Shown here one piece after another: positions 1 through 64,000 of a DNA stretch of 64,000 nucleotides (positions within the stretch are counted from its first letter, which is position 1; the number at the start of each line of letters is the position of its first letter). This DNA is from Sphingobium cloacae (lineage in GTDB: Bacteria > Pseudomonadota > Alphaproteobacteria > Sphingomonadales > Sphingomonadaceae): contig NZ_AP017657.1 in NCBI RefSeq assembly GCF_002355855.1, positions 87,713 through 151,712 of the forward strand, in the 5' to 3' direction. The translations under genes were made by a program, and so were the position numbers. Under the pieces are notes generated by a model, which was given only the letters and a program-made list of their open reading frames with translations, did no database searches and was not told the DNA's origin.

Positions 1-274
1 GATCGTCCTTCGGGACCGTCATCAGGCCGGCATTGAGATGCGCGAAATCGGGAACGCCAAATTGTTCGACGCAAGCGGTCACGGCGTTCACGACTGAATC
101 GTAGCTGCGAACGTCGCAGTGTAGATAGGCACCGCCAACTTCCTGGGCGAGTGCTTCGCCGGCTGCCTTGTTGACGTCACACAGGGCGATCTTGACCCCT
201 TCAGCGGCCAATTGTCGGACAGTCGCTTCGCCGATGCCGGTCGCCGCTCCGACCATGAAAGCCAATTCACCCAT
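1..274 (-). CDS. SDR-family oxidoreductase, N-terminal part (runs off window)
   Basis: This is the first 91 residues of a short-chain dehydrogenase/reductase, an NAD(P)-dependent oxidoreductase with a Rossmann fold. The reading frame shows the cofactor-binding glycine motif (GAATGIGEA, residues 9-17), the acidic residue after the second strand (CDVN), the HCDV turn, and LNAG, which replaces the usual NNAG. The start at 274 is supported by GGAGG a few bases upstream. The catalytic Ser-Tyr-Lys part lies beyond base 1, so the substrate cannot be inferred. Its neighbours, an epoxide-hydrolase-like protein and a COX4-like protein, suggest a catabolic cluster, but that is inference. Confidence 0.88.
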   Translation of the reverse strand, partial: MGELAFMVGAATGIGEATVRQLAAEGVKIALCDVNKAAGEALAQEVGGAYLHCDVRSYDSVVNAVTACVEQFGVPDFAHLNAGLMTVPKDD

Positions 275-895
275 ATGTCGCCTCCGTATAATTGATGCCT
301 GCAACAGTCGGACTCATCGGGCGCCGCCGAATCAACTCGCAAGAGGGCGCACCCCGTTCAAAGGCGTGGCAGCCGGAAGCCGTGACGACGGCCCCTCGGC
401 TGCAGTTTCGCTCGTCCCCCTCCGCAGACTCTCTTCCAAGAATGCCGCGGCCCTTGTGGAGGCGATTGTTCAAAACCTCCGCAGGCTTATCCGATAGCTT
501 ACTTACGTGCAAGTAAGGTGTCGTGGCGAGTGGTGCCTGGGAGCGTCTCAATCCGTTTTCCGCCTGAACAAAGTCTGGCGCTGGCGATGCATCCCTCCAC
601 GTGGGCGACTTGGATTGCTGAAGCCGTTGCTGCCGGGAAGGACCTTATGGCGAGAGCCGCTCCACTCTGCGTCGGACCGCTTGACCATACCGATGCCCAG
701 GGCTGCGCTTTTTCGACACCCCGAGACTGCGAATCGGCTCTAAGCCGTCTTCGCGGAGCTTCTGGAAGTTAGGCAAGTAGCGCCGAATGGCTATGTCGGT
801 TTTGTGTCGACTCGTCCGATTTCGTCAGTATTGCAGCGCAAGGACGGACAGAGCCGCAGATCGAATGACTCCTCAGATAATGTCGAGTTTACCTC
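275..895. other. 620-bp intergenic region, no convincing gene
   Basis: Several short open frames cross this stretch on both strands, but none has a convincing ribosome binding site or a recognisable product. It holds the promoter region of the minus-strand SDR gene and one TetR-like dyad at 499-516. I see nothing else I can support. Confidence 0.5.
499..516. promoter_or_regulatory. TetR-like operator dyad
   Basis: TTACTT and AAGTAA form a perfect 6-bp inverted repeat around a 6-nt centre (ACGTGC). Size and composition resemble operators of TetR/AcrR-type repressors. It lies about 225 bp upstream of the SDR start. No regulator gene is adjacent inside the window, so the binding protein is unknown. 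Confidence 0.4.
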
Positions 896-1165
896 ATGAA
901 AAATAATGTGTTTGTTACATCCACTACAGCGGTGTTCGGCGTTCTGGTTGTGGTCACCCTTCTCTCTTTCGTTCAGAGTGTAGATGCTACCGTGGCTGAC
1001 TCCAAAAAGGCGGCGGCAGTGATCATTGCGGCAGCGATGATCAAATCGCTGGCCATAATTGAATTCTTTCTCGAAGTTCGCCACGCTCACTGGGCGGCAA
1101 GGCTTGTCGCCTGCGCTTGGACGATCTCTTTAGGCGGAATTCTGATGTGGTATCTGGTCGCTTGA
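896..1165 (+). CDS. Small membrane protein, prokaryotic cytochrome c oxidase subunit IV-like
   Basis: An 89-residue protein with three probable membrane segments: residues about 9-27 (AVFGVLVVVTLLSFVQ), 38-55, and 68-88 (LVACAWTISLGGILMWYLVA). The central stretch IEFFLEVRHAHWAARL resembles the FMxLRHA-type signature of the prokaryotic COX4/NorF-like family, whose members are small accessory subunits of haem-copper oxidases. No oxidase catalytic subunit is present, so it is an orphan here. The assignment rests on length, topology and this motif. It could be another small inner-membrane protein. Confidence 0.6.
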   Translation: MKNNVFVTSTTAVFGVLVVVTLLSFVQSVDATVADSKKAAAVIIAAAMIKSLAIIEFFLEVRHAHWAARLVACAWTISLGGILMWYLVA

Positions 1166-1324
1166 TGATCCAGGGAACTCTACAACGGGCAGACTGAAGG
1201 GGAATTCGGTTAACCGCAAGAGATCGCCGATCTGGTTCGCAAACCCTTGTTCGCACCCGAAGGCAAGGGGTAACCAGGGGCTTTCGACACTTCGCAATGA
1301 TGAACAGCACGGGAGAATGAATTC

Positions 1325-1732
1325 ATGGCTACGCCTATTGAAACCGTCACCGCCTTCTTCAGCGGCTGGACCGGAGGTCCGGGCGCGCTGCAAGAATTGA
1401 TCGCCAAATATTTCACCCCGGAAACCGTGTGGGAAACCATCGGATCTGAGACCACCTACGGGATCGATCAAGCGATCGACCTTTGCAACAGGCTGGAAAA
1501 CGATGCGCCGCCATTCAAATTTGTTCTCGAGTGGAGCGCTATCGCGGCGGACGGAGACATGGTGCTGTCGGAGCGTATCGACCATTATTATAACTTGGAC
1601 GGTTCGAAGCGGACGATGATCAAGTGCATGGCGATCTGTCAGGTCCGGGACGGAAAGATCGTCATGTGGCGGGATTACTTCAATCACAGCGATTGGGCGG
1701 CAGTTCTCCAAGCTCCCGAGGTGGCCGCCTAG
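1325..1732 (+). CDS. Limonene-1,2-epoxide hydrolase-like protein (NTF2/SnoaL fold)
   Basis: A 135-residue single-domain protein of the size expected for the limonene-1,2-epoxide hydrolase family, which opens epoxides through an Asp-Arg-Asp arrangement in an NTF2-like cone. The expected residues are visible: ERIDHY around residue 80 supplies Arg and Asp, and WRDYF near residue 116 supplies the second Asp. The start ATG at 1325 follows a purine-rich stretch (cgggagaatgaattc). It stands alone on the plus strand, 160 bp after the COX4-like gene. With the SDR gene it suggests terpenoid, steroid or xenobiotic breakdown, but the substrate is unknown. Confidence 0.8.
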   Translation: MATPIETVTAFFSGWTGGPGALQELIAKYFTPETVWETIGSETTYGIDQAIDLCNRLENDAPPFKFVLEWSAIAADGDMVLSERIDHYYNLDGSKRTMIKCMAICQVRDGKIVMWRDYFNHSDWAAVLQAPEVAA

Positions 1733-2189
1733 TTCCGTTATTCGGAACAATCGTCGGCGCGCACTCCTTTGCTAGAATTCTGCCGATGGAGTGCGGCAGC
1801 GGGCAGCTTGGGGATCATTGCCGCGCCCGATACGCTTGGCAGGGCCCTCTAGAACTGGCTGACCGCCGTCCGGTGCATCTCAAGCGGGCGCGTCGATCCT
1901 GGTCCGATCGGTCACGCCGGCCTGGCTGGCCAGACCGGCGGAGTGCCACTGAGTCCGCTCACGCTGCTCACGGATCAATCGGCTTTAAACTGTTGTGCGG
2001 GCGATGCGCCGGTCGTTCACGCCCGGGTCAGGTGAGACTGAATGGGGAATGGCTCGATCCGGCGCATCTACGGCTCGCTCAGCTGGAACCATCCATCAAG
2101 GAGCACCGCCGGGTCACGGATGGTCCTATTGCATCGACAAATCATGGTTCAGGGGAGCGACCAAGCAGCCGTGGTCAAGGAGCATCACC
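1733..2189. other. 457-bp region without a supported gene
   Basis: This lies between the epoxide-hydrolase-like gene and the 3' end of the truncated AraC gene, which converges on it. Open frames exist but have no recognisable product or good ribosome binding site. No terminator or repeat stands out. Confidence 0.4.
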
Positions 2190-2441
2190 CTAAATGACAT
2201 TCCTCCGCCGAGCCAGCGAGTTTCGGCGGCGTTGCGGTTCATTGGTAGCGACCCATTCCCGCACGCTGCTGCCCACCTGGGCGCGGAATGCCCGGCTGAA
2301 ATTGCTCGGATCGGAGTAGCCCACCAGATAGGCGATCTGCGTTGCCGACATATTCGTGGTGCGCAAATAATGTTGTGCTTTTTCGACCCTGACTGCGCTC
2401 AGAAGATCCTGGAATGAGAGGTCATGTTCGTCACGCAGATG
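2190..2441 (-). pseudogene. AraC-family regulator, C-terminal fragment truncated by IS21
   Basis: About 83 residues of an AraC/XylS DNA-binding domain remain. They include the end of the first helix-turn-helix region (RDEHDLSFQDLLSAVRVEKA) and a clear second one (SATQIAYLVGYSDPSNFSRAF). The N-terminal effector domain and the first helix are missing. The frame is open upstream only because it continues into the left end of the IS21 element at 2442. The missing part is not on the other side of the insertion, so DNA was lost as well as interrupted. It is not expected to encode a functional regulator. Confidence 0.85.
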
Positions 2442-2617
2442 TGTCAAACGGCGTTCAAAAGGGACCCCCGATCGGCGTCGAAGAGGGACCCCCTTTTTCG
2501 GATATGATGTTGGTTTGTTGAAGATGGCCTTGCGCTGCGTGCGGCGGAGGGCGGGCGTAGCCCGACCGGAGGCGCGCGCAGCGCAAGATAGATTTTTGAA
2601 GGCGCCGAAGGTAGCGG

Positions 2618-3349
2618 TCAGCTGCGGTTTTTGAAGCGCCAGCTGTCGTTGCCCGTCTCGATGATATCGCAGTGGTGGGTGACGCGGTCGAGCAGCGCCG
2701 TAGTCATCTTGGGATCCCCGAAGACGGTAGGCCACTCGCCGAAGGCAAGGTTGGTGGTGATGATGACGCTGGTGCGCTCATAAAGCTTGCTGATGAGGTG
2801 GAACAGCAACTGCCCTCCCGAGCGTGCGAACGGCAGATATCCAAGCTCGTCGAGCACGATCAGATCGAGCCGCGACAGCTGCGCCGCCAGGGTCCCGCCT
2901 TTGCCGATCCGGGTCTCCTCTTCGAGGCGTGTCACCAGATCGACGGTGTTGAAGTAGCGGGCGCGAGCGCCCCTTCGCACGACATTGGCGGTGATCGCGA
3001 TGGCGAGGTGGGTCTTGCCTGTCCCCGTGCCGCCGACCAGCACGATATTGCGGCGAGGCGGGAGGAAGGAGCCATCGTGAAGGGAGCGGATCATCTCCTC
3101 ATTGATCGGTGTGCCCTCGAAGCTGAACCGCTCCAGGTCCTTCACCACGGGCAGCCTCGCAGCCGTCATCCGATAGCGGATGGAGGCTGCATCCCGGTGG
3201 GTCGCCTCAGCACGGAGCAGGTCGGTCAGTATCTCCATGGTGGTGCGCTTGCGCTGGAGGCCGGTGGTGACCGCCTCGTCGAACGCCGCCGCCATGCCCT
3301 TGAGTCCGAGGCCGCGCATCGTGTCGATCATATCATGCCGCTGCATCAT
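2618..3349 (-). CDS. istB: IS21 helper ATPase IstB
   Basis: A DnaA/DnaC-like AAA+ ATPase of about 243 residues that acts as transposition helper and target selector for IstA. The Walker A motif [11 protein letters not shown] sits near residue 105 and the Walker B motif [12 protein letters not shown] follows about 60 residues later, the standard IstB layout. The start is taken at MMQRHDM, overlapping the end of istA by 17 bp. A start nine codons further upstream (3376) is also open. An identical 3' part of this gene is present at 48031-48350. Confidence 0.92.
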
Positions 3350-4847
3350 AGCCTCGCAGCAGATCATAGCGGGCACAGTCGGCGAGCGGAGGATGCTGCA
3401 GCATCCGGTCTTCCGAAGTGACGATGCTGTGGGGTGTCGCCGGCTCGCGGCGCCGGGAGAGGATGTTGAGGATCAGCTCGTCGCTGGCCGTTCCGTTCGC
3501 CAACGCTTCGCGCACGGCAGCCTCTACCGGCTCCAGGCCATCGGTGAGCACCGCCGAGAGGACCCGCACGAACCTGCGATCGGCCTCGTCCCCGGTGCCG
3601 AGCCTTCGCCGTAATCGGTGCAGGGCGGGCGGCAGATCCCAGTCCTGGAACGGTGCGCCGTTACGCAGCGCGCCGGGCTTGTGCGCGAGGACCGGCAGAT
3701 AATGCCAGGGATCGTATATCGTGCGGTTCCGACCGAAGTGGCGCTCATGCTCCCCGACGATCGCATCGCCGCAGCGTATGACGATGCGATCGGCATAGGA
3801 GCGCACCTGAACGGTCCGGCGTGCGGCCGTCGACATGACCGAGTAGCGGTTGCGATCGAAGCTGATGAGGCAGGTGCCGGTGACGGCATGCTCGCTCTCA
3901 TGGAAGCCGTCGAACGGTGCCAGGATCGGCTGCAGGGCCGGTCGCTCCATATCCAGCGCCTCGGCGACGGTAATATCCCCGCGTTCGGGATGGGCATGAT
4001 GCTCGGCCCAGCGCCGGCACTCGGCCTCCAGCCACCCGTTGAGCTCGGCCAGGCTGGCGAACCGGAGTCGCGGCTGGAAGAAGCGGCCTCGGATCGTCTG
4101 GACCTGCTGCTCGACCTGGCCCTTCTCCCATCCCGCCGCCGGCGAGCAGGCGGTCGGCTCGACCATGTAATGATCGGTCATGATCAGGAAGCGGCGGTTG
4201 AACACACGCTCCTTGCCGGTGAACACGGCCGTCACCGCCGTCTTCATATTATCGTAGATACCGCGTCGCGGCACACCGCCGAAGAACGCGAACGCCCGGG
4301 CATGGGCATCGAACAGCATCTCCTGGCCCTCGCGCGGATAGGCCCGGACATAGGGTGCGCGCGAGTCGCAGAGACGCATATGCGCCACCTTCACCCGCAT
4401 CGGCTTGCCGGCGATCTCCACATCCTCGTGGCTCCAGTCGAACTGGTAGGCCTCACCCGGCTGGAAGGTCATCGGGATGAACGCCGGTGCGCCTTCGCCA
4501 GCATCCTTCCGCCGCGCAGCACGCCAGCGCGCCGCATAGCGGCGCACCGCATCATAGGATCCATCGAACCCCTCGCGCACCAGCAGGTCATGGATACGCG
4601 TCATCCGTAGCCGATCGCGGCGGCCGCGCCCCTCGTTCTCCTCAAGCAGCGCATCGAGACGATCCTGATAAGGACCGATCCGCGGCAGCGGCTGGACTTT
4701 GCGCTGATAGTTGAACGCCGCCTCCGGCGACCGGATCGCCTTGCGGACTACCTTCCGCGACAAACGAAGGTCGCGCGCGATCGCCTTGATCGCCTTCCCC
4801 CCTGCATGCTCACGCCGAATCCGAACCACTGTCTCCACGATCAACAT
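3333..4847 (-). CDS. istA: IS21 transposase IstA
   Basis: A 504-residue DDE transposase that binds the terminal repeats and carries out strand transfer. The N-terminus has a helix-turn-helix region ([20 protein letters not shown]). The catalytic core shows the first Asp in QFDWSHED (about residue 155), the second in IYDNMKTAV (about 219), and the Glu in [10 protein letters not shown] (about 262). A C-terminal domain typical of IS21 transposases follows. Length is normal for the family. It is first in the istAB pair, with istB overlapping its stop. Confidence 0.93.
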
Positions 4848-4962
4848 CCCGTTCTCGCCAACTGATCAAAACCAGTCGGCCGACTAAATCCCCGGGATGA
4901 AGGGGTCCTTTTTGCACGCCGATCACCCCACGAAGGGGGTGCCTATTGCACGCTGATCCTCA

Positions 4963-5227
4963 GCCAGCTCGCCGCCTAGCGCCTCGATCCAGTCCGCGAA
5001 GTGGAGCGGCTGCACCTGGGCGAGCGAGGCGACACCGCGCGCCTCACACCAGGCCAGGAACTCGCCCGCCGCGCGCATATAGGCGCGGCGCGTGTGGGGA
5101 TTGCGGATCGCAACGGCGAAGAACTCAAGGAATCGAAGCTGCGCGCGCTCGTCGGCCGCCGCGATCAACGCCGGCAGCGCCAGCGCAGCGACGATGCAGG
5201 CGAGGCCAGGGGGGCGAGCTGATTCAT
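4963..5227 (-). pseudogene. Tyrosine recombinase N-terminal fragment, frameshifted and cut by IS21
   Basis: The frame encodes the SAM-like N-terminal DNA-binding domain of a phage-type integrase (RNPHTRRAYMRAAGEFLAWC). It stops at the right end of the IS21 element, so the whole catalytic domain is absent. The natural start is the ATG at 5227, which overlaps the stop of the upstream gene as ATGA. From this ATG the frame closes after about 20 codons. One extra base in the run of six G at 5209-5214 (plus strand) would join the start to the integrase frame. The gene is therefore doubly broken: a probable 1-bp deletion and a truncation. Confidence 0.8.
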
Positions 5228-5484
5228 CGCGCGCGCTCCTGGCGGGCCGCGTCGATCGCCCGCTCGATCGCGCCGCGCGCCATCGGACTGTTCGACCAGC
5301 AGCTTGCGCCCAGCATCGCCGCGATGCGCCGGCACACCTCGTCCGCGCCCTGGCACGCCAGGGCTTCCATGCTGGCGATGCCAAGCGTTTCCAGGCGCTC
5401 AAGAACCGTGGGGCCGACGCCTTTCACGGCCAGCAGCACGGCGCGGTCCTCGGCGCTGAACCGGGCAGGGGAGGGCGCGGTCAT
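5224..5484 (-). CDS. Helix-hairpin-helix protein upstream of the integrase
   Basis: An 86-residue protein with a helix-hairpin-helix-like segment (LLAVKGVGPTVLERLETLGI, residues about 16-35), the kind used for non-specific DNA contact, followed by conserved-looking helices (CRRIAAMLGASCWSNSPMARGAIERAI). The start at 5484 forms an ATGA overlap with the previous gene, and its own stop overlaps the integrase start in the same way. This suggests translational coupling to the recombinase and possibly an accessory role in recombination. That role is inference. Confidence 0.7.
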   Translation of the reverse strand: MTAPSPARFSAEDRAVLLAVKGVGPTVLERLETLGIASMEALACQGADEVCRRIAAMLGASCWSNSPMARGAIERAIDAARQERAR

Positions 5485-5852
5485 TGCGCCGCCCTCTGCC
5501 ACCGCGCCGGTTCGGGACGCGGCTTGGCGATCCATTGCTCTATTTTGGCGCAGACTTCTTCGTGCGGAATCCCCGGCCGCGGATCATCTATCGCGGCCTG
5601 AATACGACGCCGCAGCAACTCGTCGCGTAGATCGCCGTGCGGCTCCATTTCGATGAAGTTCTGGACGGTCAGGAACACCGCCTCGGAAGGATCGGCAAAC
5701 CTGCCCCGTTCGATCTGCTCCAACAGCCAGTCGGCCTGATCTTTGGTAAGATACGCCTCGAAGCGCAAGCCCCCGGCGCGGGCCTGGTCGCGCAGCGCCG
5801 CCGCTTGGGCGCGCTCGGCCGCGTTGTCGTCCAGAAGCTCGTCGTCGGTCAT
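5481..5852 (-). CDS. Ribbon-helix-helix-like small protein in integrase operon
   Basis: A 123-residue hydrophilic protein. The segment FEAYLTKDQADWLLEQIERGRFADPSEAVFLTVQNFIE looks like a ParD-type ribbon-helix-helix domain (strand, helix, RxGRFxxxSEAV turn, helix), followed by a charged tail. The start at 5852 is preceded by GGAGGCGAT. It overlaps the next gene by four bases (ATGA). No ParE-type partner is adjacent, so it may be a DNA-binding regulator of this operon rather than an antitoxin. Confidence 0.65.
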   Translation of the reverse strand: MTDDELLDDNAAERAQAAALRDQARAGGLRFEAYLTKDQADWLLEQIERGRFADPSEAVFLTVQNFIEMEPHGDLRDELLRRRIQAAIDDPRPGIPHEEVCAKIEQWIAKPRPEPARWQRAAQ

Positions 5853-5889
5853 ATCGCCTCCCATTGATGGCGGTGGATCTCCGGCACGT

Positions 5890-6258
5890 TTAAACGGCCT
5901 CGGCCGGGTCGCCACGATAGCGCACCCAAAGGTCGCCCATCGCGTCGCGGTAGCCCCAGGCATCGGCGTAGGTCGTCGACTCCTGCGCCAGATAGGCCAT
6001 GATCGTAAGCATATCCTCGGCAATAACGGCATCGACGTTGCACAAGTGGATGATCGGGAAATGCCCGCACTCGTCGCCGTTCCACCAGGCCAGGAGAAAA
6101 TCCGCGACCTTCCATGATGCGCCGGTCTCGGCCGCGCGCGTCGGCGGCATGGCGATGGCGAGCAAGCGGCCGATCGCCGCGCCGGCCTCATCGAAGCTGA
6201 CGTGCAGAATGACTGGGCGGCGCTGCGGGGGTGTCGTGGCCGAAGTGCCGGGGATCAT
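5890..6258 (-). CDS. Hypothetical protein, DUF7673-like
   Basis: A 122-residue cytoplasmic protein with no signal peptide or membrane segment. It contains FLLAWWNGDECGHFPIIHLCNVDAVIAEDMLTIMAYLAQ, which resembles a small family (DUF7673) found on proteobacterial plasmids and genomic islands with no known function. Its start overlaps the stop of the preceding gene (ATGA at 6255-6258). The gene is one of a chain of tightly packed minus-strand genes leading to the integrase. The family label is from memory of the motif and should be treated as tentative. Confidence 0.6.
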   Translation of the reverse strand: MIPGTSATTPPQRRPVILHVSFDEAGAAIGRLLAIAMPPTRAAETGASWKVADFLLAWWNGDECGHFPIIHLCNVDAVIAEDMLTIMAYLAQESTTYADAWGYRDAMGDLWVRYRGDPAEAV

Positions 6259-6437
6259 TTCGGTAACCCGTTTTCGTCGTAGAGCAATTCGGCATGGTCA
6301 ACATAGGGACGCTTCACATGCGCCGCGGCGCGGTCGGCGATAGTCAGCAGCTCGGCGCTGCGCCCACGCCGGGATGGCCTCATGCCAGCCATGAACGCTT
6401 CGTCCATCGGCGGATTGTCGGGTAGTTCATCGGTCAT
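6255..6437 (-). CDS. Small hypothetical protein
   Basis: A 60-residue, highly charged protein beginning MTDELPDNPPMDEAFMAGM. The start at 6437 is chosen over an upstream ATG because GGAGG lies directly before it. It overlaps the next gene by ATGA. No family recognised. It sits between the YafQ-like toxin and the DUF7673-like gene, so it belongs to the same operon. Confidence 0.55.
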   Translation of the reverse strand: MTDELPDNPPMDEAFMAGMRPSRRGRSAELLTIADRAAAHVKRPYVDHAELLYDENGLPK

Positions 6438-6468
6438 AGGGCCTCCATATCGGCGGCAAGCCATCTGC

Positions 6469-6750
6469 CTACAGATCGAGCTGCGAATGGGAGCCGAGAC
6501 GGGCGAGGATCAGCCGGTCATCGTCAATGAGCCGGTAGATCAACACCAGGTCGGGCTTTACATGGCAGTCCCGATAGTCCTTCCAGTTGCCGGTCAAGGC
6601 ATGATCCCGGTGCCGCGCTTCCAGCGGCGCATCCGTAGCCAGCGCCTCGATAATCCGCCGCAAATCGGTATCCAGCACATTGCGGCGCGGCCCTTTCGCC
6701 TCGCGCTTGAAGTCCCGGCGAAACGCCGTGGTGCGCTCAATCGTCCGCAT
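6469..6750 (-). CDS. yafQ: YafQ-family mRNA interferase toxin
   Basis: A 93-residue RelE/ParE-superfamily toxin, the usual YafQ length. Family features are visible: an N-terminal basic helix (RTTAFRRDFKREAKG), LPLEARHRDHALTGNWKDYRDCHVKPDLVLIYRL-type core (here LEARHRDHALTGNWKDYRD, then CHVKPDLVLIYR) and the terminal LARLGSHSQLDL with the catalytic-type His near the end. YafQ cuts mRNA on the ribosome. The start is the ATG at 6750, overlapping the antitoxin gene by 14 bp, as expected for a coupled type II pair. Confidence 0.88.
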   Translation of the reverse strand: MRTIERTTAFRRDFKREAKGPRRNVLDTDLRRIIEALATDAPLEARHRDHALTGNWKDYRDCHVKPDLVLIYRLIDDDRLILARLGSHSQLDL

Positions 6751-7355
6751 GAAGATCGGCGAACAGCGCATCCACGGACGCAAACCGCTCGAGGCCGCCG
6801 CGCTCGACCTCGGCGAAGGCGGCCAGCGTTTCCGCGTTGGGCTGGAACAGCGCCGCCGGAATCTCCTTGTCCTGCGCGATCCGGGTCATCAACACGCGCA
6901 CCACGTCGCTGACCGTCAGGCCCGAAGCCCGAATAACCTGACTGGCCGCATCCTGAATGTCGCCAGGAACGCGAGCCTGCACCATACGGCTTGCCGCCAT
7001 GATAAACTCCTGCATCTGAAATCTGTATTTCAGTGTAATACACTTTGGGTGAAATTGCTAGAGGTGAATCCGGTTGCTGCATCGCACCCTGACATTGAGA
7101 GGCGTCCTCGCCGGCTTCGAGCTTCGCCAACCAGGCATCGGCTTCCTCAAGCGTCAGATGCAGGCCCGTCTGCTGATATTCGTCCCACACCCGTATGGCG
7201 TCCTGGCGGAATGCCTCGCGCTTTTCCTCACGTTCGACATACTGTGCGATGGCTTCGCGCATGATCCAATGCGAGCTGCGTCGACGCACTTCGGCCAGGT
7301 GCTGGACGCGCCCCTTAAGGGCGTCATCGAGTATGATTGATGTTGGCGCCACCAT
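6594..7355 (-). CDS. Ribbon-helix-helix (CopG-type) antitoxin with lost stop codon
   Basis: The first about 85 residues are a typical CopG/ParD-type antitoxin. They have a short strand (TSIILDDALKGRVQHLAE), a helix pair (RRRSSHWIMREAIAQYVEREEKREAF) and LEEADAWLAKLEAGEDA, which is normally near the C-terminus. GGAGG precedes the start at 7355. The frame then runs on for about 160 meaningless residues through dinJ and part of yafQ in another frame, and no toxin follows. The natural end was probably lost in a rearrangement near 7080-7100 that brought the DinJ/YafQ operon next to it. Only the N-terminal part is likely native. Confidence 0.6.
   Translation of the reverse strand: MVAPTSIILDDALKGRVQHLAEVRRRSSHWIMREAIAQYVEREEKREAFRQDAIRVWDEYQQTGLHLTLEEADAWLAKLEAGEDASQCQGAMQQPDSPLAISPKVYYTEIQISDAGVYHGGKPYGAGSRSWRHSGCGQSGYSGFGPDGQRRGARVDDPDRAGQGDSGGAVPAQRGNAGRLRRGRARRPRAVCVRGCAVRRSSCGRLSAPRRFAGTSSARRKGRAAMCWIPICGGLSRRWLRMRRWKRGTGIMP
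6737..7000 (-). CDS. dinJ: DinJ/RelB-family antitoxin
   Basis: An 87-residue antitoxin. The N-terminal ribbon-helix-helix region (MVQARVPGDIQDAASQVIRASGLTVSDVVRVLMTRIAQDKEIP) matches the DinJ/RelB pattern, and the C-terminal tail should wrap the toxin. The start at 7000 is preferred over the ATG at 7015 because AGGAG lies correctly upstream of it. Two dyads just upstream (7016-7043) are likely autorepression sites. It heads a minus-strand operon that runs down to the truncated integrase. Confidence 0.88.
   Translation of the reverse strand: MAASRMVQARVPGDIQDAASQVIRASGLTVSDVVRVLMTRIAQDKEIPAALFQPNAETLAAFAEVERGGLERFASVDALFADLHADD
7016..7043. promoter_or_regulatory. Paired dyads upstream of dinJ-yafQ
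   Basis: Two palindromes touch each other. CTGAAAT and ATTTCAG (7016-7022 and 7027-7033) form a perfect 7-bp dyad with a 4-nt centre. GTGTA and TACAC (7033-7037 and 7039-7043) form an 11-bp palindrome around one base. Ribbon-helix-helix antitoxins commonly repress their own promoter from such sites, so this is a good operator candidate for the DinJ-YafQ complex. Confidence 0.55.
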
Positions 7356-7639
7356 AGCGCGACCTCCGTAGCACCAGGCATACCTTGCGCTAAGCTACCT
7401 TATCTGGGCTGCGCCGACCAATTCTAGCGTCGACCGCGACGGCGAGTTCGATGTGTCCGCGTCAGTCTGGCTATGTCCGCTGTCAGGCTTCGTCAGGATG
7501 TTAGGGCCGGGGATTTCGGATGCTTTTCGGACCACATTCCCAGAAGGCGAGCACGTTTGCGGAATTCGTGCCCACCGAGGGTGATAGCTTTGCGCCACTC
7601 TCCGCGCCCCTTCCCTAAGCTGCCGACGCCCGCCAACCC

Positions 7640-8164
7640 TCAAGGTGCAGCTCGCAAGGGCAGAGGCGTTCTGCGCCAGATCACATAGCCGAATATTTCG
7701 CGCCGGTGGGCGCGCAGCTTGGGCCAAGGCCATCTCGTCTCGTGCCACCAGGCAATTCCGTGGCGATGGTCGTGCGCCTCGAGCCAGTCGCGGATCGCGG
7801 CGGGCGGCTCCGGCAGCTCCTGACCAGATTTCTCTTCGATGCGGTAGGACAGGAAAAAGGCGAGCCAGATGGCTATGGCCGCAACAGGAGCCGCGGTCCA
7901 AAGCGGAACCTCTAGGATGAAGCCCAAATAGGGCGCGAGCGCGGTCGGCTCGAGCCATAGCATCCCATGAAACACGGCGATCGTTTCAGCGATCAGCATG
8001 AGCAGCATGCCGAGGTGCCGCACGAGCTGTCCGTGGTTGCCGGGCCGGCATCGGGCACGCTGATAGGCGATGATGGTGGCATCGATCTGGCGGGCGCCGT
8101 CGCCAGGATCGTCGGGATTGAGGTGAGCGGCGAGCGCCGCATAATCGGCGGACCGGTCCTGCAC
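7640..8164 (-). CDS. Hypothetical membrane protein
   Basis: A 174-residue protein with two clear membrane segments: LGMLLMLIAETIAVFHGMLWL, and a longer hydrophobic stretch around VPLWTAAPVAAIAIWLAFFLSY. The C-terminus is Trp- and Arg-rich and cytoplasmic-looking (WWHETRWPWPKLRAHRREIFGYVIWRR). The GTG at 8164 is chosen as start because GGAGG lies at the right distance. An ATG nine codons upstream lacks such a site. I do not recognise the family. It is a single gene between accessory modules. Confidence 0.6.
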   Translation of the reverse strand: MQDRSADYAALAAHLNPDDPGDGARQIDATIIAYQRARCRPGNHGQLVRHLGMLLMLIAETIAVFHGMLWLEPTALAPYLGFILEVPLWTAAPVAAIAIWLAFFLSYRIEEKSGQELPEPPAAIRDWLEAHDHRHGIAWWHETRWPWPKLRAHRREIFGYVIWRRTPLPLRAAP

Positions 8165-8264
8165 AGCGTTATCCTCCAGACAGAATGCCATGAACGGGCG
8201 ATGAGAAAGCGGCAGGCGCCATCGGTCCGAGGCCGCTCTCTCGAAACGGAACGAGAGGGGCCGG

Positions 8265-9560
8265 TCACAAGCCGAACGCCTTCCGCACGAGCGGCGCGAT
8301 CCGCGCCTCTTCCACGTCGTCCGGAGAGACGCACAGAACCGGGGCGATCTGCTGCATGCGGGGGTGGGTCACGGCTTTCGCGGCGAGATAGGTTTCATCG
8401 GTGGATCCCATTGCCTCGACGATGATCTCCCGCGTTTCGCCGGTGCTGCGCGAGCGCGCTTCCAACAGAAAATCCGGGCGGCATGATCCGATTGGCGTGA
8501 GCGTGTCGAACACGGGCTTTTCGAGGAGAAGGTCGAGCCCTGCGCGATCGAAGGACCAGCGCAGCCGCAGCAGGTCACGCAGCACCGCGCGCTCGAACTC
8601 GGAATCGACAGGGATGAAGCGCTTTCCCGAGTAGATCGGCTGGGCATAGCCGCGAAGCGGCGCATAGCCATGCGCTTCGGGATATTGGCCCGCCACGACG
8701 ATCGTCAGATAGGGGCCCTTGATCGTGTTCCCGCGGATCGAGGGGGACTGGACGCGGTTCGCCAGCACGACAGGATCGCTCCCGGCGACATGGATCGTCG
8801 AACCTTCGAACTTCTGCGTGAAGAGCGCGAGGAAGCCCTGGGGCGCATGCCCGGGCGGCCAGACTCGGGAGAGCTCGCGCAAGCGGGCATAGATGCGCTT
8901 GCTGTGGAGCGCCTGTGCATGCGTCCAGAGGGCACGGCCGAGCTCGATGCCCGGTGCGATTTCGACGCGCTGCGCCGCGATGGCCAGCGTCTTGAACTCG
9001 TCGCTGATCGAATGTTCCGGGTTCTCGTCGGAGAGGCAGAGCGTACGATTGAGACCGGAGAGGTTGATAAGACGCCAGAGCAATCGGGCGAGCCTTGGCA
9101 CCGAGGCCTGGCGCGTTCTGTCGTCGCTGCTTTCCTCTTCGGGACGCTGCGCCAGCTTCTCGGGCGCCGGGCGCAGCACCTCGAAATAGCCGGTCGGCGG
9201 ATCGGCCGGGCTCTCCTGCGTTCGCACTTCGCTCAGCCGGTTGGTGGCCTGATCGCGGAAGAACGGGCAGTCCGCCCTGTGTTCGGGACGGTTAACGCTG
9301 GTGAGACGGCGCAGATAGTAGGTTTCTGCTTCCGACAGGAACGCCGGCGTCAGGATCGGGGGCGGAGCGTCGGCCGACAAACAGTCGCAGGCGATCCACC
9401 TCTCGCCGATGCGCGCCTGCTGGACAAGCATGATCCCCGCTTCCTCGTCGGCGCGCGAACCCTGTCCGACATACCAGCGGACGAGAGCCTCTCGGACGGG
9501 CGCGGGAAGCGCAATTCTCCCTGCGCGGGTCCCGTCCGTATTGCGCGGGATCAGCCACAT
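8265..9560 (-). CDS. DUF1173-like protein with Cys/His cluster
   Basis: A 431-residue soluble protein. The N-terminal half has a probable metal site (IACDCLSADAPP, then RPEHRADCPFFRD). The C-terminal half (residues about 250-431) includes IKGPYLTIVVAGQ, then ARLRGY-type and RFIPVDSEFERAVLRDLLRL segments and a nuclease-like strand pattern (CRPDFLLEARSRSTGETREIIVEAMG). These resemble a plasmid-borne family that I tentatively equate with DUF1173. The start at 9560 has GGAGG upstream. It is divergent from the lytic transglycosylase gene. A shorter paralogue lies at 37244-38164. Function unknown. Confidence 0.65.
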   Translation of the reverse strand: MWLIPRNTDGTRAGRIALPAPVREALVRWYVGQGSRADEEAGIMLVQQARIGERWIACDCLSADAPPPILTPAFLSEAETYYLRRLTSVNRPEHRADCPFFRDQATNRLSEVRTQESPADPPTGYFEVLRPAPEKLAQRPEEESSDDRTRQASVPRLARLLWRLINLSGLNRTLCLSDENPEHSISDEFKTLAIAAQRVEIAPGIELGRALWTHAQALHSKRIYARLRELSRVWPPGHAPQGFLALFTQKFEGSTIHVAGSDPVVLANRVQSPSIRGNTIKGPYLTIVVAGQYPEAHGYAPLRGYAQPIYSGKRFIPVDSEFERAVLRDLLRLRWSFDRAGLDLLLEKPVFDTLTPIGSCRPDFLLEARSRSTGETREIIVEAMGSTDETYLAAKAVTHPRMQQIAPVLCVSPDDVEEARIAPLVRKAFGL

Positions 9561-9670
9561 CGGCGCCTCCTGATCTTGATTTTTGAGGCTGACACTGCTC
9601 GGGCACGCGGATTGACAACCCGGCGGCCGCTGATCTTCCCTTGGCCTGTTTCGGTAGCAGGGAGGGTGCA

Positions 9671-10624
9671 ATGAGGGCGTTGGGGATCGGTTTCGGCATT
9701 GTGGCGCTGGTCGTGTCGGGGGGCGCGGCAGCCCAGGGGAAAGAGGCCAAGCCCGCGCGCAGAGTGCAGCTCATCACGATGACCGCGCCCGGGCCGGAGA
9801 GCCGGCCGGATGCAGCCGCCGAACCCCCGAGCGTGCCCAACCCGGTGTCGACCGGTGCCCGTCCGCCGGACTTTCGGGTGCATGACCTCAGCCGCCGGTG
9901 GGTGGAATTCCAGATGGCGAACAGCTTCACGAACAGCGGCGTTGCGCTCGAGCAGGCAGCAAGCGGAAGCGCCGGGAGTGAAGGCTCGGCCGCCTCCGCC
10001 GAATGGTTGCCGCCGGCGCCTGCCATCCCCGTTCCTGCGTGGATGCGCGGCGGCGCGAGCTTCGATTTCGCGGCCAATCGCTTCGAGCCAGGCTGCGGCG
10101 TCCTTCCCTATCGGCCGACAGGATTCTTGAGGGCGGACGCTGAGAGCAGGCGCGCCAGCTATTATCAGCTGATGAGCGGGATCGCGTGCGAATACGGCAT
10201 TCCGGTCGGGTTGTTCGATGCGATGATCATTCGCGAAAGCCGCTATCGCACCGATGCGCTGTCGCCCAAGAACGCCTTCGGCCTGACCCAGCTGATGCCC
10301 GGGACGGCTGCCTCGCTGGGAGTGAACCGCTATAGCGTCGAGGATAATCTGCGCGGCGGAGCGAGATATCTTCGCCAGCAACTCGACAGGTTCGGCCATT
10401 ATCATCTGGCGCTTGCCGCATACAATGCCGGGCCTGGCCGCGTCCGTGGCGGGCTCGTGCCGCGCATCGCCGAGACGCAGGCCTATGTCGACAATGTCCT
10501 CATGAACTGGGCGCGCTTGAGCGGCGTCTACCGGCAAGCAACCGTGCTGCCGCGCCAGACCGCAAGCGTCTTCCCGCCTCGGTCGGTGCCGCCCGCGCGC
10601 GTCGCGAGCGTCTCGCTCTTCTAG
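9671..10624 (+). CDS. Lytic transglycosylase (SLT domain)
   Basis: A 317-residue exported protein. A signal peptide is visible (ALGIGFGIVALVVSGGAAAQG), then a low-complexity linker, then an SLT domain from about residue 155. The catalytic Glu is in IIRESRYR (about residue 189), followed by GLTQLMPGTA and LALAAYNAGPGRV, the standard family motifs. Such enzymes open the peptidoglycan for assembly of the transfer apparatus, as VirB1 or P19 do. The start at 9671 directly follows GGAGGGTGCA. It lies about 1.5 kb before the tra operon, so it probably serves conjugation. Confidence 0.9.
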   Translation: MRALGIGFGIVALVVSGGAAAQGKEAKPARRVQLITMTAPGPESRPDAAAEPPSVPNPVSTGARPPDFRVHDLSRRWVEFQMANSFTNSGVALEQAASGSAGSEGSAASAEWLPPAPAIPVPAWMRGGASFDFAANRFEPGCGVLPYRPTGFLRADAESRRASYYQLMSGIACEYGIPVGLFDAMIIRESRYRTDALSPKNAFGLTQLMPGTAASLGVNRYSVEDNLRGGARYLRQQLDRFGHYHLALAAYNAGPGRVRGGLVPRIAETQAYVDNVLMNWARLSGVYRQATVLPRQTASVFPPRSVPPARVASVSLF

Positions 10625-10664
10625 GAGCGCGGCGGGGAAGGGCCCGGCGCCGAATCCGGTCGGG

Positions 10665-11159
10665 CTAGATCCGGAAGTCATCGCTCTCGGCCAGGCGTGC
10701 ACGGCGGGCCAGCTTGGCGCTCACCTCGTCCAGCAGTTTCCAGACGACGGCTCGCCTGACCGGCACCGCCCATTCCGGGCGGACTTCCGAGCCATCGATG
10801 CCTTCGAGTTCTTCGAGCAGAACGATCAGGCCTTCCGGCATGTCGACGAATGCGTCGCAGATCATTGTGAAGAGCACGTCATGGCGCTCGATCAGGGGCT
10901 GCGGGATCGTCCCGCTTGCCTTGATGCGCACATAGGCCGCGACGATGTCGGTTCCGAGCGCGTGCAGGATGATCTGAAGCTCGTCCACAGTCATGGGCGA
11001 CCGCTTCGTGGGGTCGCTGTGCAGCAGCAGTCCCAGGCGCGTCTTGCTGATGCCGGTGAGGGCGGCGAGCTTGCGTTGCGGGATGTCCTTTCGGTCCATC
11101 ATGCACCGAATGAGCGGTACGAAATCGCGCAGGATCGTTTCGTCATCCGGCTCGAGCAC
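10665..11159 (-). CDS. XRE-like helix-turn-helix regulator
   Basis: A 164-residue cytoplasmic protein. Residues about 22-60 (RKDIPQRKLAALTGISKTRLGLLLHSDPTKRSPMTVDELQIIL) form an XRE/Cro-type helix-turn-helix. The C-terminal part is helical and unfamiliar. The start shown is a GTG at 11159 with a weak ribosome binding site, and an internal ATG (MMDRKD) is possible. It lies between the lytic transglycosylase and the tra operon in the opposite direction, so it may regulate transfer. That is inference from position. Confidence 0.65.
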   Translation of the reverse strand: MLEPDDETILRDFVPLIRCMMDRKDIPQRKLAALTGISKTRLGLLLHSDPTKRSPMTVDELQIILHALGTDIVAAYVRIKASGTIPQPLIERHDVLFTMICDAFVDMPEGLIVLLEELEGIDGSEVRPEWAVPVRRAVVWKLLDEVSAKLARRARLAESDDFRI

Positions 11160-11326
11160 GAACTATGATCCAGCTGTGGCGCGAGACGACATTAGCCCCC
11201 GAACCTCCCCGTTAGGGGACAAGGCAAACACGGTGAATCCCGCTTTGCAAGCGTCGTTGGAGCCAGAGTGAGCGCAATATTCCAGCGCAGATACCGCGAT
11301 ATAGCTCGCGAAGATCGGGCGATTTC

Positions 11327-11776
11327 CTAGTTTAGCCGCGTGCTCGTGCGCCCCGGTTCGCCCCCGTCAAGGCGCTGCTCAAGCGACAACCGGTCCAGTA
11401 TCTGCGAGGTCTTGAGCTCGACGACATAGTCGAACAGCAGCGCCGAAAGCGCGTCGCCGATCGTCAGTGTGGTGTCGAGGCGGCGGCCGAGAGCCTGCCG
11501 CATTTCCTCAAGCGCCTGGGCATTCGCATCAGAGAGCGGAAGCCGGATTTTCACGTCGCCATGGGTCGGAATCGCCGCGAAATGCTCGCGCATCGTGCGC
11601 ACTTCATGCCTGCCCGCGGCACCCGGTTCGGCGAGCCGCGCCGCGACCAGCGATACGAGCGTCTGATGCTCGTTCGTCTCATTGGAGAATAGGCGCAGGC
11701 ACTCGGTGGTCAGCCGAAAGAGATATCCGGAGACATCGAGCACAAAGCCTTCGTGTTCGGCGGCCGTCGTCCCCAC
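11327..11776 (-). CDS. Hypothetical protein upstream of tra operon
   Basis: A 149-residue protein starting at a GTG. The middle segment (DVKIRLPLSDANAQALEEMRQALGRRLDTTLTIGDALSALLFDYV) looks like a ribbon-helix-helix arrangement, with a strand rich in alternating polar residues and two helices, so it may bind DNA. The rest gives no family match. It is divergent from traA, separated by the dyad array at 11871-12004, which makes it a candidate for the protein that binds that array. Confidence 0.5.
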   Translation of the reverse strand: MGTTAAEHEGFVLDVSGYLFRLTTECLRLFSNETNEHQTLVSLVAARLAEPGAAGRHEVRTMREHFAAIPTHGDVKIRLPLSDANAQALEEMRQALGRRLDTTLTIGDALSALLFDYVVELKTSQILDRLSLEQRLDGGEPGRTSTRLN

Positions 11777-11870
11777 GTCGAGATGAATCCTTCTTCCTGA
11801 AAGGCAGCATGGCGCTGACTACTGCGACGGAGCCTGGAGTCTCGATGGTTAATATCTGCTGAGTCGTAGC

Positions 11871-12004
11871 CCCGAGTCTACCGGGACGCCACCAGCGCCG
11901 CAATTTCCGGGGCAAGTTGTCCCGCATTCCGGGCCAGTCTGCCCCGTAATCCGGGGCGCCATGCCCCGAATGAGCGGGCAGGCCGCCCGGCGTTCGGGGG
12001 CAGG
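11871..12004. repeat. Array of GC-rich dyads phased at about 22 bp, upstream of traA
   Basis: At least four successive short dyads of the form CGGGGC-(5-6 nt)-GCCCCG begin at 11908, 11930, 11952 and 11975. The third (11952-11968) is perfect. The first, second and fourth have small deviations. Weaker relatives occur at 11872-11885 and 11995-12004. The spacing of 22-23 bp is close to two helical turns, so all units face one side of the helix. It lies in the 349-bp gap between two divergent transcription units and ends about 120 bp before traA. Probably an operator or architectural array; an oriT role cannot be excluded. Confidence 0.6.
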
Positions 12005-12125
12005 GCCTCGATCGGCGAAAGATTCTTCCCCCGTCACCCCGGCTGCCCGTGACGACCCGGCCGCGGGTTGGTCAGCTTTCCCTGGGCGCGGTTCTCGTCG
12101 CGTCTCCAATTGAAGGGAACCCAAC

Positions 12126-12446
12126 ATGCAGTCAGTCCTGAAAGAGACCGGGCGCGCAGAGTTGGCGATCGTCGTGATCGCCGCCCTCCTGTTCGCCTCC
12201 TTCTGGTTCGCCGGTCCGGCATTCGCCGGCGCCGACACGACCTTCGACACGGCGCTCAACAAGTTCACCGATTTCCTCGAGGGCTCGGGCGGCAAGATCA
12301 TCACGGTGCTTTCGCTCGCGGGCGGCATCGTCGCGCTCGCCTCCGGTCGCTTCTCCATGGGCCAGATCGCCATCCCGGTCGGTGTCGGCGTCGGCGCCGG
12401 CACGGGCATTCCCATCGTCACGTCGACGGTCACCGCGACGATCTGA
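12126..12446 (+). CDS. traA: F-type conjugative pilin TraA
   Basis: A 106-residue pilin precursor. It has a long leader with a hydrophobic segment (AIVVIAALLFASFWFAGPAFA) ending in an AFA cleavage site, giving a mature protein of about 70 residues. The mature part has the expected two hydrophobic helices (IITVLSLAGGIVALASG and IAIPVGVGVGAGTGIPIV) separated by a short loop. AAGGGA precedes the start. It is the first gene of the transfer operon, as traA precedes traL in F. The pilus subunit is processed at the inner membrane and polymerised. Confidence 0.85.
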   Translation: MQSVLKETGRAELAIVVIAALLFASFWFAGPAFAGADTTFDTALNKFTDFLEGSGGKIITVLSLAGGIVALASGRFSMGQIAIPVGVGVGAGTGIPIVTSTVTATI

Positions 12447-12504
12447 TCATTCCTGCGGTCGGGCGAAGTAGCAGCTTTGACCGACCCAAGGAGAGGGTGG
12501 TGCA

Positions 12505-12795
12505 ATGGCGGCGGATAAGTACGTCATCCCGACTCATCTGGATGATCCCGAGCTGATCGGGCTGTGGACCCTGGATGAGTTCCTGGCGATGGTCATCCCC
12601 TTCGTCTGGGGGATTCTGTCTCAGCACATCCTCATCGGCATGTTGCTTTCGGGTGCGGGCTGGTGGGGTCTCAGAAAAGCGAAGGCAGGCCGGGCGACGT
12701 CATGGCTTCTCCATCTGGCCTACTGGTTTCTTCCGGCCGGCTTCACCGGTCTGAGAGCCACGCCACCCTCGTACCTTCGATTGATGGCGGGGTGA
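12505..12795 (+). CDS. traL: Conjugal transfer protein TraL
   Basis: A 96-residue inner-membrane protein matching TraL in length and start pattern (YVIPTHLDDPELIGLWTLDEF), with two membrane segments. TraL is the VirB3 counterpart that helps anchor the pilus assembly machine in the inner membrane. AAGGAGAGG lies upstream of the ATG. It is followed by traE after one base. Confidence 0.9.
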   Translation: MAADKYVIPTHLDDPELIGLWTLDEFLAMVIPFVWGILSQHILIGMLLSGAGWWGLRKAKAGRATSWLLHLAYWFLPAGFTGLRATPPSYLRLMAG

Positions 12796-12796
12796 T

Positions 12797-13363
12797 ATGG
12801 AACTTTCCTACAGCCATTCGCACAGCCAGCGGGTCTTGCGGCAGCGGAATCTGCTCGCGATCGTCGCCGTCGGCCTCTGCGCACTGACGATCCTGCTGCT
12901 TATCTTCACGGTGTCGCGGGACCGCGAAATCGTGCTGCAGCCGATCCTGCGATCGCCGGTCACGGTAAGCTCCGCCGGGGTCAGCCGCGAATATCTCGAG
13001 ATGATCACGCGCGACACGGTGGTGCTCACCCTCAATCGCAGCCCGCAGAACCTCGAATACTGGATGAACGCGGTGCTCGATATCACGGCGCCGGCCTCCC
13101 AGGGCAAGGTCAAGGCGGACCTGCTCAAGATCGTGAACGAACAGCGTGGATCTTCGATTTCGCAGTTCTTCACGATCGAAAAGATGGAGCTCGACACGAA
13201 GGGGCTGCGCTCGGAGGTGACGGGCAGTCTGCATACGATCGTCGGCAATCGGGTCATCTCGAACGAGCGGCGGACCTTTCGGTACGACTGGGAATATTCC
13301 GGCCTGTCCCTGAAGCTGATCGGCTTCGGCATGGTGACGGCCGAGCAGGGGAAGGATCAATGA
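12797..13363 (+). CDS. traE: Conjugal transfer protein TraE
   Basis: A 188-residue protein with an N-terminal membrane anchor (NLLAIVAVGLCALTILLLIFTV) and a periplasmic domain, the VirB8-like layout of TraE. The segment REYLEMITRDTVVLTLNRSPQNLEYWMNAVLDITAP is typical. It scaffolds the channel in the periplasm. It overlaps traK by ATGA, so the two are translationally coupled. Confidence 0.92.
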   Translation: MELSYSHSHSQRVLRQRNLLAIVAVGLCALTILLLIFTVSRDREIVLQPILRSPVTVSSAGVSREYLEMITRDTVVLTLNRSPQNLEYWMNAVLDITAPASQGKVKADLLKIVNEQRGSSISQFFTIEKMELDTKGLRSEVTGSLHTIVGNRVISNERRTFRYDWEYSGLSLKLIGFGMVTAEQGKDQ

Positions 13364-14160
13364 TGTCCGTCTATGTCGTCGGCAGTGCCGCTGCGGGCAC
13401 CGCCTTCCTCTCGCGCGTCAACTGTCATCTGAGCCGTTGCACGGGCGCTGCGCTGATAGGCATTGCCGTTCTGCTGAGCGCGCAGCCCGCCTGGGCCGAT
13501 CAGACCATCATGGCGGCGGACAGCAGCCAGGTCGACTGCCAGGCGTCCGCCAAGGACCTGACGCGTATCAGCCTGGTCGAAGACGAGTTCGCGTCGGTCT
13601 CCAAGATCTCCACCGGCAATCCGACCGATGACTTCTCGGTCGTCAACGAGCCGGTCCGCGGCGACATCTACCTGTCCGTTCCCGACGGATTTGCCCGCCC
13701 GGCGCTCTCCTTCTTCGCCACGAGCAAGCGCGGCTATGTCTACAAGTTCGTCTGCCGGATCGGCGGCGACCAGGCCGCCCAGGTCTTCGTCTCCAATCCG
13801 GCGATCGCAAACGAACGCGCAGCGGAGAACGGTCCGGCCGAGAGGCTCGGGACCCACGATGCCGCGGTCGAGCTGGTGCAGGCGATGTATTCGAATGCGG
13901 TCGCCGACGGCTACGAGATGCGCCAGCGCGCCTTGCGGCCGGTCTATGTTGGCACCCTCAAGGTGCAGATGATCGCGGAATATCGCGGTTCGGAGCTCAG
14001 CGGCAAGGTCCTGCGCATCGAGAACAAGGGTCCGTCAGAGGTCGAGCTGACCGAAGCGATGGTCGCTCCAGCGAGCGCCCTGGCCGTGTCGATCGCCGAG
14101 AGCAAGCTCGCTCCGGGCAAGGTCACCACCGCCTACCTCGTGTCCCAGAACGGAAGGTGA
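13360..14160 (+). CDS. traK: Secretin-like outer-membrane protein TraK
   Basis: A 266-residue exported protein. The signal region is long, with the hydrophobic core GAALIGIAVLLSAQPAWA. The mature part is beta-rich and corresponds to TraK, the VirB9-like periplasmic ring protein that contacts TraV and TraB in the core complex. The ATG at 13360 overlaps the traE stop. A start one codon later is equivalent. traB follows after 4 bp. Confidence 0.88.
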   Translation: MMSVYVVGSAAAGTAFLSRVNCHLSRCTGAALIGIAVLLSAQPAWADQTIMAADSSQVDCQASAKDLTRISLVEDEFASVSKISTGNPTDDFSVVNEPVRGDIYLSVPDGFARPALSFFATSKRGYVYKFVCRIGGDQAAQVFVSNPAIANERAAENGPAERLGTHDAAVELVQAMYSNAVADGYEMRQRALRPVYVGTLKVQMIAEYRGSELSGKVLRIENKGPSEVELTEAMVAPASALAVSIAESKLAPGKVTTAYLVSQNGR

Positions 14161-14164
14161 GGAC

Positions 14165-15490
14165 ATGGCATTATTCGATTTCCTGAATCGCAAGCGTCCC
14201 GCTCTTGATGGGGCTTCGGACGAGGGCGTATCTCCTGTCGCCAGCGATCTCACCGCGAACGAAGCCGTTCGCCGCAAGCAGCGCCTGCTGCTGGCCGGGG
14301 TGGCGGGCGCCGGCCTGATCCTCTCCTCGTTCTGGATCTTCAGCGGCGATGAGAAGGGCGACAAGCTCGCCGACGACGGCACGAGCGAGGTCACCGTTTC
14401 GACCAAGGACCTGGTGAACCGCAATCTCTCGCAGCAGGAGTGGATGGCGCTCTCGGAGAACCGCTTCCAGTCCACCGAAAATCAGTTGAAGTCGATCGAC
14501 GGCCAGAACCGCCGGCTGGAGATGCTGACCGCCCAGGTGGAGGCGCTCAAGGGCCAGAACCAGGCAATGCAGGCCGACGGCCAGCGCGTGCTGTCGGCCT
14601 ATCAAGCCGAGAACGAGCAGCTGCGGCGGCAGATCAATGCGCGCCCGGCCGCCACGCCGCCCGCGCCCGGCCCGGCGGCGCTCTACGGCCCGAACGGACC
14701 GCAGGCTTACCAGCGTCCCGACGGTGCCCCAGGCGCCGCGGCGCGCGGACCGGTGGGCACCGCAAGCGAGGTGAAGCTTGTCAGCTTCAACACGGCGGAG
14801 ACGGGGAACGCCACGCGGGTCGCCAAAGGCAACACCACCTACACGGACAGCGTCAATTATTTGCCGCCGAACAGCTTCGCGAGGGCGAAGGTGATCGTCG
14901 GCGTCGACGCGAGCGCCGGCGTGAACAGCCAGACCGACCCGCTTCCGGTGGTGCTCCGCGTTACGGGGCCCGCGCGTTCGGTCTATCAGAACGGCCGGCT
15001 GCTTACGACCAAGATCGAAGGCTGTCTCATCAACGGCGCGGCGCGCGGCGATCTTTCGAGCGAGAAAGTCTACGTCAAGCTGCAAAAGATGACCTGCCCG
15101 CAGCCGGGCGGCCGCTACGCCGTGTCGGAGGTGAAGGGATTCATTGCCTTCGGCGGCAAGACCGGCGTGCGGGGAAGGGTGGTGTCCCGCGAGGGCTCGC
15201 TCGTCACCCAGGCGTTCCTGGCCGGGCTCGCCGGCGGCTTCGGCCGCGGCTTCTCCGCGAATGCCAACAGCGTGTTCCAGGGAACGAACATCACCACGAA
15301 CGGGCAGCGCGACAAGCTTTCGACGGGCGAAATCCTCGAAGGCGGCTTTGGCGAAGGCGTCGCGCAGTCGGGCGACATGGTGTCGAAATATCTGATCGAG
15401 CGCGCCGAGCAATATCAGCCGGTGATCGAAATGCCGACCGGGATCGATGTCGAAATTGTTTTCTTGGAGGGTGTCTATGTCCGCAATTGA
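14165..15490 (+). CDS. traB: Conjugal transfer protein TraB
   Basis: A 441-residue VirB10-like protein spanning both membranes. It has a short cytoplasmic N-terminus, one membrane helix (LLLAGVAGAGLILSSFWIF, residues about 40-58), a coiled coil (about 105-150, heptads of Leu and Gln), a Pro-rich linker (ATPPAPGPAALYGPNGP), and the C-terminal beta-barrel region with GFIAFGGKTGVRGRVVSREG. This is the TraB architecture. It overlaps the dsbC-like gene by 14 bp. Confidence 0.93.
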   Translation: MALFDFLNRKRPALDGASDEGVSPVASDLTANEAVRRKQRLLLAGVAGAGLILSSFWIFSGDEKGDKLADDGTSEVTVSTKDLVNRNLSQQEWMALSENRFQSTENQLKSIDGQNRRLEMLTAQVEALKGQNQAMQADGQRVLSAYQAENEQLRRQINARPAATPPAPGPAALYGPNGPQAYQRPDGAPGAAARGPVGTASEVKLVSFNTAETGNATRVAKGNTTYTDSVNYLPPNSFARAKVIVGVDASAGVNSQTDPLPVVLRVTGPARSVYQNGRLLTTKIEGCLINGAARGDLSSEKVYVKLQKMTCPQPGGRYAVSEVKGFIAFGGKTGVRGRVVSREGSLVTQAFLAGLAGGFGRGFSANANSVFQGTNITTNGQRDKLSTGEILEGGFGEGVAQSGDMVSKYLIERAEQYQPVIEMPTGIDVEIVFLEGVYVRN

Positions 15491-16349
15491 TCGTGTCCGC
15501 TCGCTCACTCGGCGATCGCGCCTTCTGGTTGCGACCGGCGCGGCCCTGAGCGTCGCGGGCATCGCGCTGGCCGCAGATGTGGGCAGCGCCGAAAGCCAGG
15601 TGCAGGCGCTCCTGAAGGCGCGGTTACCCAAGACTGCCGTGAGTGCGATCGACTGCGGCAAAATTGCGGGCCTGTGCGAGATCACCGCGGGCGAGAACCT
15701 ATTCTATGTCGACACCAGCGCCCGCTATCTGGTGATCGGGCGCGTCTATGACATGCAGACCCGTCAGGACATAACGGCGGCGCGCCTGCTCGAGATGAAC
15801 CCCGACATGCTGGTCGGCTCCTCCGCGCGGGCAAACGCGCTTGCCGCCGGCGGCGAGGAGGAGGCGGGCCAGCAGCTGGCGGCAGCACCTGCACGGCTCG
15901 AGCGGCCGGCAAGTCCCGCCAAGGCGCGAACGCTTTCGCTCTCGAGCCTGCCGAAGGATGGCGCGATCGTCTGGGGGAATCCGGCGGGCCCGACCGTCAC
16001 GGTCTTTTCGGATTTTCGCTGCGGCTATTGCCGGGCGCTGACTGGCGTTCTCAAGGACATGAACGTGCGCGTGGTCGAGCGGCCGATCTCGGTGCTGGGA
16101 AGCCGGGATCTCGCCGACCGGGTTTACTGCGCCAAGAACCGCGAGGCTGCGCTCCATGCCGCCTATGCCGGGCAGCCGATAAAGGGCGAGGCTTCGTGCA
16201 ACACGGCCGGCCTCGATGCGAACGAGGCCTTCGCGCAGCGGAACGGCCTCAATGGCACTCCCGTCATCGTGCGTAGCGATGGCGCGATGATCGAAGGATA
16301 TCGCCCCCGGGCTTTCCTTGAAGCATGGCTTCGGGAGGCGCGGTCATGA
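15477..16349 (+). CDS. dsbC: DsbC-like thiol isomerase of the transfer operon
   Basis: A 290-residue periplasmic disulfide isomerase. It has a signal peptide (LLVATGAALSVAGIALA), an N-terminal dimerisation domain, and a thioredoxin fold with the active site FRCGYC near residues 180-184 and the cis-Pro in GTPVIV. Such enzymes are common in F-type operons and fold the Cys-rich TraU, TraN, TraH and TrbC proteins encoded downstream. The start at 15477 is chosen for GGAGGG upstream. The stop overlaps the traV start (ATGA). Confidence 0.92.
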   Translation: MSAIDRVRSLTRRSRLLVATGAALSVAGIALAADVGSAESQVQALLKARLPKTAVSAIDCGKIAGLCEITAGENLFYVDTSARYLVIGRVYDMQTRQDITAARLLEMNPDMLVGSSARANALAAGGEEEAGQQLAAAPARLERPASPAKARTLSLSSLPKDGAIVWGNPAGPTVTVFSDFRCGYCRALTGVLKDMNVRVVERPISVLGSRDLADRVYCAKNREAALHAAYAGQPIKGEASCNTAGLDANEAFAQRNGLNGTPVIVRSDGAMIEGYRPRAFLEAWLREARS

Positions 16350-17326
16350 GAAACGCTGCGTTGCATAGCCCCTGGCGCCGTCTCGGCGCGCCGCTGCTGC
16401 TTTCGACCGCTCTTGCGCTTGGAGGTTGCGCAGCGCTCGGCGGAAATGTGCGCGGCGACTTTTCCTGCGCTGCTCCTGATGGCGTCTGCGCGCCGAGCGC
16501 AACGATCGATGACCGCGCGCTTGCCATGATTACGGCAGATGCAGCTGAAGGGGTCGCGCTTCCGGCTGACGCTGCCCCGCGTTCCACCAGGGATCGGAGC
16601 CGTCTTGGCTCATCGAGGCGGACCGCCGCCACTGTCCCCGCCGATCCAGCCCGGACGCGCGAGAAGGTGCTCAGGATCGTCTTCCAGCCCTACATCGACG
16701 AGCGCGGCCGCCTGCATGAGAAAAGCGCCATACATGCGGTCGTCGCGAGCGGTGAATGGCAGCAGAGCCTTGCGCAGACCGTCCCATCCAATGCGCGTCT
16801 GGACTACGCGCTAGGGGTCCCGGAGAGTCTGGCCGATGCCGTCGACCGCGTCGACCCGCCGGGTGGGTCGCCTGGTGTTGGGGATCCTGCTGCGCCGGAT
16901 CCCGATGCCGTCGCTGCCGCGCGTGCGAGGAGAGGCGACCCGCTCGAGACAATCAAGGCGGATGTCGCCGCGCGGCTCGCGCAAAAGCAAAAAAGCCCAG
17001 CAGCCGCAGCCCCCGCGGATGGTGTTGCCCACGCACCATCCGTAACCGCCTCGCCGGCGCCCTTGTCCCCCTCTGGGGCGCCGGCGGGCGGCCATGCGAG
17101 GGAGCCGGCGGCTTCTGCGGCGCCGCCGACGACGATCTCTGCGGCGGGCGAAAAGGCCGTCGAACGGGTGAAAAGCGATCCCGCCTATCGGCAGATTGCC
17201 GGGTCCGCTGCGAAGGATGCGCGTGATGCCGCCGCTGATGGCACTCCCGTCGCCTCGAAGCCGAACCTATCTGCGCCGACCGTTCGCGCCGCGGACTTCC
17301 CCGCCTCAGTGCCGGAGGATCATTGA
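16346..17326 (+). CDS. traV: Outer-membrane lipoprotein TraV
   Basis: A 326-residue lipoprotein. The signal sequence ends in a lipobox (LALGGC, about residues 21-26), and two more Cys follow (FSCAAPDGVCAPS), as in TraV. TraV is the VirB7-like anchor of the core complex in the outer membrane. The C-terminal half is Ala- and Pro-rich, low in complexity and longer than in F TraV. The start at 16346 overlaps the dsbC stop. Confidence 0.85.
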   Translation: MRNAALHSPWRRLGAPLLLSTALALGGCAALGGNVRGDFSCAAPDGVCAPSATIDDRALAMITADAAEGVALPADAAPRSTRDRSRLGSSRRTAATVPADPARTREKVLRIVFQPYIDERGRLHEKSAIHAVVASGEWQQSLAQTVPSNARLDYALGVPESLADAVDRVDPPGGSPGVGDPAAPDPDAVAAARARRGDPLETIKADVAARLAQKQKSPAAAAPADGVAHAPSVTASPAPLSPSGAPAGGHAREPAASAAPPTTISAAGEKAVERVKSDPAYRQIAGSAAKDARDAAADGTPVASKPNLSAPTVRAADFPASVPEDH

Positions 17327-17327
17327 G

Positions 17328-19919
17328 ATGGCGGGGAAGGGCGGCTTCTTCGAGAGCCTTCTTTCAGGGATCCTCGGCGACAGCCAGCGTCCCGATGCGG
17401 ATCGGCCGGAGCTTGGCGTGCCCATGCTGGCCGACTGGCTCCCTTATCGCAGCTTCGACGCAAAGACGGGCGTGTTCTACAACAGCGCGTCGCGGGGCTT
17501 TGTGATCGAGGCAGCTCCCTTGATCGGTGCAGACGAACGGACAGGGGAGATCCTCACCCAGTTCCTTTCCGAAGCGATCCCCGCGCCGGGATGCCTGCAA
17601 TTCCACCAGTGGATGAGTCCGCGCGTGTCCGAGCGTCTCTCGCGCTGGTATCTTCCGCGCTACTCGGCTCGCGGCGTCTACGAGCGCATGGCGAAGCACC
17701 GCATCGACTTCCTGACCGACGGGGTGTGGCGCTCGCTCTCCGCGGATGCGCCATTCTCGCTGCGGAACCACCGTGTGGCGATCTCCTACTCGACCCCGGA
17801 ATCCTCGAGCGTGTCTGTCGAGGAAATCGTGGCGGTGATGGACGGTCTGATCTCGGCCCTCGCATCGATCAATGTGCCGGCCCGCAAGATGGATCCGACC
17901 GACCTCATCGGGTGGATCGACGACATAACCTCGCCGACCACTGCGGCGGGGGAGGACGTCGTCAACTACAATCCGCTCGATCCGATTGCGGACCAGGCGG
18001 TGCGCCGGGATGTGGAGCTTCACATCGAGCCCGATCGCATGCTGCTCAGAACCGAGCGATTTCGGCCAACCGGGGCGACGGTGGACGAGGCGCCCGAGAT
18101 CGGTGAGATTCTGCCGGACGTCTTCGACGTTCGCTCATTCTCGGTCCGGAACCTGCCGAGCCGCTGGGCGCCGTGGGATGTCGCCCGGCTCATTGGCGAC
18201 ATGTTCACCGACAAGCTCAGGATGCCATGTCCGGTCGCGACAAATCTGTGCGTCGAGTTCCCCGATCCGCTGGCATCGTCGAACAAGGCGAGCTTCAAGT
18301 TCATGCGCACCACGAGCCTTGCGGACTCCAAGTCGGCGCGCTTCCTGCCGCAGCTGCGCGAGCAAAGCCAGGAATGGCGTTACGTCAACGACGAGCTGCG
18401 CCAGGGGCGCAAGCTGGTGCGTGTCTTCTTCAGCGTGACCTCCTTCTCGCCGAAGGGCAGGGGGGACGCCAACGAACGCGTGCTCAAATCGGTTTATCGC
18501 GCAGCGGGCTGGGACCTGCTCGACGATCGGTACCTGCAGGTGATGGGCCTTTTGTGCGCCATGCCCATGACAATGGCGAACGGGCTTGCACGCGACCTCG
18601 AGCGCATGAAGCGGATGCGCACATTGCTCACGACAACGGCGGCGAACCTGGCCCCGATCCAGGGCGAGTATCTCGGCGGCCAGGTGCCGCATCTCATGCT
18701 CATCGGTCGGCGTGGACAACCCTTCTTCTGGAGTCCGTTCGAGAATGCGGCGGGCAACCACAATGTCGCCGTCTTCGGCAAATCGGGGTCGGGCAAATCC
18801 GTGACGCTGCAGGAGCTCTGTGCCTCCCTTTGCGGTGCCGGCGCGCGCGTCGTCGTGATCGACGACGGTCGCTCCTTCGAGCACTCCGCCAAGCTCCAGG
18901 GCGGCGCGTTCGTCGAATTTACGATGTCGTCCGGCTTCTGCCTCAACCCCTTCAGCATGATCGATGAGGAGCTGGCCCGCAGCGACGAGGATTACCTGCT
19001 CGACTGCATGGCGATGCTCAAAGCCATCGTGAACCAGATGTCGCGCCACATCGACCGGCTGAACGATACCGAGCGTGGCCTCATCGACGGGGCCGTTAAC
19101 AGCGTCTGGAGCGAAAAGGGACGCCAGGGCTCGATCGACGACGTGATCGCTGCGCTCGAAGCCACCGGAAATGGCCTTGCCATGGATCTTGGCATCGCCA
19201 TGCGCCCCTTTTCGTCGGCAGGGACGTACGGGCGATTTTTCCAGGGCGAGGTATCGTTCGAACTGTCGGCGCAGCTCACGGTGTTCGAGCTCTCCGACCT
19301 TTCATCCCGCGAGGAACTGCGCAGCGTCGTGCTGACCGCGATCATGTTCATGTCGCAGCAGATGATGCGCAAAGTCGATCGTTCGGTCCCGAAGGCGCTG
19401 CTTCTGGATGAAGCGTGGCAGATGCTGCGCGGCGGTGCGATGGCCGATTTCATCGAGACCTATGCTCGCACCTGCCGGAAATATGGCGCGGCGCTGGTGA
19501 CGGCGACGCAGTCCCTGAACGATTACTATAAGTCGGCCGGGTCCGTCGCGGCGCTGGAGAACTCCGACTGGTTCGTCATTCTCCAGCAGAAGCCCGAGAC
19601 AATCGCGGACTTCAAGAAGCACGACCGCTTTGAGATGGACGACTATACCGACGCGCTGCTGCGGTCCTTGAAGATCAACGGCCGCGAATATTCCGACATC
19701 CTTATCAAGGGCCCCGAGACCCTGGCCGTCGGCAGGCTGGTGCTCGATCCGTTCTCGGCCACCGTCTATTCGTCGAGCCCGGCTATCTACGCGGCGATCG
19801 AGGCGCTGGTCGCGCGAGGGCTAAGCATGGATGAGGCGATCGAACGGGTCGCCTTCCCCGGCAATCCGGAAAAGTGGGCGTCGCACGAGCAAGTCGACGT
19901 TGCCGAGGCGGCGGAGTAG
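17328..19919 (+). CDS. traC: Pilus assembly ATPase TraC
   Basis: An 863-residue VirB4-family ATPase that energises pilus assembly at the inner membrane. Walker A FGKSGSGKS lies near residues 484-492 and Walker B ALLLDEAWQML near 690, followed by TATQSLNDYY. The N-terminal TraC domain is also recognisable (LADWLPYRSFDAKTGVF). The ATG at 17328, one base after the traV stop, is the natural start. The frame is open further upstream inside traV but that extension is not native. Confidence 0.95.
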   Translation: MAGKGGFFESLLSGILGDSQRPDADRPELGVPMLADWLPYRSFDAKTGVFYNSASRGFVIEAAPLIGADERTGEILTQFLSEAIPAPGCLQFHQWMSPRVSERLSRWYLPRYSARGVYERMAKHRIDFLTDGVWRSLSADAPFSLRNHRVAISYSTPESSSVSVEEIVAVMDGLISALASINVPARKMDPTDLIGWIDDITSPTTAAGEDVVNYNPLDPIADQAVRRDVELHIEPDRMLLRTERFRPTGATVDEAPEIGEILPDVFDVRSFSVRNLPSRWAPWDVARLIGDMFTDKLRMPCPVATNLCVEFPDPLASSNKASFKFMRTTSLADSKSARFLPQLREQSQEWRYVNDELRQGRKLVRVFFSVTSFSPKGRGDANERVLKSVYRAAGWDLLDDRYLQVMGLLCAMPMTMANGLARDLERMKRMRTLLTTTAANLAPIQGEYLGGQVPHLMLIGRRGQPFFWSPFENAAGNHNVAVFGKSGSGKSVTLQELCASLCGAGARVVVIDDGRSFEHSAKLQGGAFVEFTMSSGFCLNPFSMIDEELARSDEDYLLDCMAMLKAIVNQMSRHIDRLNDTERGLIDGAVNSVWSEKGRQGSIDDVIAALEATGNGLAMDLGIAMRPFSSAGTYGRFFQGEVSFELSAQLTVFELSDLSSREELRSVVLTAIMFMSQQMMRKVDRSVPKALLLDEAWQMLRGGAMADFIETYARTCRKYGAALVTATQSLNDYYKSAGSVAALENSDWFVILQQKPETIADFKKHDRFEMDDYTDALLRSLKINGREYSDILIKGPETLAVGRLVLDPFSATVYSSSPAIYAAIEALVARGLSMDEAIERVAFPGNPEKWASHEQVDVAEAAE

Positions 19920-19922
19920 GCC

Positions 19923-20282
19923 ATGGATGCCGCAGCGCACAGGAGGAATGGCGCGGACATCGCGGTCGGGCGACAGCCCGCCCTGCGGAGCTTGCTCCAT
20001 TTCTATCTGCACTTGATCGGCTTCACGGCATCGACGCTCTTGCTGACCTGGGGGCTGTTCGCGCTCTTCTTCGTGGCGCTCGGGGGTTTCTCGCTCGATG
20101 GGCTCATGCACCAGCTCAACAATTTGACGGCCCGCTACGTCGCCGCGTCTCCTGACCGCATCGCGTCATTCAAGAACATCTTCATCGCCGCACATCTCCT
20201 GATTGCCGCCGGACTGATCGTTCTGCGCCGCGAGAAGATCGTGCCTGCGGCCCTGCCCGAAGGAAAAGCTGATCATGGCTGA
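19923..20282 (+). CDS. Hypothetical membrane protein of the tra operon
   Basis: A 119-residue protein with three hydrophobic stretches (LIGFTASTLLLTWGLFALFFVALGGF, which may be two helices, and NIFIAAHLLIAAGLIVL). No family recognised. It sits between traC and trbI, 3 bp after the traC stop and overlapping trbI by 8 bp, so it is an integral member of the operon. A position-specific inner-membrane accessory role is likely but unproven. Confidence 0.7.
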   Translation: MDAAAHRRNGADIAVGRQPALRSLLHFYLHLIGFTASTLLLTWGLFALFFVALGGFSLDGLMHQLNNLTARYVAASPDRIASFKNIFIAAHLLIAAGLIVLRREKIVPAALPEGKADHG

Positions 20283-20928
20283 ACAGACCGAGCTCGACCT
20301 GCCGTCCCCTGCGCCCCAACCGGCGGCCGCAGCGAAGCGCGCAATTTTCGCGGGCTTCTCGTCCGTTCAGATCGTCGCGGGCCTTCTGGTCATTGGTGTC
20401 CTGATATGGGGGATGTGGGTCACAAAGGCGCTGATCACGCCCAAGCAGGAGCGGATCGTTTCCGCGCGGCTGTCCTCGATCGTCGGCGAGTATGTCCAGG
20501 CACAAGCGCGCTCCACCTCTCCGCCGGCGCAAGTCGAGGCGGAGATGCGCAAGTTCATGGCATCGCTGGACAAGGAGCTCGAGCGGCGAAGCTCGGGCGG
20601 TGAGATCGTGCTCGTCGGGGAAGCCGTTCTCACGAAGAATGTCCCCGACATCACCGACAAGCTGAAGGAGGCGGTCTATGCATCCGGCGTTGCTCGGCCG
20701 AAGCAAGCATCGGCTCTGGAGCTTCAGCAGCTCGAGCAGCAGGCCATGCTCGCGGCACAGCCGCAGCAGCCCATGACGGCGCAGCCCGCGGCGCCGGTCG
20801 GATACCCGGATCCCATGGCACCGGCGCCTATGATGCCCGGGGCGCCGGCCGCGTCAGCGCCCCAGTACGAGCCGCCGGCTGCCACCGTTTCAACCTTTGG
20901 AGGTCCCGATGGCAGCGGCGGTCAATGA
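20275..20928 (+). CDS. trbI: Type-F transfer protein TrbI
   Basis: A 217-residue bitopic protein with one membrane segment (VQIVAGLLVIGVLIWGMWVTKALI) followed by a periplasmic domain containing VLVGEAVLTKNVPDITDKLKEAVY, which matches F-type TrbI. TrbI influences pilus retraction or length in F. The C-terminal 60 residues are Gln-, Pro- and Met-rich. It overlaps the previous gene by 8 bp and the next by 20 bp. Confidence 0.85.
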   Translation: MAEQTELDLPSPAPQPAAAAKRAIFAGFSSVQIVAGLLVIGVLIWGMWVTKALITPKQERIVSARLSSIVGEYVQAQARSTSPPAQVEAEMRKFMASLDKELERRSSGGEIVLVGEAVLTKNVPDITDKLKEAVYASGVARPKQASALELQQLEQQAMLAAQPQQPMTAQPAAPVGYPDPMAPAPMMPGAPAASAPQYEPPAATVSTFGGPDGSGGQ

Positions 20929-21445
20929 CGCGGCGAAGCGGGGCTGGCGACCGAACCCGAAGCTTTGGCTTCTGCTTGGCGCCTTCGTCGGCGGAAGCGT
21001 TGCCCTGACAGGGCTGGCAGATTGGAGCGACGACCACCTTTTCCTCGTCAATACGACGGACTCCCTGCCGAACTGGGCCTTCCTCATCGAGCGGGGCCGC
21101 CTGCCTGCCAAGGGAGAGTTCATATTTTTCGATCCGCCGGCGAGCGCGCTGTTGCGCCGCCATTTTGGCGCCAGGCCAAGGATGTTTGGAAAGAAGGTCT
21201 ATGCTGTCGCGGGAGACGTGATCGCGCATGACGGCATGACGGTAACGATCAACGGCGTTCCGACTGTTCGCATGAAGCCCTTCACCAAGGCGGGCGAACG
21301 CCTTGTGCCCGGTGCGACGGGGGTCGTGCCCCCAGGCTGCTATTTCGCGGCGACGCCGCACAAGGACGGCTTCGACAGTCGCTATGCCGAGATCGGCTTT
21401 GTTTGCGGCCGGCAAGTCATCGGAACCGGGGAGCCGATCCTGTGA
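20909..21445 (+). CDS. Signal peptidase S26-family protein (TraF peptidase type)
   Basis: A 178-residue inner-membrane peptidase. One N-terminal membrane segment precedes VNTTDSLPNWAF, where the Ser serves as nucleophile, and GKKVYAVAGDVIAHDG, where the Lys is the general base, as in TraF/Lep-type S26 enzymes. F itself lacks this enzyme in its operon, but many F-type systems of alphaproteobacteria carry it. It probably processes the TraA pilin. The start is at 20909, after GGAGG. The stop overlaps the traW GTG start. Confidence 0.88.
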   Translation: MAAAVNDAAKRGWRPNPKLWLLLGAFVGGSVALTGLADWSDDHLFLVNTTDSLPNWAFLIERGRLPAKGEFIFFDPPASALLRRHFGARPRMFGKKVYAVAGDVIAHDGMTVTINGVPTVRMKPFTKAGERLVPGATGVVPPGCYFAATPHKDGFDSRYAEIGFVCGRQVIGTGEPIL

Positions 21446-22098
21446 AAGCTGTTCTGACAAGCGGTGCCGGCATCGCTTCATTCGCGGCGGCCATGCTCCT
21501 CATCGGCCCTATCCCTGGCGAAGCCAGGGATTATGGCCATGTCGGCCAGGTCTTTCCCATCATCGAGCCGGATCTGCTGGCGACGATCGAGGCGCGGCTG
21601 CGGCGGGCGGAGGGCAGCGGCGAGCTTGCCCGCATGAACGAGCAGTTTGCCAGAAGGGTCGAACAGAGAGTTCGCCGGCCCAAGCCTGTCGACGGGATCA
21701 CTCCGGCGCGCATGGCGCGAAGCTGGGATTATGATCCGACCATCGCGATCGAGCGCGACATTCGGGACCAGAAGGGTAATCTGATTGCGGGTGCCGGTCA
21801 TCGCATCAATCCGCTCGATTTCGTCGAGATAAAGCAGGACCTCGTCTTCGTCGACGGCGACGATGCGACGCAACTCGCGTGGGCGACCTCGCGCTATACG
21901 GATCTCAAGGCCAAGATCATCTTCGTCAACGGTTCGCCGATCGATGCGATGACGGCGAAGAAGCGGCGCTTCTATTTCGACCAGGAAGGCAAGCTCACTG
22001 CAACGTTCGGGATCGAGCATACGCCTGCGGTGGTCAGCCAAAACGGCAGGACGATGCGCGTTTCCGAGATCGTGCTGAAGCCAGGGAAGTCCGGCTGA
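21442..22098 (+). CDS. traW: Type-F transfer protein TraW
   Basis: A 218-residue periplasmic protein with a signal peptide (GIASFAAAMLLIGPIPGEARD) and the TraW core (YDPTIAIERDIRDQKGNLIA, INPLDF, IIFVNGS). TraW works with TrbC and TraU in pilus assembly. The start is the GTG at 21442, overlapping the preceding stop as GTGA. The stop shares one base with the next start (TGATG). Confidence 0.92.
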   Translation: MKAVLTSGAGIASFAAAMLLIGPIPGEARDYGHVGQVFPIIEPDLLATIEARLRRAEGSGELARMNEQFARRVEQRVRRPKPVDGITPARMARSWDYDPTIAIERDIRDQKGNLIAGAGHRINPLDFVEIKQDLVFVDGDDATQLAWATSRYTDLKAKIIFVNGSPIDAMTAKKRRFYFDQEGKLTATFGIEHTPAVVSQNGRTMRVSEIVLKPGKSG

Positions 22099-22367
22099 TG
22101 GCGCTGTGGCTCGACATGCTCCGAACGCCGATGGCGGCGCCCGAGACGGCGAGGCTAAGGACCATGCGCCTGTCCTGGCTCGCTCTCTGCGTCACCCTGG
22201 CCGGCGCAGTGACTCTTCTCGACCAGCTGCGCGGTCGCATCGGCCGAGCCGCGCCCTGTTTGATCGCCGTGCTGCTCGCCACAGCGCTCGTGGTCACGGT
22301 CCTTTACCTTCGGGCGAAGCGGCGCGCCGACGCGGCGTATCTCGATCAACTGGCGGAGAGAGAATGA
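22098..22367 (+). CDS. Small membrane protein between traW and traU
   Basis: An 89-residue protein with two membrane helices (LSWLALCVTLAGAVTLL and APCLIAVLLATALVVTVLYL) and a basic C-terminus. No family recognised. It overlaps traW by one base and traU by four, so it is co-translated with both. Position suggests an inner-membrane accessory of the pilus machine. Confidence 0.65.
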   Translation: MALWLDMLRTPMAAPETARLRTMRLSWLALCVTLAGAVTLLDQLRGRIGRAAPCLIAVLLATALVVTVLYLRAKRRADAAYLDQLAERE

Positions 22368-23386
22368 TGCGCGGACTTCGACCGATTTTCGGCACGTTTC
22401 TCGTCGTCCTGTTCGCCATCATGCTGGCGCCACGCGCCGAGGCTGCCGGTCCCACCTGCAATGGGAAGTTCGTCAACCCGATTACCGACGTCTGCTGGTC
22501 ATGCCTGTTTCCGCTGTCGGTGGGCGGATTGAAGATCTGGCCGAGCGGCCGACCCGACACGAAGAACCCGGCGTCTCCCATATGCGCCTGTGCAGATCCT
22601 CTACCGCGCATCGGCATTTCCGTGGGCTTCTGGGAGCCTGCCCGCCTGGCGGACGTCACCATGAAGCCCTGGTGTTTTCCCAATCTTGGCGGAGTGCGCA
22701 TCGCTCCGGGCTTCGATATCGGTCAGGGCTATCTGGCCGGCCCTTCGATGGTCGGCGGCAGGTCGCAGAGCACGGCCAAATGGCATGTGCATTGGTATGT
22801 CTATCCGCTGCTCTACTGGATGGAGATCCTTACGGATTTCGTCTGCTTCGAGCAGGCGAGCTTCGACATCGCCTATATGACCGAGGTCGATCCGCTCTGG
22901 CAGGATGACTCGCTTGCGGCGCTCATCAACCCCGAAGCGATCATTTTCGCAAATCCGCTCGCCAAGGCAGCCTGTGCGGGCGACTGCGTCGCCGGCACGG
23001 TGAACCTGCCGCTCGACCAGCTATTCTGGTGCGCAGGTTGTCAGGGGTCCATGTATCCCCTGAACGGGAACATCCCGGCGTCGATCGGCCATGTCCAGTC
23101 CTCGCGGCTCGCATTGTCGCGCTTTGCCTACAAGATGCACCGGCAGGCGCTCGCCTGGGGCACGATGGGCTCGGAAGGGCTGTGCAAGAAGTACCTCATG
23201 CCAGTCATGCGCAAACAGCAGTACCGGTTTCAGATGACCAATCCGATTCCGACGGTGAGCGGGCGCTTCGCCTGCTCGGCGATCGGAGCTTCGACAATGC
23301 CGCCGGATGCCGGTCGTGCCTATCCCGCGGGGGGCGAGGACATGGGCTATCTGGTCTGGCGCAAGCGCAACTGCTGCGTGCTGTGA
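22364..23386 (+). CDS. traU: Type-F transfer protein TraU
   Basis: A 340-residue exported protein rich in Cys, with a signal peptide (FLVVLFAIMLAPRAEAA) and TraU signatures such as FVNPITDVCWSCLFPLSVGG and VHWYVYPLLYWMEILTDFVC. TraU is needed for DNA transfer rather than pilus formation in F and depends on disulfide formation, which fits the dsbC-like gene in the operon. It overlaps the previous gene by ATGA. trbC follows after 11 bp. Confidence 0.94.
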   Translation: MMRGLRPIFGTFLVVLFAIMLAPRAEAAGPTCNGKFVNPITDVCWSCLFPLSVGGLKIWPSGRPDTKNPASPICACADPLPRIGISVGFWEPARLADVTMKPWCFPNLGGVRIAPGFDIGQGYLAGPSMVGGRSQSTAKWHVHWYVYPLLYWMEILTDFVCFEQASFDIAYMTEVDPLWQDDSLAALINPEAIIFANPLAKAACAGDCVAGTVNLPLDQLFWCAGCQGSMYPLNGNIPASIGHVQSSRLALSRFAYKMHRQALAWGTMGSEGLCKKYLMPVMRKQQYRFQMTNPIPTVSGRFACSAIGASTMPPDAGRAYPAGGEDMGYLVWRKRNCCVL

Positions 23387-23397
23387 AGGAGGGAGCG

Positions 23398-24144
23398 ATG
23401 CGACTTCTCATCTTGGGCGCCGTTGGCCTCGTCGCAGCCGCCAGCATGACCGCTCTCCTGGCCCAGACCGTCGATGGCATCGATGTTCAGGCCATCAAGA
23501 AGCGATCGGCGGACCTTCAGGCGGATGCCGAGGCGTTCGTCGATCAGATCAAGGACCGCGGTGACGCGTTTCGGGAAGAGGCGGTTACCGTTCGTGACAG
23601 CGGCATGGAAAACATGCGGCGCGTCGCGGCGACGGATCTGCCGAAAGGACCTGCAGGGGCTGTCGACTTCGATGAAATCGTGCAGGGTGCTGCGACGAAC
23701 GCCAAAGTCGGCGGCGGGGAGGCGCCGCAGCTCATCGCGTTCGCCAGCCTCTCGATGCCCCCCAAGGCGCTTCGCCAGCTTATCGAGGACACGGCGAGGG
23801 CAGGGGGCGTCGTCGTTTTCCGCGGCTTTCCGAACAATTCGATGAAGGAGTTCTCGCAGGCTCTGGGCAAGATCGTCGACCGGGAGGACGATTTCGCCAA
23901 CATCGGCATCGACCCGAGACTGTTCCGCGCCTTCGACGTACAGGCGGTGCCGACCTACGTCGCGGTCTCATCGGATTTCGACCTTTGCGCCGGCTTTTCA
24001 TGCCGAACCAAGGTCCCGCCTCACGACCGGATGATCGGCAATGTGACCGTCGAATATGCGCTGTCGTCGTTCGCCGAGGGCAACGGTCCGGGCGCGCGCG
24101 TGGCGGCGGTGGGTCTCTCCAATCTAAGGAGAGCGTTGCCGTGA
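23398..24144 (+). CDS. trbC: Type-F transfer protein TrbC
   Basis: A 248-residue periplasmic protein with a signal peptide (LGAVGLVAAASMTALLAQ) and the TrbC_Ftype domain (LIAFASLSMPPKALRQLIEDTARAGG, then FRGF, and QAVPTYVAV), which has a thioredoxin-like fold. F TrbC is processed and interacts with TraW. GGAGGGAGCG precedes the start. The stop overlaps the traN GTG. Confidence 0.9.
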   Translation: MRLLILGAVGLVAAASMTALLAQTVDGIDVQAIKKRSADLQADAEAFVDQIKDRGDAFREEAVTVRDSGMENMRRVAATDLPKGPAGAVDFDEIVQGAATNAKVGGGEAPQLIAFASLSMPPKALRQLIEDTARAGGVVVFRGFPNNSMKEFSQALGKIVDREDDFANIGIDPRLFRAFDVQAVPTYVAVSSDFDLCAGFSCRTKVPPHDRMIGNVTVEYALSSFAEGNGPGARVAAVGLSNLRRALP

Positions 24145-25976
24145 GCGTCCGCTTCTCGCTGATGCTGCTTATCGCGGGTCTTGCCGCCGCCTCCCCCGCT
24201 TCTGCCCAGATGTCGGTCGAGGAGGCCCGCCAGGAAGGGCGCTCGCTCGCCAATGAGAAACGGCAGGATACGACGCTGGTGCCGACCGACAATGCCCGCG
24301 CGGAAGCGGTGCCGGGCTATGGCGGCACGGCGCTGCCGCAAGGCGCCTATTTCGACGATCCTGAAAGAATGGAAGCGGAAGCCGCGGCGACAAAGGCGTC
24401 GAACGAGCAGTATCGCATCACCACGGACGCGGACCGGACACGGCCGACGTTCAGCAATTCCGAGATCCTCGAGACAACCGCTCGCGCCACGACCGTCGAG
24501 AATGATCCATCGGCCTACCTCGCCGGGGAGAGCATGGGGGGCAGCTCCGGCTCGTGCGTCCCGCTCCCGCCGGGCTCAGGATCTGAGGGCTATTACGAGG
24601 CGACCTGCAACAGCGGCACCAAGGTCGAGGACAGGCCCGAGACCTGCACCATCCGCATGGTGCCCGAGGTGCAAACCGTCGATAGCTACAAATACTATGT
24701 GGTGCCCGACAGCGCATATGGAACCCCGTTCGCGCGCTATGCCGCCATTGCCCCTCATATTTCCTCAGGAGTCTGCAAGCCGACAGGCGTTCGGAAACAG
24801 GCCTGCGCTGCCCATCGCGACTATGGCTGGCCCTGGCCTGACAACAAATATTGCGATGATTATTATGCGACGGAATATGAATGCACGGCGGATTTGCCGG
24901 TCGCGCTCAGCGTCAGCCCGCTCACCGGGGCGTCGTGGCATGCAAAGGGCAGCACGAGCACTGTCGTAACAAGAAGGGTCGACAGCTGCGGCAGTCTTGC
25001 CGGCGATGAGATGTGTTCGTTGCAGCCTGGCGGGGATGTTTGCACGGAAGGACCTGAAACGCGGATCATCGACGGCGTTCCGGTGACGCAAGCCTGCTGG
25101 GCGTGGAAACGCGACTATGTGTGTCATCGCTTCACGCCGGCAAACGATTGCGGCGATCTAGAAGCGAACGGAAGCTGCTCCTTTCTGCGCACCGAATGCC
25201 TCGACGAGGAGCGGGATGGCGCCTGCAAGGTTGAGGAGCGGGTCTACCGCTGCCCGACACCCGGCAGCGCGGTGACCGATGCACCGCAATATATCTGCGG
25301 AGACGACGTCTATTGCATCAATGGCGACTGCGAGCCGATCGTGCGCGAGGCGTCGACCGAGTTCAAGGATGCGCTGGTCGCTCTTCACTCCATCGACCAG
25401 GCCGGCAAGGAGTTCGACGAGAACAACTTCACGGTTTTCCAGGGCACGCGAGAGACCTGCCACAAGCCGGTATTCGGGCTGATCAACTGCTGTGCCGGCA
25501 AGGTGTCCGGCTTGTTGAGCGTGGGCGCGGGCGCAGCCGCGCTTGCCGGCGGCCCAGGCGCGATCGCGGCCCTCGCCACGCCGTTCCTCGCGCTCTTCGC
25601 ATGCTCTCAGGACGAGATGAAGCTCGACATCAAGGATCGTATGGGCTTCTGCCACAAGGTCGGCACTTACTGTTCGTCGAGCTTTCTCGGAATCTGCAAG
25701 ACCCGGCGAACGGCCTATTGCTGCTTTGAAAGCAAGCTCAGCCGCATCCTGCAGGAGCAGGGACGAATTCAGCTCAGCAAGCCCTGGGGCGCTCCCAAGA
25801 AGGAGCAGTGCCTTGGCTTTACGATCGAGGAATTCGCCAGGCTCGACCTTTCCCTCATGGATTTCACCGAGGTCTATGCCGAGTTCGTCGATGCCGCGCG
25901 GCTTCCGGACGAAGTCGAGACGATGACCCAGATCCAGCTGAAAATTCAGGGGTACTATGACCTGCACGGCAAATAG
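24141..25976 (+). CDS. traN: Mating-pair stabilisation protein TraN
   Basis: A 611-residue exported, Cys-rich protein with a signal peptide (FSLMLLIAGLAAASPASAQ), matching TraN, the outer-membrane adhesin that stabilises mating pairs. The C-terminal third has many Cys pairs (INCCAGKVSG, KVGTYCSSSFLGICKTRRTAYCCFESKLSRI), typical of the family. The start is a GTG overlapping the trbC stop. The middle region has long Cys-spaced segments probably involved in recipient recognition. Confidence 0.9.
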   Translation: MSVRFSLMLLIAGLAAASPASAQMSVEEARQEGRSLANEKRQDTTLVPTDNARAEAVPGYGGTALPQGAYFDDPERMEAEAAATKASNEQYRITTDADRTRPTFSNSEILETTARATTVENDPSAYLAGESMGGSSGSCVPLPPGSGSEGYYEATCNSGTKVEDRPETCTIRMVPEVQTVDSYKYYVVPDSAYGTPFARYAAIAPHISSGVCKPTGVRKQACAAHRDYGWPWPDNKYCDDYYATEYECTADLPVALSVSPLTGASWHAKGSTSTVVTRRVDSCGSLAGDEMCSLQPGGDVCTEGPETRIIDGVPVTQACWAWKRDYVCHRFTPANDCGDLEANGSCSFLRTECLDEERDGACKVEERVYRCPTPGSAVTDAPQYICGDDVYCINGDCEPIVREASTEFKDALVALHSIDQAGKEFDENNFTVFQGTRETCHKPVFGLINCCAGKVSGLLSVGAGAAALAGGPGAIAALATPFLALFACSQDEMKLDIKDRMGFCHKVGTYCSSSFLGICKTRRTAYCCFESKLSRILQEQGRIQLSKPWGAPKKEQCLGFTIEEFARLDLSLMDFTEVYAEFVDAARLPDEVETMTQIQLKIQGYYDLHGK

Positions 25977-26121
25977 CATGGTCAAGGACGCGATGCGCAG
26001 CGTTTCGGTGGAATCGACCGGCGCGGCGCCTACGGACGTCTCCGCCGCGGCCGACCTTTCCCGTTCCCTCCCGCGCATGAGGCTCGTGGGTGAGAGCATC
26101 TATCAGAAAGGAAGTTTGTCC

Positions 26122-26943
26122 ATGCATCCAATCATGGCGGCGCCGCTTCTGGCGCTTTCGCTCGCTGGCCTGGCTGTTCCCGCGGCGGCCCAGCCGCGCG
26201 ATGGAGCGTCGGATGGCGTCGAGCGGGCCGATGCCGGCGATGACTTTTACTGTGCAGAACGCAGGCTCGGTCAATGGTTCTATTGCAGCAAGCCGCGAGC
26301 GACGGAGCCGGAGAAGCAAGCCGTCCCGGTCCCGTCGAGCGCGGTCGAGCGCATGTCCGCCATCACCCGCCAGCTCGACGAGCTCAAGGCACGGGCGATC
26401 CTCGATCCGACCGAGGAAAATGTCATCGCTTACGTCCGATTTCAGCGCGAGCAGCTCGACCGTGCTTCGACCTTCTCAGACACCTGGCAGCGCGCGCTGT
26501 GGCAGAACCCCGATCTCGACTACACGCTGCAGCGGCCTGTTTCGACGGTGGGCAAGCGAGCCTGGCTCGATAACCGGCGCGCCGATCGCGATGCGGTTAT
26601 GGCGAACCTTAGCCAACGCTACGGGCTCTTCTACTTTTATGCGCAGAGCTGCGGCGCATGCGACCTGTTTTCACCGATCCTGCGATCGGTGGCCGACAGT
26701 CACGGCATGGCGGTGATGGCGGTTTCGATGGACGGCGGGCCGAGCCGCGATTTTCCAAATTATGTCGTCGATGCGGGCCAGCGCGCGCGCATGGGCGTCC
26801 CGGGTAACGAGACGCCGGCGCTCGTACTGTTCGACACCGTCACCAAACGCACGATTCCGGTGGGATATGGGATTCTCAGCGCCGACGAGATCATGGATCG
26901 CATTTTCGCGCTGACGAACACCAAGGTGGGGAGCGACTTCTGA
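26122..26943 (+). CDS. traF: Type-F transfer protein TraF
   Basis: A 273-residue periplasmic thioredoxin-like protein. It has a signal peptide (MAAPLLALSLAGLAVPAAAQ), a helical domain, and a thioredoxin fold with an intact CGAC motif (SCGACD, about residues 177-180) and ETPALVLF with the cis-Pro. F TraF lacks such a pair, so this copy could be redox active. The start at 26122 gives a proper signal peptide and has AAGGAAG upstream. In-frame starts at 25978 and 26077 are possible but would bury the signal. Confidence 0.88.
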   Translation: MHPIMAAPLLALSLAGLAVPAAAQPRDGASDGVERADAGDDFYCAERRLGQWFYCSKPRATEPEKQAVPVPSSAVERMSAITRQLDELKARAILDPTEENVIAYVRFQREQLDRASTFSDTWQRALWQNPDLDYTLQRPVSTVGKRAWLDNRRADRDAVMANLSQRYGLFYFYAQSCGACDLFSPILRSVADSHGMAVMAVSMDGGPSRDFPNYVVDAGQRARMGVPGNETPALVLFDTVTKRTIPVGYGILSADEIMDRIFALTNTKVGSDF

Positions 26944-28409
26944 TGGAACAGGTTCGCCGTCGCGGCTTGATCGGCCGTGTGCTTCGCTCGTCCGCTGCCT
27001 GGGCGGGAATATTGGCTATGGCCAATCTCGCGTGCACCGGGACCGCCCGGGCCGACGTCGCCTCCGAGATGAACAGCTTCTTTTCGGACGTGGGCGGCGC
27101 GGCGAACGTCACCGGCCCATCGGCGTTTCAGGGTCAATCGGCGGGCTATTACTCGCTGGGTAATGTCTGGACCCGCTTCCCGCAGAAAAGCGTCCAGCCG
27201 TTCAATCTTCAGCTTCCGAGCGCGCGTGCGGGATGTGGAGGTATCGACCTCTTCAGTGGGAGCTTCTCCTTCATCAATGCCAGCGAGATCATCGCGATGC
27301 TGAAGGCGACCGCCAACAATGCGCTCGGCTTTGCCTTCAAGCTCGCCATCGATTCTGTTTCGCCGGAGATCGGCAAGGTGATGGACGAGTTCAGCCAGAA
27401 GGCGCAGCTCCTCAATCAGATGAACATCTCGAGCTGCGAGACGGCGCAGGCGCTGGTCGGCGGAATCTGGCCGCAGATGGAGACCACGCGCGCGACGATC
27501 TGCGAAGCCGTCGGCAACAGCCAGGGCGTATTCTCGGACTGGGCGGCAGCCCGCCAGGGTTGCAACAACGGCAACAGGCGGGATTCGACCATCGCGGGAA
27601 ACACAGACGCGTCGATGAAAGACCAGCTGGTCGGAGAACCGCATAACTACACATGGGAGGCCCTTAAGAAATCGGCGAAGTTCGGCGCATTCGACAAGAC
27701 ATTCTCCGAATATATCATGACGCTGGTGGGAACGGTCGTGACCACGCCGTCGACCGATCCGAGCGTGGGCGGGAAGGTCGTGATGTTCGGACCTGCCGAA
27801 GAAGCGGTCGTCACTGCGTTGCTCGATGGCACGGCCGACGCGCCGCCCGTCAAGATACTGAAGTGCAACGACGAGAATTGCTACGATGTGGGGGAGCAGA
27901 CGCTCTCCGTCCCCGCTTCGTCCGCGCTGCGGCCGCGGATCGCCACGATGATCAGGTCGATGAGCGACAAGATCCGCTCCGATACTCCGCTGGACGCCGC
28001 CGAGAAGCAGCTCCTCAACCTCGCCACGGTTCCGATCTATAAGATCCTGGGAGTTCAGGCCTATGCGCATTATGCGTTGACGGAAGGCGAGATCGAGACG
28101 CTGTCCGAGATCGTCGCCGTCGACCTGCTTTCGGCGATGCTCGACAATATGCTCGACCGGGTCGAGCAGGCGAAGGTTCATTATCAGACCTTCGATCAAG
28201 AGACCGCGACGCAGTGGAAACAGCAAATCGCGTCTACCCGGGCGAAATTCAGCCAACGGGACGTCCGGCTGAACAACAAGCTCCAGGTGACGATGCAGAT
28301 CATCAACCGAAGCATTATGCTGGAATCGACGCTCCAGAATTCCATGACGCCCGGTATGGCGGCCGCGCTGAACTTTTCGCGCGGCCTCAACGCACAGGGT
28401 CTGAACTAG
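26943..28409 (+). CDS. traH: Type-F transfer protein TraH
   Basis: A 488-residue exported protein with a signal region ending ACTGTARA and the TraH hallmarks MNSFFSDVGGAANVTGPSAF, AGCGGIDLFSGSFSFI and a C-terminal coiled coil. TraH forms a periplasmic assembly with TraF and TraU needed for pilus formation. Its start overlaps the traF stop by one base. Confidence 0.94.
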   Translation: MEQVRRRGLIGRVLRSSAAWAGILAMANLACTGTARADVASEMNSFFSDVGGAANVTGPSAFQGQSAGYYSLGNVWTRFPQKSVQPFNLQLPSARAGCGGIDLFSGSFSFINASEIIAMLKATANNALGFAFKLAIDSVSPEIGKVMDEFSQKAQLLNQMNISSCETAQALVGGIWPQMETTRATICEAVGNSQGVFSDWAAARQGCNNGNRRDSTIAGNTDASMKDQLVGEPHNYTWEALKKSAKFGAFDKTFSEYIMTLVGTVVTTPSTDPSVGGKVVMFGPAEEAVVTALLDGTADAPPVKILKCNDENCYDVGEQTLSVPASSALRPRIATMIRSMSDKIRSDTPLDAAEKQLLNLATVPIYKILGVQAYAHYALTEGEIETLSEIVAVDLLSAMLDNMLDRVEQAKVHYQTFDQETATQWKQQIASTRAKFSQRDVRLNNKLQVTMQIINRSIMLESTLQNSMTPGMAAALNFSRGLNAQGLN

Positions 28410-28425
28410 GCGCGGGGGCAGACCG

Positions 28426-31227
28426 ATGCTTGAGGTCTTCACGGTTGGTGGCGGCGAGTATCTCGTAAACATCTTCAACGCAGTCGCGGCGTGGTCGGGA
28501 GGCGGTGGCTATCGCTCGCTCATCCGCGTCGTCATGGTCATGGGCCTCATCTATTCGCTGCTCGTGGTGGCCTTCACGCTCAACTATAAGGCGTGGCTGA
28601 ACTGGTTCCTGCAAGCGACGGCCATTTATCTTTGCCTGATGGTCCCGACGGTGGACATCAAGGTAACGGATCGCATCAACCCGGGCCTGACGCCATCGAC
28701 GGTCGACAATGTACCGATGGGATTGGGGGTGCTTGCGAGCTTCACGACACAGGTGGGCGATTGGCTGACGCGGACGGCCGAGACCGTCTTCGTCATGCCG
28801 AGCGAGCTCAACTACTCGACGAACGGCATGGTGTATGGCGCGCGACTGTTCGATGCGACGCGCAACTTCATCATTCGCGATGCGGAGTTCTCGACCAACC
28901 TCGAAAACCATTTCAAGAACTGCCTGTTCGGCGATGTGATGCTTTATCAGAAGTCGCTGACCAATCTTGCGAAGGCGCCCGATCTCTGGGCTGCGGTCGG
29001 GCCGGGCTCGGAAGCCCGATCGCAGCAATGGCTTGAGCGACAAGGTGACGGAACGGTTAACAGCTTCATCATCACTTGCCGGCAGGCGTACCAGGCGCTC
29101 GACGCGCAATGGGGTCCAATGATCGAGGCCAACGCGCCTCTTTGGGGCAAGGAGGTCTATCCCAAGCTCAGCAACGCTCTGGCGGCGGACAAGCTCAAAC
29201 ACGACGTTCCCATCGTCAGTGCGGCCTTCACGGGCACGAGCAACAACTTTGCTGAGGTGATGCGCCAGAACACAGCAATCAATGCTTTCATGCAGGCCCG
29301 AAATTCGATGTCCGGCGGGACGGGCGCCGCAGAGATCGACACCTTCGCGCAGACCCGTGCCGACATTCAGGCGCGCAACACCTATAATTCGATCGCTCAG
29401 CAGGCGATGGCATGGGTTCCGATTTTGAACATCGTGCTGACGGTGGTCTTCTTCGCCATGTTCCCGGTCGTTTTCCCGCTCTTCCTGATGCCTCAGACGG
29501 GCGTCTCGACGCTGAAGGGCTATGTGACAGGGTTCTTCTATCTCGCCGCATGGGGGCCGCTTTACGTCATCCTTCACATGATCTGCATGACGCGGGCGAC
29601 GTCGGCAGCGACAGGCGTCGCGGAAGGCGGCGTTACGCTCGCAAGCTATGCGGGGATCGGGGCGGTGAATGGCGAGACCGCCACGATCGCTGGCTTCATG
29701 CTTATGAGCGTGCCCTTTCTCGCGGCAGGCCTCGCGCGCGGCGCGATGTCGATTGCCGGGCATTCCATGTCCATGCTCGCGCCGGCGCAGAACGCTGCGG
29801 AAGCGGCGGCGCTGGAACAGACGACCGGCAACTATTCGTATGGCAACGTGAGCTGGGCGAATGCCACGTCGAACATGCGGCAGGCCGATCAATGGTCGAC
29901 GGCGCCCACCTATATGGGCGGCGGCGCCAGCTTCGGGTGGCGTCAGGACAATGGCGCCATGGTGACGGGGTTCGGCAACGGCCAGGAGGTATATGATACA
30001 TCCGCGGCCATCTCGCGCCTTGGGTTCACGCCGACGATGACATCGGGATCGGTCGCTGAATGGCGCGAAATGGCCAGCGAGGCGCATCGCCAGGCGCGTG
30101 CCTATGAGAATGCCGCCAACGAGATTCTGACCGCGACCCATGCGAACCGCAGCACGTTCGGAAGCTCAACCGAGCATACGCGGGGTTGGGAATCGAGCAG
30201 CGGCAATCAGGCGAATGCCTCTGTAGAGCAGTTCGATCGGCGCACGGGCAGCAGTACCCAGGGCCTGGAAGAGCGATCGACGATTTCGCAAAGCGAGCGC
30301 GTTTCGGGGCGGCACGATCGCCAAGCGCAGATATCCGATCAGATCGGTGGAGCACTTTCGGCCGGCCTTGGCGGCCGCCGCGGTGGCGGCAACGGAGGCT
30401 CGGGTGGGCGCGGGCTGCCGGGGCTCGGAATCAATGTGTCCAAGTCGGGTAGCCAGATGGACACCATGAATTGGACGACGGACGATTCTCGGAGCAGTGA
30501 GAGCGGCAACACCTCGTCAAGCGGGGTTCGTGACGAGCATGCGAACGGTAGCGGCGCTTCGACGTCGGAAGGCACCTATGCTCGGAGCGGTGTCTTCGCC
30601 CGTGGCTCAAGGACGGATTCGTCGTCGGTCAGCACCGAAGATTCCCTGGCTCTGGCGAAATCCTATTCGGAAACCGCGCGACGGCTCGATGAGCTGTCGC
30701 AGCAGCTCTCGCGCGACGCGAGCTATGCGGAGACGCATGGAATGCAATTGAGCGAGAACCTGAGTCAGGATCTCGCCCAATGGTATCGCCACCAGCAGGT
30801 CGCAAATCCGGGGCTCGACGCGCCGGAGCTCTGGGCGACCGACTTGACCGATCAGCAGCGAGCGGTTCGGCAGGAGATGATCACGCGCTGGATGGACGAA
30901 AAGCAGGCGTCGATCCGGTCCGAGATCGAGGGCAGGCTCCATGCGCCCGATCTCGTCGATGTGCACCATCCCTCCGTCGATAGCGCTGCCGACGTTCGGG
31001 CGGCCTACCAGCCTCGCGGGCTAGCCGGAGTGCCGGCCGGTCCCGGAGGCGGCCAGTCATCGACGGCAGCGGACATAATCGAAGAGGGCAGGGCGGATAT
31101 CGACCTGACGCGTGAGGCTGCCCAATCCATGCGCGGTCAACGCATCCAAGGCGCGGTCGATGTTCAAAGCGAGGTAAACCGGGGCAGGGACCATGGCTTC
31201 TTCCATGATCCCAAGCTGCGAGAATGA
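28426..31227 (+). CDS. traG: Mating-pair stabilisation and exclusion protein TraG
   Basis: A 933-residue inner-membrane protein. The N-terminal half has the TraG membrane segments (IRVVMVMGLIYSLLVVAFTL, WLNWFLQATAIYLCLMV, IVLTVVFFAMFPVVFPLFLM, VPFLAAGLARGAM). The C-terminal half is a large soluble domain, Gly- and Ser-rich around residues 645-735, then helical. In F the N-terminus is needed for the pilus, and the C-terminus stabilises mating pairs and is the target of entry exclusion. Residues about 755-830 are clearly related to the small exported protein at 31576-32004. Confidence 0.93.
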   Translation: MLEVFTVGGGEYLVNIFNAVAAWSGGGGYRSLIRVVMVMGLIYSLLVVAFTLNYKAWLNWFLQATAIYLCLMVPTVDIKVTDRINPGLTPSTVDNVPMGLGVLASFTTQVGDWLTRTAETVFVMPSELNYSTNGMVYGARLFDATRNFIIRDAEFSTNLENHFKNCLFGDVMLYQKSLTNLAKAPDLWAAVGPGSEARSQQWLERQGDGTVNSFIITCRQAYQALDAQWGPMIEANAPLWGKEVYPKLSNALAADKLKHDVPIVSAAFTGTSNNFAEVMRQNTAINAFMQARNSMSGGTGAAEIDTFAQTRADIQARNTYNSIAQQAMAWVPILNIVLTVVFFAMFPVVFPLFLMPQTGVSTLKGYVTGFFYLAAWGPLYVILHMICMTRATSAATGVAEGGVTLASYAGIGAVNGETATIAGFMLMSVPFLAAGLARGAMSIAGHSMSMLAPAQNAAEAAALEQTTGNYSYGNVSWANATSNMRQADQWSTAPTYMGGGASFGWRQDNGAMVTGFGNGQEVYDTSAAISRLGFTPTMTSGSVAEWREMASEAHRQARAYENAANEILTATHANRSTFGSSTEHTRGWESSSGNQANASVEQFDRRTGSSTQGLEERSTISQSERVSGRHDRQAQISDQIGGALSAGLGGRRGGGNGGSGGRGLPGLGINVSKSGSQMDTMNWTTDDSRSSESGNTSSSGVRDEHANGSGASTSEGTYARSGVFARGSRTDSSSVSTEDSLALAKSYSETARRLDELSQQLSRDASYAETHGMQLSENLSQDLAQWYRHQQVANPGLDAPELWATDLTDQQRAVRQEMITRWMDEKQASIRSEIEGRLHAPDLVDVHHPSVDSAADVRAAYQPRGLAGVPAGPGGGQSSTAADIIEEGRADIDLTREAAQSMRGQRIQGAVDVQSEVNRGRDHGFFHDPKLRE

Positions 31228-31233
31228 GGAGCT

Positions 31234-31440
31234 TTAGACGAACAGGACGAAATAGCCGACGCAGCCAGCCATGAGCAGATAGGCCAATGCATAGCCGATG
31301 CGACCGCCGAGCGTAGGATTGCCATCGTGATCGACAGCCGTCCCTATTTCGCAATATTCCTCGTCAACATGCGTGCAGACCGGCGTGCCCGAAGCCTTGG
31401 TCCTATTATAGGTTTCGATGTCGAATTTCACGGTTCGCAT
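31234..31440 (-). CDS. Small single-pass membrane protein after traG
   Basis: A 68-residue protein with a polar N-terminus containing two Cys (VCTHVDEEYCEIG) and one C-terminal membrane helix (GYALAYLLMAGCVGYFVLFV). GGGAG lies in good position before the ATG. It is convergent with traG, its stop lying only 7 bp from that of traG. No family recognised. Its location between traG and a TraG-like secreted protein matches that of exclusion genes (traS/traT) in F-like elements, so an exclusion role is possible but inferred. Confidence 0.6.
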   Translation of the reverse strand: MRTVKFDIETYNRTKASGTPVCTHVDEEYCEIGTAVDHDGNPTLGGRIGYALAYLLMAGCVGYFVLFV

Positions 31441-31441
31441 G

Positions 31442-31462
31442 GTGAACTCCCAGGAAGTTCAC
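31442..31462. promoter_or_regulatory. Inverted repeat over the leader of the small membrane protein gene
   Basis: GTGAACT and AGTTCAC form perfect 7-bp arms around 7 nt. The repeat starts one base before the ATG of the minus-strand gene and covers its ribosome binding site. A further GTTCAC copy lies at 31481-31486. It could be an operator or an RNA hairpin that hides the ribosome binding site. Confidence 0.5.
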
Positions 31463-31575
31463 TAGCATGTTCAATCTTTGTTCACAAGGGGCGGCACTGT
31501 CCGAACGGCCATACGGCGCGCCGCTTTGCCCGATTAGGAATGGTCAAACGCAAGGTTGCGCGGAGGGGGTTCGAG

Positions 31576-32004
31576 ATGAAATGGATGGCAGTTGTCATTG
31601 CCGGTAGCGCCCTCCTGGCCCAAGGTGGCCTTGCGACGGCAAAGGAGAGTGCGCTGCCACCACGGGAGTGCGCCGCCAAGGCACAGGCGGCGGCGATGAA
31701 ACTCCGGGATATGGCCTCTGCGATCGAAGCGGAGGCTGCTTATGCCGAGCGGCACGGCGGGGCGTTTTCGCCCGAGCTCACCCAGGAATTCGTTCAATGG
31801 TATCGCGCGCAGAGCGCGAAAGCCGGAAGCGAATTGCCGGATCTGGGAAAGACGGATCTCACAGTTGATGAGGCTCGGGCGCGGCAAGCGGCGGTTGACC
31901 GCTTTCAGCGGGAGAGAAGCGACCGCCAAAATGCCATGGTTGCCGCGATCCATCGCGAGGCTGCGAGGGGATGTCCGGTGCTTGATCGCCCCGCGTCAAG
32001 ATAG
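31576..32004 (+). CDS. Exported protein related to the TraG C-terminal domain
   Basis: A 142-residue protein with a clean signal peptide (MAVVIAGSALLAQGGLATA) and GGAGGG before the ATG. Its mature part aligns with TraG: EAAYAERHGGAFSPELTQEF against DASYAETHGMQLSENLSQDL, then VQWYRAQ against AQWYRHQ, then LGKTDLT against LWATDLT, followed by matched helices. The Cys in PRECAAKA and GCPVLD may form a disulfide. A soluble periplasmic copy of a TraG segment next to traG suggests a decoy or an exclusion or regulatory partner. TraG segments in the literature act in recipient contact, but the role here is inference. Confidence 0.7.
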   Translation: MKWMAVVIAGSALLAQGGLATAKESALPPRECAAKAQAAAMKLRDMASAIEAEAAYAERHGGAFSPELTQEFVQWYRAQSAKAGSELPDLGKTDLTVDEARARQAAVDRFQRERSDRQNAMVAAIHREAARGCPVLDRPASR

Positions 32005-32050
32005 CAGGGATCGTGGACCAAGCGGCCGATCTCAGTGCTGCAGCTCGTGT

Positions 32051-32437
32051 TCAGGCCCCGCTTTGCGTCTTCGCAGGGTCAACCCAGGCGAGTGCCTCGG
32101 CGCGCTGATCGGGCTCGAACACGCGGTAGCTGATGAACGGGAGAATTGCGCTTTCAAGGCGGCTGGCCAAGCGAATCCAGGCCTGATCTGCAACGATGGC
32201 AACGCGTCCGAAGCGGTTGAGCTTCCCGAAGAGGGGCATTGCCCGGGCGGTGTAAGCGGGCAAGCCCGACAATTCGATGCCGTCGATCGTCCGCGTCTCA
32301 ACGAACATATGCACCTTTTCGTGTCGCGCCATCGCGCTGTCCAATCGGGTCATGATCGCGTCAAGATCCGAGCCGGTGATCTTGCCTGAGACTGCGAGGG
32401 CGAGCACGTCGTCCGAACTGTCGATAAACTCGTGCAT
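32051..32437 (-). CDS. SpoIIAA-like (STAS-fold) protein
   Basis: A 128-residue soluble protein of the SpoIIAA-like family: LALAVSGKITGSDLDAIMTRLDSAMARHEKVHMFVETRTIDGIE at the start, then FGRVAIVADQAWIRLASRLESAIL and a C-terminal WVDPAK. Members occur widely in proteobacteria near stress genes and have no agreed biochemical function. It precedes the heat-shock gene cluster on the same strand as groEL, about 160 bp downstream of it. Confidence 0.75.
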   Translation of the reverse strand: MHEFIDSSDDVLALAVSGKITGSDLDAIMTRLDSAMARHEKVHMFVETRTIDGIELSGLPAYTARAMPLFGKLNRFGRVAIVADQAWIRLASRLESAILPFISYRVFEPDQRAEALAWVDPAKTQSGA

Positions 32438-32562
32438 TCTGATCTCCTGCCAGCACCATCCTACGAAATTTCTCGACCGAAGCTACCCTGATTCCGGTCC
32501 GGTCAGAAATGGGAGATAGTCGATGTAGCAGGCCCGCTTGCATTCGAGAGATGTGCGAGCAA

Positions 32563-32589
32563 GGGCGGGAAGGCCATGCCCTCCCGCCC
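32563..32589 (-). terminator. Stem-loop after groEL
   Basis: GGGCGGGA and TCCCGCCC are exact complements around an 11-nt centre, 6 bp downstream of the groEL stop on the minus strand. There is no clear run of T after it, so it may act as a Rho-independent terminator of low strength or as an mRNA 3' end stabiliser. Confidence 0.5.
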
Positions 32590-32595
32590 AGGAGG

Positions 32596-34221
<1,626 letters not shown>

Positions 34222-34271
34222 TTAACTCCTTTCCTTGTTCCTTCCTGAATGCTTGAGGAATGGCGGTCCTG

Positions 34272-34586
34272 CTAGGCCGCCTGCTTGAGCGGGACGACAT
34301 TGTCGATCACGCCGAGGATGTCGCTTTCCTTCATGATGAGCAGGTCCTCGCCGTCGATCTTGACCTCGGTCCCCGACCATTTGCCGAAAAGGACCCGGTC
34401 GCCGGCTTTCACGGCGAGTTCGATGAGATTGCCGTTGTCATCGCGCGCGCCGGGACCGACGGCGACGACTTCGCCTTCCTGCGGCTTTTCCTTGGCGGTG
34501 TCGGGGATGATGATGCCGCCCGAGGTTTTTTCCTCGGCTTCAATGCGGCGGACGACCACACGGTCGTGCAAGGGGCGGAAATGCAT
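34272..34586 (-). CDS. groES: 10-kDa co-chaperonin GroES
   Basis: A 104-residue GroES. It has [37 protein letters not shown], with the mobile loop ([10 protein letters not shown]) that binds GroEL, and [14 protein letters not shown] C-terminal signature (here [18 protein letters not shown]). The start at 34586 has GGAGG upstream. It is the first gene of the groESL operon and has a CIRCE site about 110 bp upstream. Confidence 0.97.
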
Positions 34587-34698
34587 GCATAACCTCCGGA
34601 TGCAAAACAATATGTGATGGCCCTCTCGTTCATCTGAACGACAGGCTTTCCGAAGCTAGGAAAGGAGATTTTTCCGTTCAAGGGGTGCAACGAAAAAT

Positions 34699-34727
34699 AT
34701 TGGCACTCTGCGCGAGTGAGTGCCAAT
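34699..34727 (-). promoter_or_regulatory. CIRCE element (HrcA operator) of groESL
   Basis: TTGGCACTC (34700-34708) and GAGTGCCAA (34718-34726) form perfect 9-bp arms around exactly 9 nt, the CIRCE layout (consensus arms TTAGCACTC/GAGTGCTAA). The A/T flank extends the match by one base on each side. HrcA binding here would repress groESL until heat shock. A possible TTGAAC -35 box lies just downstream at 34676-34681 (minus strand). No hrcA gene is in the window, so the host repressor would have to act. Confidence 0.92.
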
Positions 34728-34858
34728 TGCCCTGATTTCAGTGCCTTGGTCATCGCGAATGCCCTCTTGACGCGACTCACGCGCGCACCAAGATTTGCAG
34801 CGGTGGACGTGGCGCCACGAACAACAATGGAGCGACGAGAAGGAAAGGAGGCACAGCA

Positions 34859-35095
34859 ATGTCGCAACCATTTTCCCGTTTTCTTCATCCCTTTGAAGTT
34901 GCCCGGCATCCGAGCCTGGAACCGGAAGTGAAGCGCGCAATTCTGGCGTCCTGGGCGTCCGACAGGTCCGCGGTCAGAAACCAGCCTGGCTTGCGCAAGC
35001 CCCCTGGAGCAAGGCGTCCCATCCCAGTCGACGAAATTCTTGCGGCGATGCACACGCTTGATCAGGGCCATGAGCGGCCGCAGCCGTCGCCGTGA
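34859..35095 (+). CDS. Hypothetical protein before usg gene
   Basis: A 78-residue protein beginning MSQPFSRFLHPFEVARHPSLEPEVKRAILASWASDRSAV. It resembles short proteins found next to heat-shock or usg-type genes in sphingomonads, but I know no function. GGAAAGGAGG precedes the ATG. It is transcribed away from groES and its stop overlaps the next start as GTGA. The CIRCE site lies in the shared upstream region, so heat control of this gene is possible. Confidence 0.7.
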   Translation: MSQPFSRFLHPFEVARHPSLEPEVKRAILASWASDRSAVRNQPGLRKPPGARRPIPVDEILAAMHTLDQGHERPQPSP

Positions 35096-35361
35096 TCGAC
35101 CGGGGATTTATTGCGCAGCTGCGCGGCTATGGCCTGACGACTGCGGAAATCCACTATTATCGTCCGGACGCGCCTTCGCTTCTCCAGCTATTCGTCTGGC
35201 AGGAATATGATCTCGCTCCAGACTTTCCCGTGCTGTTCGATTTTCTCGACCACTGGCGTCGCGAGATCGAGGCGGCGCTCCATTCTGTGCGCATAGCCCA
35301 TGAAGGGCTGATACGCCCTACGGAATGGAACGCCGTCGACGGCGTGATTTCGATTCAGTGA
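35092..35361 (+). CDS. usg: usg-family protein
   Basis: An 89-residue protein with the usg-family pattern: GYGLTTAEIHYYRPDAPSLLQLFVWQEYDLAPDFP, then FLDHWRREIEAALHSVRIAHEGLIRPTEW and a C-terminal VDGVISI. The family is common in alphaproteobacteria, sometimes next to trpF/trpB, and its role is unknown. The GTG start overlaps the stop of the preceding gene. Confidence 0.82.
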   Translation: MIDRGFIAQLRGYGLTTAEIHYYRPDAPSLLQLFVWQEYDLAPDFPVLFDFLDHWRREIEAALHSVRIAHEGLIRPTEWNAVDGVISIQ

Positions 35362-35381
35362 ATCAAGGGGTGTTCAAGCGG

Positions 35382-35741
35382 ATGCGACGCGGCCGCAAGG
35401 ATGGTGCGCGCGTGCGCCTGCCGTTCGACGATATCATGGAGTTCGCGATCGCGTTGCTATCCATCAGTCCGCAGGAGCTCGAGGCGCTGCGCTGGACTTT
35501 TGCCGATCGTAAGCGGCTGCTCGATCATCTGCTTGCATCGGGCCGAGCCGCACAGGGTGTCGATCCCGAACGGTTGGGCATGCTACCGATCGAGATTAGC
35601 ATTCCCAGAGACGATCTGACGAAGATGCAGCAATTCGCCGTTCGCGAACTTCCAAAGGCCGCGAGCAAAGCAGCAGTGATCGACCGTGTTCTCACCGCCC
35701 TCGACCTGGCAGCGCACCGCCAGGACCGTGAAGCCAGGTGA
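35382..35741 (+). CDS. Hypothetical protein after usg
   Basis: A 119-residue basic protein (MRRGRKDGARVRLPFDDIMEFAIALLSISPQELEALRWTF). The C-terminal part (LPIEISIPRDDLTKMQQFAVRELPKAASKAAVIDRVLTALD) is helical. No family recognised. The ATG at 35382 is chosen, though the frame stays open upstream to 35325. It continues the small operon that starts at 34859 and is followed by a terminator-like hairpin. Confidence 0.5.
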   Translation: MRRGRKDGARVRLPFDDIMEFAIALLSISPQELEALRWTFADRKRLLDHLLASGRAAQGVDPERLGMLPIEISIPRDDLTKMQQFAVRELPKAASKAAVIDRVLTALDLAAHRQDREAR

Positions 35742-35742
35742 C

Positions 35743-35759
35743 GGTCTGGTAACCAGACC
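35743..35759 (+). terminator. Hairpin after the usg operon
   Basis: GGTCTGG and CCAGACC form a perfect 7-bp stem with a 3-nt loop directly after the stop codon at 35741. No strong T tract follows (ccgtttcc), so its efficiency as an intrinsic terminator is uncertain. Confidence 0.45.
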
Positions 35760-35864
35760 CGTTTCCGCCCGCTAATCGAGAAATTGGCTCATGGTGCTTC
35801 CTGAAATTCCGGGGCAGGAGCTTCGGAGCGCCGGTGGCCGGGAGCAGAGCGCCCCCGGCCTATC

Positions 35865-36383
35865 TCATGACGCCGCACCGCCATTGATCGGAATTCGGCG
35901 CACACTCTCGTCGGGCTTATCGGAGCGTGGCACTGTCACAGTCAGGACGCCGTTCTTGAACGTTGCGCTCGCCCTGTCGTGTTCGACACCGTTCGGAAGG
36001 CTGATCCGACGTTCGAAGCGGCCATAGCTTCGTTCAGAATAGCCGCGGTCCTTGTCCTCGACCTCGGCCTTCTTCTCGCCGCGAAGAGTGAGCGCGCCGT
36101 CCTCGACCAGCACCTCCACATTCTTCTCATCCAGGCCGGGAAGTTCGGCCGTTACACGGATTTCCTTGTCCGTCTCGCCGAGCTCTAGGTGAGGCCAGCC
36201 GGCGCGCCGATCAAACCCGGCAAAGGCGGGCATGTTGAAGCCACGCAAGACGTCGTCGAAGAGACGGTTCACCTCGCGGTGAAGCGATTGCAGCGGATGA
36301 GTGTCCCGGTCCTGTTCGGCGCTGACCGAGACAGGCAGCCGGTTTTCCTGCCGGCTCCAGGGAATGAGATCACGAAAAGCCAT
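35865..36383 (-). CDS. hsp20: Small heat-shock protein Hsp20 (first copy)
   Basis: A 172-residue class of alpha-crystallin chaperone. After a variable N-terminus comes the alpha-crystallin domain: DKEIRVTAELPGLDEKNVEVLVEDGALTLRGEK, the FERRISLPNGVEHDRASATFKNGVLTVTVP hallmark, and a C-terminal RRIPI motif of the I-x-I type. It holds unfolding proteins. AAGGAG lies 10 nt before the ATG at 36383. The upstream gap 36412-36485 is full of GCCGGC palindromes that could form a terminator or attenuator between the two hsp20 genes. Confidence 0.93.
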   Translation of the reverse strand: MAFRDLIPWSRQENRLPVSVSAEQDRDTHPLQSLHREVNRLFDDVLRGFNMPAFAGFDRRAGWPHLELGETDKEIRVTAELPGLDEKNVEVLVEDGALTLRGEKKAEVEDKDRGYSERSYGRFERRISLPNGVEHDRASATFKNGVLTVTVPRSDKPDESVRRIPINGGAAS

Positions 36384-36487
36384 GATAAGCATCTCCTTTC
36401 TGGCTGGATCCTGTCGATACCTGCCGGCACCTGCCGGCCGCCGCTGGCGGGAGGGACGAAAGCGGCGCCGGCAGGCCGGCGGCGGGA

Positions 36488-36961
36488 TCAGGCAACTTCG
36501 CTCGCCTTCTCCTTCGCCTCGCCGATTTGGCGACCGTCCGGGGCTCCGCCGCCGATTTCGATTCGGCGCGGCTTCATTGCTTCAGGAACGACACGCCGGA
36601 GTTCGATCGAGAGCAGTCCATGTTCGAAGCTCGCCGCTCCGACCTCGATGAAGTCGGCAAGCTGGAAGCGTCGCTCGAACGATCGAGACGCGATGCCTCG
36701 GTGGAGATACTCTCCCTTGTCCGCATCATCGGCGCGCTTGCCGGTCACGGTGAGCTGGTTCTGCTGCGCCACGATCTCGATGTCGTCGGGTCTGAACCCT
36801 GCGATCGCCAAGGTGATGCGGAAGCTGTCATCGCCAAGCTTCACAATATCGAAGAGCGGATAGCCGTCGTCCTCGCGTGCTCCCGCCTCAAGCAGGTTGA
36901 AAAGACGGTCAAAGCCGACCGTTGATCGCCTGTACGGCGTAAAGTCGAAGTTGGTTCTCAT
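36488..36961 (-). CDS. ibpA: Small heat-shock protein IbpA-like (second copy)
   Basis: A 157-residue IbpA-type small heat-shock protein: FDFTPYRRSTVGFDRLFNLLE at the N-terminus, YPLFDIVKLGDDSFRITLAIAGFRPDDIEI, and SRSFERRFQLADFIEVGAASFEHGLLSIEL in the alpha-crystallin domain. The start at 36961 has GGAGGA upstream, and this sequence is folded into a ROSE-like hairpin (36964-36989), so expression should rise with temperature. It lies upstream of the first hsp20 on the same strand, 104 bp apart. Confidence 0.93.
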   Translation of the reverse strand: MRTNFDFTPYRRSTVGFDRLFNLLEAGAREDDGYPLFDIVKLGDDSFRITLAIAGFRPDDIEIVAQQNQLTVTGKRADDADKGEYLHRGIASRSFERRFQLADFIEVGAASFEHGLLSIELRRVVPEAMKPRRIEIGGGAPDGRQIGEAKEKASEVA

Positions 36962-36963
36962 TT

Positions 36964-36989
36964 CCAAATCCTCCAACGAAGCAATTTGG
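36964..36989 (-). promoter_or_regulatory. ROSE-like RNA thermometer in the ibpA leader
   Basis: The last 30 nt of the leader fold on themselves. CCAAAU pairs with AUUUGG, and inside it the conserved-type UUGCUUC pairs with GGAGG, leaving one bulged G and a 3-nt loop. This traps the ribosome binding site. ROSE elements of alphaproteobacterial small heat-shock genes have the same UYGCU box with an unpaired G opposite the ribosome binding site. A second perfect hairpin (37032-37049: CCATCCGG and CCGGATGG) lies further upstream in the same leader. Confidence 0.72.
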
Positions 36990-37243
36990 GCATGAGAAGC
37001 GTCGGTATGCGAGAGCCGACGCCCTCTATGTCCATCCGGACCCGGATGGCGTCCGGTATTGCAGAGCTAGTGAGGCCAAAGTTCGATTCAAGAGCCTGAT
37101 CGCACGTTGGCGGTACCTCTGATCGAACCGCGCTGGCTTCCACGAAAAAGCGGATATTGAACCCGCTGCAGGCGGAGACGGAACCGCATCGCGATGGGGT
37201 AGCGAGGATAGTGACGCGAGCCTGCCTCTCGCGATGGGCCTGG

Positions 37244-38164
37244 TTATGCAATTGCGGGGATTGTTCGACCGTCAGCTATTACCGTTTGCGCGAGCCAAGC
37301 GATGAAGCTGCCGTCCCTCCAGTTCCGGTGCGTTACCACGAACCCGGGAGATGTACGCTCGGCCTGGCACCGCGTGGCCTCACGCGTCGCATCGATCGCC
37401 AGCCGCATGCGCCGGCCACCTACCGCGTTCGAGATGACCAATTCAATCAGGGTTCGTTCGTCGTCTGCACCCGGTCGGACGCGGTGGATCGCACATTCGA
37501 CGCCGTGGGCATCCAGCGCCGCTTGAAGATGCTCGAGAGCGCGGAGCACATCCCGATCGAGTTCCGAACGAACGAGGATGAACCGTCGAGCATGGAAGAT
37601 CGGGGCTGCGTACGCTTCGATCGCTGCGGCGCGACCGTCCGGCTCGCCTTCGAAGGCAACGAGCGCGAGGTAAGGACCCTCGATGTCGCTTTCGGTGCCG
37701 ATCGTTCCTGTCACACGCAGCGGCGACATATTGGGGCCATAGAGCAATGGCGGCCGGACATCGGTGGCATAGAGGACGGCGAAACCGTGTATGGAATGCC
37801 CGTTGCGTGCGGTGCGCAGAAGGGAGGCGGCGGCCTCGCCATTATGTAGAGCGACCGGGTGCGTCCAGAAGTGTTCGGCAAGGCCCACGCCGGGAGCCAC
37901 TTCGAAGCCGGCAGCGGCCGTCTTCAACGCTCCGAACAGGTCAACGATAGAGGGCTGATCGGGTGCGCGGGCGGGGGCTGGAATTTCATTGCAGCCCGCA
38001 GCGTCGATGAGTTCCTCCAGCAGGTTCGCCATGGAGTGGCGCGAGGATGCGGCCGCATGCCCGGGCAGCGGCGGCAGGTCGAGATCCGTTGTGAGCCGGA
38101 ACAATGGGCGAGCGACCGGCGCGGCTATGGAGGCAGCGGAGGAGCGAAACTGGTCCAGATCCAT
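37244..38164 (-). CDS. DUF1173-like protein, shorter paralogue
   Basis: A 306-residue protein related to the product of 8265-9560. Matching blocks in the same order are EVAPGVGLAEHFWTHPVALH (against EIAPGIELGRALWTHAQALH), IEGPYLALVAFEG (against IKGPYLTIVVAGQ) and YAAPIFHARRFILVRSELDRDVLRAL (against YAQPIYSGKRFIPVDSEFERAVLRDL). The N-terminal Cys/His cluster is absent. The C-terminus (IELVISNAVGGRRMRLAIDATRE) diverges. The start may be the ATG at 38164 or the GTG at 38170. It is divergent from the winged-helix gene. Function unknown. Confidence 0.65.
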   Translation of the reverse strand: MDLDQFRSSAASIAAPVARPLFRLTTDLDLPPLPGHAAASSRHSMANLLEELIDAAGCNEIPAPARAPDQPSIVDLFGALKTAAAGFEVAPGVGLAEHFWTHPVALHNGEAAASLLRTARNGHSIHGFAVLYATDVRPPLLYGPNMSPLRVTGTIGTESDIEGPYLALVAFEGEPDGRAAAIEAYAAPIFHARRFILVRSELDRDVLRALEHLQAALDAHGVECAIHRVRPGADDERTLIELVISNAVGGRRMRLAIDATREATRCQAERTSPGFVVTHRNWRDGSFIAWLAQTVIADGRTIPAIA

Positions 38165-38228
38165 CGCCACGCTCTAGCACAGCTTCATCCGCGCGTGAGA
38201 GAGGGAAGCGCCGAACAATGACAACTAC

Positions 38229-38259
38229 GTCACTTTACCTTGCCCAGCGGTAAAGTGAC
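38229..38259. promoter_or_regulatory. 11-bp perfect inverted repeat between divergent genes
   Basis: GTCACTTTACC (38229-38239) and GGTAAAGTGAC (38249-38259) are exact complements around 9 nt. It lies in the 148-bp space between the DUF1173-like gene and the winged-helix gene, ending 54 bp before the latter. It is a likely operator for both. Its arm is close in sequence to the dyad at 41143-41169 (GTCACTTACC). Confidence 0.65.
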
Positions 38260-38312
38260 ACTGGTGGCAAAATCGCCAAATGACCGTCTTTGTGAGTAAT
38301 TGGGGGATTCAC

Positions 38313-38942
38313 ATGAGTCTAACTTTGTGCTTGATTCGTTCCATGTTTCAGCAGGACCTTTTCGCACCTCCGCCCGCCCGCCGGACAATCGGAATACCCG
38401 ATATCGTCCGCACGATCGCCGAACATTCAGCGCGTCCGCGCTACACCTTCATGGTGCTCGACCTTATTTCGCGGGTCGCCCGGGCGAATGGGCAGGCCGG
38501 GCCGCTCGTGCGCGATGGCGAGGCTCTGGTACCGATCCGTGAATGGCTGGCGACCGCGATCGCGCCGAGCGGGGCGCGGTACCATCAGCGTCGCGCGACC
38601 GCCGGCAAGGTGCGGGCGGCGCTCGCCGCGAAGGGCGAGCTGCCGGCCGACACGGCTGAAGCTGAACGGATCGTGGAAGCGCAAGTCAGCGAGCGCATTC
38701 GGGATACGGGCATGACGGCGATCAGCCGGGCCGTGTCCGAGCTGGTGCGGGCGGGTCTTATCGAACGCCACTATCAGGGTTTCCTGGTGGATCATGAGAA
38801 CCGCGGGGCGCAGCGACATGCGGTCTATACGATAACGCCCGCCGTCCGGGCCGCGCTGCATCCCAACGTCGCCACGAGTGAGCATCAGCGAGACTTCTAC
38901 ATTCGCGGAATGCACGGCCAGCCTCGCGCGGCGGTGTCATGA
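38313..38942 (+). CDS. Winged-helix DNA-binding protein
   Basis: A 209-residue protein. The C-terminal half holds a winged-helix pattern (MTAISRAVSELVRAGLIERHYQGFLVDHENRGAQRHAVYTIT), in which the recognition helix and the wing are visible. The N-terminal half is mostly helical (IPDIVRTIAEHSARPRYTFMVLDLISRVARANG). The ATG at 38313 has GGGGG at the right distance, and other in-frame starts at 38280 and 38343 are open. It may be the repressor that binds the dyad just upstream, or a replication-type protein. I cannot decide from sequence alone. Confidence 0.6.
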   Translation: MSLTLCLIRSMFQQDLFAPPPARRTIGIPDIVRTIAEHSARPRYTFMVLDLISRVARANGQAGPLVRDGEALVPIREWLATAIAPSGARYHQRRATAGKVRAALAAKGELPADTAEAERIVEAQVSERIRDTGMTAISRAVSELVRAGLIERHYQGFLVDHENRGAQRHAVYTITPAVRAALHPNVATSEHQRDFYIRGMHGQPRAAVS

Positions 38943-38962
38943 TAGCGCTGGAGGTTTGCCGC

Positions 38963-39826
38963 TCAAGCGTGACCAGAAGTCGACGTCAGTTTTTCCAGTT
39001 TGGCGAGGAAAAAGCGCTCACTCCACAGATCAAGCGACCTGAGTTCGGCCGGCCGCAGGAAACGCCGCACGTCGTCAGCGGCGGCCTTCCAGTCGATCTT
39101 CGCAATCGTGCTGCCCAGCGCTTCGTTCAGCCAGGGCATGTCGACGGCGATGTGATTATCTCCCGCCCAGGGACCGGCCTGGATGAGGGCATTGCGCAGG
39201 AGGGCCAGATTGAGCGTTACTCCCTTGGCGACATACCAGGAGAAATCGAACCAGTCCCGACCCTTGAGGAAACCCCGGCATAGCAAGGCATGAATCTTGA
39301 GAGCGAAATTGGACGGCAGATCCTGGTGCCGAACTTCGTGGTCCGCTGGAAAATCGAGATAGCTGGACGCCTCGCCCGAACCCGCAGGTGGGTTGACGTC
39401 GATCTCTAGCTTGATCCGGATCGTCTTTGGCTTACCAGCGCCCGCAAAAGACAGGTCGAGTTGGCTCGCGATGGAATCGTTCTTGATCAGCGCCTGGCGG
39501 ATAGCCGTGTCCATCTTCGCCCTGGGCAGAGCATCGAGCTTCAGCCCGAACTGGCCGAACACCTCGATCAGGGTCTTGAGATAAGGCGTCCAGTCGAAGT
39601 CTGGGTCGGCCTGGCGCAGCAGGAAGTCGAGATCTTCCGAGAAGCGCGGTAGGCTGTTCAGGATGCGCAGGGACGTGCCGCCCTGGAATAGCGCGACGTC
39701 GAAGAAGTCGCCGCGCCAAAGGGCATAGAGCGCGATTTCCTGGAGGATTTCCTTGACCGCATTCTCTTCCTCTAGCGCATTGGCGGGATCGTAGCGGCGC
39801 AGTTTCTCCTGGATGATGTCAATCAT
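38963..39826 (-). CDS. abiEii: AbiEii-type nucleotidyltransferase toxin
   Basis: A 287-residue toxin of the AbiEii/AbiGii family. The nucleotidyltransferase motif is clear: FQGGTSLRILNSLPRFSEDLDFLL, with the G-G-T-S and D-x-D elements, and KIRIKLEIDV-type strand later (here TIRIKLEIDVNP). Related enzymes add nucleotides to tRNA acceptor ends and block translation. It forms a type IV toxin-antitoxin pair with the upstream gene, and overlaps it by 8 bp. Such pairs act in phage defence by abortive infection and in plasmid upkeep. Confidence 0.9.
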   Translation of the reverse strand: MIDIIQEKLRRYDPANALEEENAVKEILQEIALYALWRGDFFDVALFQGGTSLRILNSLPRFSEDLDFLLRQADPDFDWTPYLKTLIEVFGQFGLKLDALPRAKMDTAIRQALIKNDSIASQLDLSFAGAGKPKTIRIKLEIDVNPPAGSGEASSYLDFPADHEVRHQDLPSNFALKIHALLCRGFLKGRDWFDFSWYVAKGVTLNLALLRNALIQAGPWAGDNHIAVDMPWLNEALGSTIAKIDWKAAADDVRRFLRPAELRSLDLWSERFFLAKLEKLTSTSGHA

Positions 39827-40493
39827 GTGCTGAGCGGACCTTCCTGGCCATGACAGTGCTTTCGAGCGCGGCGAGGAAGCTGTTCACGGCCTTGTGCTTG
39901 TAGACCGGTTTCAGCTTGGCGAAATCCTTCCGTCGGAGCCCGAGGAGCATGTCCTCGTCGATCCGCATGCCATGGGTCAGCCACTCGATGCCCGCCCACT
40001 GCTGCTTGCGCAGGGCAACGAGGTCCAACAAGGCCCGCAGCGGCTGTGCGACGAAGGCGATGAGCTTGCCCATCTGCACGCGATCGACGCCGGCCAGGAA
40101 CTGATAATCCGCGATAGCGAGCGGATGAAAGCTGAACGTGCCGAAGTCTGTCGTTTCAAAGCGGAGCGTTTTGCGGCCAGGCGTCACTCCCGCGGTCACA
40201 AAGACCGCTTCGGGGATCCAGCCATGATGGGCGAGCGCGCTTTCGAAAGAGACATAGCTACCCGGCATCAGACCTTGCGCAATGGCGAAGGGATGGATGG
40301 TTTCGGCCCGATAGCGCTTAGCCAGCAGGTAGGTGCCGCGCTTCACGCGGAGCAGGGAACCATCCTTGAGCGCCCGATTGACCAGGCCGTAGCGCCGGGC
40401 GTCTCCGCCGCCCAGCAGATTGCCGAGCTGGCGTTCGCTGAGGATATGATCGGCCAGACCCGCTGCCGTGATCTGTTGCGCCAGGGAGGACAT
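39819..40493 (-). CDS. abiEi: AbiEi-type antitoxin
   Basis: A 224-residue antitoxin. The N-terminal helix-turn-helix region (LSERQLGNLLGGGDARRYGLVNRALKDGSLLRVKRGTYLL) fits an AbiEi_4-type winged helix, and the following domain includes YVSFESALAHHGWIPE. AbiEi represses its own promoter and neutralises the toxin. It is first in the operon, on the minus strand, and overlaps the toxin gene by 8 bp. Confidence 0.88.
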   Translation of the reverse strand: MSSLAQQITAAGLADHILSERQLGNLLGGGDARRYGLVNRALKDGSLLRVKRGTYLLAKRYRAETIHPFAIAQGLMPGSYVSFESALAHHGWIPEAVFVTAGVTPGRKTLRFETTDFGTFSFHPLAIADYQFLAGVDRVQMGKLIAFVAQPLRALLDLVALRKQQWAGIEWLTHGMRIDEDMLLGLRRKDFAKLKPVYKHKAVNSFLAALESTVMARKVRSAHD

Positions 40494-40625
40494 GAAATTC
40501 CCGATACTTCCAATGTATGAAAGTTTCCAGAATTTTCTGACGAAGGGCGGGAAGCAGCGGAGGCACCCAGCATTGCTTAGTCTGCCCTTGATCCTGTCCA
40601 GAATATCAAACAGGAGGTTATCGCC

Positions 40626-41156
40626 ATGAGCAAGCCTGTTACGCTCAATGTTCGGATCAGGGGCGCACTAGGCGATTTCGTCATGGCACATGTCGGCGCC
40701 GAAGGCTCCTACGAAAATGTCAGCGAATATGTCCGCGACCTCATCCGCCGGGACAAGGAACGGCTCAAGCCGAGCAGTTTGGTCGCCTCAAGGCAGAGCT
40801 TACGCAGGCATTCAATGCGCCGGAGGGCGGCTGGGCGAAATTTATGCCTGTACGCGACCGCTGGGGCGAGGCCCAAGGCGGATGCCTACATTCGCGGCCT
40901 CTTCGACTGCTTCGATCGGATCGCTAGGCGCGAAACGCGATGGCGCGCCATTCCGGCAGAATTCGGGGTCGAGGGCTTTTTCGGCCGCCATGAGCATCAC
41001 TATGTCTTTTGGCGTTTCTGTCGGATGGATCCGTCGGGCATCGTGACCGTCCTGCACGCGCGTCGATATCGCGCTCTGATCAGCATTATCGGAAAAGCTT
41101 GTAAAACAGCCCCAAAAACCGCCCTCCCCGCGCGATCTGTCACTTACCATAATTGA
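40626..41156 (+). pseudogene. Decayed ParD/ParE toxin-antitoxin pair
   Basis: The first 47 codons encode a normal ParD (VTLNVRIRGALGDFVMAHVGAEGSYENVSEYVRDLIRRDKERLK) after AGGAGG. A 1-base loss after CTCAAG shifts the frame, and the natural continuation (EQFGRLKAELTQAFNAPEGGWAKF) is found in the next frame. Further on, the original frame picks up the ParE toxin core (DAYIRGLFDCFDRIARRE, then FGRHEHHYVFWRF and GIVTVLHAR), which needs a second frame change from its natural start. The C-terminus after LHAR is also altered. Neither protein should be functional. Confidence 0.8.
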
Positions 41157-41169
41157 TCGTTATGGTAAG
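41143..41169. promoter_or_regulatory. 10-bp dyad with 7-nt spacer upstream of the integrase
   Basis: CTTACCATAA (41143-41152) and TTATGGTAAG (41160-41169) are exact complements around 7 nt (ttgatcg). This is the layout of a tyrosine-recombinase core site (two binding arms around a 6-8 bp crossover region) and it lies 132 bp upstream of an integrase gene. It could equally be an operator. The left flank GTCACTTACC resembles the dyad at 38229. Confidence 0.55.
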
Positions 41170-41301
41170 AACAAGTGCGCGGAAACAGCAGGGAAGGGCC
41201 AAAATGACGATCGCGAAAATGGCAGCGAAATCACGCGGCACAAATGTGCCGCGCCTTGTGCCGCATGAGCACAATGCCCGGCGCAAGGGCGCGTAGCAAC
41301 G

Positions 41302-42501
41302 ATGGCCGAAAAACCCGCCAGCCGTTCCGACGCCGAAATCGTGGTGGTCCGGACCAACGATGCCGCGCTGCCGACGCGATCGCCAAACGCGGATCCCGAG
41401 ACCGTCGACATGCGGCTGCTGCGCACGATCGCCAGCATCGTTCCAGCGGATCTGCCGCCGATCAGCCAACTCGGACTCGAGACGACGCTGGCGGCCATGG
41501 CCGACGCGACAAAGGCGGCGATCGCCGCCGATCTCGACTGCTGGAGCGGCTGGTGCGGTGAGGAAGGCCGCTCACCGCTGCCCGCCGATCCCGAAGATCT
41601 GGTTCGCTATGTGAATGCGCTCGATGGCAGGGGCAAGAAGCCCGCGACGCTCGCGCGCCGGATCGCTAGCCTCGGCACGGTCCACCGCATGATGGGATTG
41701 GCGGGCGAAGCCGCGCCTACCGACGCACCGATGGTGCGCGCGGCGCTCAAGGCCGTCCGCAGGCGCAGAGGAGCCTTGCAGCGCCAGGCAGCGCCATTGC
41801 GGCTCGGCAAGGCACTGGACAGCCATGTCACCAAGGGATTCACCCTCGCTGCGCTTCTCGATGCCTGCGGCGGCGACCTGCAGGGGCTGCGCGACGCTGC
41901 CCTGCTATCGCTCGGATATGACGCGGGGCTGCGCGTAAGCGAACTCACGGTGGTCGAAGCTGTGCATATCGATCCCCAGCAGGATGGTTCGGCGACGCTG
42001 TTCATCCCCTTCTCCAAGACCGACCAGGAAGGCGAAGGCGCCTGGGCATGGCTGTCGGCCGAGACCATGCGGCGGGTCGGCGCCTGGCTGGAAGCGAGCG
42101 GTATCGAGGAAGGCCCCCTGTTCCGCAGGGTCGGAGTCGATCGGCGGCGCGTACGCGCCAGCGATTCTGAAACGGCGCTCGCCCGAACGACCTATTCCAT
42201 CGGAACGGCGCCGCTGACACGCCAGGGCGTCAACGGCATCTACCGACGCGTCGCGCTTGCAGCATTCGAACTGGGATTGGTGAGTCTCCCCGCCAGCGAG
42301 TTGACCGCCGCGGTGCAGGCATTGTCCACTCACTCCCTTCGCGTCGGCCTGACCCAGGACCTTTTTGCTGCCGGAGAGGACGGCGCGGGAATAGCCCAGG
42401 CGCTGCGCTGGAGCTCGCCCGCTACGGCATTACGCTATGGCCGCAAGCTCGCGGTTCGCAGCAATGTCGCCGCCCGGGTCCTATCGCGCGTGCGCCGCTG
42501 A
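41302..42501 (+). CDS. Tyrosine recombinase / integrase
   Basis: A 399-residue site-specific recombinase. The N-terminal SAM-like domain spans residues about 60-165. In the catalytic domain the first Arg is in YDAGLRVSEL (about 211), the Lys in FSKTDQEGEG, the H-x-x-R in THSLRVGLTQ, a Trp replaces the second His in LRWSSPATALRYGR, and the last Tyr is the nucleophile. Length and motifs fit phage- or ICE-type integrases. The start at 41302 has a poor ribosome binding site. It may integrate the element or resolve multimers. Confidence 0.9.
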   Translation: MAEKPASRSDAEIVVVRTNDAALPTRSPNADPETVDMRLLRTIASIVPADLPPISQLGLETTLAAMADATKAAIAADLDCWSGWCGEEGRSPLPADPEDLVRYVNALDGRGKKPATLARRIASLGTVHRMMGLAGEAAPTDAPMVRAALKAVRRRRGALQRQAAPLRLGKALDSHVTKGFTLAALLDACGGDLQGLRDAALLSLGYDAGLRVSELTVVEAVHIDPQQDGSATLFIPFSKTDQEGEGAWAWLSAETMRRVGAWLEASGIEEGPLFRRVGVDRRRVRASDSETALARTTYSIGTAPLTRQGVNGIYRRVALAAFELGLVSLPASELTAAVQALSTHSLRVGLTQDLFAAGEDGAGIAQALRWSSPATALRYGRKLAVRSNVAARVLSRVRR

Positions 42502-42521
42502 CCACACTTACGCGTCCGGAA

Positions 42522-43175
42522 TCACAGAGCTTCGGGGCGCGACAACATCATACGCGTTTTGAGATTGCCATCGGGCCTCCGATGAAGGTCAATGATGTGG
42601 CCGGCCCGAGGTGCAAAGATCATGAGTTCAGCGGCTGTCTCGTAGGATGTATTCGACCCGAAATAGCGCACCGGTCCGTGCCACTTCTGACCTTCGATGA
42701 GCCGGAGCCGGAATGTGCCCTGCGGCACCGGCACGCGAATCCGGTCATTTTTCGAGACATAGATCGAAATGGCGTGTCGGCCGGTGGTCGGGTCGATGAG
42801 CTGCACGACGGCATTGCTGTCCGCCGTCTCGACGGTGAGGAAGCTGCTAACGGGTTCGTGCATCGCCCAACTCGCCACAGTTACCGACCCTGATTCCGGA
42901 AATGGCATCGCCGCCTCGCGATCCGGCAGCCAGCCCGCCCGTTGAGCTTCGCCGTAGAGGGGGATCAGAATGAGGAGGAGGCTCAGGGCAAAGGGAATAT
43001 ATCGAACAGGGCTGGAACGCCTGGAGCCCCGCCAGCGTCCGCGTTGATAGTCGAAGCTTCGAATGGCCGGGTCGAACCAGGCGCCCTCCACGCGCCCGGC
43101 TCGGTCATTCCAGCGCGTGCTTCCGCTCCGCGCGCGCTGCCGCTCGCGCATATAGTCTCGATCGTCGATGCCCAT
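42522..43175 (-). CDS. Hypothetical single-pass membrane protein
   Basis: A 217-residue protein with a basic, Arg-rich N-terminus (MRERQRARSGSTRWNDRAGRVEG), one membrane segment (VRYIPFALSLLLILIPLYGEAQ) and a beta-rich extracytoplasmic domain (SFLTVETADSNAVVQLIDPTTGRHAISIYVSKNDRIRVPVPQGTFRLRLIEG). It stands convergent with the integrase and downstream of the relaxase, so a transfer-related role is possible. No family recognised. Confidence 0.6.
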   Translation of the reverse strand: MGIDDRDYMRERQRARSGSTRWNDRAGRVEGAWFDPAIRSFDYQRGRWRGSRRSSPVRYIPFALSLLLILIPLYGEAQRAGWLPDREAAMPFPESGSVTVASWAMHEPVSSFLTVETADSNAVVQLIDPTTGRHAISIYVSKNDRIRVPVPQGTFRLRLIEGQKWHGPVRYFGSNTSYETAAELMIFAPRAGHIIDLHRRPDGNLKTRMMLSRPEAL

Positions 43176-43246
43176 GCGCGGTTATCCTCCGATTGCCCGA
43201 GGGGGCGCGTCGCCGCGGCGCTGAGTGAATTCCATGACCGCCTCCT

Positions 43247-43447
43247 TCAGCCCCACCCATCCCGCCGGCCTTCGCCATTGTCGCGCAGGTTGCGCCCGTC
43301 GAGCGCCGATCGGCGGATGCTGAGCTCCACTTCCCCGCCTTTGCGGGTGATCTGCACATCGCGCGGATCGAGATTGTTGCGCCTGGCATAATCGTCAGCC
43401 GCCTTCTCGCTGCCGAACTTGCCGGCCTGCTCAAATTCCCATGCCAT
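43247..43447 (-). CDS. Small protein downstream of traI
   Basis: A 66-residue soluble protein (MAWEFEQAGKFGSEKAADDYARRNNLDPRDVQITRKGGEVEL). GGAAGGAGACG precedes the ATG at 43447. It follows the relaxase gene by about 50 bp on the same strand and is likely co-transcribed. Similar short proteins of unknown function are found next to MobF relaxases. Confidence 0.6.
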   Translation of the reverse strand: MAWEFEQAGKFGSEKAADDYARRNNLDPRDVQITRKGGEVELSIRRSALDGRNLRDNGEGRRDGWG

Positions 43448-43496
43448 CGTTTCGTCTCCTTCCTTTCGCCCCCGGCGCCGCGCCGGCGGCTTCATG

Positions 43497-46400
43497 CTAC
43501 AAATCGAGGCCGAGGCTGCGCTCGGGCAGCGGCGGCAATTGTTCCGCCCGGTCGGGCTTCGGTTCGGGCTTCGCTGCCTGGTCCTTTCCGACCGGCGCTG
43601 CGGCGCCGGCGTCAGGGAGCGGGGGCAGGTCGTCAGGCAGCGGCGGGAGATCGGACAGGTCGACGCCGTCGATCGGGCCGGGATTGAAATCCTCGCGCGC
43701 CTTCGCGCCCTTGGCCATGTTCCCATCTATGTCGAGGCGGCCGACGGTTTCGAGCGAAGAGGTCTTGTTGCCCGGGTTCATGTCGAGCTGCCGTGCCAGC
43801 TTCTCCTTGTCGTCAACGATCATCGTCAGGCCGTCGCGCACGCGCGTCACGAGGACATTGAACAGGCGCTGGTTGGACAGGAAACGCTCGAATGAGGACA
43901 TGACGCCGATCGCCCTGTCGGTTGTGATGCCTTGCGCCATATGCATGTTCAGCGAGTAGGCGAGGTCGAGGCGCGAGAGCATCGGATCGCCCATCGGCAG
44001 GGTCAGTTGCTCCTTGCCCGCCGTCTCTACCGTGACGCCGGAGCCGTCGACGCTCACCACCCGGGCGAGGGTGGCGTTGTGAAGCCCGCGGCCCTTGTCG
44101 TTCGCGGTCCAGCGGATGCGGTCGCCCTCGTGGATATCGAGCGGCTTTTTCTCGGAGAGCTGGAGCCGGTCCCGCTGCTCTGCCGGCGACAGCTTCTGCG
44201 GATCGAAGCGGATCCTGCGCCGTCCGTCTGCGAGGTCGACCTTGCCACTGGCATGGACCTTGAGGACATCGTATCGCCCGGCCTGGATGCCGACATCCTG
44301 CGCCCCGCCCCGACCCACCTCGAGGGTCTGGCCGGGGCGATAGGTCGACGCATAGCGCAATTCCTCGCGCGTCGTATTCACTCGATCATAGACTGTGAGC
44401 TGGAGCGCCTCGCCCTTGACGCTTCCTTCGGCGATCAATCCGGCTTGAATGCGCTTGTTGATAGTCTCGCGCGCGTCTCTGCCTGATGCGAATACGGCGG
44501 TCGCCTCACGCTCTTCCGGTGAAAGGCCGAGCCAACTATCGGCCGCGGCGGCGGCCGGATCCTTCTCTTCCACGATATGCTCGCCGAGCACCTTCATGGC
44601 GGCGCCCGCCTTTCCCACGTTCGCGAGTTCGGCGACAACCTTCAGCTTCTGCTGCTCTTCGGTTAGCGGCTGGCCCGGCTTCCCGATGCGGATATTCTGG
44701 GTCATCCGCACCATCGTCGCGCCGGCAGCCTGGATCATGGCGAAGGCCTTGCCCCAGTCGATCGAGGAGAGCTGCTGCCTGTCGCCGACGAGGACGAGCT
44801 TGTCGACGCCCATCGCCGCGCTGATCTGGTGAAGCTTCAGCATATCGCTTGCCGAGACCATCGAGGTCTCGTCCACGAGGAGCATGGTGCCGGCGAGCCT
44901 TTCCCGCGCCGCTTCATAGCGCGGCGTGTTCCGTTCGGCGATGAAGCGCTCGTGGGCGAGGACAAAGGAGGCGATCGTCTGGGCCTGGATGCCGGCGCCC
45001 TCGGCGAGATCGCCGACCATTTTGTTCTGGAACGCGAGACCCCGGATCGTACGGCCTTCGGCCTCCGCGACGCGCGAGACCGCCTGCAGCATCGTGGACT
45101 TGCCCGTGCCCGCCTTTCCCTGGATCGTGATCGTGCGATCGTCAGAGGAGAGGATCAGGGTCGCGGCGGCAAGCTGCCCGGGATTGAGTGGATGCTCCGC
45201 GACTGCCTGAAGGCGCGCGGGCGCGTCGGCAGCAGACAGGACGGGATTTGCGGCGCCATTGCCTTCCTTCACCAGGTCGAGGATCTTCTCCTCGATGCGC
45301 AGCGCCTCCTGGGTCGTCACCATCTTGCCGTCGCGGTCCGTGGCATGGGCAGTTCCCATCACGATCTGCCGATTCTGGACGAGCTGATCGATCCGGCGCT
45401 CGACGCTTTCGACGGTGACGCCTTTGAGACCGAGATCGAGCGCAGTCTTCGACACCATATGAAGCGGCCAGGCCGCCTCGCGTTCGGACAGGATGCGGAC
45501 GGCCGATGCGACCGCGAGTTGCGTGCGGGCCTCTTCGGGTGACTTGACCGCGCGCGCGAGCGCATGGTCGACTAACGGGTCGTGTGGGCGAAGGAAATCG
45601 CCGAGCCGGCTGCGCGCGAGATCGATGGCATCGACGATCGCGCGATAGCCGCGCTCGAGCGGCCCGACCGCGGTCATCATGCCAGCACGCGCTTCCGCGG
45701 CCGCGCGCAGGTCCTTTCCGTCGAAACCGAGCGCAGCGGCCCGCTCGATCCAGCTTTGCCTGAGCGCGCCGCGATCCTCGACGTCGAGCTTGGGATCGCG
45801 GGTATTGATCGTGATCTGGTCGCGGCCCTTGTGGGATGTTATGCCGGTTTCGGCCGCCTTGTTGAGAATGTCCTCGCGCCGTTGGCTGAACTCCTCACGC
45901 GCGGCCTTTGGCACGCCGACGATCTCGAAGGTTCCGTGCTTGCCGCGAAGCTCTACAGTGTAGCCGATCTTCTCGAGCGCCGTCCGCAGGTAGCTGTGGT
46001 AAATCGCGCCGATGATGCTGTTGTGGCTCCAGATCTTGTCGGCGTGAAGGGCTTGCCACTTGCCATCGGGCATCTGCGTCATGTTGCCGATCACAGCGTG
46101 AATATGGCCCTGCGGATCGAGCGCCCGGCTGGTATCGTGCTGGAAGAGCGCATAGACGAGATTGCCGGTCTGGACCGGAACCTTGCGGCCGTCGACGTCG
46201 CGCCGGCCTTCGGCAAGGTTCTTTTCGACCCAGGCCATCGTCTGCTTGACGGCCGCCATGTTGGCGGAGAGCACGCGCTTGTCGCCGGCGACATAGGCCA
46301 TCACCGACGCGGACTTCGGCATCGAAAAGGTAAGGTCGAGGCCGTGCCGGCGGTTCTCGACCTGGGCGACCCCTTCCCCGCTCGGCAGGAACCCGTTTAG

Positions 46401-46568
46401 AATCCCTTCGAAGGCGTCCTTCGACACCTCGCCAGAGAGACCAGCGATGTCGGCCCCTTCCCCTGCCCAGGCGCTGACCTCGGACGAATCCTCGACGGTG
46501 TAATAGTCGTCCTTCGCGAAATAATTCGCGGACCCGGCGGCCGAGCGGATCGGGGCGACGGAGAGCAT
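43497..46568 (-). CDS. traI: MobF-family conjugative relaxase/helicase TraI
   Basis: A 1023-residue relaxase. The N-terminal TrwC domain has two tyrosines in DDYYTVED (residues 22-23), which cleave and hold the strand at oriT, and the metal-binding His triad with HDTSRALDPQGHIHAV (His 144, 155, 157). The helicase domain has Walker A QGKAGTGKST (about 483-490) and LLVDETSMVSASDML. The C-terminus is Pro-rich. MobF enzymes nick and unwind DNA for export. It follows traD with a 1-base overlap (TGATG). Length is shorter than F TraI, like TrwC of R388. Confidence 0.94.
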   Translation of the reverse strand: MLSVAPIRSAAGSANYFAKDDYYTVEDSSEVSAWAGEGADIAGLSGEVSKDAFEGILNGFLPSGEGVAQVENRRHGLDLTFSMPKSASVMAYVAGDKRVLSANMAAVKQTMAWVEKNLAEGRRDVDGRKVPVQTGNLVYALFQHDTSRALDPQGHIHAVIGNMTQMPDGKWQALHADKIWSHNSIIGAIYHSYLRTALEKIGYTVELRGKHGTFEIVGVPKAAREEFSQRREDILNKAAETGITSHKGRDQITINTRDPKLDVEDRGALRQSWIERAAALGFDGKDLRAAAEARAGMMTAVGPLERGYRAIVDAIDLARSRLGDFLRPHDPLVDHALARAVKSPEEARTQLAVASAVRILSEREAAWPLHMVSKTALDLGLKGVTVESVERRIDQLVQNRQIVMGTAHATDRDGKMVTTQEALRIEEKILDLVKEGNGAANPVLSAADAPARLQAVAEHPLNPGQLAAATLILSSDDRTITIQGKAGTGKSTMLQAVSRVAEAEGRTIRGLAFQNKMVGDLAEGAGIQAQTIASFVLAHERFIAERNTPRYEAARERLAGTMLLVDETSMVSASDMLKLHQISAAMGVDKLVLVGDRQQLSSIDWGKAFAMIQAAGATMVRMTQNIRIGKPGQPLTEEQQKLKVVAELANVGKAGAAMKVLGEHIVEEKDPAAAAADSWLGLSPEEREATAVFASGRDARETINKRIQAGLIAEGSVKGEALQLTVYDRVNTTREELRYASTYRPGQTLEVGRGGAQDVGIQAGRYDVLKVHASGKVDLADGRRRIRFDPQKLSPAEQRDRLQLSEKKPLDIHEGDRIRWTANDKGRGLHNATLARVVSVDGSGVTVETAGKEQLTLPMGDPMLSRLDLAYSLNMHMAQGITTDRAIGVMSSFERFLSNQRLFNVLVTRVRDGLTMIVDDKEKLARQLDMNPGNKTSSLETVGRLDIDGNMAKGAKAREDFNPGPIDGVDLSDLPPLPDDLPPLPDAGAAAPVGKDQAAKPEPKPDRAEQLPPLPERSLGLDL

Positions 46569-47854
46569 CAGATGCCCATATCGAGATCGTTGTCGTCACG
46601 GCCGGCCGAGAAGTCCTGACGCAGTTCGGCGAGCGTCTGATCCTCGACCTGGGGCGTCCCCTGACCCTGCCGATGGCCATCGCTCCGATCGTCGCGATCC
46701 CGCGCCGCAACAGCCTGCTCGTCTGATCGGGCCGGTGCCGCGGGCGCCTTTTCGGCGCTTTCACCCTTTACCGATCCCTGATCACCGCGGTCGTCCGTGC
46801 CCTGCGCCGCCCGTGCCGCCGCGTTCCCCTCTTCTTCTGCTTCCGCCGACAATATCCCGGCGGCCAAATCCCGCGCGAGATTGGGAGATTCCAGAATCTC
46901 GTCGATCACCAGCAACGAGCCGTCCCGCCCGCCGGCTTCCCCTGCCCCATCCTCCTCGAACGCCCCTTCTCCGCGCCTTGATCGAACGGGTTGAACATTG
47001 GCGCGAGGCATGAAGCCCTCGGCGACAACGGGGTATCGTTTCCATTCGAGCTTGATCCGTCCTGCGGGGAATCCGTCCGGATATTTGACATATCCGTGAA
47101 GCGCCGGAAGGTTGGTGATGTCGTCGGGAAGGACAAGCGGTTCGACCTGCTTTCGCGGAGTCAGCGTCGAAGCGTCGCGCGTGTTGTTATAGCCGTAAGA
47201 ATAGGCCTCATCCATCTGGCGAACCTCACGGTTTCCGATGTAGAGGGAGCATTCTTCGGCGGTCTTATATTCGCCGGTGGCGAGGATCAGCTTGGTGCGT
47301 GCTAGCGAAGCAAGATTTCGAGCGCCTTCTTCGCCGTAGACCTCGACGAGCTTCGGAAAGCTGTGGAGGCCGAGGAGCATTGCTCCGCCAAAATTGCGTG
47401 CGGTCTGAAGTCCCTTCTCGATGGCCGGCAGACGGTGGAGCGCGGCGAGTTCGTCGAACACGAACCAGGTGCGCAGACTGTTCGTCCGCGGCATCGACAT
47501 GAGGCTCGTGATGGACAGGTTCGTCCAGAGCGTCAGGAGCGGACGGTTCAGCTCCAGGTCCTCATAATCGGAGGTGATGAAGAGGATGGCGCCGGGCCTT
47601 TTGTCGGCCGTCATCCACCTGCGAATGGAGTAAGGCTCGCCCTCGTCGGGGAGGAACCGCAGGACCTGCGCATTGGTATTGAAGACAGCCCGGATCGATT
47701 CCGCCATCCGTGCAGCTTCCGGGGCGGTCAGCGGGTCCGCGATTGTGTTGGCCAGATAGCGGTGCACGCGCTTCAGGTCGGCCGTCATCAGATTGTCGGA
47801 GAGAGCGAGATTGGTCGTTTGGCCGCGCTCGCGGAGCTTGATGCACATTTCGAT
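46568..47854 (-). pseudogene. traD: Coupling protein TraD, truncated by IS21
   Basis: The frame encodes the C-terminal about 428 residues of a TraD/VirD4-type coupling ATPase. They include RTWFVFDELAALHRLPAIEKGLQTARNFG (Walker B and motif III region) and LLGLHSFPKLVEVYGEEGAR. The C-terminal tail is acidic and Gln-rich (QTLAELRQDFSAGRDDNDLDMGI), as in proteins that bind relaxosomes. The N-terminal membrane anchor and Walker A are missing, replaced by the IS21 left end at 47855. The open frame above this point is IS sequence. As it stands the element should be unable to couple its own relaxosome to the channel. Confidence 0.88.
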
Positions 47855-48350
47855 TGTCAAACGGCGTTCAAAAGGGACCCCCGATCGGCGTCGAAGAGGG
47901 ACCCCCTTTTTCGGATATGATGTTGGTTTGTTGAAGATGGCCTTGCGCTGCGTGCGGCGGAGGGCGGGCGTAGCCCGACCGGAGGCGCGCGCAGCGCAAG
48001 ATAGATTTTTGAAGGCGCCGAAGGTAGCGGTCAGCTGCGGTTTTTGAAGCGCCAGCTGTCGTTGCCCGTCTCGATGATATCGCAGTGGTGGGTGACGCGG
48101 TCGAGCAGCGCCGTAGTCATCTTGGGATCCCCGAAGACGGTAGGCCACTCGCCGAAGGCAAGGTTGGTGGTGATGATGACGCTGGTGCGCTCATAAAGCT
48201 TGCTGATGAGGTGGAACAGCAACTGCCCTCCCGAGCGTGCGAACGGCAGATATCCAAGCTCGTCGAGCACGATCAGATCGAGCCGCGACAGCTGCGCCGC
48301 CAGGGTCCCGCCTTTGCCGATCCGGGTCTCCTCTTCGAGGCGTGTCACCA
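47855..48350 (-). mobile_element. IS21 left-end fragment, 496 bp
   Basis: This is a copy of 2442-2937 of the complete IS21 element with the same length and, by eye, no differences. It begins at the outer left terminal repeat inside traD and ends abruptly in istB at a shared CACCA. Beyond this point the sequence becomes a group II intron. The right part of the element, including istA, is lost. It is in the same orientation as the complete copy, so the two form direct repeats 45.4 kb apart. Confidence 0.93.
48031..48350 (-). pseudogene. istB: istB, C-terminal fragment
   Basis: The last about 106 codons of IstB are present, with Walker B ([12 protein letters not shown]) but not Walker A. The frame on its 5' side is fused to a group II intron reverse transcriptase fragment. 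It is a dead copy. Confidence 0.9.
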
Positions 48351-48847
48351 AAGAACCCCGCGACATCCACATCTACGAGCCATTTCACCCCCGTCCATAC
48401 GGCTTTGACGTGTTCAAGCGCCGTATGACACGACCGGCCCGGCCGGAATCCATGGGAGGCGTTCGAGAACACCGGTTCATAGATCCGTTCGAGCAGTTGC
48501 CGCGCCACTTCCTGAACGAGGCGGTCGTCGCGCGTGGGAATGCCCAGCGGACGCCGTTTGCCCTTGCCTTTCGGGATAAACACCCGACGCACTGGTTTGG
48601 GATCATAGGTCCCTGCCGTCACGCTGGCGATAATCGGGTCGAGGTCTTCCGGTCCGAAGTCCGCGAAGGTCTCGCCGTCAATACCCGGCGTCATCGCACC
48701 CTTGTTGGATCCGATCTTCTGGAGCCCCTCCTCCCAAAGGAGGCGAGACCCCATCAGACGATAGAGTCCATTCACCCTTTTGCCCGACGCAACGAGCGCC
48801 GGAATGGCCTCCAACCGGCCTTTCACAGTTTCTGGCAGCATCAGCAC
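48351..48847 (-). pseudogene. ltrA: Group II intron reverse transcriptase, N-terminal fragment
   Basis: About 165 residues of a group II intron reverse transcriptase/maturase remain: GAMTPGIDGETFADF, IPKGKGKRRPLGIPTRDDRLVQEVARQLLERIYEPVFSNASHGFRPGRSCHTALEHV, and [11 protein letters not shown], where the next residue should be the Asp of the conserved FFD. These are RT blocks 0-3. The catalytic YADD block and maturase domain are missing. The break coincides with the IS21 junction at 48350/48351. Confidence 0.88.
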
Positions 48848-49125
48848 ACCCCATGATCGGTGGTTGAAGAATCACAGCTGCCGCCCTTCCCCCGGTCTTC
48901 CCCGCTTTCGGCCCGATCGCTCGAGACCTTATACAGTTGCACCGCCGCCTCCGAAGAGGTCGATGTCCCGGGCATTACCCCGGGCATTTGAGTAATATGG
49001 CGGCTCCGTACCCATGCAGGCCGGCAGAAGCCGCCTGTTTAGGGCATCCCGTAGTTACGCTGAATGGAGATGCGGCGCGGTTAGGTGTCCCGTTCGTCCA
49101 CTAAACCCCTCGACGAGAGGCGCAC
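48351..49125 (-). mobile_element. Group II intron, 5' part only
   Basis: The minus strand starts at 49125 with GTGCGCC, the usual first bases of a bacterial group II intron (consensus GUGYG), followed by about 280 nt of structured GC-rich sequence without a gene (domains I-III expected) and then the reverse transcriptase frame. It is cut inside the RT gene at the IS21 fragment, so domains V and VI and the 3' splice site are gone. It cannot splice. Confidence 0.72.
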
Positions 49126-49258
49126 CGGATGGGCTGAGAAACAGGCGGCCAAGACATGAGACCGCTGTCATCATCCGGACCTGGCGTGACAGTCGCTTTC
49201 GCCAGTATCGCTATATAGATTGCTGCAGACTGGGATTTAAGCAGTGTAGCCTTCACCA
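49126..49258 (-). pseudogene. Possible ORF interrupted by the group II intron
   Basis: From an ATG at 49258 a frame of about 44 codons (starting MVKATLLKSQSAAIYIAILA) runs straight to the intron's 5' end at 49125 and closes a few codons inside it. An AAGG stands before a GTG/ATG pair. It may be the 5' exon of a small gene. I see no homologue, and chance cannot be ruled out. The rest of 49259-49432 holds nothing I can support. Confidence 0.25.
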
Positions 49259-49432
49259 TACGCACCTTGCCCTGACCGTCATCGCCTCCATTTGCGACTA
49301 AGACGCATCTGGCCTTTTCCGAACATGCTATTGTTCCCCGTCCCTTTCGGGATTTCAGACCTTGTGAGGCCCGAGGTTAGTCCGGCGAGCAGAGGCATTC
49401 TCAACTTACCTCATCATCACTGATACTCCATT

Positions 49433-49723
49433 TCAGCGCCGCAACGGCGCACTATCCTTGTACCCGAACTGGTGGCCATCGCGCGAGCGTGGATTCCAGC
49501 GCACCAGGCACACTACCGCGAAAACGTTGCCGGCAATGCCGTCCACGATTTCCTGGGCTGCGGCGTAATAGGTCCGATTTCCCGGACAGGAGGACGCGAG
49601 CACCCTGAGGCCGCGTTTCGTGCCGTCCTCGAGCGTGTTTTCGTAGGTAAGCTGCGCGTCGAGATAGGATTTGGCGGTCTTGTGGCCGCCCATCGACGTA
49701 AAGGGCATGAAGAGCCATCCCAT
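49433..49723 (-). pseudogene. Truncated plasmid protein, DUF6927-like
   Basis: The frame starts at 49723 after AAAGGACTC and gives 96 residues (MGWLFMPFTSMGGHKTAKSYLDAQLTY, then RTYYAAAQEI and VCLVRWNPRSRDGHQFGYKD). The start and the GYKD block resemble a family of plasmid proteins (DUF6927) usually well over 200 residues, where GYKDM continues into a longer domain. Here it breaks off right after GYKD with a few unrelated residues. It is probably cut at a rearrangement point near 49446. Confidence 0.55.
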
Positions 49724-49887
49724 GATGAGTCCTTTCTTGAGGAAGGAAACCGGCCGCTGGCCGTTTCCGGTTTGAGGATCGTCGGGCCGCGAGCGCTGGT
49801 CAGCAGGCGAACGCCCGCGTATCAAAGTCGCAGTATTTTCATGTCGTGCGGATGTGACCTTCCGCACCCGTCATTGTCGGAGAAGTC

Positions 49888-50814
49888 ATGCTCGCCGCGT
49901 CGGCCATTGAGATAATCGGCGGCACGCCTTTGATCGCACTGGATCGCATCTACACGGGTCCTGGTCGCATCATCGCCAAGGCCGAGTTCCTGCTGCCCGG
50001 GGGAAGTGTGAAGGACCGTGCCGCCAAGGCGATCCTGCTTGCCGCAAGAGAGGATGGCCGGCTGAAGCCGGGAATGCCGGTCGTGGAAATGACGAGCGGA
50101 AACATGGGCGCCGGACTGGCGGTGGCATGCGCCGCGCTCGGCCATCCCCTCGTCGTCACGATGTCGGCAGGCAACAGTCCGGCGCGAGCGAAGATGCTCG
50201 AAGGACTCGGCGCCGAAGTGGTGCTCATCGCCCAGGTGGATGGAAGCCCGGGCCAGGTGACGGGTTCCGATGTCAATGCTGCCGCACAGGCGGCTTGCGC
50301 GATCGCCCGGGCGCGTGACGGTTTCTACGTCGATCAGTTCAACGCTGCAGAGGGGATCGCAGCGCACGAGACCACGACAGGCCCGGAGATCCTGGCGCAG
50401 TTCGGTGGCCCGGTCGACGGATGGGTTGCAGCGGTCGGCACGGGCTGCACCTTCGTGGGCGTTGCAAAGGCGTTGAAGCGCGCCAATCCCGGTACGGTCT
50501 GCGCCGCTGTCGGACCGCTGAACGCGCGGCCGCTTGCCGGAGAACCGGTGCTCGACGCCCGGCATAAACTCCAGGGCATCGGTTATGGCACGGTTCCGCC
50601 GCACTGGGATCCGTCGCTGATGGATATGAGTGTCGGCATCAGCGATGATGAAGCTGAAGAGTGGCGGCGTACTCTGGCCCATCGCGAGGGCCTGTACGTC
50701 GGCTATTCTGCCGCTGCGAACGTCTGCGCCGCGGCAAAGCTGCTGGCATCGGGGCGGTTGACGGCTGATGCCGTCGTGGCAACGGTGCTTTGTGATACCG
50801 GCCTGAAATACTGA
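49888..50814 (+). CDS. PLP-dependent cysteine-synthase-family protein
   Basis: A 308-residue fold-type II PLP enzyme. The Schiff-base Lys is K42 in PGGSVKDRAA. The substrate loop TSGNMG, and GTGCTFVGVAKALK for phosphate binding, are present. Family members make cysteine from O-acetylserine or homologous beta-replacement products, or cystathionine. MSAGNS replaces the usual sequence at the second loop, so the substrate is uncertain. GGAGAAGTC precedes the ATG. It is convergent with and overlapped by the ArdC frame. Confidence 0.85.
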   Translation: MLAASAIEIIGGTPLIALDRIYTGPGRIIAKAEFLLPGGSVKDRAAKAILLAAREDGRLKPGMPVVEMTSGNMGAGLAVACAALGHPLVVTMSAGNSPARAKMLEGLGAEVVLIAQVDGSPGQVTGSDVNAAAQAACAIARARDGFYVDQFNAAEGIAAHETTTGPEILAQFGGPVDGWVAAVGTGCTFVGVAKALKRANPGTVCAAVGPLNARPLAGEPVLDARHKLQGIGYGTVPPHWDPSLMDMSVGISDDEAEEWRRTLAHREGLYVGYSAAANVCAAAKLLASGRLTADAVVATVLCDTGLKY

Positions 50815-51764
50815 ACCTCGGCGTGGGGGTGGCCCCGATGGACGTGCATCCGGTCGGCTGCCGGCTGCGCCTTGCTCGCCGCGCCGAAGCTTTTGAGATA
50901 CGCGAAAGCCTGTTCAGCCTTGGCGGCAGCGTGGATGATCGCGGTCTTGTCGCCGCGGAGGATACCGAGCCAATGCGCCACATAGCTCGCATGACTGTCA
51001 TGGAGGACGTTGGGCAGACCAAGGTCAGCACAGCAGAGCCCCGCCCCGATCTCGGCGACCAGTTCTTCGAACGCATAGGCCTTGTCGCCGAAGCGCTTGC
51101 CGAAGGTCCGTGCGAGTCGGCTGGAATGGCCCGACCAGTGAACCGTCTCGTGGCAACGCGTGGACGCATAGTGATCCATGCTGCGGAAGGCCGTTCGGTT
51201 CGGCAGCTGGATATGATCGAAGGTCGGTGTGAAGTAGGCTTGGTTTCCGCCATGGCGAACGTCGGCAGGGATTCCCGTGAAGAAGGCGTCGATCGCCGCC
51301 TGCCGCTCGGACGGGATCAGAGGCTGCTCCGGTTCGTCAGAGGGGTAGAAATAGGCTGGAAGACCGTCGATCTGATCGGCGTTGAACACGATGTAATGGC
51401 GCAGGAACCGGATGCTCCGCTCCACTTGCTTGCCGGTTTCGGGGTGCTCCTCACGCTTCTTGAACGAGGAATAATAAACCGAAAGCGCGCCGGTTTGACC
51501 CTTGCGGACGTGCCCGCCTAGCGTTTCCGCCTGGCGCCAGGTCATCCAGTAACGCGAACGATAACCCTGGGCATCGCCGAGCGCCCAGAGATAAAGCGTA
51601 TTGATGCCCTGATACGGCGTGCCGCAATGACGCAGCGGGCGTCCGCCCGCCCCGTTCAGCCGCCAGGGCCTCGACCAGGGCGGAACACCCTCCTCGAGCT
51701 TGCGGATGATGAGGTCGGTGATTTCGGCGGCGACATCGCGGCTCGTGCGTTTCGCAAGGGACAT
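50703..51764 (-). CDS. ardC: ArdC-like antirestriction protein
   Basis: A 353-residue ArdC. The N-terminal ssDNA-binding domain starts DVAAEITDLIIRKLEEGVPPWSRPW, with GTPYQGINTLYLW and WMTWRQAETLGGHVRKGQ. The C-terminal metalloprotease-like domain has the zinc motif CHETVHWSGH and EELVAEIGAGLCCADLG. ArdC protects incoming single-stranded plasmid DNA from restriction. The start at 51764 has GGAGA upstream. The last about 45 residues look foreign and overlap the 3' end of the PLP gene on the other strand, suggesting that the natural stop was lost at a junction near 50815-50880. Confidence 0.9.
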   Translation of the reverse strand: MSLAKRTSRDVAAEITDLIIRKLEEGVPPWSRPWRLNGAGGRPLRHCGTPYQGINTLYLWALGDAQGYRSRYWMTWRQAETLGGHVRKGQTGALSVYYSSFKKREEHPETGKQVERSIRFLRHYIVFNADQIDGLPAYFYPSDEPEQPLIPSERQAAIDAFFTGIPADVRHGGNQAYFTPTFDHIQLPNRTAFRSMDHYASTRCHETVHWSGHSSRLARTFGKRFGDKAYAFEELVAEIGAGLCCADLGLPNVLHDSHASYVAHWLGILRGDKTAIIHAAAKAEQAFAYLKSFGAASKAQPAADRMHVHRGHPHAEVQYFRPVSQSTVATTASAVNRPDASSFAAAQTFAAAE

Positions 51765-51845
51765 GGCGCTTCTCCGTGCGGAAGGGGAAAAGGCCGCCGG
51801 CACGGGACCACGCGCCGGCGGCAAGGCATCCAGGAGAAAGCGGCG

Positions 51846-53960
51846 TCAGGCCGCGAGAGCGTCCTGATCGGGCGATTCCGCTTCGATTTCGCAGGCACCG
51901 GACACTGTCTCGTCGACGCCAGCCACGCCAACCTCTTCGGCATCCTCGGGCTCGACGATCGCCTGCTCTTCAGGATCGCCTTCGGCGGGTTCGAGATCGT
52001 CCGCCTCGGTCTTGTCGAGGAAGCGCATGGCGTCGGGCACCCAGGCAAGCGCCGCGTCCCGGACCTCGGGCTCGACGATCGCTTCGCCCGCGAAGAGCTT
52101 CGCGCACGATTCCGAGATCTCCGACTTCTTCATCGTCGCGTGGCGCGCGGTCAGCGCCACGCCGCCGACATCGGCGAGCAGCGTCAGGATCGAGCCCTTG
52201 CTGATGCGGTCGAAGAAGTTCTCGGATGTCGGCCGCCACCAGCTTGCGACATCGACATCCATGATCGTCGCCAACCGGTTGTGGAGCGGACACTGCTCGG
52301 CGCGGTAGCTCGCCTTCGCTTCGAGCGACATCGCCACGATGTAGGCGAGCCAGGCCGCCTTGCTGTCGTCGTCGAGCGCCCGGAACGCCTCGAACCGGTC
52401 GACCTCGGACTTGTGCTCCAGCCAACTCGCATCGAGCCCGTCATGGGCTTCGGCGAGATAGCCCCGCGCGCGGGTCGTCGGCTGGTCGCCACTCACCGGA
52501 TCCTGCGGCGAGCGAGCGCGAATGGTCGAGCCATAGGCGCTGAACGTGCTGGCGCGATCGTCAATCATGACGAAGAGCGCATAGTCGAGCGCCAGGGCCG
52601 GATGGCTGAGCAGGGTCGCTGCGAGCACGTCGCGCCGCTGCATCGCCAGCTCATCGTAGAGCCGGGCGCTGAGCGGCTTGCCGCCCGGGGCGATCGCTTC
52701 GGGCGGCGGAGCAGGCGGCGTGTAGCTGCCGCCCGGGCCGGTCGAACCGCCACCGCCGGCACCATCGCCGTGGTCGTCCTCGCCGTTTTCATCAGCGCCG
52801 CCGATGCTGACCGGTTCCTCGCTATAATATTCGGTGTCGAGGACCATCTCGCCTCTGGGCGTCAGCTTGAGAAACGCGCCGACGAGCGGCTTGATCTCGT
52901 CAGGCAGCACCGGCGGGATGTTGTGGAGCGCGTGTTCTTCCTCGGACAGGGCATCATATTCCTGGTCGAGCGCCTTGTAGGCATCCTCATCGATGGTCTC
53001 GTCATCCATCTCCTCGGCGATGGCTTCCTGCCGCTGTGCAATCGCATCGAGGCGGGCCAGCTGCGCCTCGGTGAAATCAGGCTGCGGCAGGATCACCCGG
53101 TAGAGGCCGGTCGCCGCGCTATGCGTGTAGTTCGACGCAATCGGCCGGATCCAGGCGAGACCGAGTTCCTCGCCGATCCGCTTGGCTTCCGCTTCCATGA
53201 TGTCCGCGGCGAGCCGCTGCGCGATCTCGGGGTTCACCCACTTGTCGCCGCTGTCGCTGAAAAGGTCGCGGTCGATCTTGCCGCCAGCCTCGGCATAGCG
53301 GTCCTCGCCGACCAGGATCGCGACCGGATCGGTCGACTTCATCGTTTCGTTGGCGATGACGCGGCGGATAGTGTCGGCATTGGCATAGCTGGTGCCGTAG
53401 CTGTTCCAGACGAGAAGCTGCTTCTCCTGGTTTTCGGTCGAGGCATAGGCCTTGGCGACGTCCAGCGTGATGGTGCCTTCGCTCAGCGCCTCGAAGATGG
53501 GCTCGGCCAGGGTCGCGAGCCGCAGGCGGCCCTCGACGAACCGACGGGTGAGGCCGAAGCGCTTGGCGACACCGTCGATATCATTATTGAGACCGATGAA
53601 ATACTGGAACGCGCGGCATTCCTCGGCAGGCGTCATCTTGAGCTGATGGAAGTTGGCCGCGGTCGAGGTCTCGGACAGGGTCGCCTCGTCGCCGACGAGA
53701 ACCTTGACGGGAACATCGTAGGTTTCAGGGTCGATGGTGCCGCGCTCGGCGAGCATGAGCAGACCGCGCAGGCGGCGACCGCCATCGAAGACCTCGAAAG
53801 TGCCGCGCGGCTTTTTCACAGGCGTGACGAGCAGGTTCTGGAGTACGCCGCGAGCTTCGAGATCGGCGGCCATCTGCGGTATTTCCAGCAGGTCGTCGGG
53901 CCGCCTGCGGACATTGATGGGAGAAAGCGTAAGCTTCGAGAGCTTAACGGTCGTGGTCAT
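51846..53960 (-). CDS. Large ParB/RepB/Spo0J-family protein
   Basis: A 704-residue ParB-like protein. The N-terminal domain has INVRRRPDD, VFDGGRRLRGLLML (box II-like, binds CTP in ParB proteins), ETSTAANFHQLKMTPAEE and GLTRRFVEGRLRLATL (helix-turn-helix). A long acidic middle and a Gly/Pro linker (GGGGSTGPGGSYTPP, about residues 425-440) lead to an unfamiliar C-terminal domain. Such large ParB-like proteins are common on plasmids and ICEs of this group. No ParA is adjacent. The start at 53960 has GGAG upstream. Confidence 0.88.
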   Translation of the reverse strand: MTTTVKLSKLTLSPINVRRRPDDLLEIPQMAADLEARGVLQNLLVTPVKKPRGTFEVFDGGRRLRGLLMLAERGTIDPETYDVPVKVLVGDEATLSETSTAANFHQLKMTPAEECRAFQYFIGLNNDIDGVAKRFGLTRRFVEGRLRLATLAEPIFEALSEGTITLDVAKAYASTENQEKQLLVWNSYGTSYANADTIRRVIANETMKSTDPVAILVGEDRYAEAGGKIDRDLFSDSGDKWVNPEIAQRLAADIMEAEAKRIGEELGLAWIRPIASNYTHSAATGLYRVILPQPDFTEAQLARLDAIAQRQEAIAEEMDDETIDEDAYKALDQEYDALSEEEHALHNIPPVLPDEIKPLVGAFLKLTPRGEMVLDTEYYSEEPVSIGGADENGEDDHGDGAGGGGSTGPGGSYTPPAPPPEAIAPGGKPLSARLYDELAMQRRDVLAATLLSHPALALDYALFVMIDDRASTFSAYGSTIRARSPQDPVSGDQPTTRARGYLAEAHDGLDASWLEHKSEVDRFEAFRALDDDSKAAWLAYIVAMSLEAKASYRAEQCPLHNRLATIMDVDVASWWRPTSENFFDRISKGSILTLLADVGGVALTARHATMKKSEISESCAKLFAGEAIVEPEVRDAALAWVPDAMRFLDKTEADDLEPAEGDPEEQAIVEPEDAEEVGVAGVDETVSGACEIEAESPDQDALAA

Positions 53961-54112
53961 CGGAGGAACTCCTTCTGGCATCCGGATCAGCCCGGACACC
54001 AGCATCACTCCCCCTTCCCTCTCGAACCCCGGGGCGCCCCGTGGGCGTGGCTTTTTTCCGCCGGACAACCTACATTGTCTTCTCTTCCGGCCTCGAAAGA
54101 ATATGATCTGCG

Positions 54113-54979
54113 GTGACCTCCACGACGCTCCGTTTGAACATGCCGCAATGGCAGGGTGGCGATGAACCCGCCTATAGCTTTGGTTCCGAATTGTTGCGCT
54201 GGCTTGCCCCGCCGCATGACGGCCCCGAGGAAACCGTGGCGGTTCCGGAACCGGACGGAAGCTCCCCGCCGGTTAGCCGTGGCATCAAGTGGTGCGCCGC
54301 CCTCTTGTCTCAAGCAAGAGCGGCGCGCGAAGCCATCGAGCGGCATGCGCCCGATCGGATCGTGACGCTTGGCGGCGACTGCCTGGTCGATCTTGCGCCG
54401 ATGGCGTATCTAAGCCGCAGATATGGTGAAAAGCTGGGCGTTCTCTGGCTCGATGCCCATCCCGACGTGATGAGCGCTGCCGAGTTTTCGCACGCCCATG
54501 CCCATGTGCTTGCCCTGCTGCTTGGCCGGGGCGACGAGGCTTTCACGGCAGAAGTGCCCCGCAAGCTGGACGCCCGGCGTGTGATGATCGCCGGCATGCA
54601 GGGATGGAACGCGGATGAAGACCTGATCCTGAAGGAACTGGGCATCCGGCATATCCCGCCAGCCGTCCTTGCTGACAGCAGCCGGCCGATCCTCGACTGG
54701 ATCGAGACCGAGGGAATCACGCATCTTGCGGTACATTTCGACCTCGATGTCCTCGATCCGGCTCATTTTTCTCCGCTGCTGTTCAACAGGCCGGGCATGC
54801 CGGAGGGGGCCTTCGATGGAATAGAGCAAGGCCGTATGCAGCTGGACCAGGTGGTGCGCCTGTTGAAAGAGATCGGCGCGGCAGTGGATATGGTTGGCCT
54901 TGCCATCGCCGAACATCTGCCATGGGACATGCTGCGCCTGAGAAACAGCCTTGCCGAGTTACCCATCATGAAATCATGA
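54113..54979 (+). CDS. Arginase/ureohydrolase-fold protein with altered metal ligand
   Basis: A 288-residue protein of the arginase/agmatinase/formiminoglutamase fold. WLDAHPD (Asp114, His116, Asp118) and HFDLDVLDP (Asp210, Asp212) keep the metal-binding motifs of the family, but the first motif is GGDC (Cys90) where arginases have GGDH. One ligand of the Mn pair is thus changed, so metal preference or activity may differ. The start is a GTG at 54113, with a weak ribosome binding site. It stands alone, divergent from the ParB gene. Confidence 0.82.
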   Translation: MTSTTLRLNMPQWQGGDEPAYSFGSELLRWLAPPHDGPEETVAVPEPDGSSPPVSRGIKWCAALLSQARAAREAIERHAPDRIVTLGGDCLVDLAPMAYLSRRYGEKLGVLWLDAHPDVMSAAEFSHAHAHVLALLLGRGDEAFTAEVPRKLDARRVMIAGMQGWNADEDLILKELGIRHIPPAVLADSSRPILDWIETEGITHLAVHFDLDVLDPAHFSPLLFNRPGMPEGAFDGIEQGRMQLDQVVRLLKEIGAAVDMVGLAIAEHLPWDMLRLRNSLAELPIMKS

Positions 54980-55183
54980 AACTCACTGTGGGCTGAAACC
55001 GCCCCGAGTTTCGGAATACCAATGGCGCACCACTCGCGAAGCTATCCTCGCCGCTTTGGACACGCCCTCCCCCCGATCTCGAGGTAAACGTCGTCACCGC
55101 TACGCGATGCTTCACAATCTGAATGTGACGGACTTCTCCTGTGAGAGCGGCGCTGACCGCCGATGAGACGTCATTAGAGGGTG

Positions 55184-55795
55184 TCAATGACCAACGAAAC
55201 CCGCAGTGCCGACTGTTTCGGTGACATCTCGTGCTTGATGCAGAATGCACACCAGCTGCGCTTCGTCATTCAGGATCGGAACGGACACCGTCTGCCAATA
55301 GCGCTCGAGAAACCGGCCATCGGAACCCCGCAGGTCATAGCGCTGTGCTTTCATGGCATGCTGGCGCCGTCCCTGTGCCGCGATGCGGATGGAATCAAAC
55401 AAGCCTGCGACGCCGGTTGCATCCTCAAGATCCGGATTATCCGGAAAGACGTCAAAGAGCCTTTCTCCGGCCACTCTGCTGCGCTCGGTATAGGTGATGG
55501 CAGTATGCGCATCGTTGACGTCGAGGATTCGCATACCAGCCCTCGGATCGATGATCATCGTAGGCTGGGTAGAGGTCTCCGTCAGGCGTTGAAAAAGGCT
55601 CCGATCACATGATGATAGCGCGCCAAATTCAATAGGATATCTCTGCACGCCAAGTGCGGCGGCGTTGAGCAATGCAAGCTCGCGTTGAATTGAACGGATC
55701 TGCTGCAGCAGATAGCTGCGCTCGGTGTCGGCAACGTCTGCGCCCAGGCAGGCCCTGAATTTCTTCAAGTTTTCGTGCAGGATGAAGCGTTGCAC
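55184..55795 (-). CDS. PAS-domain protein
   Basis: A 203-residue sensor-type protein. A helical N-terminal region is followed by a PAS domain (PTMIIDPRAGMRILDVNDAHTAITYTERSRVAGERLFDVFPDNPDLED, and later RYWQTVSVPILNDEAQLVCILHQARDVTE). No output domain follows, so it may act through a partner. The start is a GTG at 55795 after AGGGGG. It was probably once part of a signalling gene set. No kinase is adjacent. Confidence 0.82.
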   Translation of the reverse strand: MQRFILHENLKKFRACLGADVADTERSYLLQQIRSIQRELALLNAAALGVQRYPIEFGALSSCDRSLFQRLTETSTQPTMIIDPRAGMRILDVNDAHTAITYTERSRVAGERLFDVFPDNPDLEDATGVAGLFDSIRIAAQGRRQHAMKAQRYDLRGSDGRFLERYWQTVSVPILNDEAQLVCILHQARDVTETVGTAGFVGH

Positions 55796-55828
55796 ATTAC
55801 CCCCTAAGGTTTCAATTGTGCCTCGGAT

Positions 55829-56182
55829 CTATGAACTTCTCCGGTCCCGAGAAGTTTCCCCGACTCGCTGGCATCTGCAACGCAATAAATACACTGAATG
55901 ACCTCTGAGCACAGGAACGTCTCCGAGCCATAGTGGGTAAAGGATGACCACATGATTCGCCCAGCGAATGTCTGTCTGGGCCTTGTGAATGGCGGCGGCG
56001 GGCGCATTGTCCCGCCACTCCCCGGCCGATCGCAAGATAGGGAAATCAAGTTCTGCAATCTCGATCCGGCGCACTTCATGGCCTGCCGCCTCGCCGCCCG
56101 CCGCATAGGCATCCGCAAGCGCATGAACGTACCGGGTCCCGTTTGGGTCGGGATGCCCATCGATAATCGTGATGCGGGTCAT
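55829..56182 (-). pseudogene. Flavodoxin-fold NAD(P)H dehydrogenase (quinone), truncated
   Basis: The first about 85 residues are the N-terminal half of a KefF/MdaB-type oxidoreductase: MTRITIIDGHPDPNGTRYVHALADAYAAGGEAAGHEV with the FMN phosphate loop, then HVVILYPLWLGDVP, where family members continue with PALLKG. Here the frame becomes unrelated after VPVL and stops. The FMN- and quinone-binding second half is missing. The break is near 55925. Confidence 0.75.
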
Positions 56183-56480
56183 GACATCTCCTGAATCCGC
56201 CATCCACGCATCGTCGTGCAATTGGGATTATCCCGGAGTGTCGGTGGCGACAGGCACCGGCCAGCCGAGATGAAATCACTTGAGCTATGAGGGGGAGCGT
56301 TTCTTCCTCGCAAGAGTCGGGAAACTGGCGGAGGAACCCTGATTACAATACATGCGACTGTGCGGAACGCATGGCCAATAGCTCTGCGGCCATGTTGGGG
56401 GTGTTCTCCCATGGGGCACTACACAAACGGAGGATCGCGGTGACCCAGAGAATATCGCCGCTTTCGAGGGGGGAAGAGTT

Positions 56481-57734
56481 TTGAGCGATTTTCGTTTCCT
56501 GCATGCCGCCGACATTCATCTCGACAGCCCGCTCCATGGCCTGTCGAGATATGAAGGTCTGCCCGAGGACGACATAAGAGGAGCCACCCGCGCGGCTTTC
56601 GACAATCTGGTACAACGCGCCATCGACGAAGATGTCGATTTCGTCGTGATCGCTGGCGACCTCTTCGACGGTGAGTGGAAGGACATGAGCACCGGCCTCT
56701 ATTTCGCCCGCGCCATGGGCCGCCTGGATCGGGCCGAAATCCCGGTGTTCCTTCTCGCCGGCAACCATGATGCCGCCTCCGTCATCACCCGCAGCATTCC
56801 CTGGCCGCCCAATGTCCGCCTGTTCAGCGCGCGCCGACCGGAAACCCATCTGCTTGCCGAGCTCCAGGTCGCGGTCCACGGACAGAGCTTCTCGACACCG
56901 GCTGTCACCGACAATCTCGTTCCGTCCTATCCCGCCGCTGCGGAGCATCACTTCAATATCGGGATGCTGCACACCGCGCTGGCAGGCCGGAAGGGCCACG
57001 CCGATTACGCGCCCTGCAGCCTGGATGATCTCAAAGCCAAGCAATACGACTACTGGGCGCTCGGCCATGTCCATCAACACGAGATCGTGTGCGAGGCGCC
57101 TCATGTCGTCTTCCCGGGCAACATCCAGGGTCGCACGATCCGCGAGACGGGCCCCAAGGGCGCGGTGATCGTCACCGTGGAGGATGGTCAGGTTTCCTCC
57201 ATCGATCGATTGGATCTGGATGTGATCCGCTGGCTCGCGGTCGATATCGACTGTACCGACGTGCCGGCCGATAGCATTGCGGAACGCATGCGCTCGGCGC
57301 TTCTTGAAGCGTGGCAGCACGGCGGCGATGGATTGCCGCTCGTTACGCGGCTTGTGCTGACGGGCGAGACCGACAGCGCCGGCGCGCTCATCGACAGCGC
57401 CGCGGACCTGCGCGACGTCGCGCGCGCCGTGGCCGCTTCGATCTCGCCCAATCTCTTCATCGAGAAAGTGAAGCTGCTCGTGACGAAGCCCGCCGCCGCC
57501 GGTGAGGTGATTGTCGGCGACGATCTCGCTGCCTTGATCGATCGGGCCGCCACCGATCCTCAACTGCACGAACTGCTGGCCGCGGACCTTGCGCCCTTCC
57601 TGCTCGCGGCGCAGAGCCTGCTCCCCGATGCCGACGAAGCGGACCTTCGCCGCTATGCCGGCGACGGCAAGTGGGACGCGGTCATCGGAACCGCCGCCCA
57701 GGCGCTCCGCTCGCGTTTGACGAAGGGGGACTGA
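56481..57734 (+). CDS. YhaO/SbcD-like DNA repair metallophosphoesterase
   Basis: A 417-residue nuclease-type protein. The calcineurin-like motifs are FLHAADIHLDSPL (Asp, His), VIAGDLFDGEW (Asp), LLAGNHDAAS (Asn, His), and WALGHVHQHE (His). A C-terminal capping domain follows. YhaO-type proteins are SbcD/Mre11 relatives that pair with a YhaN ATPase, as here. The start is a TTG at 56481, which is unusual but follows a GGGGGGAAG stretch. The partner gene follows after 3 bp. Confidence 0.88.
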   Translation: MSDFRFLHAADIHLDSPLHGLSRYEGLPEDDIRGATRAAFDNLVQRAIDEDVDFVVIAGDLFDGEWKDMSTGLYFARAMGRLDRAEIPVFLLAGNHDAASVITRSIPWPPNVRLFSARRPETHLLAELQVAVHGQSFSTPAVTDNLVPSYPAAAEHHFNIGMLHTALAGRKGHADYAPCSLDDLKAKQYDYWALGHVHQHEIVCEAPHVVFPGNIQGRTIRETGPKGAVIVTVEDGQVSSIDRLDLDVIRWLAVDIDCTDVPADSIAERMRSALLEAWQHGGDGLPLVTRLVLTGETDSAGALIDSAADLRDVARAVAASISPNLFIEKVKLLVTKPAAAGEVIVGDDLAALIDRAATDPQLHELLAADLAPFLLAAQSLLPDADEADLRRYAGDGKWDAVIGTAAQALRSRLTKGD

Positions 57735-57737
57735 GCG

Positions 57738-60700
57738 ATGCGGTTCGCCACCCTGTCACTCGAGCGTTATGGTCGTTTCGAGGATTGCGAGCTTTCCTTT
57801 CGCCAAGGCGAGCCCGATCTTCACGTGGTGTACGGCGCCAACGAAGCGGGAAAATCGACCTCGCTTGCGGCGGTCTCCGATCTGTTGTTCGGTTTCCCGG
57901 CACGGTCTCCCTACAACTTCGTCTACGACTACGCCCTGCTGCGCGTTGGGGCCGTGCTCGAGGACGAGGGGCACAGCTTCGCTTGTCGCCGCAAGAAGGG
58001 GACGGCCGGGACACTGATCGATGCCGAGGATCGTCTCCTCGACGAAGCTATGCTGCTCGCCATGCTGCGGGGGCAGACGCGCGAGACATTCGCACTCTCC
58101 TTCAGCCTCGACCAGGATGGCCTGCGAGCGGGCGGGCGGGCCATGGTCGAGGCCCGCAACGACCTGGGCCGAGCCCTCTTTGCCGCAGGCTCCGGGCTCA
58201 CGGGTGTTGCGGACGAATTGGCTCGCCTCGAGAGCGAAGCCGATGCGATCTGGGGACAACGCGCCGCGGCGAGGCGGAGCTTCACGCAGGCCCAACGCGA
58301 TTTCGAAGCGCAGACCCGAGCAGTCCGGGACCAGGCCCTCAAGCCGAAGGCTTGGCTCGATGCCAAAGGCGCGGTCGCGGACGCCCAGCAGATGCTCGAA
58401 GAGGTTCAGCGGCGGCGCGACGAAGTTCTTGCCGAGGTCAGCCGCCTCGAGCGCATCCGCCGGATTGCGCCTGCCGTCCGTCTTCGCAGCGACCATCTCG
58501 CGGCGCTTGCCGCCCACATGGATACGATTGATATCGGGCCGCAGCGCGAGCACGCCGCCGAAGCGGCAATGGCCGAGATGGAGGCCGCTTCGCGTGCAAG
58601 GGCCGCCGCGCAGAATCTGGTGAACGAAGCCCGGGCACAGATCGAGGCGCTTTCTCCTGATCCGTCGGTCCTCGCCCACGACGCCGAAATCGACGCGCTG
58701 ATCGCTTCGTCGGGCGCGGTGACAAAGGGTCAACAGGACTTAGCGCGTCTGAGCGAGGAGCGATCCGCATCGGGAGGTCTTGTCGCCCGGCTCCGCGCCG
58801 AAGCCGGCGCGCTCGCCTCCGATCCCCCCACCCGGATCGTAAGTTCCAGACTGCGCGAAATCGCGCTCGGTCATGCCGAGGATCTCGCGGCGCTCCGGCA
58901 GATCGACGAGAGTGAGCAGGACCTGGCTGAAAGGCGTGTCGCGATCGAGCGGAAGATTGCGGATCGCCCCCAAACAGGAAATCTGACCGCGATCGTAACG
59001 GCGATCGACCTTGCCAGGACCCTCGGGGCCGATGCGGACGCGCGCTGCGAACTGGCGCAGCGCAAAGCCGACCGGGCCGCGGCCAGCCTGGACGTGGCGC
59101 TCGCTCGGCTCACGCCCTGGAGCGGGGACGCATCGGCCCTGGCCGCGCTTCCCAGACTGGCACGGCACGAAATCGAAGACGTGCGATCCGTCCTTGCCGA
59201 GGCCGAGACCGATCTGCAGCGGGCAACAGACGCCGCTTCGCGCGCCCGCGAAGAGGCCGAGGCGCTCTCGCTCGAAATGGAGCAGCTCTCGTCGGGCGCT
59301 GCGGTGGCTGACGAGGAGATCACCGCGGTTCGAAGCGAGCGCGACGCGTTCTGGCGACCGCTGCGCGCGCACATGCGGCAAGGCATGGCCCTCCCCTCCC
59401 CTGATGAAGCTGTCGATGCTTATGAGACGGCAGTCGCTCGAGCAGATGAACGCGGAGATGCCCGCTACGCCGCCGCCGACGAGTCGAGCCGTCTGACGGT
59501 CATGGGTCAACGCCGGACCAGGCTCCTTCTGGCCGCTGACCAGGCGGACACGCGCGCGCAGGCGGCAAGCGATCGTCGCGAAAGCGCGCTGACGGGCTGG
59601 GCACGAAAGTTGGCGGAGGCGGGCTTTCCGGCGTTGGAGCCCAATCGGTTCCTCGGTTGGGTGTCCGAGCGGGAAACGGCTGAAGCAGCACATCAGGAGG
59701 CAATCGATGCCCACGACGATGCCAGGGCGATCGTTGCGCGGCGCAATGAATTGCGTGCCAGCCTGGTCGCCGCCCTCGCAGACGAGTCGGTGCCCAAGGG
59801 AGAAGACCTCCTGCCGCTGCTCGCCTTCGCCACACGGATTCGGCAAGCCGGCGAGGCGGCCGCCGAGCAGCACAGACTCGACGAGGCCGCACTCGTACAA
59901 ATCGGGCAGGATGCGGAAGGTCTGCAGCGCCGCCGCACGCGTGTCGATGAGAGTATGGCGACGCGGATGGAGGCCTGGCGCGCGCTGCTGGTCGAAGCGG
60001 ACATCGATCTCGACATAGCCAGCGCTCCGGCAACTCTCGACGTCCTGGACGAGCTCAGAGCCGCGATTGCCGCGCAGCGAGACCTGCAGACACGCATCGA
60101 CGGCATAGCGAGAGACGCGCGTGAACATGACGAAAGCGTTGCGGCCCTAACCGAAAGGCTGGGGATTGCCGCCTCGGGCGGCGGAGTGACGCTACTCGAA
60201 GGGATGCGGGCCCGGCTCTCGGCGGCGCGCTCGACCGCAAGCGTCCTGGAGGCACTCGAGGAAAGCATTGCCGGCCGAAGCGCTGAGATGGCGGCCGAAG
60301 ACGCACGGCATGCTGCGGCCTGGGCTTCGCTGACCGCGCTTCTGGAGGAGACGGGCGCTACCGACCTGCAGGGCCTGGGTGCGGCCATCGAGCGTTCGCG
60401 AGCAGCGCGCGCCCTGCGCCACGCGGTCAGCGAAGCGGAAGCCGCGATCGTCGCGGCGGGCGACGGCAAGGGACTGGATGAGCTTGTCGCGTCCCTGGAA
60501 GACGTCGATGCTGACGGTCTGGCCGTCCGAATCCAGTCGCTCTCGGGGCAGCTGACCCAGCTCAACGATGAGGTTGCCACTGCCGCAAGCGCCCACGGCG
60601 ATGCCAGGAGAGTCTTTGCCGGTCTGGAGGCGCAAAGCGGCTCGTCCGCCGACGCGGCCTCGGATGCCGAGCAGGCCCGGGCCGAGCTCGCTGTTCTTGC

Positions 60701-61187
60701 CGAAGATTTTATCCTGAAGCGAACCGAGGCCGTCACGCTACGCTGGGCGATTGAACAATATCGCGAGCGCCATCAGGATCCCATGCTGCTGCGCGCAAGC
60801 GAGATCTTCCGCCGGCTGACGATCGGGCGGTATGCGGCGCTGCGGATCGACAGCGACGGACCCAATTCACGGCTCCTGGGGTTGCGCGACGATGGCAGGA
60901 CCGTGGTGGACGTCGGGGCGATGAGCGAGGGAACCACGGACCAGCTCTTTCTCGCGCTTCGCCTCGCAGCTGTCGAGCAATCCATCGCGGCCGGTGTTCG
61001 CCTGCCCTTCCTCGCGGACGACTTGTTCGTCAATTTCGACGATGAGCGTTCCGAGGCCGGTTTCAGGGTGCTGGCGGAACTCGCGCGATCGACGCAGGTG
61101 CTGTTCTTCACCCATCACCCCCATCTGGCGGCGATCGCCCGATCTGTCGTCGGCGAAGACCTTCACTCGGAATGCTCCCTGGCCTGA
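57738..61187 (+). CDS. YhaN/SbcC-like AAA ATPase with long coiled coil
   Basis: A 1149-residue ATPase. Walker A VYGANEAGKSTSL (about residues 31-43) and a C-terminal ABC signature (MSEGTTDQLFLALRLA) with Walker B LPFLADDLFVNFDDE and FFTHHPHL frame a long region of Ala-, Glu- and Arg-rich heptads from about 200 to 1000. This is the SMC/Rad50-like layout of YhaN. With YhaO it probably forms a DNA end-processing complex. The pair is often placed with mobile or defence genes, but its function here is not known. Confidence 0.9.
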   Translation: MRFATLSLERYGRFEDCELSFRQGEPDLHVVYGANEAGKSTSLAAVSDLLFGFPARSPYNFVYDYALLRVGAVLEDEGHSFACRRKKGTAGTLIDAEDRLLDEAMLLAMLRGQTRETFALSFSLDQDGLRAGGRAMVEARNDLGRALFAAGSGLTGVADELARLESEADAIWGQRAAARRSFTQAQRDFEAQTRAVRDQALKPKAWLDAKGAVADAQQMLEEVQRRRDEVLAEVSRLERIRRIAPAVRLRSDHLAALAAHMDTIDIGPQREHAAEAAMAEMEAASRARAAAQNLVNEARAQIEALSPDPSVLAHDAEIDALIASSGAVTKGQQDLARLSEERSASGGLVARLRAEAGALASDPPTRIVSSRLREIALGHAEDLAALRQIDESEQDLAERRVAIERKIADRPQTGNLTAIVTAIDLARTLGADADARCELAQRKADRAAASLDVALARLTPWSGDASALAALPRLARHEIEDVRSVLAEAETDLQRATDAASRAREEAEALSLEMEQLSSGAAVADEEITAVRSERDAFWRPLRAHMRQGMALPSPDEAVDAYETAVARADERGDARYAAADESSRLTVMGQRRTRLLLAADQADTRAQAASDRRESALTGWARKLAEAGFPALEPNRFLGWVSERETAEAAHQEAIDAHDDARAIVARRNELRASLVAALADESVPKGEDLLPLLAFATRIRQAGEAAAEQHRLDEAALVQIGQDAEGLQRRRTRVDESMATRMEAWRALLVEADIDLDIASAPATLDVLDELRAAIAAQRDLQTRIDGIARDAREHDESVAALTERLGIAASGGGVTLLEGMRARLSAARSTASVLEALEESIAGRSAEMAAEDARHAAAWASLTALLEETGATDLQGLGAAIERSRAARALRHAVSEAEAAIVAAGDGKGLDELVASLEDVDADGLAVRIQSLSGQLTQLNDEVATAASAHGDARRVFAGLEAQSGSSADAASDAEQARAELAVLAEDFILKRTEAVTLRWAIEQYRERHQDPMLLRASEIFRRLTIGRYAALRIDSDGPNSRLLGLRDDGRTVVDVGAMSEGTTDQLFLALRLAAVEQSIAAGVRLPFLADDLFVNFDDERSEAGFRVLAELARSTQVLFFTHHPHLAAIARSVVGEDLHSECSLA

Positions 61188-61440
61188 GACAGCCGAGCGA
61201 CCTTCAGATCAAGCCGCCCTGGACTGGCTGTTCGAATCCGGAACGCGCTGCTCCGACACTCTTTCGGCGCTTTGTGTACGCAACCTGCAGCGGCACCTGT
61301 CCTCGTCCCATTCGATGCGCGCCAGCGAATATCGGTGCCGCTGGCAATTGCCCGACGGCTTCGATCTAAGGCCGCATGACGTGGCGGAGGCTGCGGAAAT
61401 GCGGCAGCGGGTCAAGGACGCCTTGAAGGACGGCAAATAG
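61188..61440 (+). pseudogene. Possible C-terminal gene remnant after yhaN-like gene
   Basis: A frame open from inside the preceding gene ends at 61440 with a plausible protein sequence (DQAALDWLFESGTRCSDTLSALCVRNLQRHLSSS, then ASEYRCRWQLPDGFDLRPHDVAEAAEMRQRVKDAL). I find no start codon with a ribosome binding site in the right place. It may be the 3' end of a lost gene, or a gene with an unusual start. Confidence 0.3.
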
Positions 61441-61507
61441 CGGAGCGCGGCCTCCAGCGCCTTCGCCCGGTTCTCGACTCCACGGCTCCCCAACTTGCGT
61501 TTTCTCG

Positions 61508-61536
61508 TCAGTATGATTATATTTTAATCGGACTGA
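61508..61536. promoter_or_regulatory. 29-bp dyad upstream of the ParD/ParE-type pair
   Basis: Two nested sets of arms share one centre at 61522: GATTA/TAATC inside (61515-61519 and 61525-61529) and TCAGT/ACTGA outside (61508-61512 and 61532-61536). It lies 16 bp before the antitoxin start, in an AT-rich patch that contrasts with its surroundings. This is the expected place for autorepression by the antitoxin. Confidence 0.55.
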
Positions 61537-61551
61537 TAACAGGTGATAAAC

Positions 61552-61821
61552 ATGGCGACCGAGACGAAGGTATTGACCGCGCATGTCCCTCTGGGGCTCG
61601 CGGAAAAGGTTGAAGCAATGGCCTCGCGACTCGAACGCTCGCGCGGCTGGGTGGTGAAGCAAGCGCTCGCCGCCTGGGTCGATCAGGAGGAGGAGCGTCA
61701 CCGGATGACGCTCGAAGCCCTGGAGGATGTCGATGCCGGACGGGTGATCGACCACCAGGCGATCACGGCATGGGCCGACAGCCTTGGGACGGACAAGCCG
61801 CTACCCTCGCCGGTCAAATGA
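61552..61821 (+). CDS. Ribbon-helix-helix antitoxin (ParD/CopG-type)
   Basis: An 89-residue antitoxin: KVLTAHVPLGLAEKVEAMASRLERSRGWVVKQALAAWVDQEEERHRMTLEAL is a ribbon-helix-helix domain and the tail VDAGRVIDHQAITAWADSL is typical of antitoxins that neutralise RelE/ParE proteins. The start at 61552 has AGGTG upstream. Its stop overlaps the toxin start (ATGA). Confidence 0.88.
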   Translation: MATETKVLTAHVPLGLAEKVEAMASRLERSRGWVVKQALAAWVDQEEERHRMTLEALEDVDAGRVIDHQAITAWADSLGTDKPLPSPVK

Positions 61822-62111
61822 AGATCCAGTGGACCAGCAAGGCGTCGTCGGACCTTGTGCGACTGCACGAGCATCTGGGTCCGGTCGCCCCCGAAGCGGC
61901 GGCGCGCGTGGTCCAGCAACTCGCCCACGCACCGGATCGGCTGATCGATTATCCGAGGATCGGCGAGAAGCTGGAAGCCTATGAGCCGCGCGAGGTCCGC
62001 CGGATCATCGTCGGCAACTACGAGATGCGCTACGAGATCGCGGCCGGAACGATCTTCATACTGCGCCTCTGGCATTGCCGCGAAAACCGCAACTTCGAAT
62101 CGGAGCAGTAG
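61818..62111 (+). CDS. RelE/ParE-family toxin
   Basis: A 97-residue toxin with the ParE/RelE core: WTSKASSDLVRLHEHL, YPRIGEKLEAYEPREVRRIIVGNYEMRYEI and IFILRLWHCRENR. ParE-type members poison gyrase; RelE-type members cut mRNA. Residues alone do not settle which. It follows the antitoxin with a 4-bp overlap, and the pair is a standard type II module. Confidence 0.88.
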   Translation: MKIQWTSKASSDLVRLHEHLGPVAPEAAARVVQQLAHAPDRLIDYPRIGEKLEAYEPREVRRIIVGNYEMRYEIAAGTIFILRLWHCRENRNFESEQ

Positions 62112-62150
62112 CGAGGATGCGATCGACCACCGCCGCAGTCGCTTCTATCC

Positions 62151-62594
62151 TCAGACCAGACCGAAATCCTGAAATTCAACCTGCCGCAGTCGGCCGGACA
62201 GCCATTTCAGAGTAGCTCTCACGGGTTCCGCCAGTCCCGGTTGACCGACGATGGCACCAGGAATGTGGTCGGCTTCGATCCGCTGAAAAACTTGCACTTC
62301 GGCTTCACGGTCGGTGGGAAAATGGGGTGCGAGGTCTCGCCTCTCCTCTTCGCCGCCAGCGAACCTCGGCTCGCTCACGCACAAAATCGAAACAGAGACG
62401 GCGTCTTTGTTTCCGTCCAATCGGCCGTAATCACTGGCGTATGCCAAATGATCGGCTGCTGCCAGATCGCGGCGCGGCCATAAGCCATGCTTCACGACCC
62501 CAGTGAGATTCGCAGCTTGGGTGAAATGCAGCAGGAACCGCACGTCGCGGTCCAGGGCGATCGAGCGGATATGCGTCCTGCGGGCCTCGTTCAT
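62151..62594 (-). CDS. DarT-like (DUF4433) protein with internal deletion
   Basis: A 147-residue relative of DarT, the ssDNA thymidine ADP-ribosyltransferase. The N-terminal HFTQAANLTGVVKHGL and LDGNKDAVSVSI match the family. The C-terminal FPTDREAEVQVFQRIEADHIPGAIV carries the catalytic-type Glu (AEV). About 50 residues normally found between these two parts are missing, and the gap is in frame. No DarG antitoxin is adjacent, and the loss would explain why none is needed. The start overlaps the stop of the primase-like gene (ATGA at 62591-62594). Confidence 0.65.
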   Translation of the reverse strand: MNEARRTHIRSIALDRDVRFLLHFTQAANLTGVVKHGLWPRRDLAAADHLAYASDYGRLDGNKDAVSVSILCVSEPRFAGGEEERRDLAPHFPTDREAEVQVFQRIEADHIPGAIVGQPGLAEPVRATLKWLSGRLRQVEFQDFGLV

Positions 62595-63439
62595 CGCAAT
62601 GATCCCATAGACGCCTCCAATACCTCCGCCCAGTCTTTGACGCCGCGCGGCGCCATCCACGTTATCTCAAGACCGGGCCGAGCATATCGCAACGCCGCGC
62701 GTGCCGCCGCCAGTTCACCTTCGGCGTCATTGTCGACGGCGAGGATCAAGGATGTCAGACCTTGCGGCAGCAGGATCTGATCGAGACGCCGTGCACCCAA
62801 GCTCGCCCAGCAGGGAGCTCCTTGAATGAGGGTGAAGGCCCGCGCGGTTTCGAAGCCCTCGGCAAGCGCCAGGCAAGAAGCCGCCCGCCCTCCCCCTTGC
62901 CATGCCCCCTGCCCTGGCCGCCCCAGCATGAGCTTCATGCGGTACTTGCCGGTTTCCCGGTCGAGGAAGATGCGCTGGATGGCAGTCAGTCGCCGCCCTT
63001 CGCGCACGGCCACGAGCAAGGCGGGATGGAACGTGGTCCAGGGCTTGGGACGATAAGGACAGCGTGGATGAAATCGGAGATCATCGGTAGGCGGCTCGAG
63101 ATGCCGCAGCGTCAGGTAACGCTCAGCGAGAGTGCCCGGGATCGGAAGCCCCTCCTCCCAGAGCCGTGCGGCATTGCCCGAAGCGCGCGCGGGCATGTCC
63201 CGGTAGGAGTAGTGTTGCCGGATCGGTATCCGGCGCAATTCGCGCAGGACATCTTCGCGATCACAACCGGCAAAGCAAGTGACAAGAATACCGCGATCGC
63301 CCTGACGGATCGAGAGGCTTGGTGTGCTATCAGCATGCGCCGGGCACAGGCACATGGCGGTGCGGCCATGCCAGGTGCCACCGAGAGCACCTACGAGATC
63401 GATGAGTTCCTGGGATGGTCGTCGGGCTGTAAGCGGCAT
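62591..63439 (-). CDS. CHC2/TOPRIM primase-like protein
   Basis: A 282-residue protein. A CHC2-type zinc ribbon (CLCPAHADSTPSLSIRQGDRGILVTCFAGC) is followed by a TOPRIM domain (CLALAEGFETARAFTLIQGAPCWASLGARRL and LILAVDNDAEG), the arrangement of plasmid and phage primases such as those with DUF7146. It is shorter than DnaG and lacks the polymerase core. It may prime replication of the transferred strand. It is followed by the DarT-like gene with a 4-bp overlap. Confidence 0.85.
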   Translation of the reverse strand: MPLTARRPSQELIDLVGALGGTWHGRTAMCLCPAHADSTPSLSIRQGDRGILVTCFAGCDREDVLRELRRIPIRQHYSYRDMPARASGNAARLWEEGLPIPGTLAERYLTLRHLEPPTDDLRFHPRCPYRPKPWTTFHPALLVAVREGRRLTAIQRIFLDRETGKYRMKLMLGRPGQGAWQGGGRAASCLALAEGFETARAFTLIQGAPCWASLGARRLDQILLPQGLTSLILAVDNDAEGELAAARAALRYARPGLEITWMAPRGVKDWAEVLEASMGSLR

Positions 63440-64000
63440 GGCATTCCTCCTGCTTGCATGCCCCTGCCCCTCTCCCTCTTTCTCCCGGCCATCAGATCGC
63501 GGTCTATCTGTGCTCCGGGCTGCGTGCGCGGATCGAGGAAGCGCGAATAGCCACCGGGGTGCACGGCCGGTTTGCGGATGGGATTTCCTGCGAGCGGAAT
63601 GAATGCCTCGATGGCGGTGGGCCTTGTCGCCGCCTATTCGAGCGCCAGGAGAACATCGTCAGCGGCAGTTCTGGCCCTGTCCGATTCGTGGACCACCGCC
63701 AACTCGGATGCCGCCGGGAAGGAATTTGAGTTCCATTCTCGAAGCGGCGACAAGACCGATCTATGCTTGCCGCCAATTCTGGCGATCACTTGATTCGCAT
63801 GGAAACCGGAGCTTGTCCGTTCGCCCGGAATGATCCCGGACTCTCCATCTGAGAGCAGCGTTGTCCTTGCATGATGGCGCCAGCTGCTACCAATTTGACT
63901 AACCACCATCCTTTTGGCATAGCTGTCCGGGATAAGGGGTCTTTTTTCGACCTTTTTCACGAACCAAGGCCAATTTGGGTTGAGAAGGGGGACAACGCCC
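63440..64000. other. 560-bp region without a confident gene
   Basis: The largest open frame is on the minus strand at 63634-63960 (108 codons, MKKVEKRPLIPDSYAKRMVVSQIGSSWRHHA). It has no recognised family and a modest ribosome binding site, so I leave it undecided. Near 63918-63950 the sequence resembles the inner right end of the IS21 element (GGGATAAGGGGTCTTTTTTC against GGGATGAAGGGGTCCTTTTT at 4896), which may mark another IS end running off the window. Confidence 0.35.

Follow-up and report, generated by a model that had tools for sequence, protein, structure and literature searches.

A stand-alone, apparently exported relative of the TraG core behind traG in a sphingomonad F-type transfer region

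What might a small, apparently exported protein do when it resembles part of the mating-pair stabilization protein TraG and is encoded directly behind traG itself? This question arises from a 64-kb stretch of Sphingobium cloacae DNA (the window), i.e. the final 64 kb of a 151.7-kb contig in a genome of seven contigs, which carries an F-type transfer region. The initial annotation had seen here an exported copy of a TraG C-terminal segment, accompanied by a one-helix membrane protein on the opposite strand, and had proposed a new entry-exclusion or decoy module.

The locus behind traG

In an annotated twin plasmid the transfer genes are ordered traC, traW, traU, trbC, traN, traF, traH, traG, with traH and other F-type genes lying upstream of traG. 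The window's TraG matches not only Pfam TraG_N (table 1) but also NCBIfam PRK13735 (E 1.1e-109), where its 367.9 bits remain under the model's cut-off of 600. Behind traG follow, in this order, the opposite-strand 68-aa gene, the stop of which lies 6 bp past the traG stop, a 135-bp gap, the 142-aa gene and then STAS, groEL, groES and Hsp20 genes; both small genes do sit right behind traG, as initially annotated. The start of the 142-aa frame is annotated identically in an identical plasmid (WP_125445839.1). The N-terminus of this protein is, by inspection, a hydrophobic stretch with an AxA-type end site, by which it is predicted to be exported, and the earlier claim of export is likely to be right. 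In the 68-aa protein, a C-terminal 19-residue window has a mean hydropathy of 2.03, and this protein is predicted to be membrane-anchored.

The divergent intergenic region contains, just upstream of the 68-aa gene, a perfect 7-bp dyad (GTGAACT-N7-AGTTCAC, 31442-31462) with further GTTCA/TGAAC half sites nearby, which could possibly be an operator or a 5'-UTR hairpin; among 11 other loci scanned, the dyad was found only in the identical plasmid (L001). For Sphingobium sp. RAC03 and S. paucimobilis, the upstream region has, by eye, different dyads that surround the Shine-Dalgarno site.

Immediately after the transfer region, groEL, groES and two Hsp20 genes occupy 32596-36976 of the window, and at 38963-40493 the gene of an AbiEii-type nucleotidyltransferase (so annotated in the twin plasmid) and a partner gene are a possible toxin-antitoxin or abortive-infection pair. 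The coupling-protein frame at 46568-48847, the opening stretch of which recurs at 2190-2735, is followed by a frame that by eye is reverse-transcriptase-like; since the twin plasmid has a 768-aa coupling protein at the equivalent place, the window copy looks interrupted by mobile DNA. The genome as a whole (G000) encodes five TraG_N proteins, of which the window's contig (C3) and C2 carry one each and C1 three, in longer frames, and a profile-free search of G000 found the stand-alone paralog only in the window.

Table 1. Features at the traG end of the transfer region (window coordinates).
Feature	Position	Strand	Basis
traG, 933 aa, F-type mating-pair stabilization protein, VirB6-like N-terminal domain	28426..31227	+	Pfam TraG_N PF07916, E 5.4e-106
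TraG residues 627-700, corresponding to the segment that sets exclusion specificity in F/R100	30304..30525	+	MAFFT mapping and column conservation
TraG residues 750-826, block common to TraG and the exported protein	30673..30903	+	BLASTP, profile-profile
68-aa protein, gene convergent with traG, hydrophobic helix at the C-terminus; candidate exclusion factor	31234..31440	-	
135-bp upstream region common to the two divergent genes	31441..31575	.	
Stand-alone, apparently exported TraG C-terminal core paralog, 142 aa	31576..32004	+	C32, P66 and C133 invariant, 10 members
Putative signal peptide, residues 1-22, cleavage after ATA	31576..31641	+	by inspection
TraG-like block of the exported protein, residues 39-114	31690..31917	+	BLASTP

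Descent, remodelling and spread of the exported protein

BLASTP aligns residues 39-114 of the exported protein with residues 750-826 of the window's TraG (36% over 77 aa, E 6e-13 as a single comparison); the block, ungapped-looking in the initial annotation, carries one gapped column. At the level of profiles, ten stand-alone proteins match 12 TraG tails significantly over 93 columns (HHalign, probability 98.9, E 2.2e-17), at about residues 738-834 of TraG. Library models were weak or silent, with NCBIfam PRK13735 reaching E 0.011 (residues 48-118 versus 749-816 of the model) and Pfam yielding neither a TraG match nor a TraG_N domain at E<=1. Because of the BLASTP, profile and HHalign matches, common descent is the appropriate reading: as judged by these alignments the exported protein, which has no polytopic TraG_N domain, is a divergent relative of the conserved core in the C-terminal half of TraG, and in this respect the earlier claim of homology stands.

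By alignment and model, this relative is not a plain copy of TraG but a remodelled version. C32, C133 and P66 are invariant in 10/10 stand-alone proteins, and neither a cysteine nor a proline equivalent to P66 occurs in 18 TraG core rows. In 9/10 family members the proline is accompanied by Gly-Gly, where the long TraG helix runs unbroken; G61 is common to the stand-alone and TraG groups, and G62 is present in 9/10 stand-alone rows and 0 TraG rows. Y56, A57, W75, Y76, P88 and L90 are likewise invariant in the ten stand-alone members, A57, Y76 and P88 even across all 28 rows including TraG. Predicted from a 22-row alignment (mean pLDDT 84.8), the exported protein has three helices, at residues 29-59, 66-80 and 97-130, with block pLDDT of 94-98 for residues 31 to 130 and values below 50 for residues 1-5 and 7-21; the helix break sits at HGG-AFSP. 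In contrast, the TraG tail is modelled with one long helix at about 733-793 and a second at 809-839, in a prediction of lower confidence (mean pLDDT 66.3, pTM 0.33) for which one of five models was clearly better. C32 is located early in helix 1 and C133 shortly behind the end of helix 3, and a disulfide between them might, at a guess, close the helix bundle. At E<=0.001 the model of the exported protein matched nothing in the PDB (best E 4.1) or among viral models (best 1.9), and sequence searches with the family profile (E<=1) or TraG (E<=0.01) turned up no relative of solved structure.

In a 56-row tree, one branch separates the stand-alone proteins from the other rows (support 79/71, the first value being 79% of 200 bootstrap trees). 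A single origin of the family is favoured, though not proven, and independent fresh duplications of traG are disfavoured by this separation, weakly so owing to the very long branches of the S. yanoikuyae and S. panacis proteins. The four stand-alone loci are all open, with 28-58% identity among them. In all six pairs of the four genes it is the third codon positions that differ most (0.61-0.73 versus 0.27-0.54 for first and second positions), and the stand-alone protein therefore appears to have been kept.

An important question is whether the exported protein resembles the TraG of its own plasmid. When the four stand-alone proteins were compared with 14 TraG tails (a 4 x 14 matrix), the own TraG ranked 10th, 9th, 6th and 6th by score and was best in 0/4 plasmids, and cognate mimicry was rejected. 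In S. yanoikuyae, HN and LHQ letters common to the stand-alone protein and TraG looked like matching; there, the own TraG ties for the top percent identity (35% over 71 residues) and ranks 6th by score, so that none of the four pairs tracks its cognate by score and one ties by percent identity. Within the genome of the window, a TraG encoded on a different plasmid-like contig is a slightly better match for the exported protein (35%, E 1.4e-13) than the TraG of the window (31%, E 6.7e-12). Aligned directly with E. coli TraG, the stand-alone proteins show weak similarity, with scores of 39-52.

Nor does the exported protein include the counterpart of the segment that sets exclusion specificity in F and R100, i.e. 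TraG residues 610-673 (PMC9797247). With an IncF TraG of 940 aa as yardstick, MAFFT maps this segment to residues 627-700 of the window's TraG, where sphingomonad TraG varies most (modal frequency 0.60 for 641-680), and the shared block starts downstream of it, at about 738-750. This block holds the best-conserved TraG stretch after residue 480 (modal frequency 0.89 for 761-800; these residues of the window's TraG are 28% identical to the E. coli protein). A protein mimicking this block would presumably act broadly on related plasmids rather than on a single one.

A plasmid search with one relative matched 46 records, five of which—three identical plasmids, S. yanoikuyae and S. panacis—have a stand-alone copy plus a TraG match; in the other 41, the matches are annotated as TraG (36), as hypothetical protein (2) or not at all (3). 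Within the order, a profile of eight stand-alone relatives found matches in 20/396 genomes, and in the 19 besides the window's own the matching frames, presumed to be TraG, are 314-1161 aa long, with best E values per genome between 5.5e-20 and 6.3e-7. The family-wide scan gave matches in 15/397 genomes, with a stand-alone protein in two (G000 and G174), and the class-wide scan a match in 1/385, the window's own; both scored at most ten candidates per genome, which makes misses possible. Scanning GTDB contigs yielded five loci from 112 pattern matches, i.e. four identical copies (Novosphingobium, Rhizorhabdus, Sphingobium and Sphingopyxis) and one at 56% in S. chungbukense, and a relative is encoded by 0/85 pattern matches on viral contigs. 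By these sequence searches the stand-alone family is rare, and it was found here only in sphingomonads. The exported protein of the window is 100% identical across five sphingomonad genera (Sphingobium, Sphingomonas, Novosphingobium, Rhizorhabdus and Sphingopyxis; L029-L032, H1-H3), a sign of recent wide spread.

All four distinct contexts are F-type transfer regions, in which the stand-alone gene lies 0.34-11.6 kb downstream of traG. It is divergent from the small gene in the window type (135 bp) and in S. chungbukense (126 bp). In S. yanoikuyae it is found 2.4 kb past traG, beyond umuDC, and in S. panacis 11.6 kb past traG, with a lasso-peptide cluster in between (L002 16075-20673); in both of these plasmids it is apart from the small gene and oriented against traG.

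The small protein convergent with traG

The one-helix protein, initially annotated as a mere companion of the exported protein, is present as described and turns out to be a conserved neighbour of traG. At 40/43 distinct traG ends there is a convergent ORF whose 58-80 aa end in a hydrophobic C-terminus, its stop lying from 30 bp inside to 15 bp past the traG stop in the 40 loci, as against 2/299 control ORF ends with such an ORF (shadow frames included). L019 (profile score 14 bits) was left out before this count of 43; without six loci that had been fetched via the small protein itself (L023-L028), the count is 35/38, and after additional thinning to <85% identity it is 25/27. The three traG ends lacking the small ORF are L038/L063, where a Tn3 transposase gene stands at the end of the matched TraG fragment, L044, which has only a 48-aa frame there, and L053. 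Of the two genes that the initial annotation had regarded as a pair, it is thus the small one that recurs at nearly all traG ends, with the stand-alone gene being present in 5/46 plasmid records with a match.

Across a 13-row alignment of the small-protein family, D7, Y11, T14 and P20 do not vary; members from the long-branch TraG clade look different in sequence. Neither Pfam nor NCBIfam, TraS (PF10624) included, matched the 68-aa protein at E<=1, and no member of the TraS (PF10624) or TraT families was detected in the window's genome, with control matches obtained in E. coli. Across the class, the small protein had matches in 5/385 genomes at E<=0.01; the four besides the window's own are weak and partial, with E between 2.9e-4 and 6.5e-3 and frames 138-746 aa long, and seem to be chance matches. 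In two plasmids, at L025 (5613-5930) and L026 (5600-5920), a protein of about 106 aa with several hydrophobic stretches is encoded divergently from the small traG-convergent gene, and no stand-alone copy matched there.

Distances among the small proteins (32 rows) correlate with those of TraG block 561-700 at r 0.817, of 831-933 at 0.770 and of the membrane block at 0.629; eight of 40 distinct pairs (TraG profile score <40 bits) had been left out of this set, and some of the 32 retained rows are near-identical. After controlling for the membrane block, 0/2000 permutations reach the value in four of five C-terminal blocks, and 7/2000 do so for 451-560. With all other blocks controlled for, no TraG block stands out, and some partial values are negative (451-560: -0.44). 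More variable TraG blocks generally correlate better with the small protein, the tail following close behind 561-700, and re-runs without the five most divergent rows and then without nine further rows had the same outcome. By these distances, the small protein co-diverges with the C-terminal half of TraG. For a narrower link of the co-divergence to the exclusion segment the signals are mixed: 561-700 has the top raw r, but there is no clear separation among finer blocks. Exclusion genes are frequently found next to VirB6-type genes (PMC11493245), and the 68-aa gene likewise adjoins traG. Because of this position and the co-divergence, we infer that the 68-aa protein is a better exclusion candidate than the exported protein.

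Possible roles and known systems

Our best guess, a tentative one that falls short of even confidence, casts the exported protein as an accessory factor in the periplasm that would compete non-specifically with the TraG rod. It would serve as a soluble stand-in for this rod and keep the surface by which TraG touches a conserved partner in the mating machine, which could be TraN, TraH or TraG itself. Competition for this partner would tune or damp mating in plasmid-carrying cells without plasmid specificity, with specific exclusion resting more likely on the one-helix protein adjoining traG. That the shared block is the best conserved after residue 480 fits a common rather than a plasmid-specific partner. 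The competitor reading has to accommodate, however, that a stand-alone copy in just 5/46 plasmid records is dispensable, that in S. yanoikuyae and S. panacis the gene is away from the small gene and runs against traG, and that similarity to E. coli TraG is weak (scores 39-52). Moreover, a periplasmic competitor would make no sense if the TraG tails of sphingomonads were cytoplasmic. This is the main uncertainty, as work on F and on SXT disagrees on the side of the membrane: the C-terminal part of F TraG is reported to be periplasmic and not functional on its own (PMC9797247), whereas another article describes the TraG exclusion regions of IncF and SXT as cytoplasmic (PMC11493245). Rather unlikely as a whole is a more elaborate, two-layer control of mating, in which a tail-anchored, traG-convergent exclusion factor would be complemented, in some plasmids, by a secreted, disulfide-closed mimic of the TraG rod that broadly damps the mating of all related F-type plasmids by occupying TraG's conserved partner.

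Alternatively, the exported protein could act on the donor side as an accessory subunit, i.e. an extra TraG-like piece or assembly factor that promotes mating-pair stability, perhaps on particular hosts or surfaces. This is doubtful but deserves consideration: the gene is located behind the tra operon, likely export and the added cysteine pair would suit this system, as its F relatives include thioredoxin-like proteins in the periplasm (PMC7555446), and SGI1 sets a precedent for a mobile element whose own, second TraG enters a mating pore (PMC5389848). Yet most related plasmids do without a stand-alone copy (again, 5/46 records have one), and in the window an opposite-strand gene separates the exported-protein gene from the tra operon. 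An unlikely reading is that the TraG core fold was kept as a scaffold for an envelope role unrelated to conjugation, to which the long S. yanoikuyae and S. panacis branches, the changed position and orientation there, the changed helix and the added cysteines might point; all four distinct contexts, however, are downstream of traG in F-type transfer regions, and six residues are invariant in the ten proteins, three of them in all 28 rows including TraG. The originally proposed decoy, i.e. a soluble TraG mimic in the recipient that blocks the donor TraG of the same plasmid, keeps its foundation in homology, likely export and position, but in this plasmid-specific form it is quite improbable. 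TraG is the exclusion target in F and SXT/R391, with adjoining exclusion genes (PMC11493245), and in the window and S. chungbukense the two small genes are adjacent and divergent; against this, the shared block lies outside the counterpart of the F/R100 specificity segment, the own TraG is not the best-scoring one in 4/4 plasmids and is slightly surpassed by that of another contig in the window's genome, the stand-alone protein is sporadic among related plasmids, and the known exclusion factors considered here are not TraG copies. Finally, a partial copy beside its parent type could be a decaying, non-functional fragment of a traG duplication, but this is very hard to reconcile with open frames at 28-58% identity between the four loci, the third-position excess, the invariant cysteines and proline, the favoured single origin (79/71) instead of several fresh copies, and the missing preference for the own TraG.

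Whichever role applies, a natural stand-alone and apparently exported TraG core offers a small, makeable domain for finding TraG's partner, and the small traG-convergent protein is a ready exclusion-factor candidate for a whole group of sphingomonad plasmids. Titles and abstract openings of the best-ranked open-licence papers in our literature searches describe neither a stand-alone exported TraG C-terminal protein nor an exclusion system of sphingomonad F-type plasmids.

Among known systems, the 68-aa protein is comparable to TraS of IncF and Eex of SXT/R391 and IncC, membrane exclusion factors whose genes adjoin that of their target TraG (PMC11493245). F TraS, however, has 149 aa and 3-4 predicted helices (PMC7555446), whereas the 68-aa protein has one C-terminal helix. 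Also, the exclusion gene of an IncF plasmid is on the traG strand and the 68-aa gene on the opposite one. TrbK and Eex of IncP, IncN and IncW plasmids are lipoproteins with a small size similar to that of the 68-aa protein. Their genes abut a VirB6-type gene (PMC11493245), as the 68-aa gene does, but the 68-aa protein has, by inspection, no N-terminal lipobox, and its sole hydrophobic helix is C-terminal. The exported protein, for its part, is reminiscent of SGI1 TraG, likewise a TraG-derived extra protein with the potential to act on a mating apparatus already in place, and one that disables IncC exclusion (PMC5389848). In contrast to this full-length form (1135 aa), which replaces TraG, the exported protein lacks both the membrane domain and the specificity segment. 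In terms of the TraG part concerned, it parallels TraG*, i.e. residues 452-940 of F/R100 TraG, which is reported to be periplasmic and mostly helical (PMC9797247). TraG*, however, is a part of TraG, whereas here a gene of its own encodes the corresponding core, reduced to about 100 residues and furnished with a signal-type N-terminus, two cysteines and a helix break.
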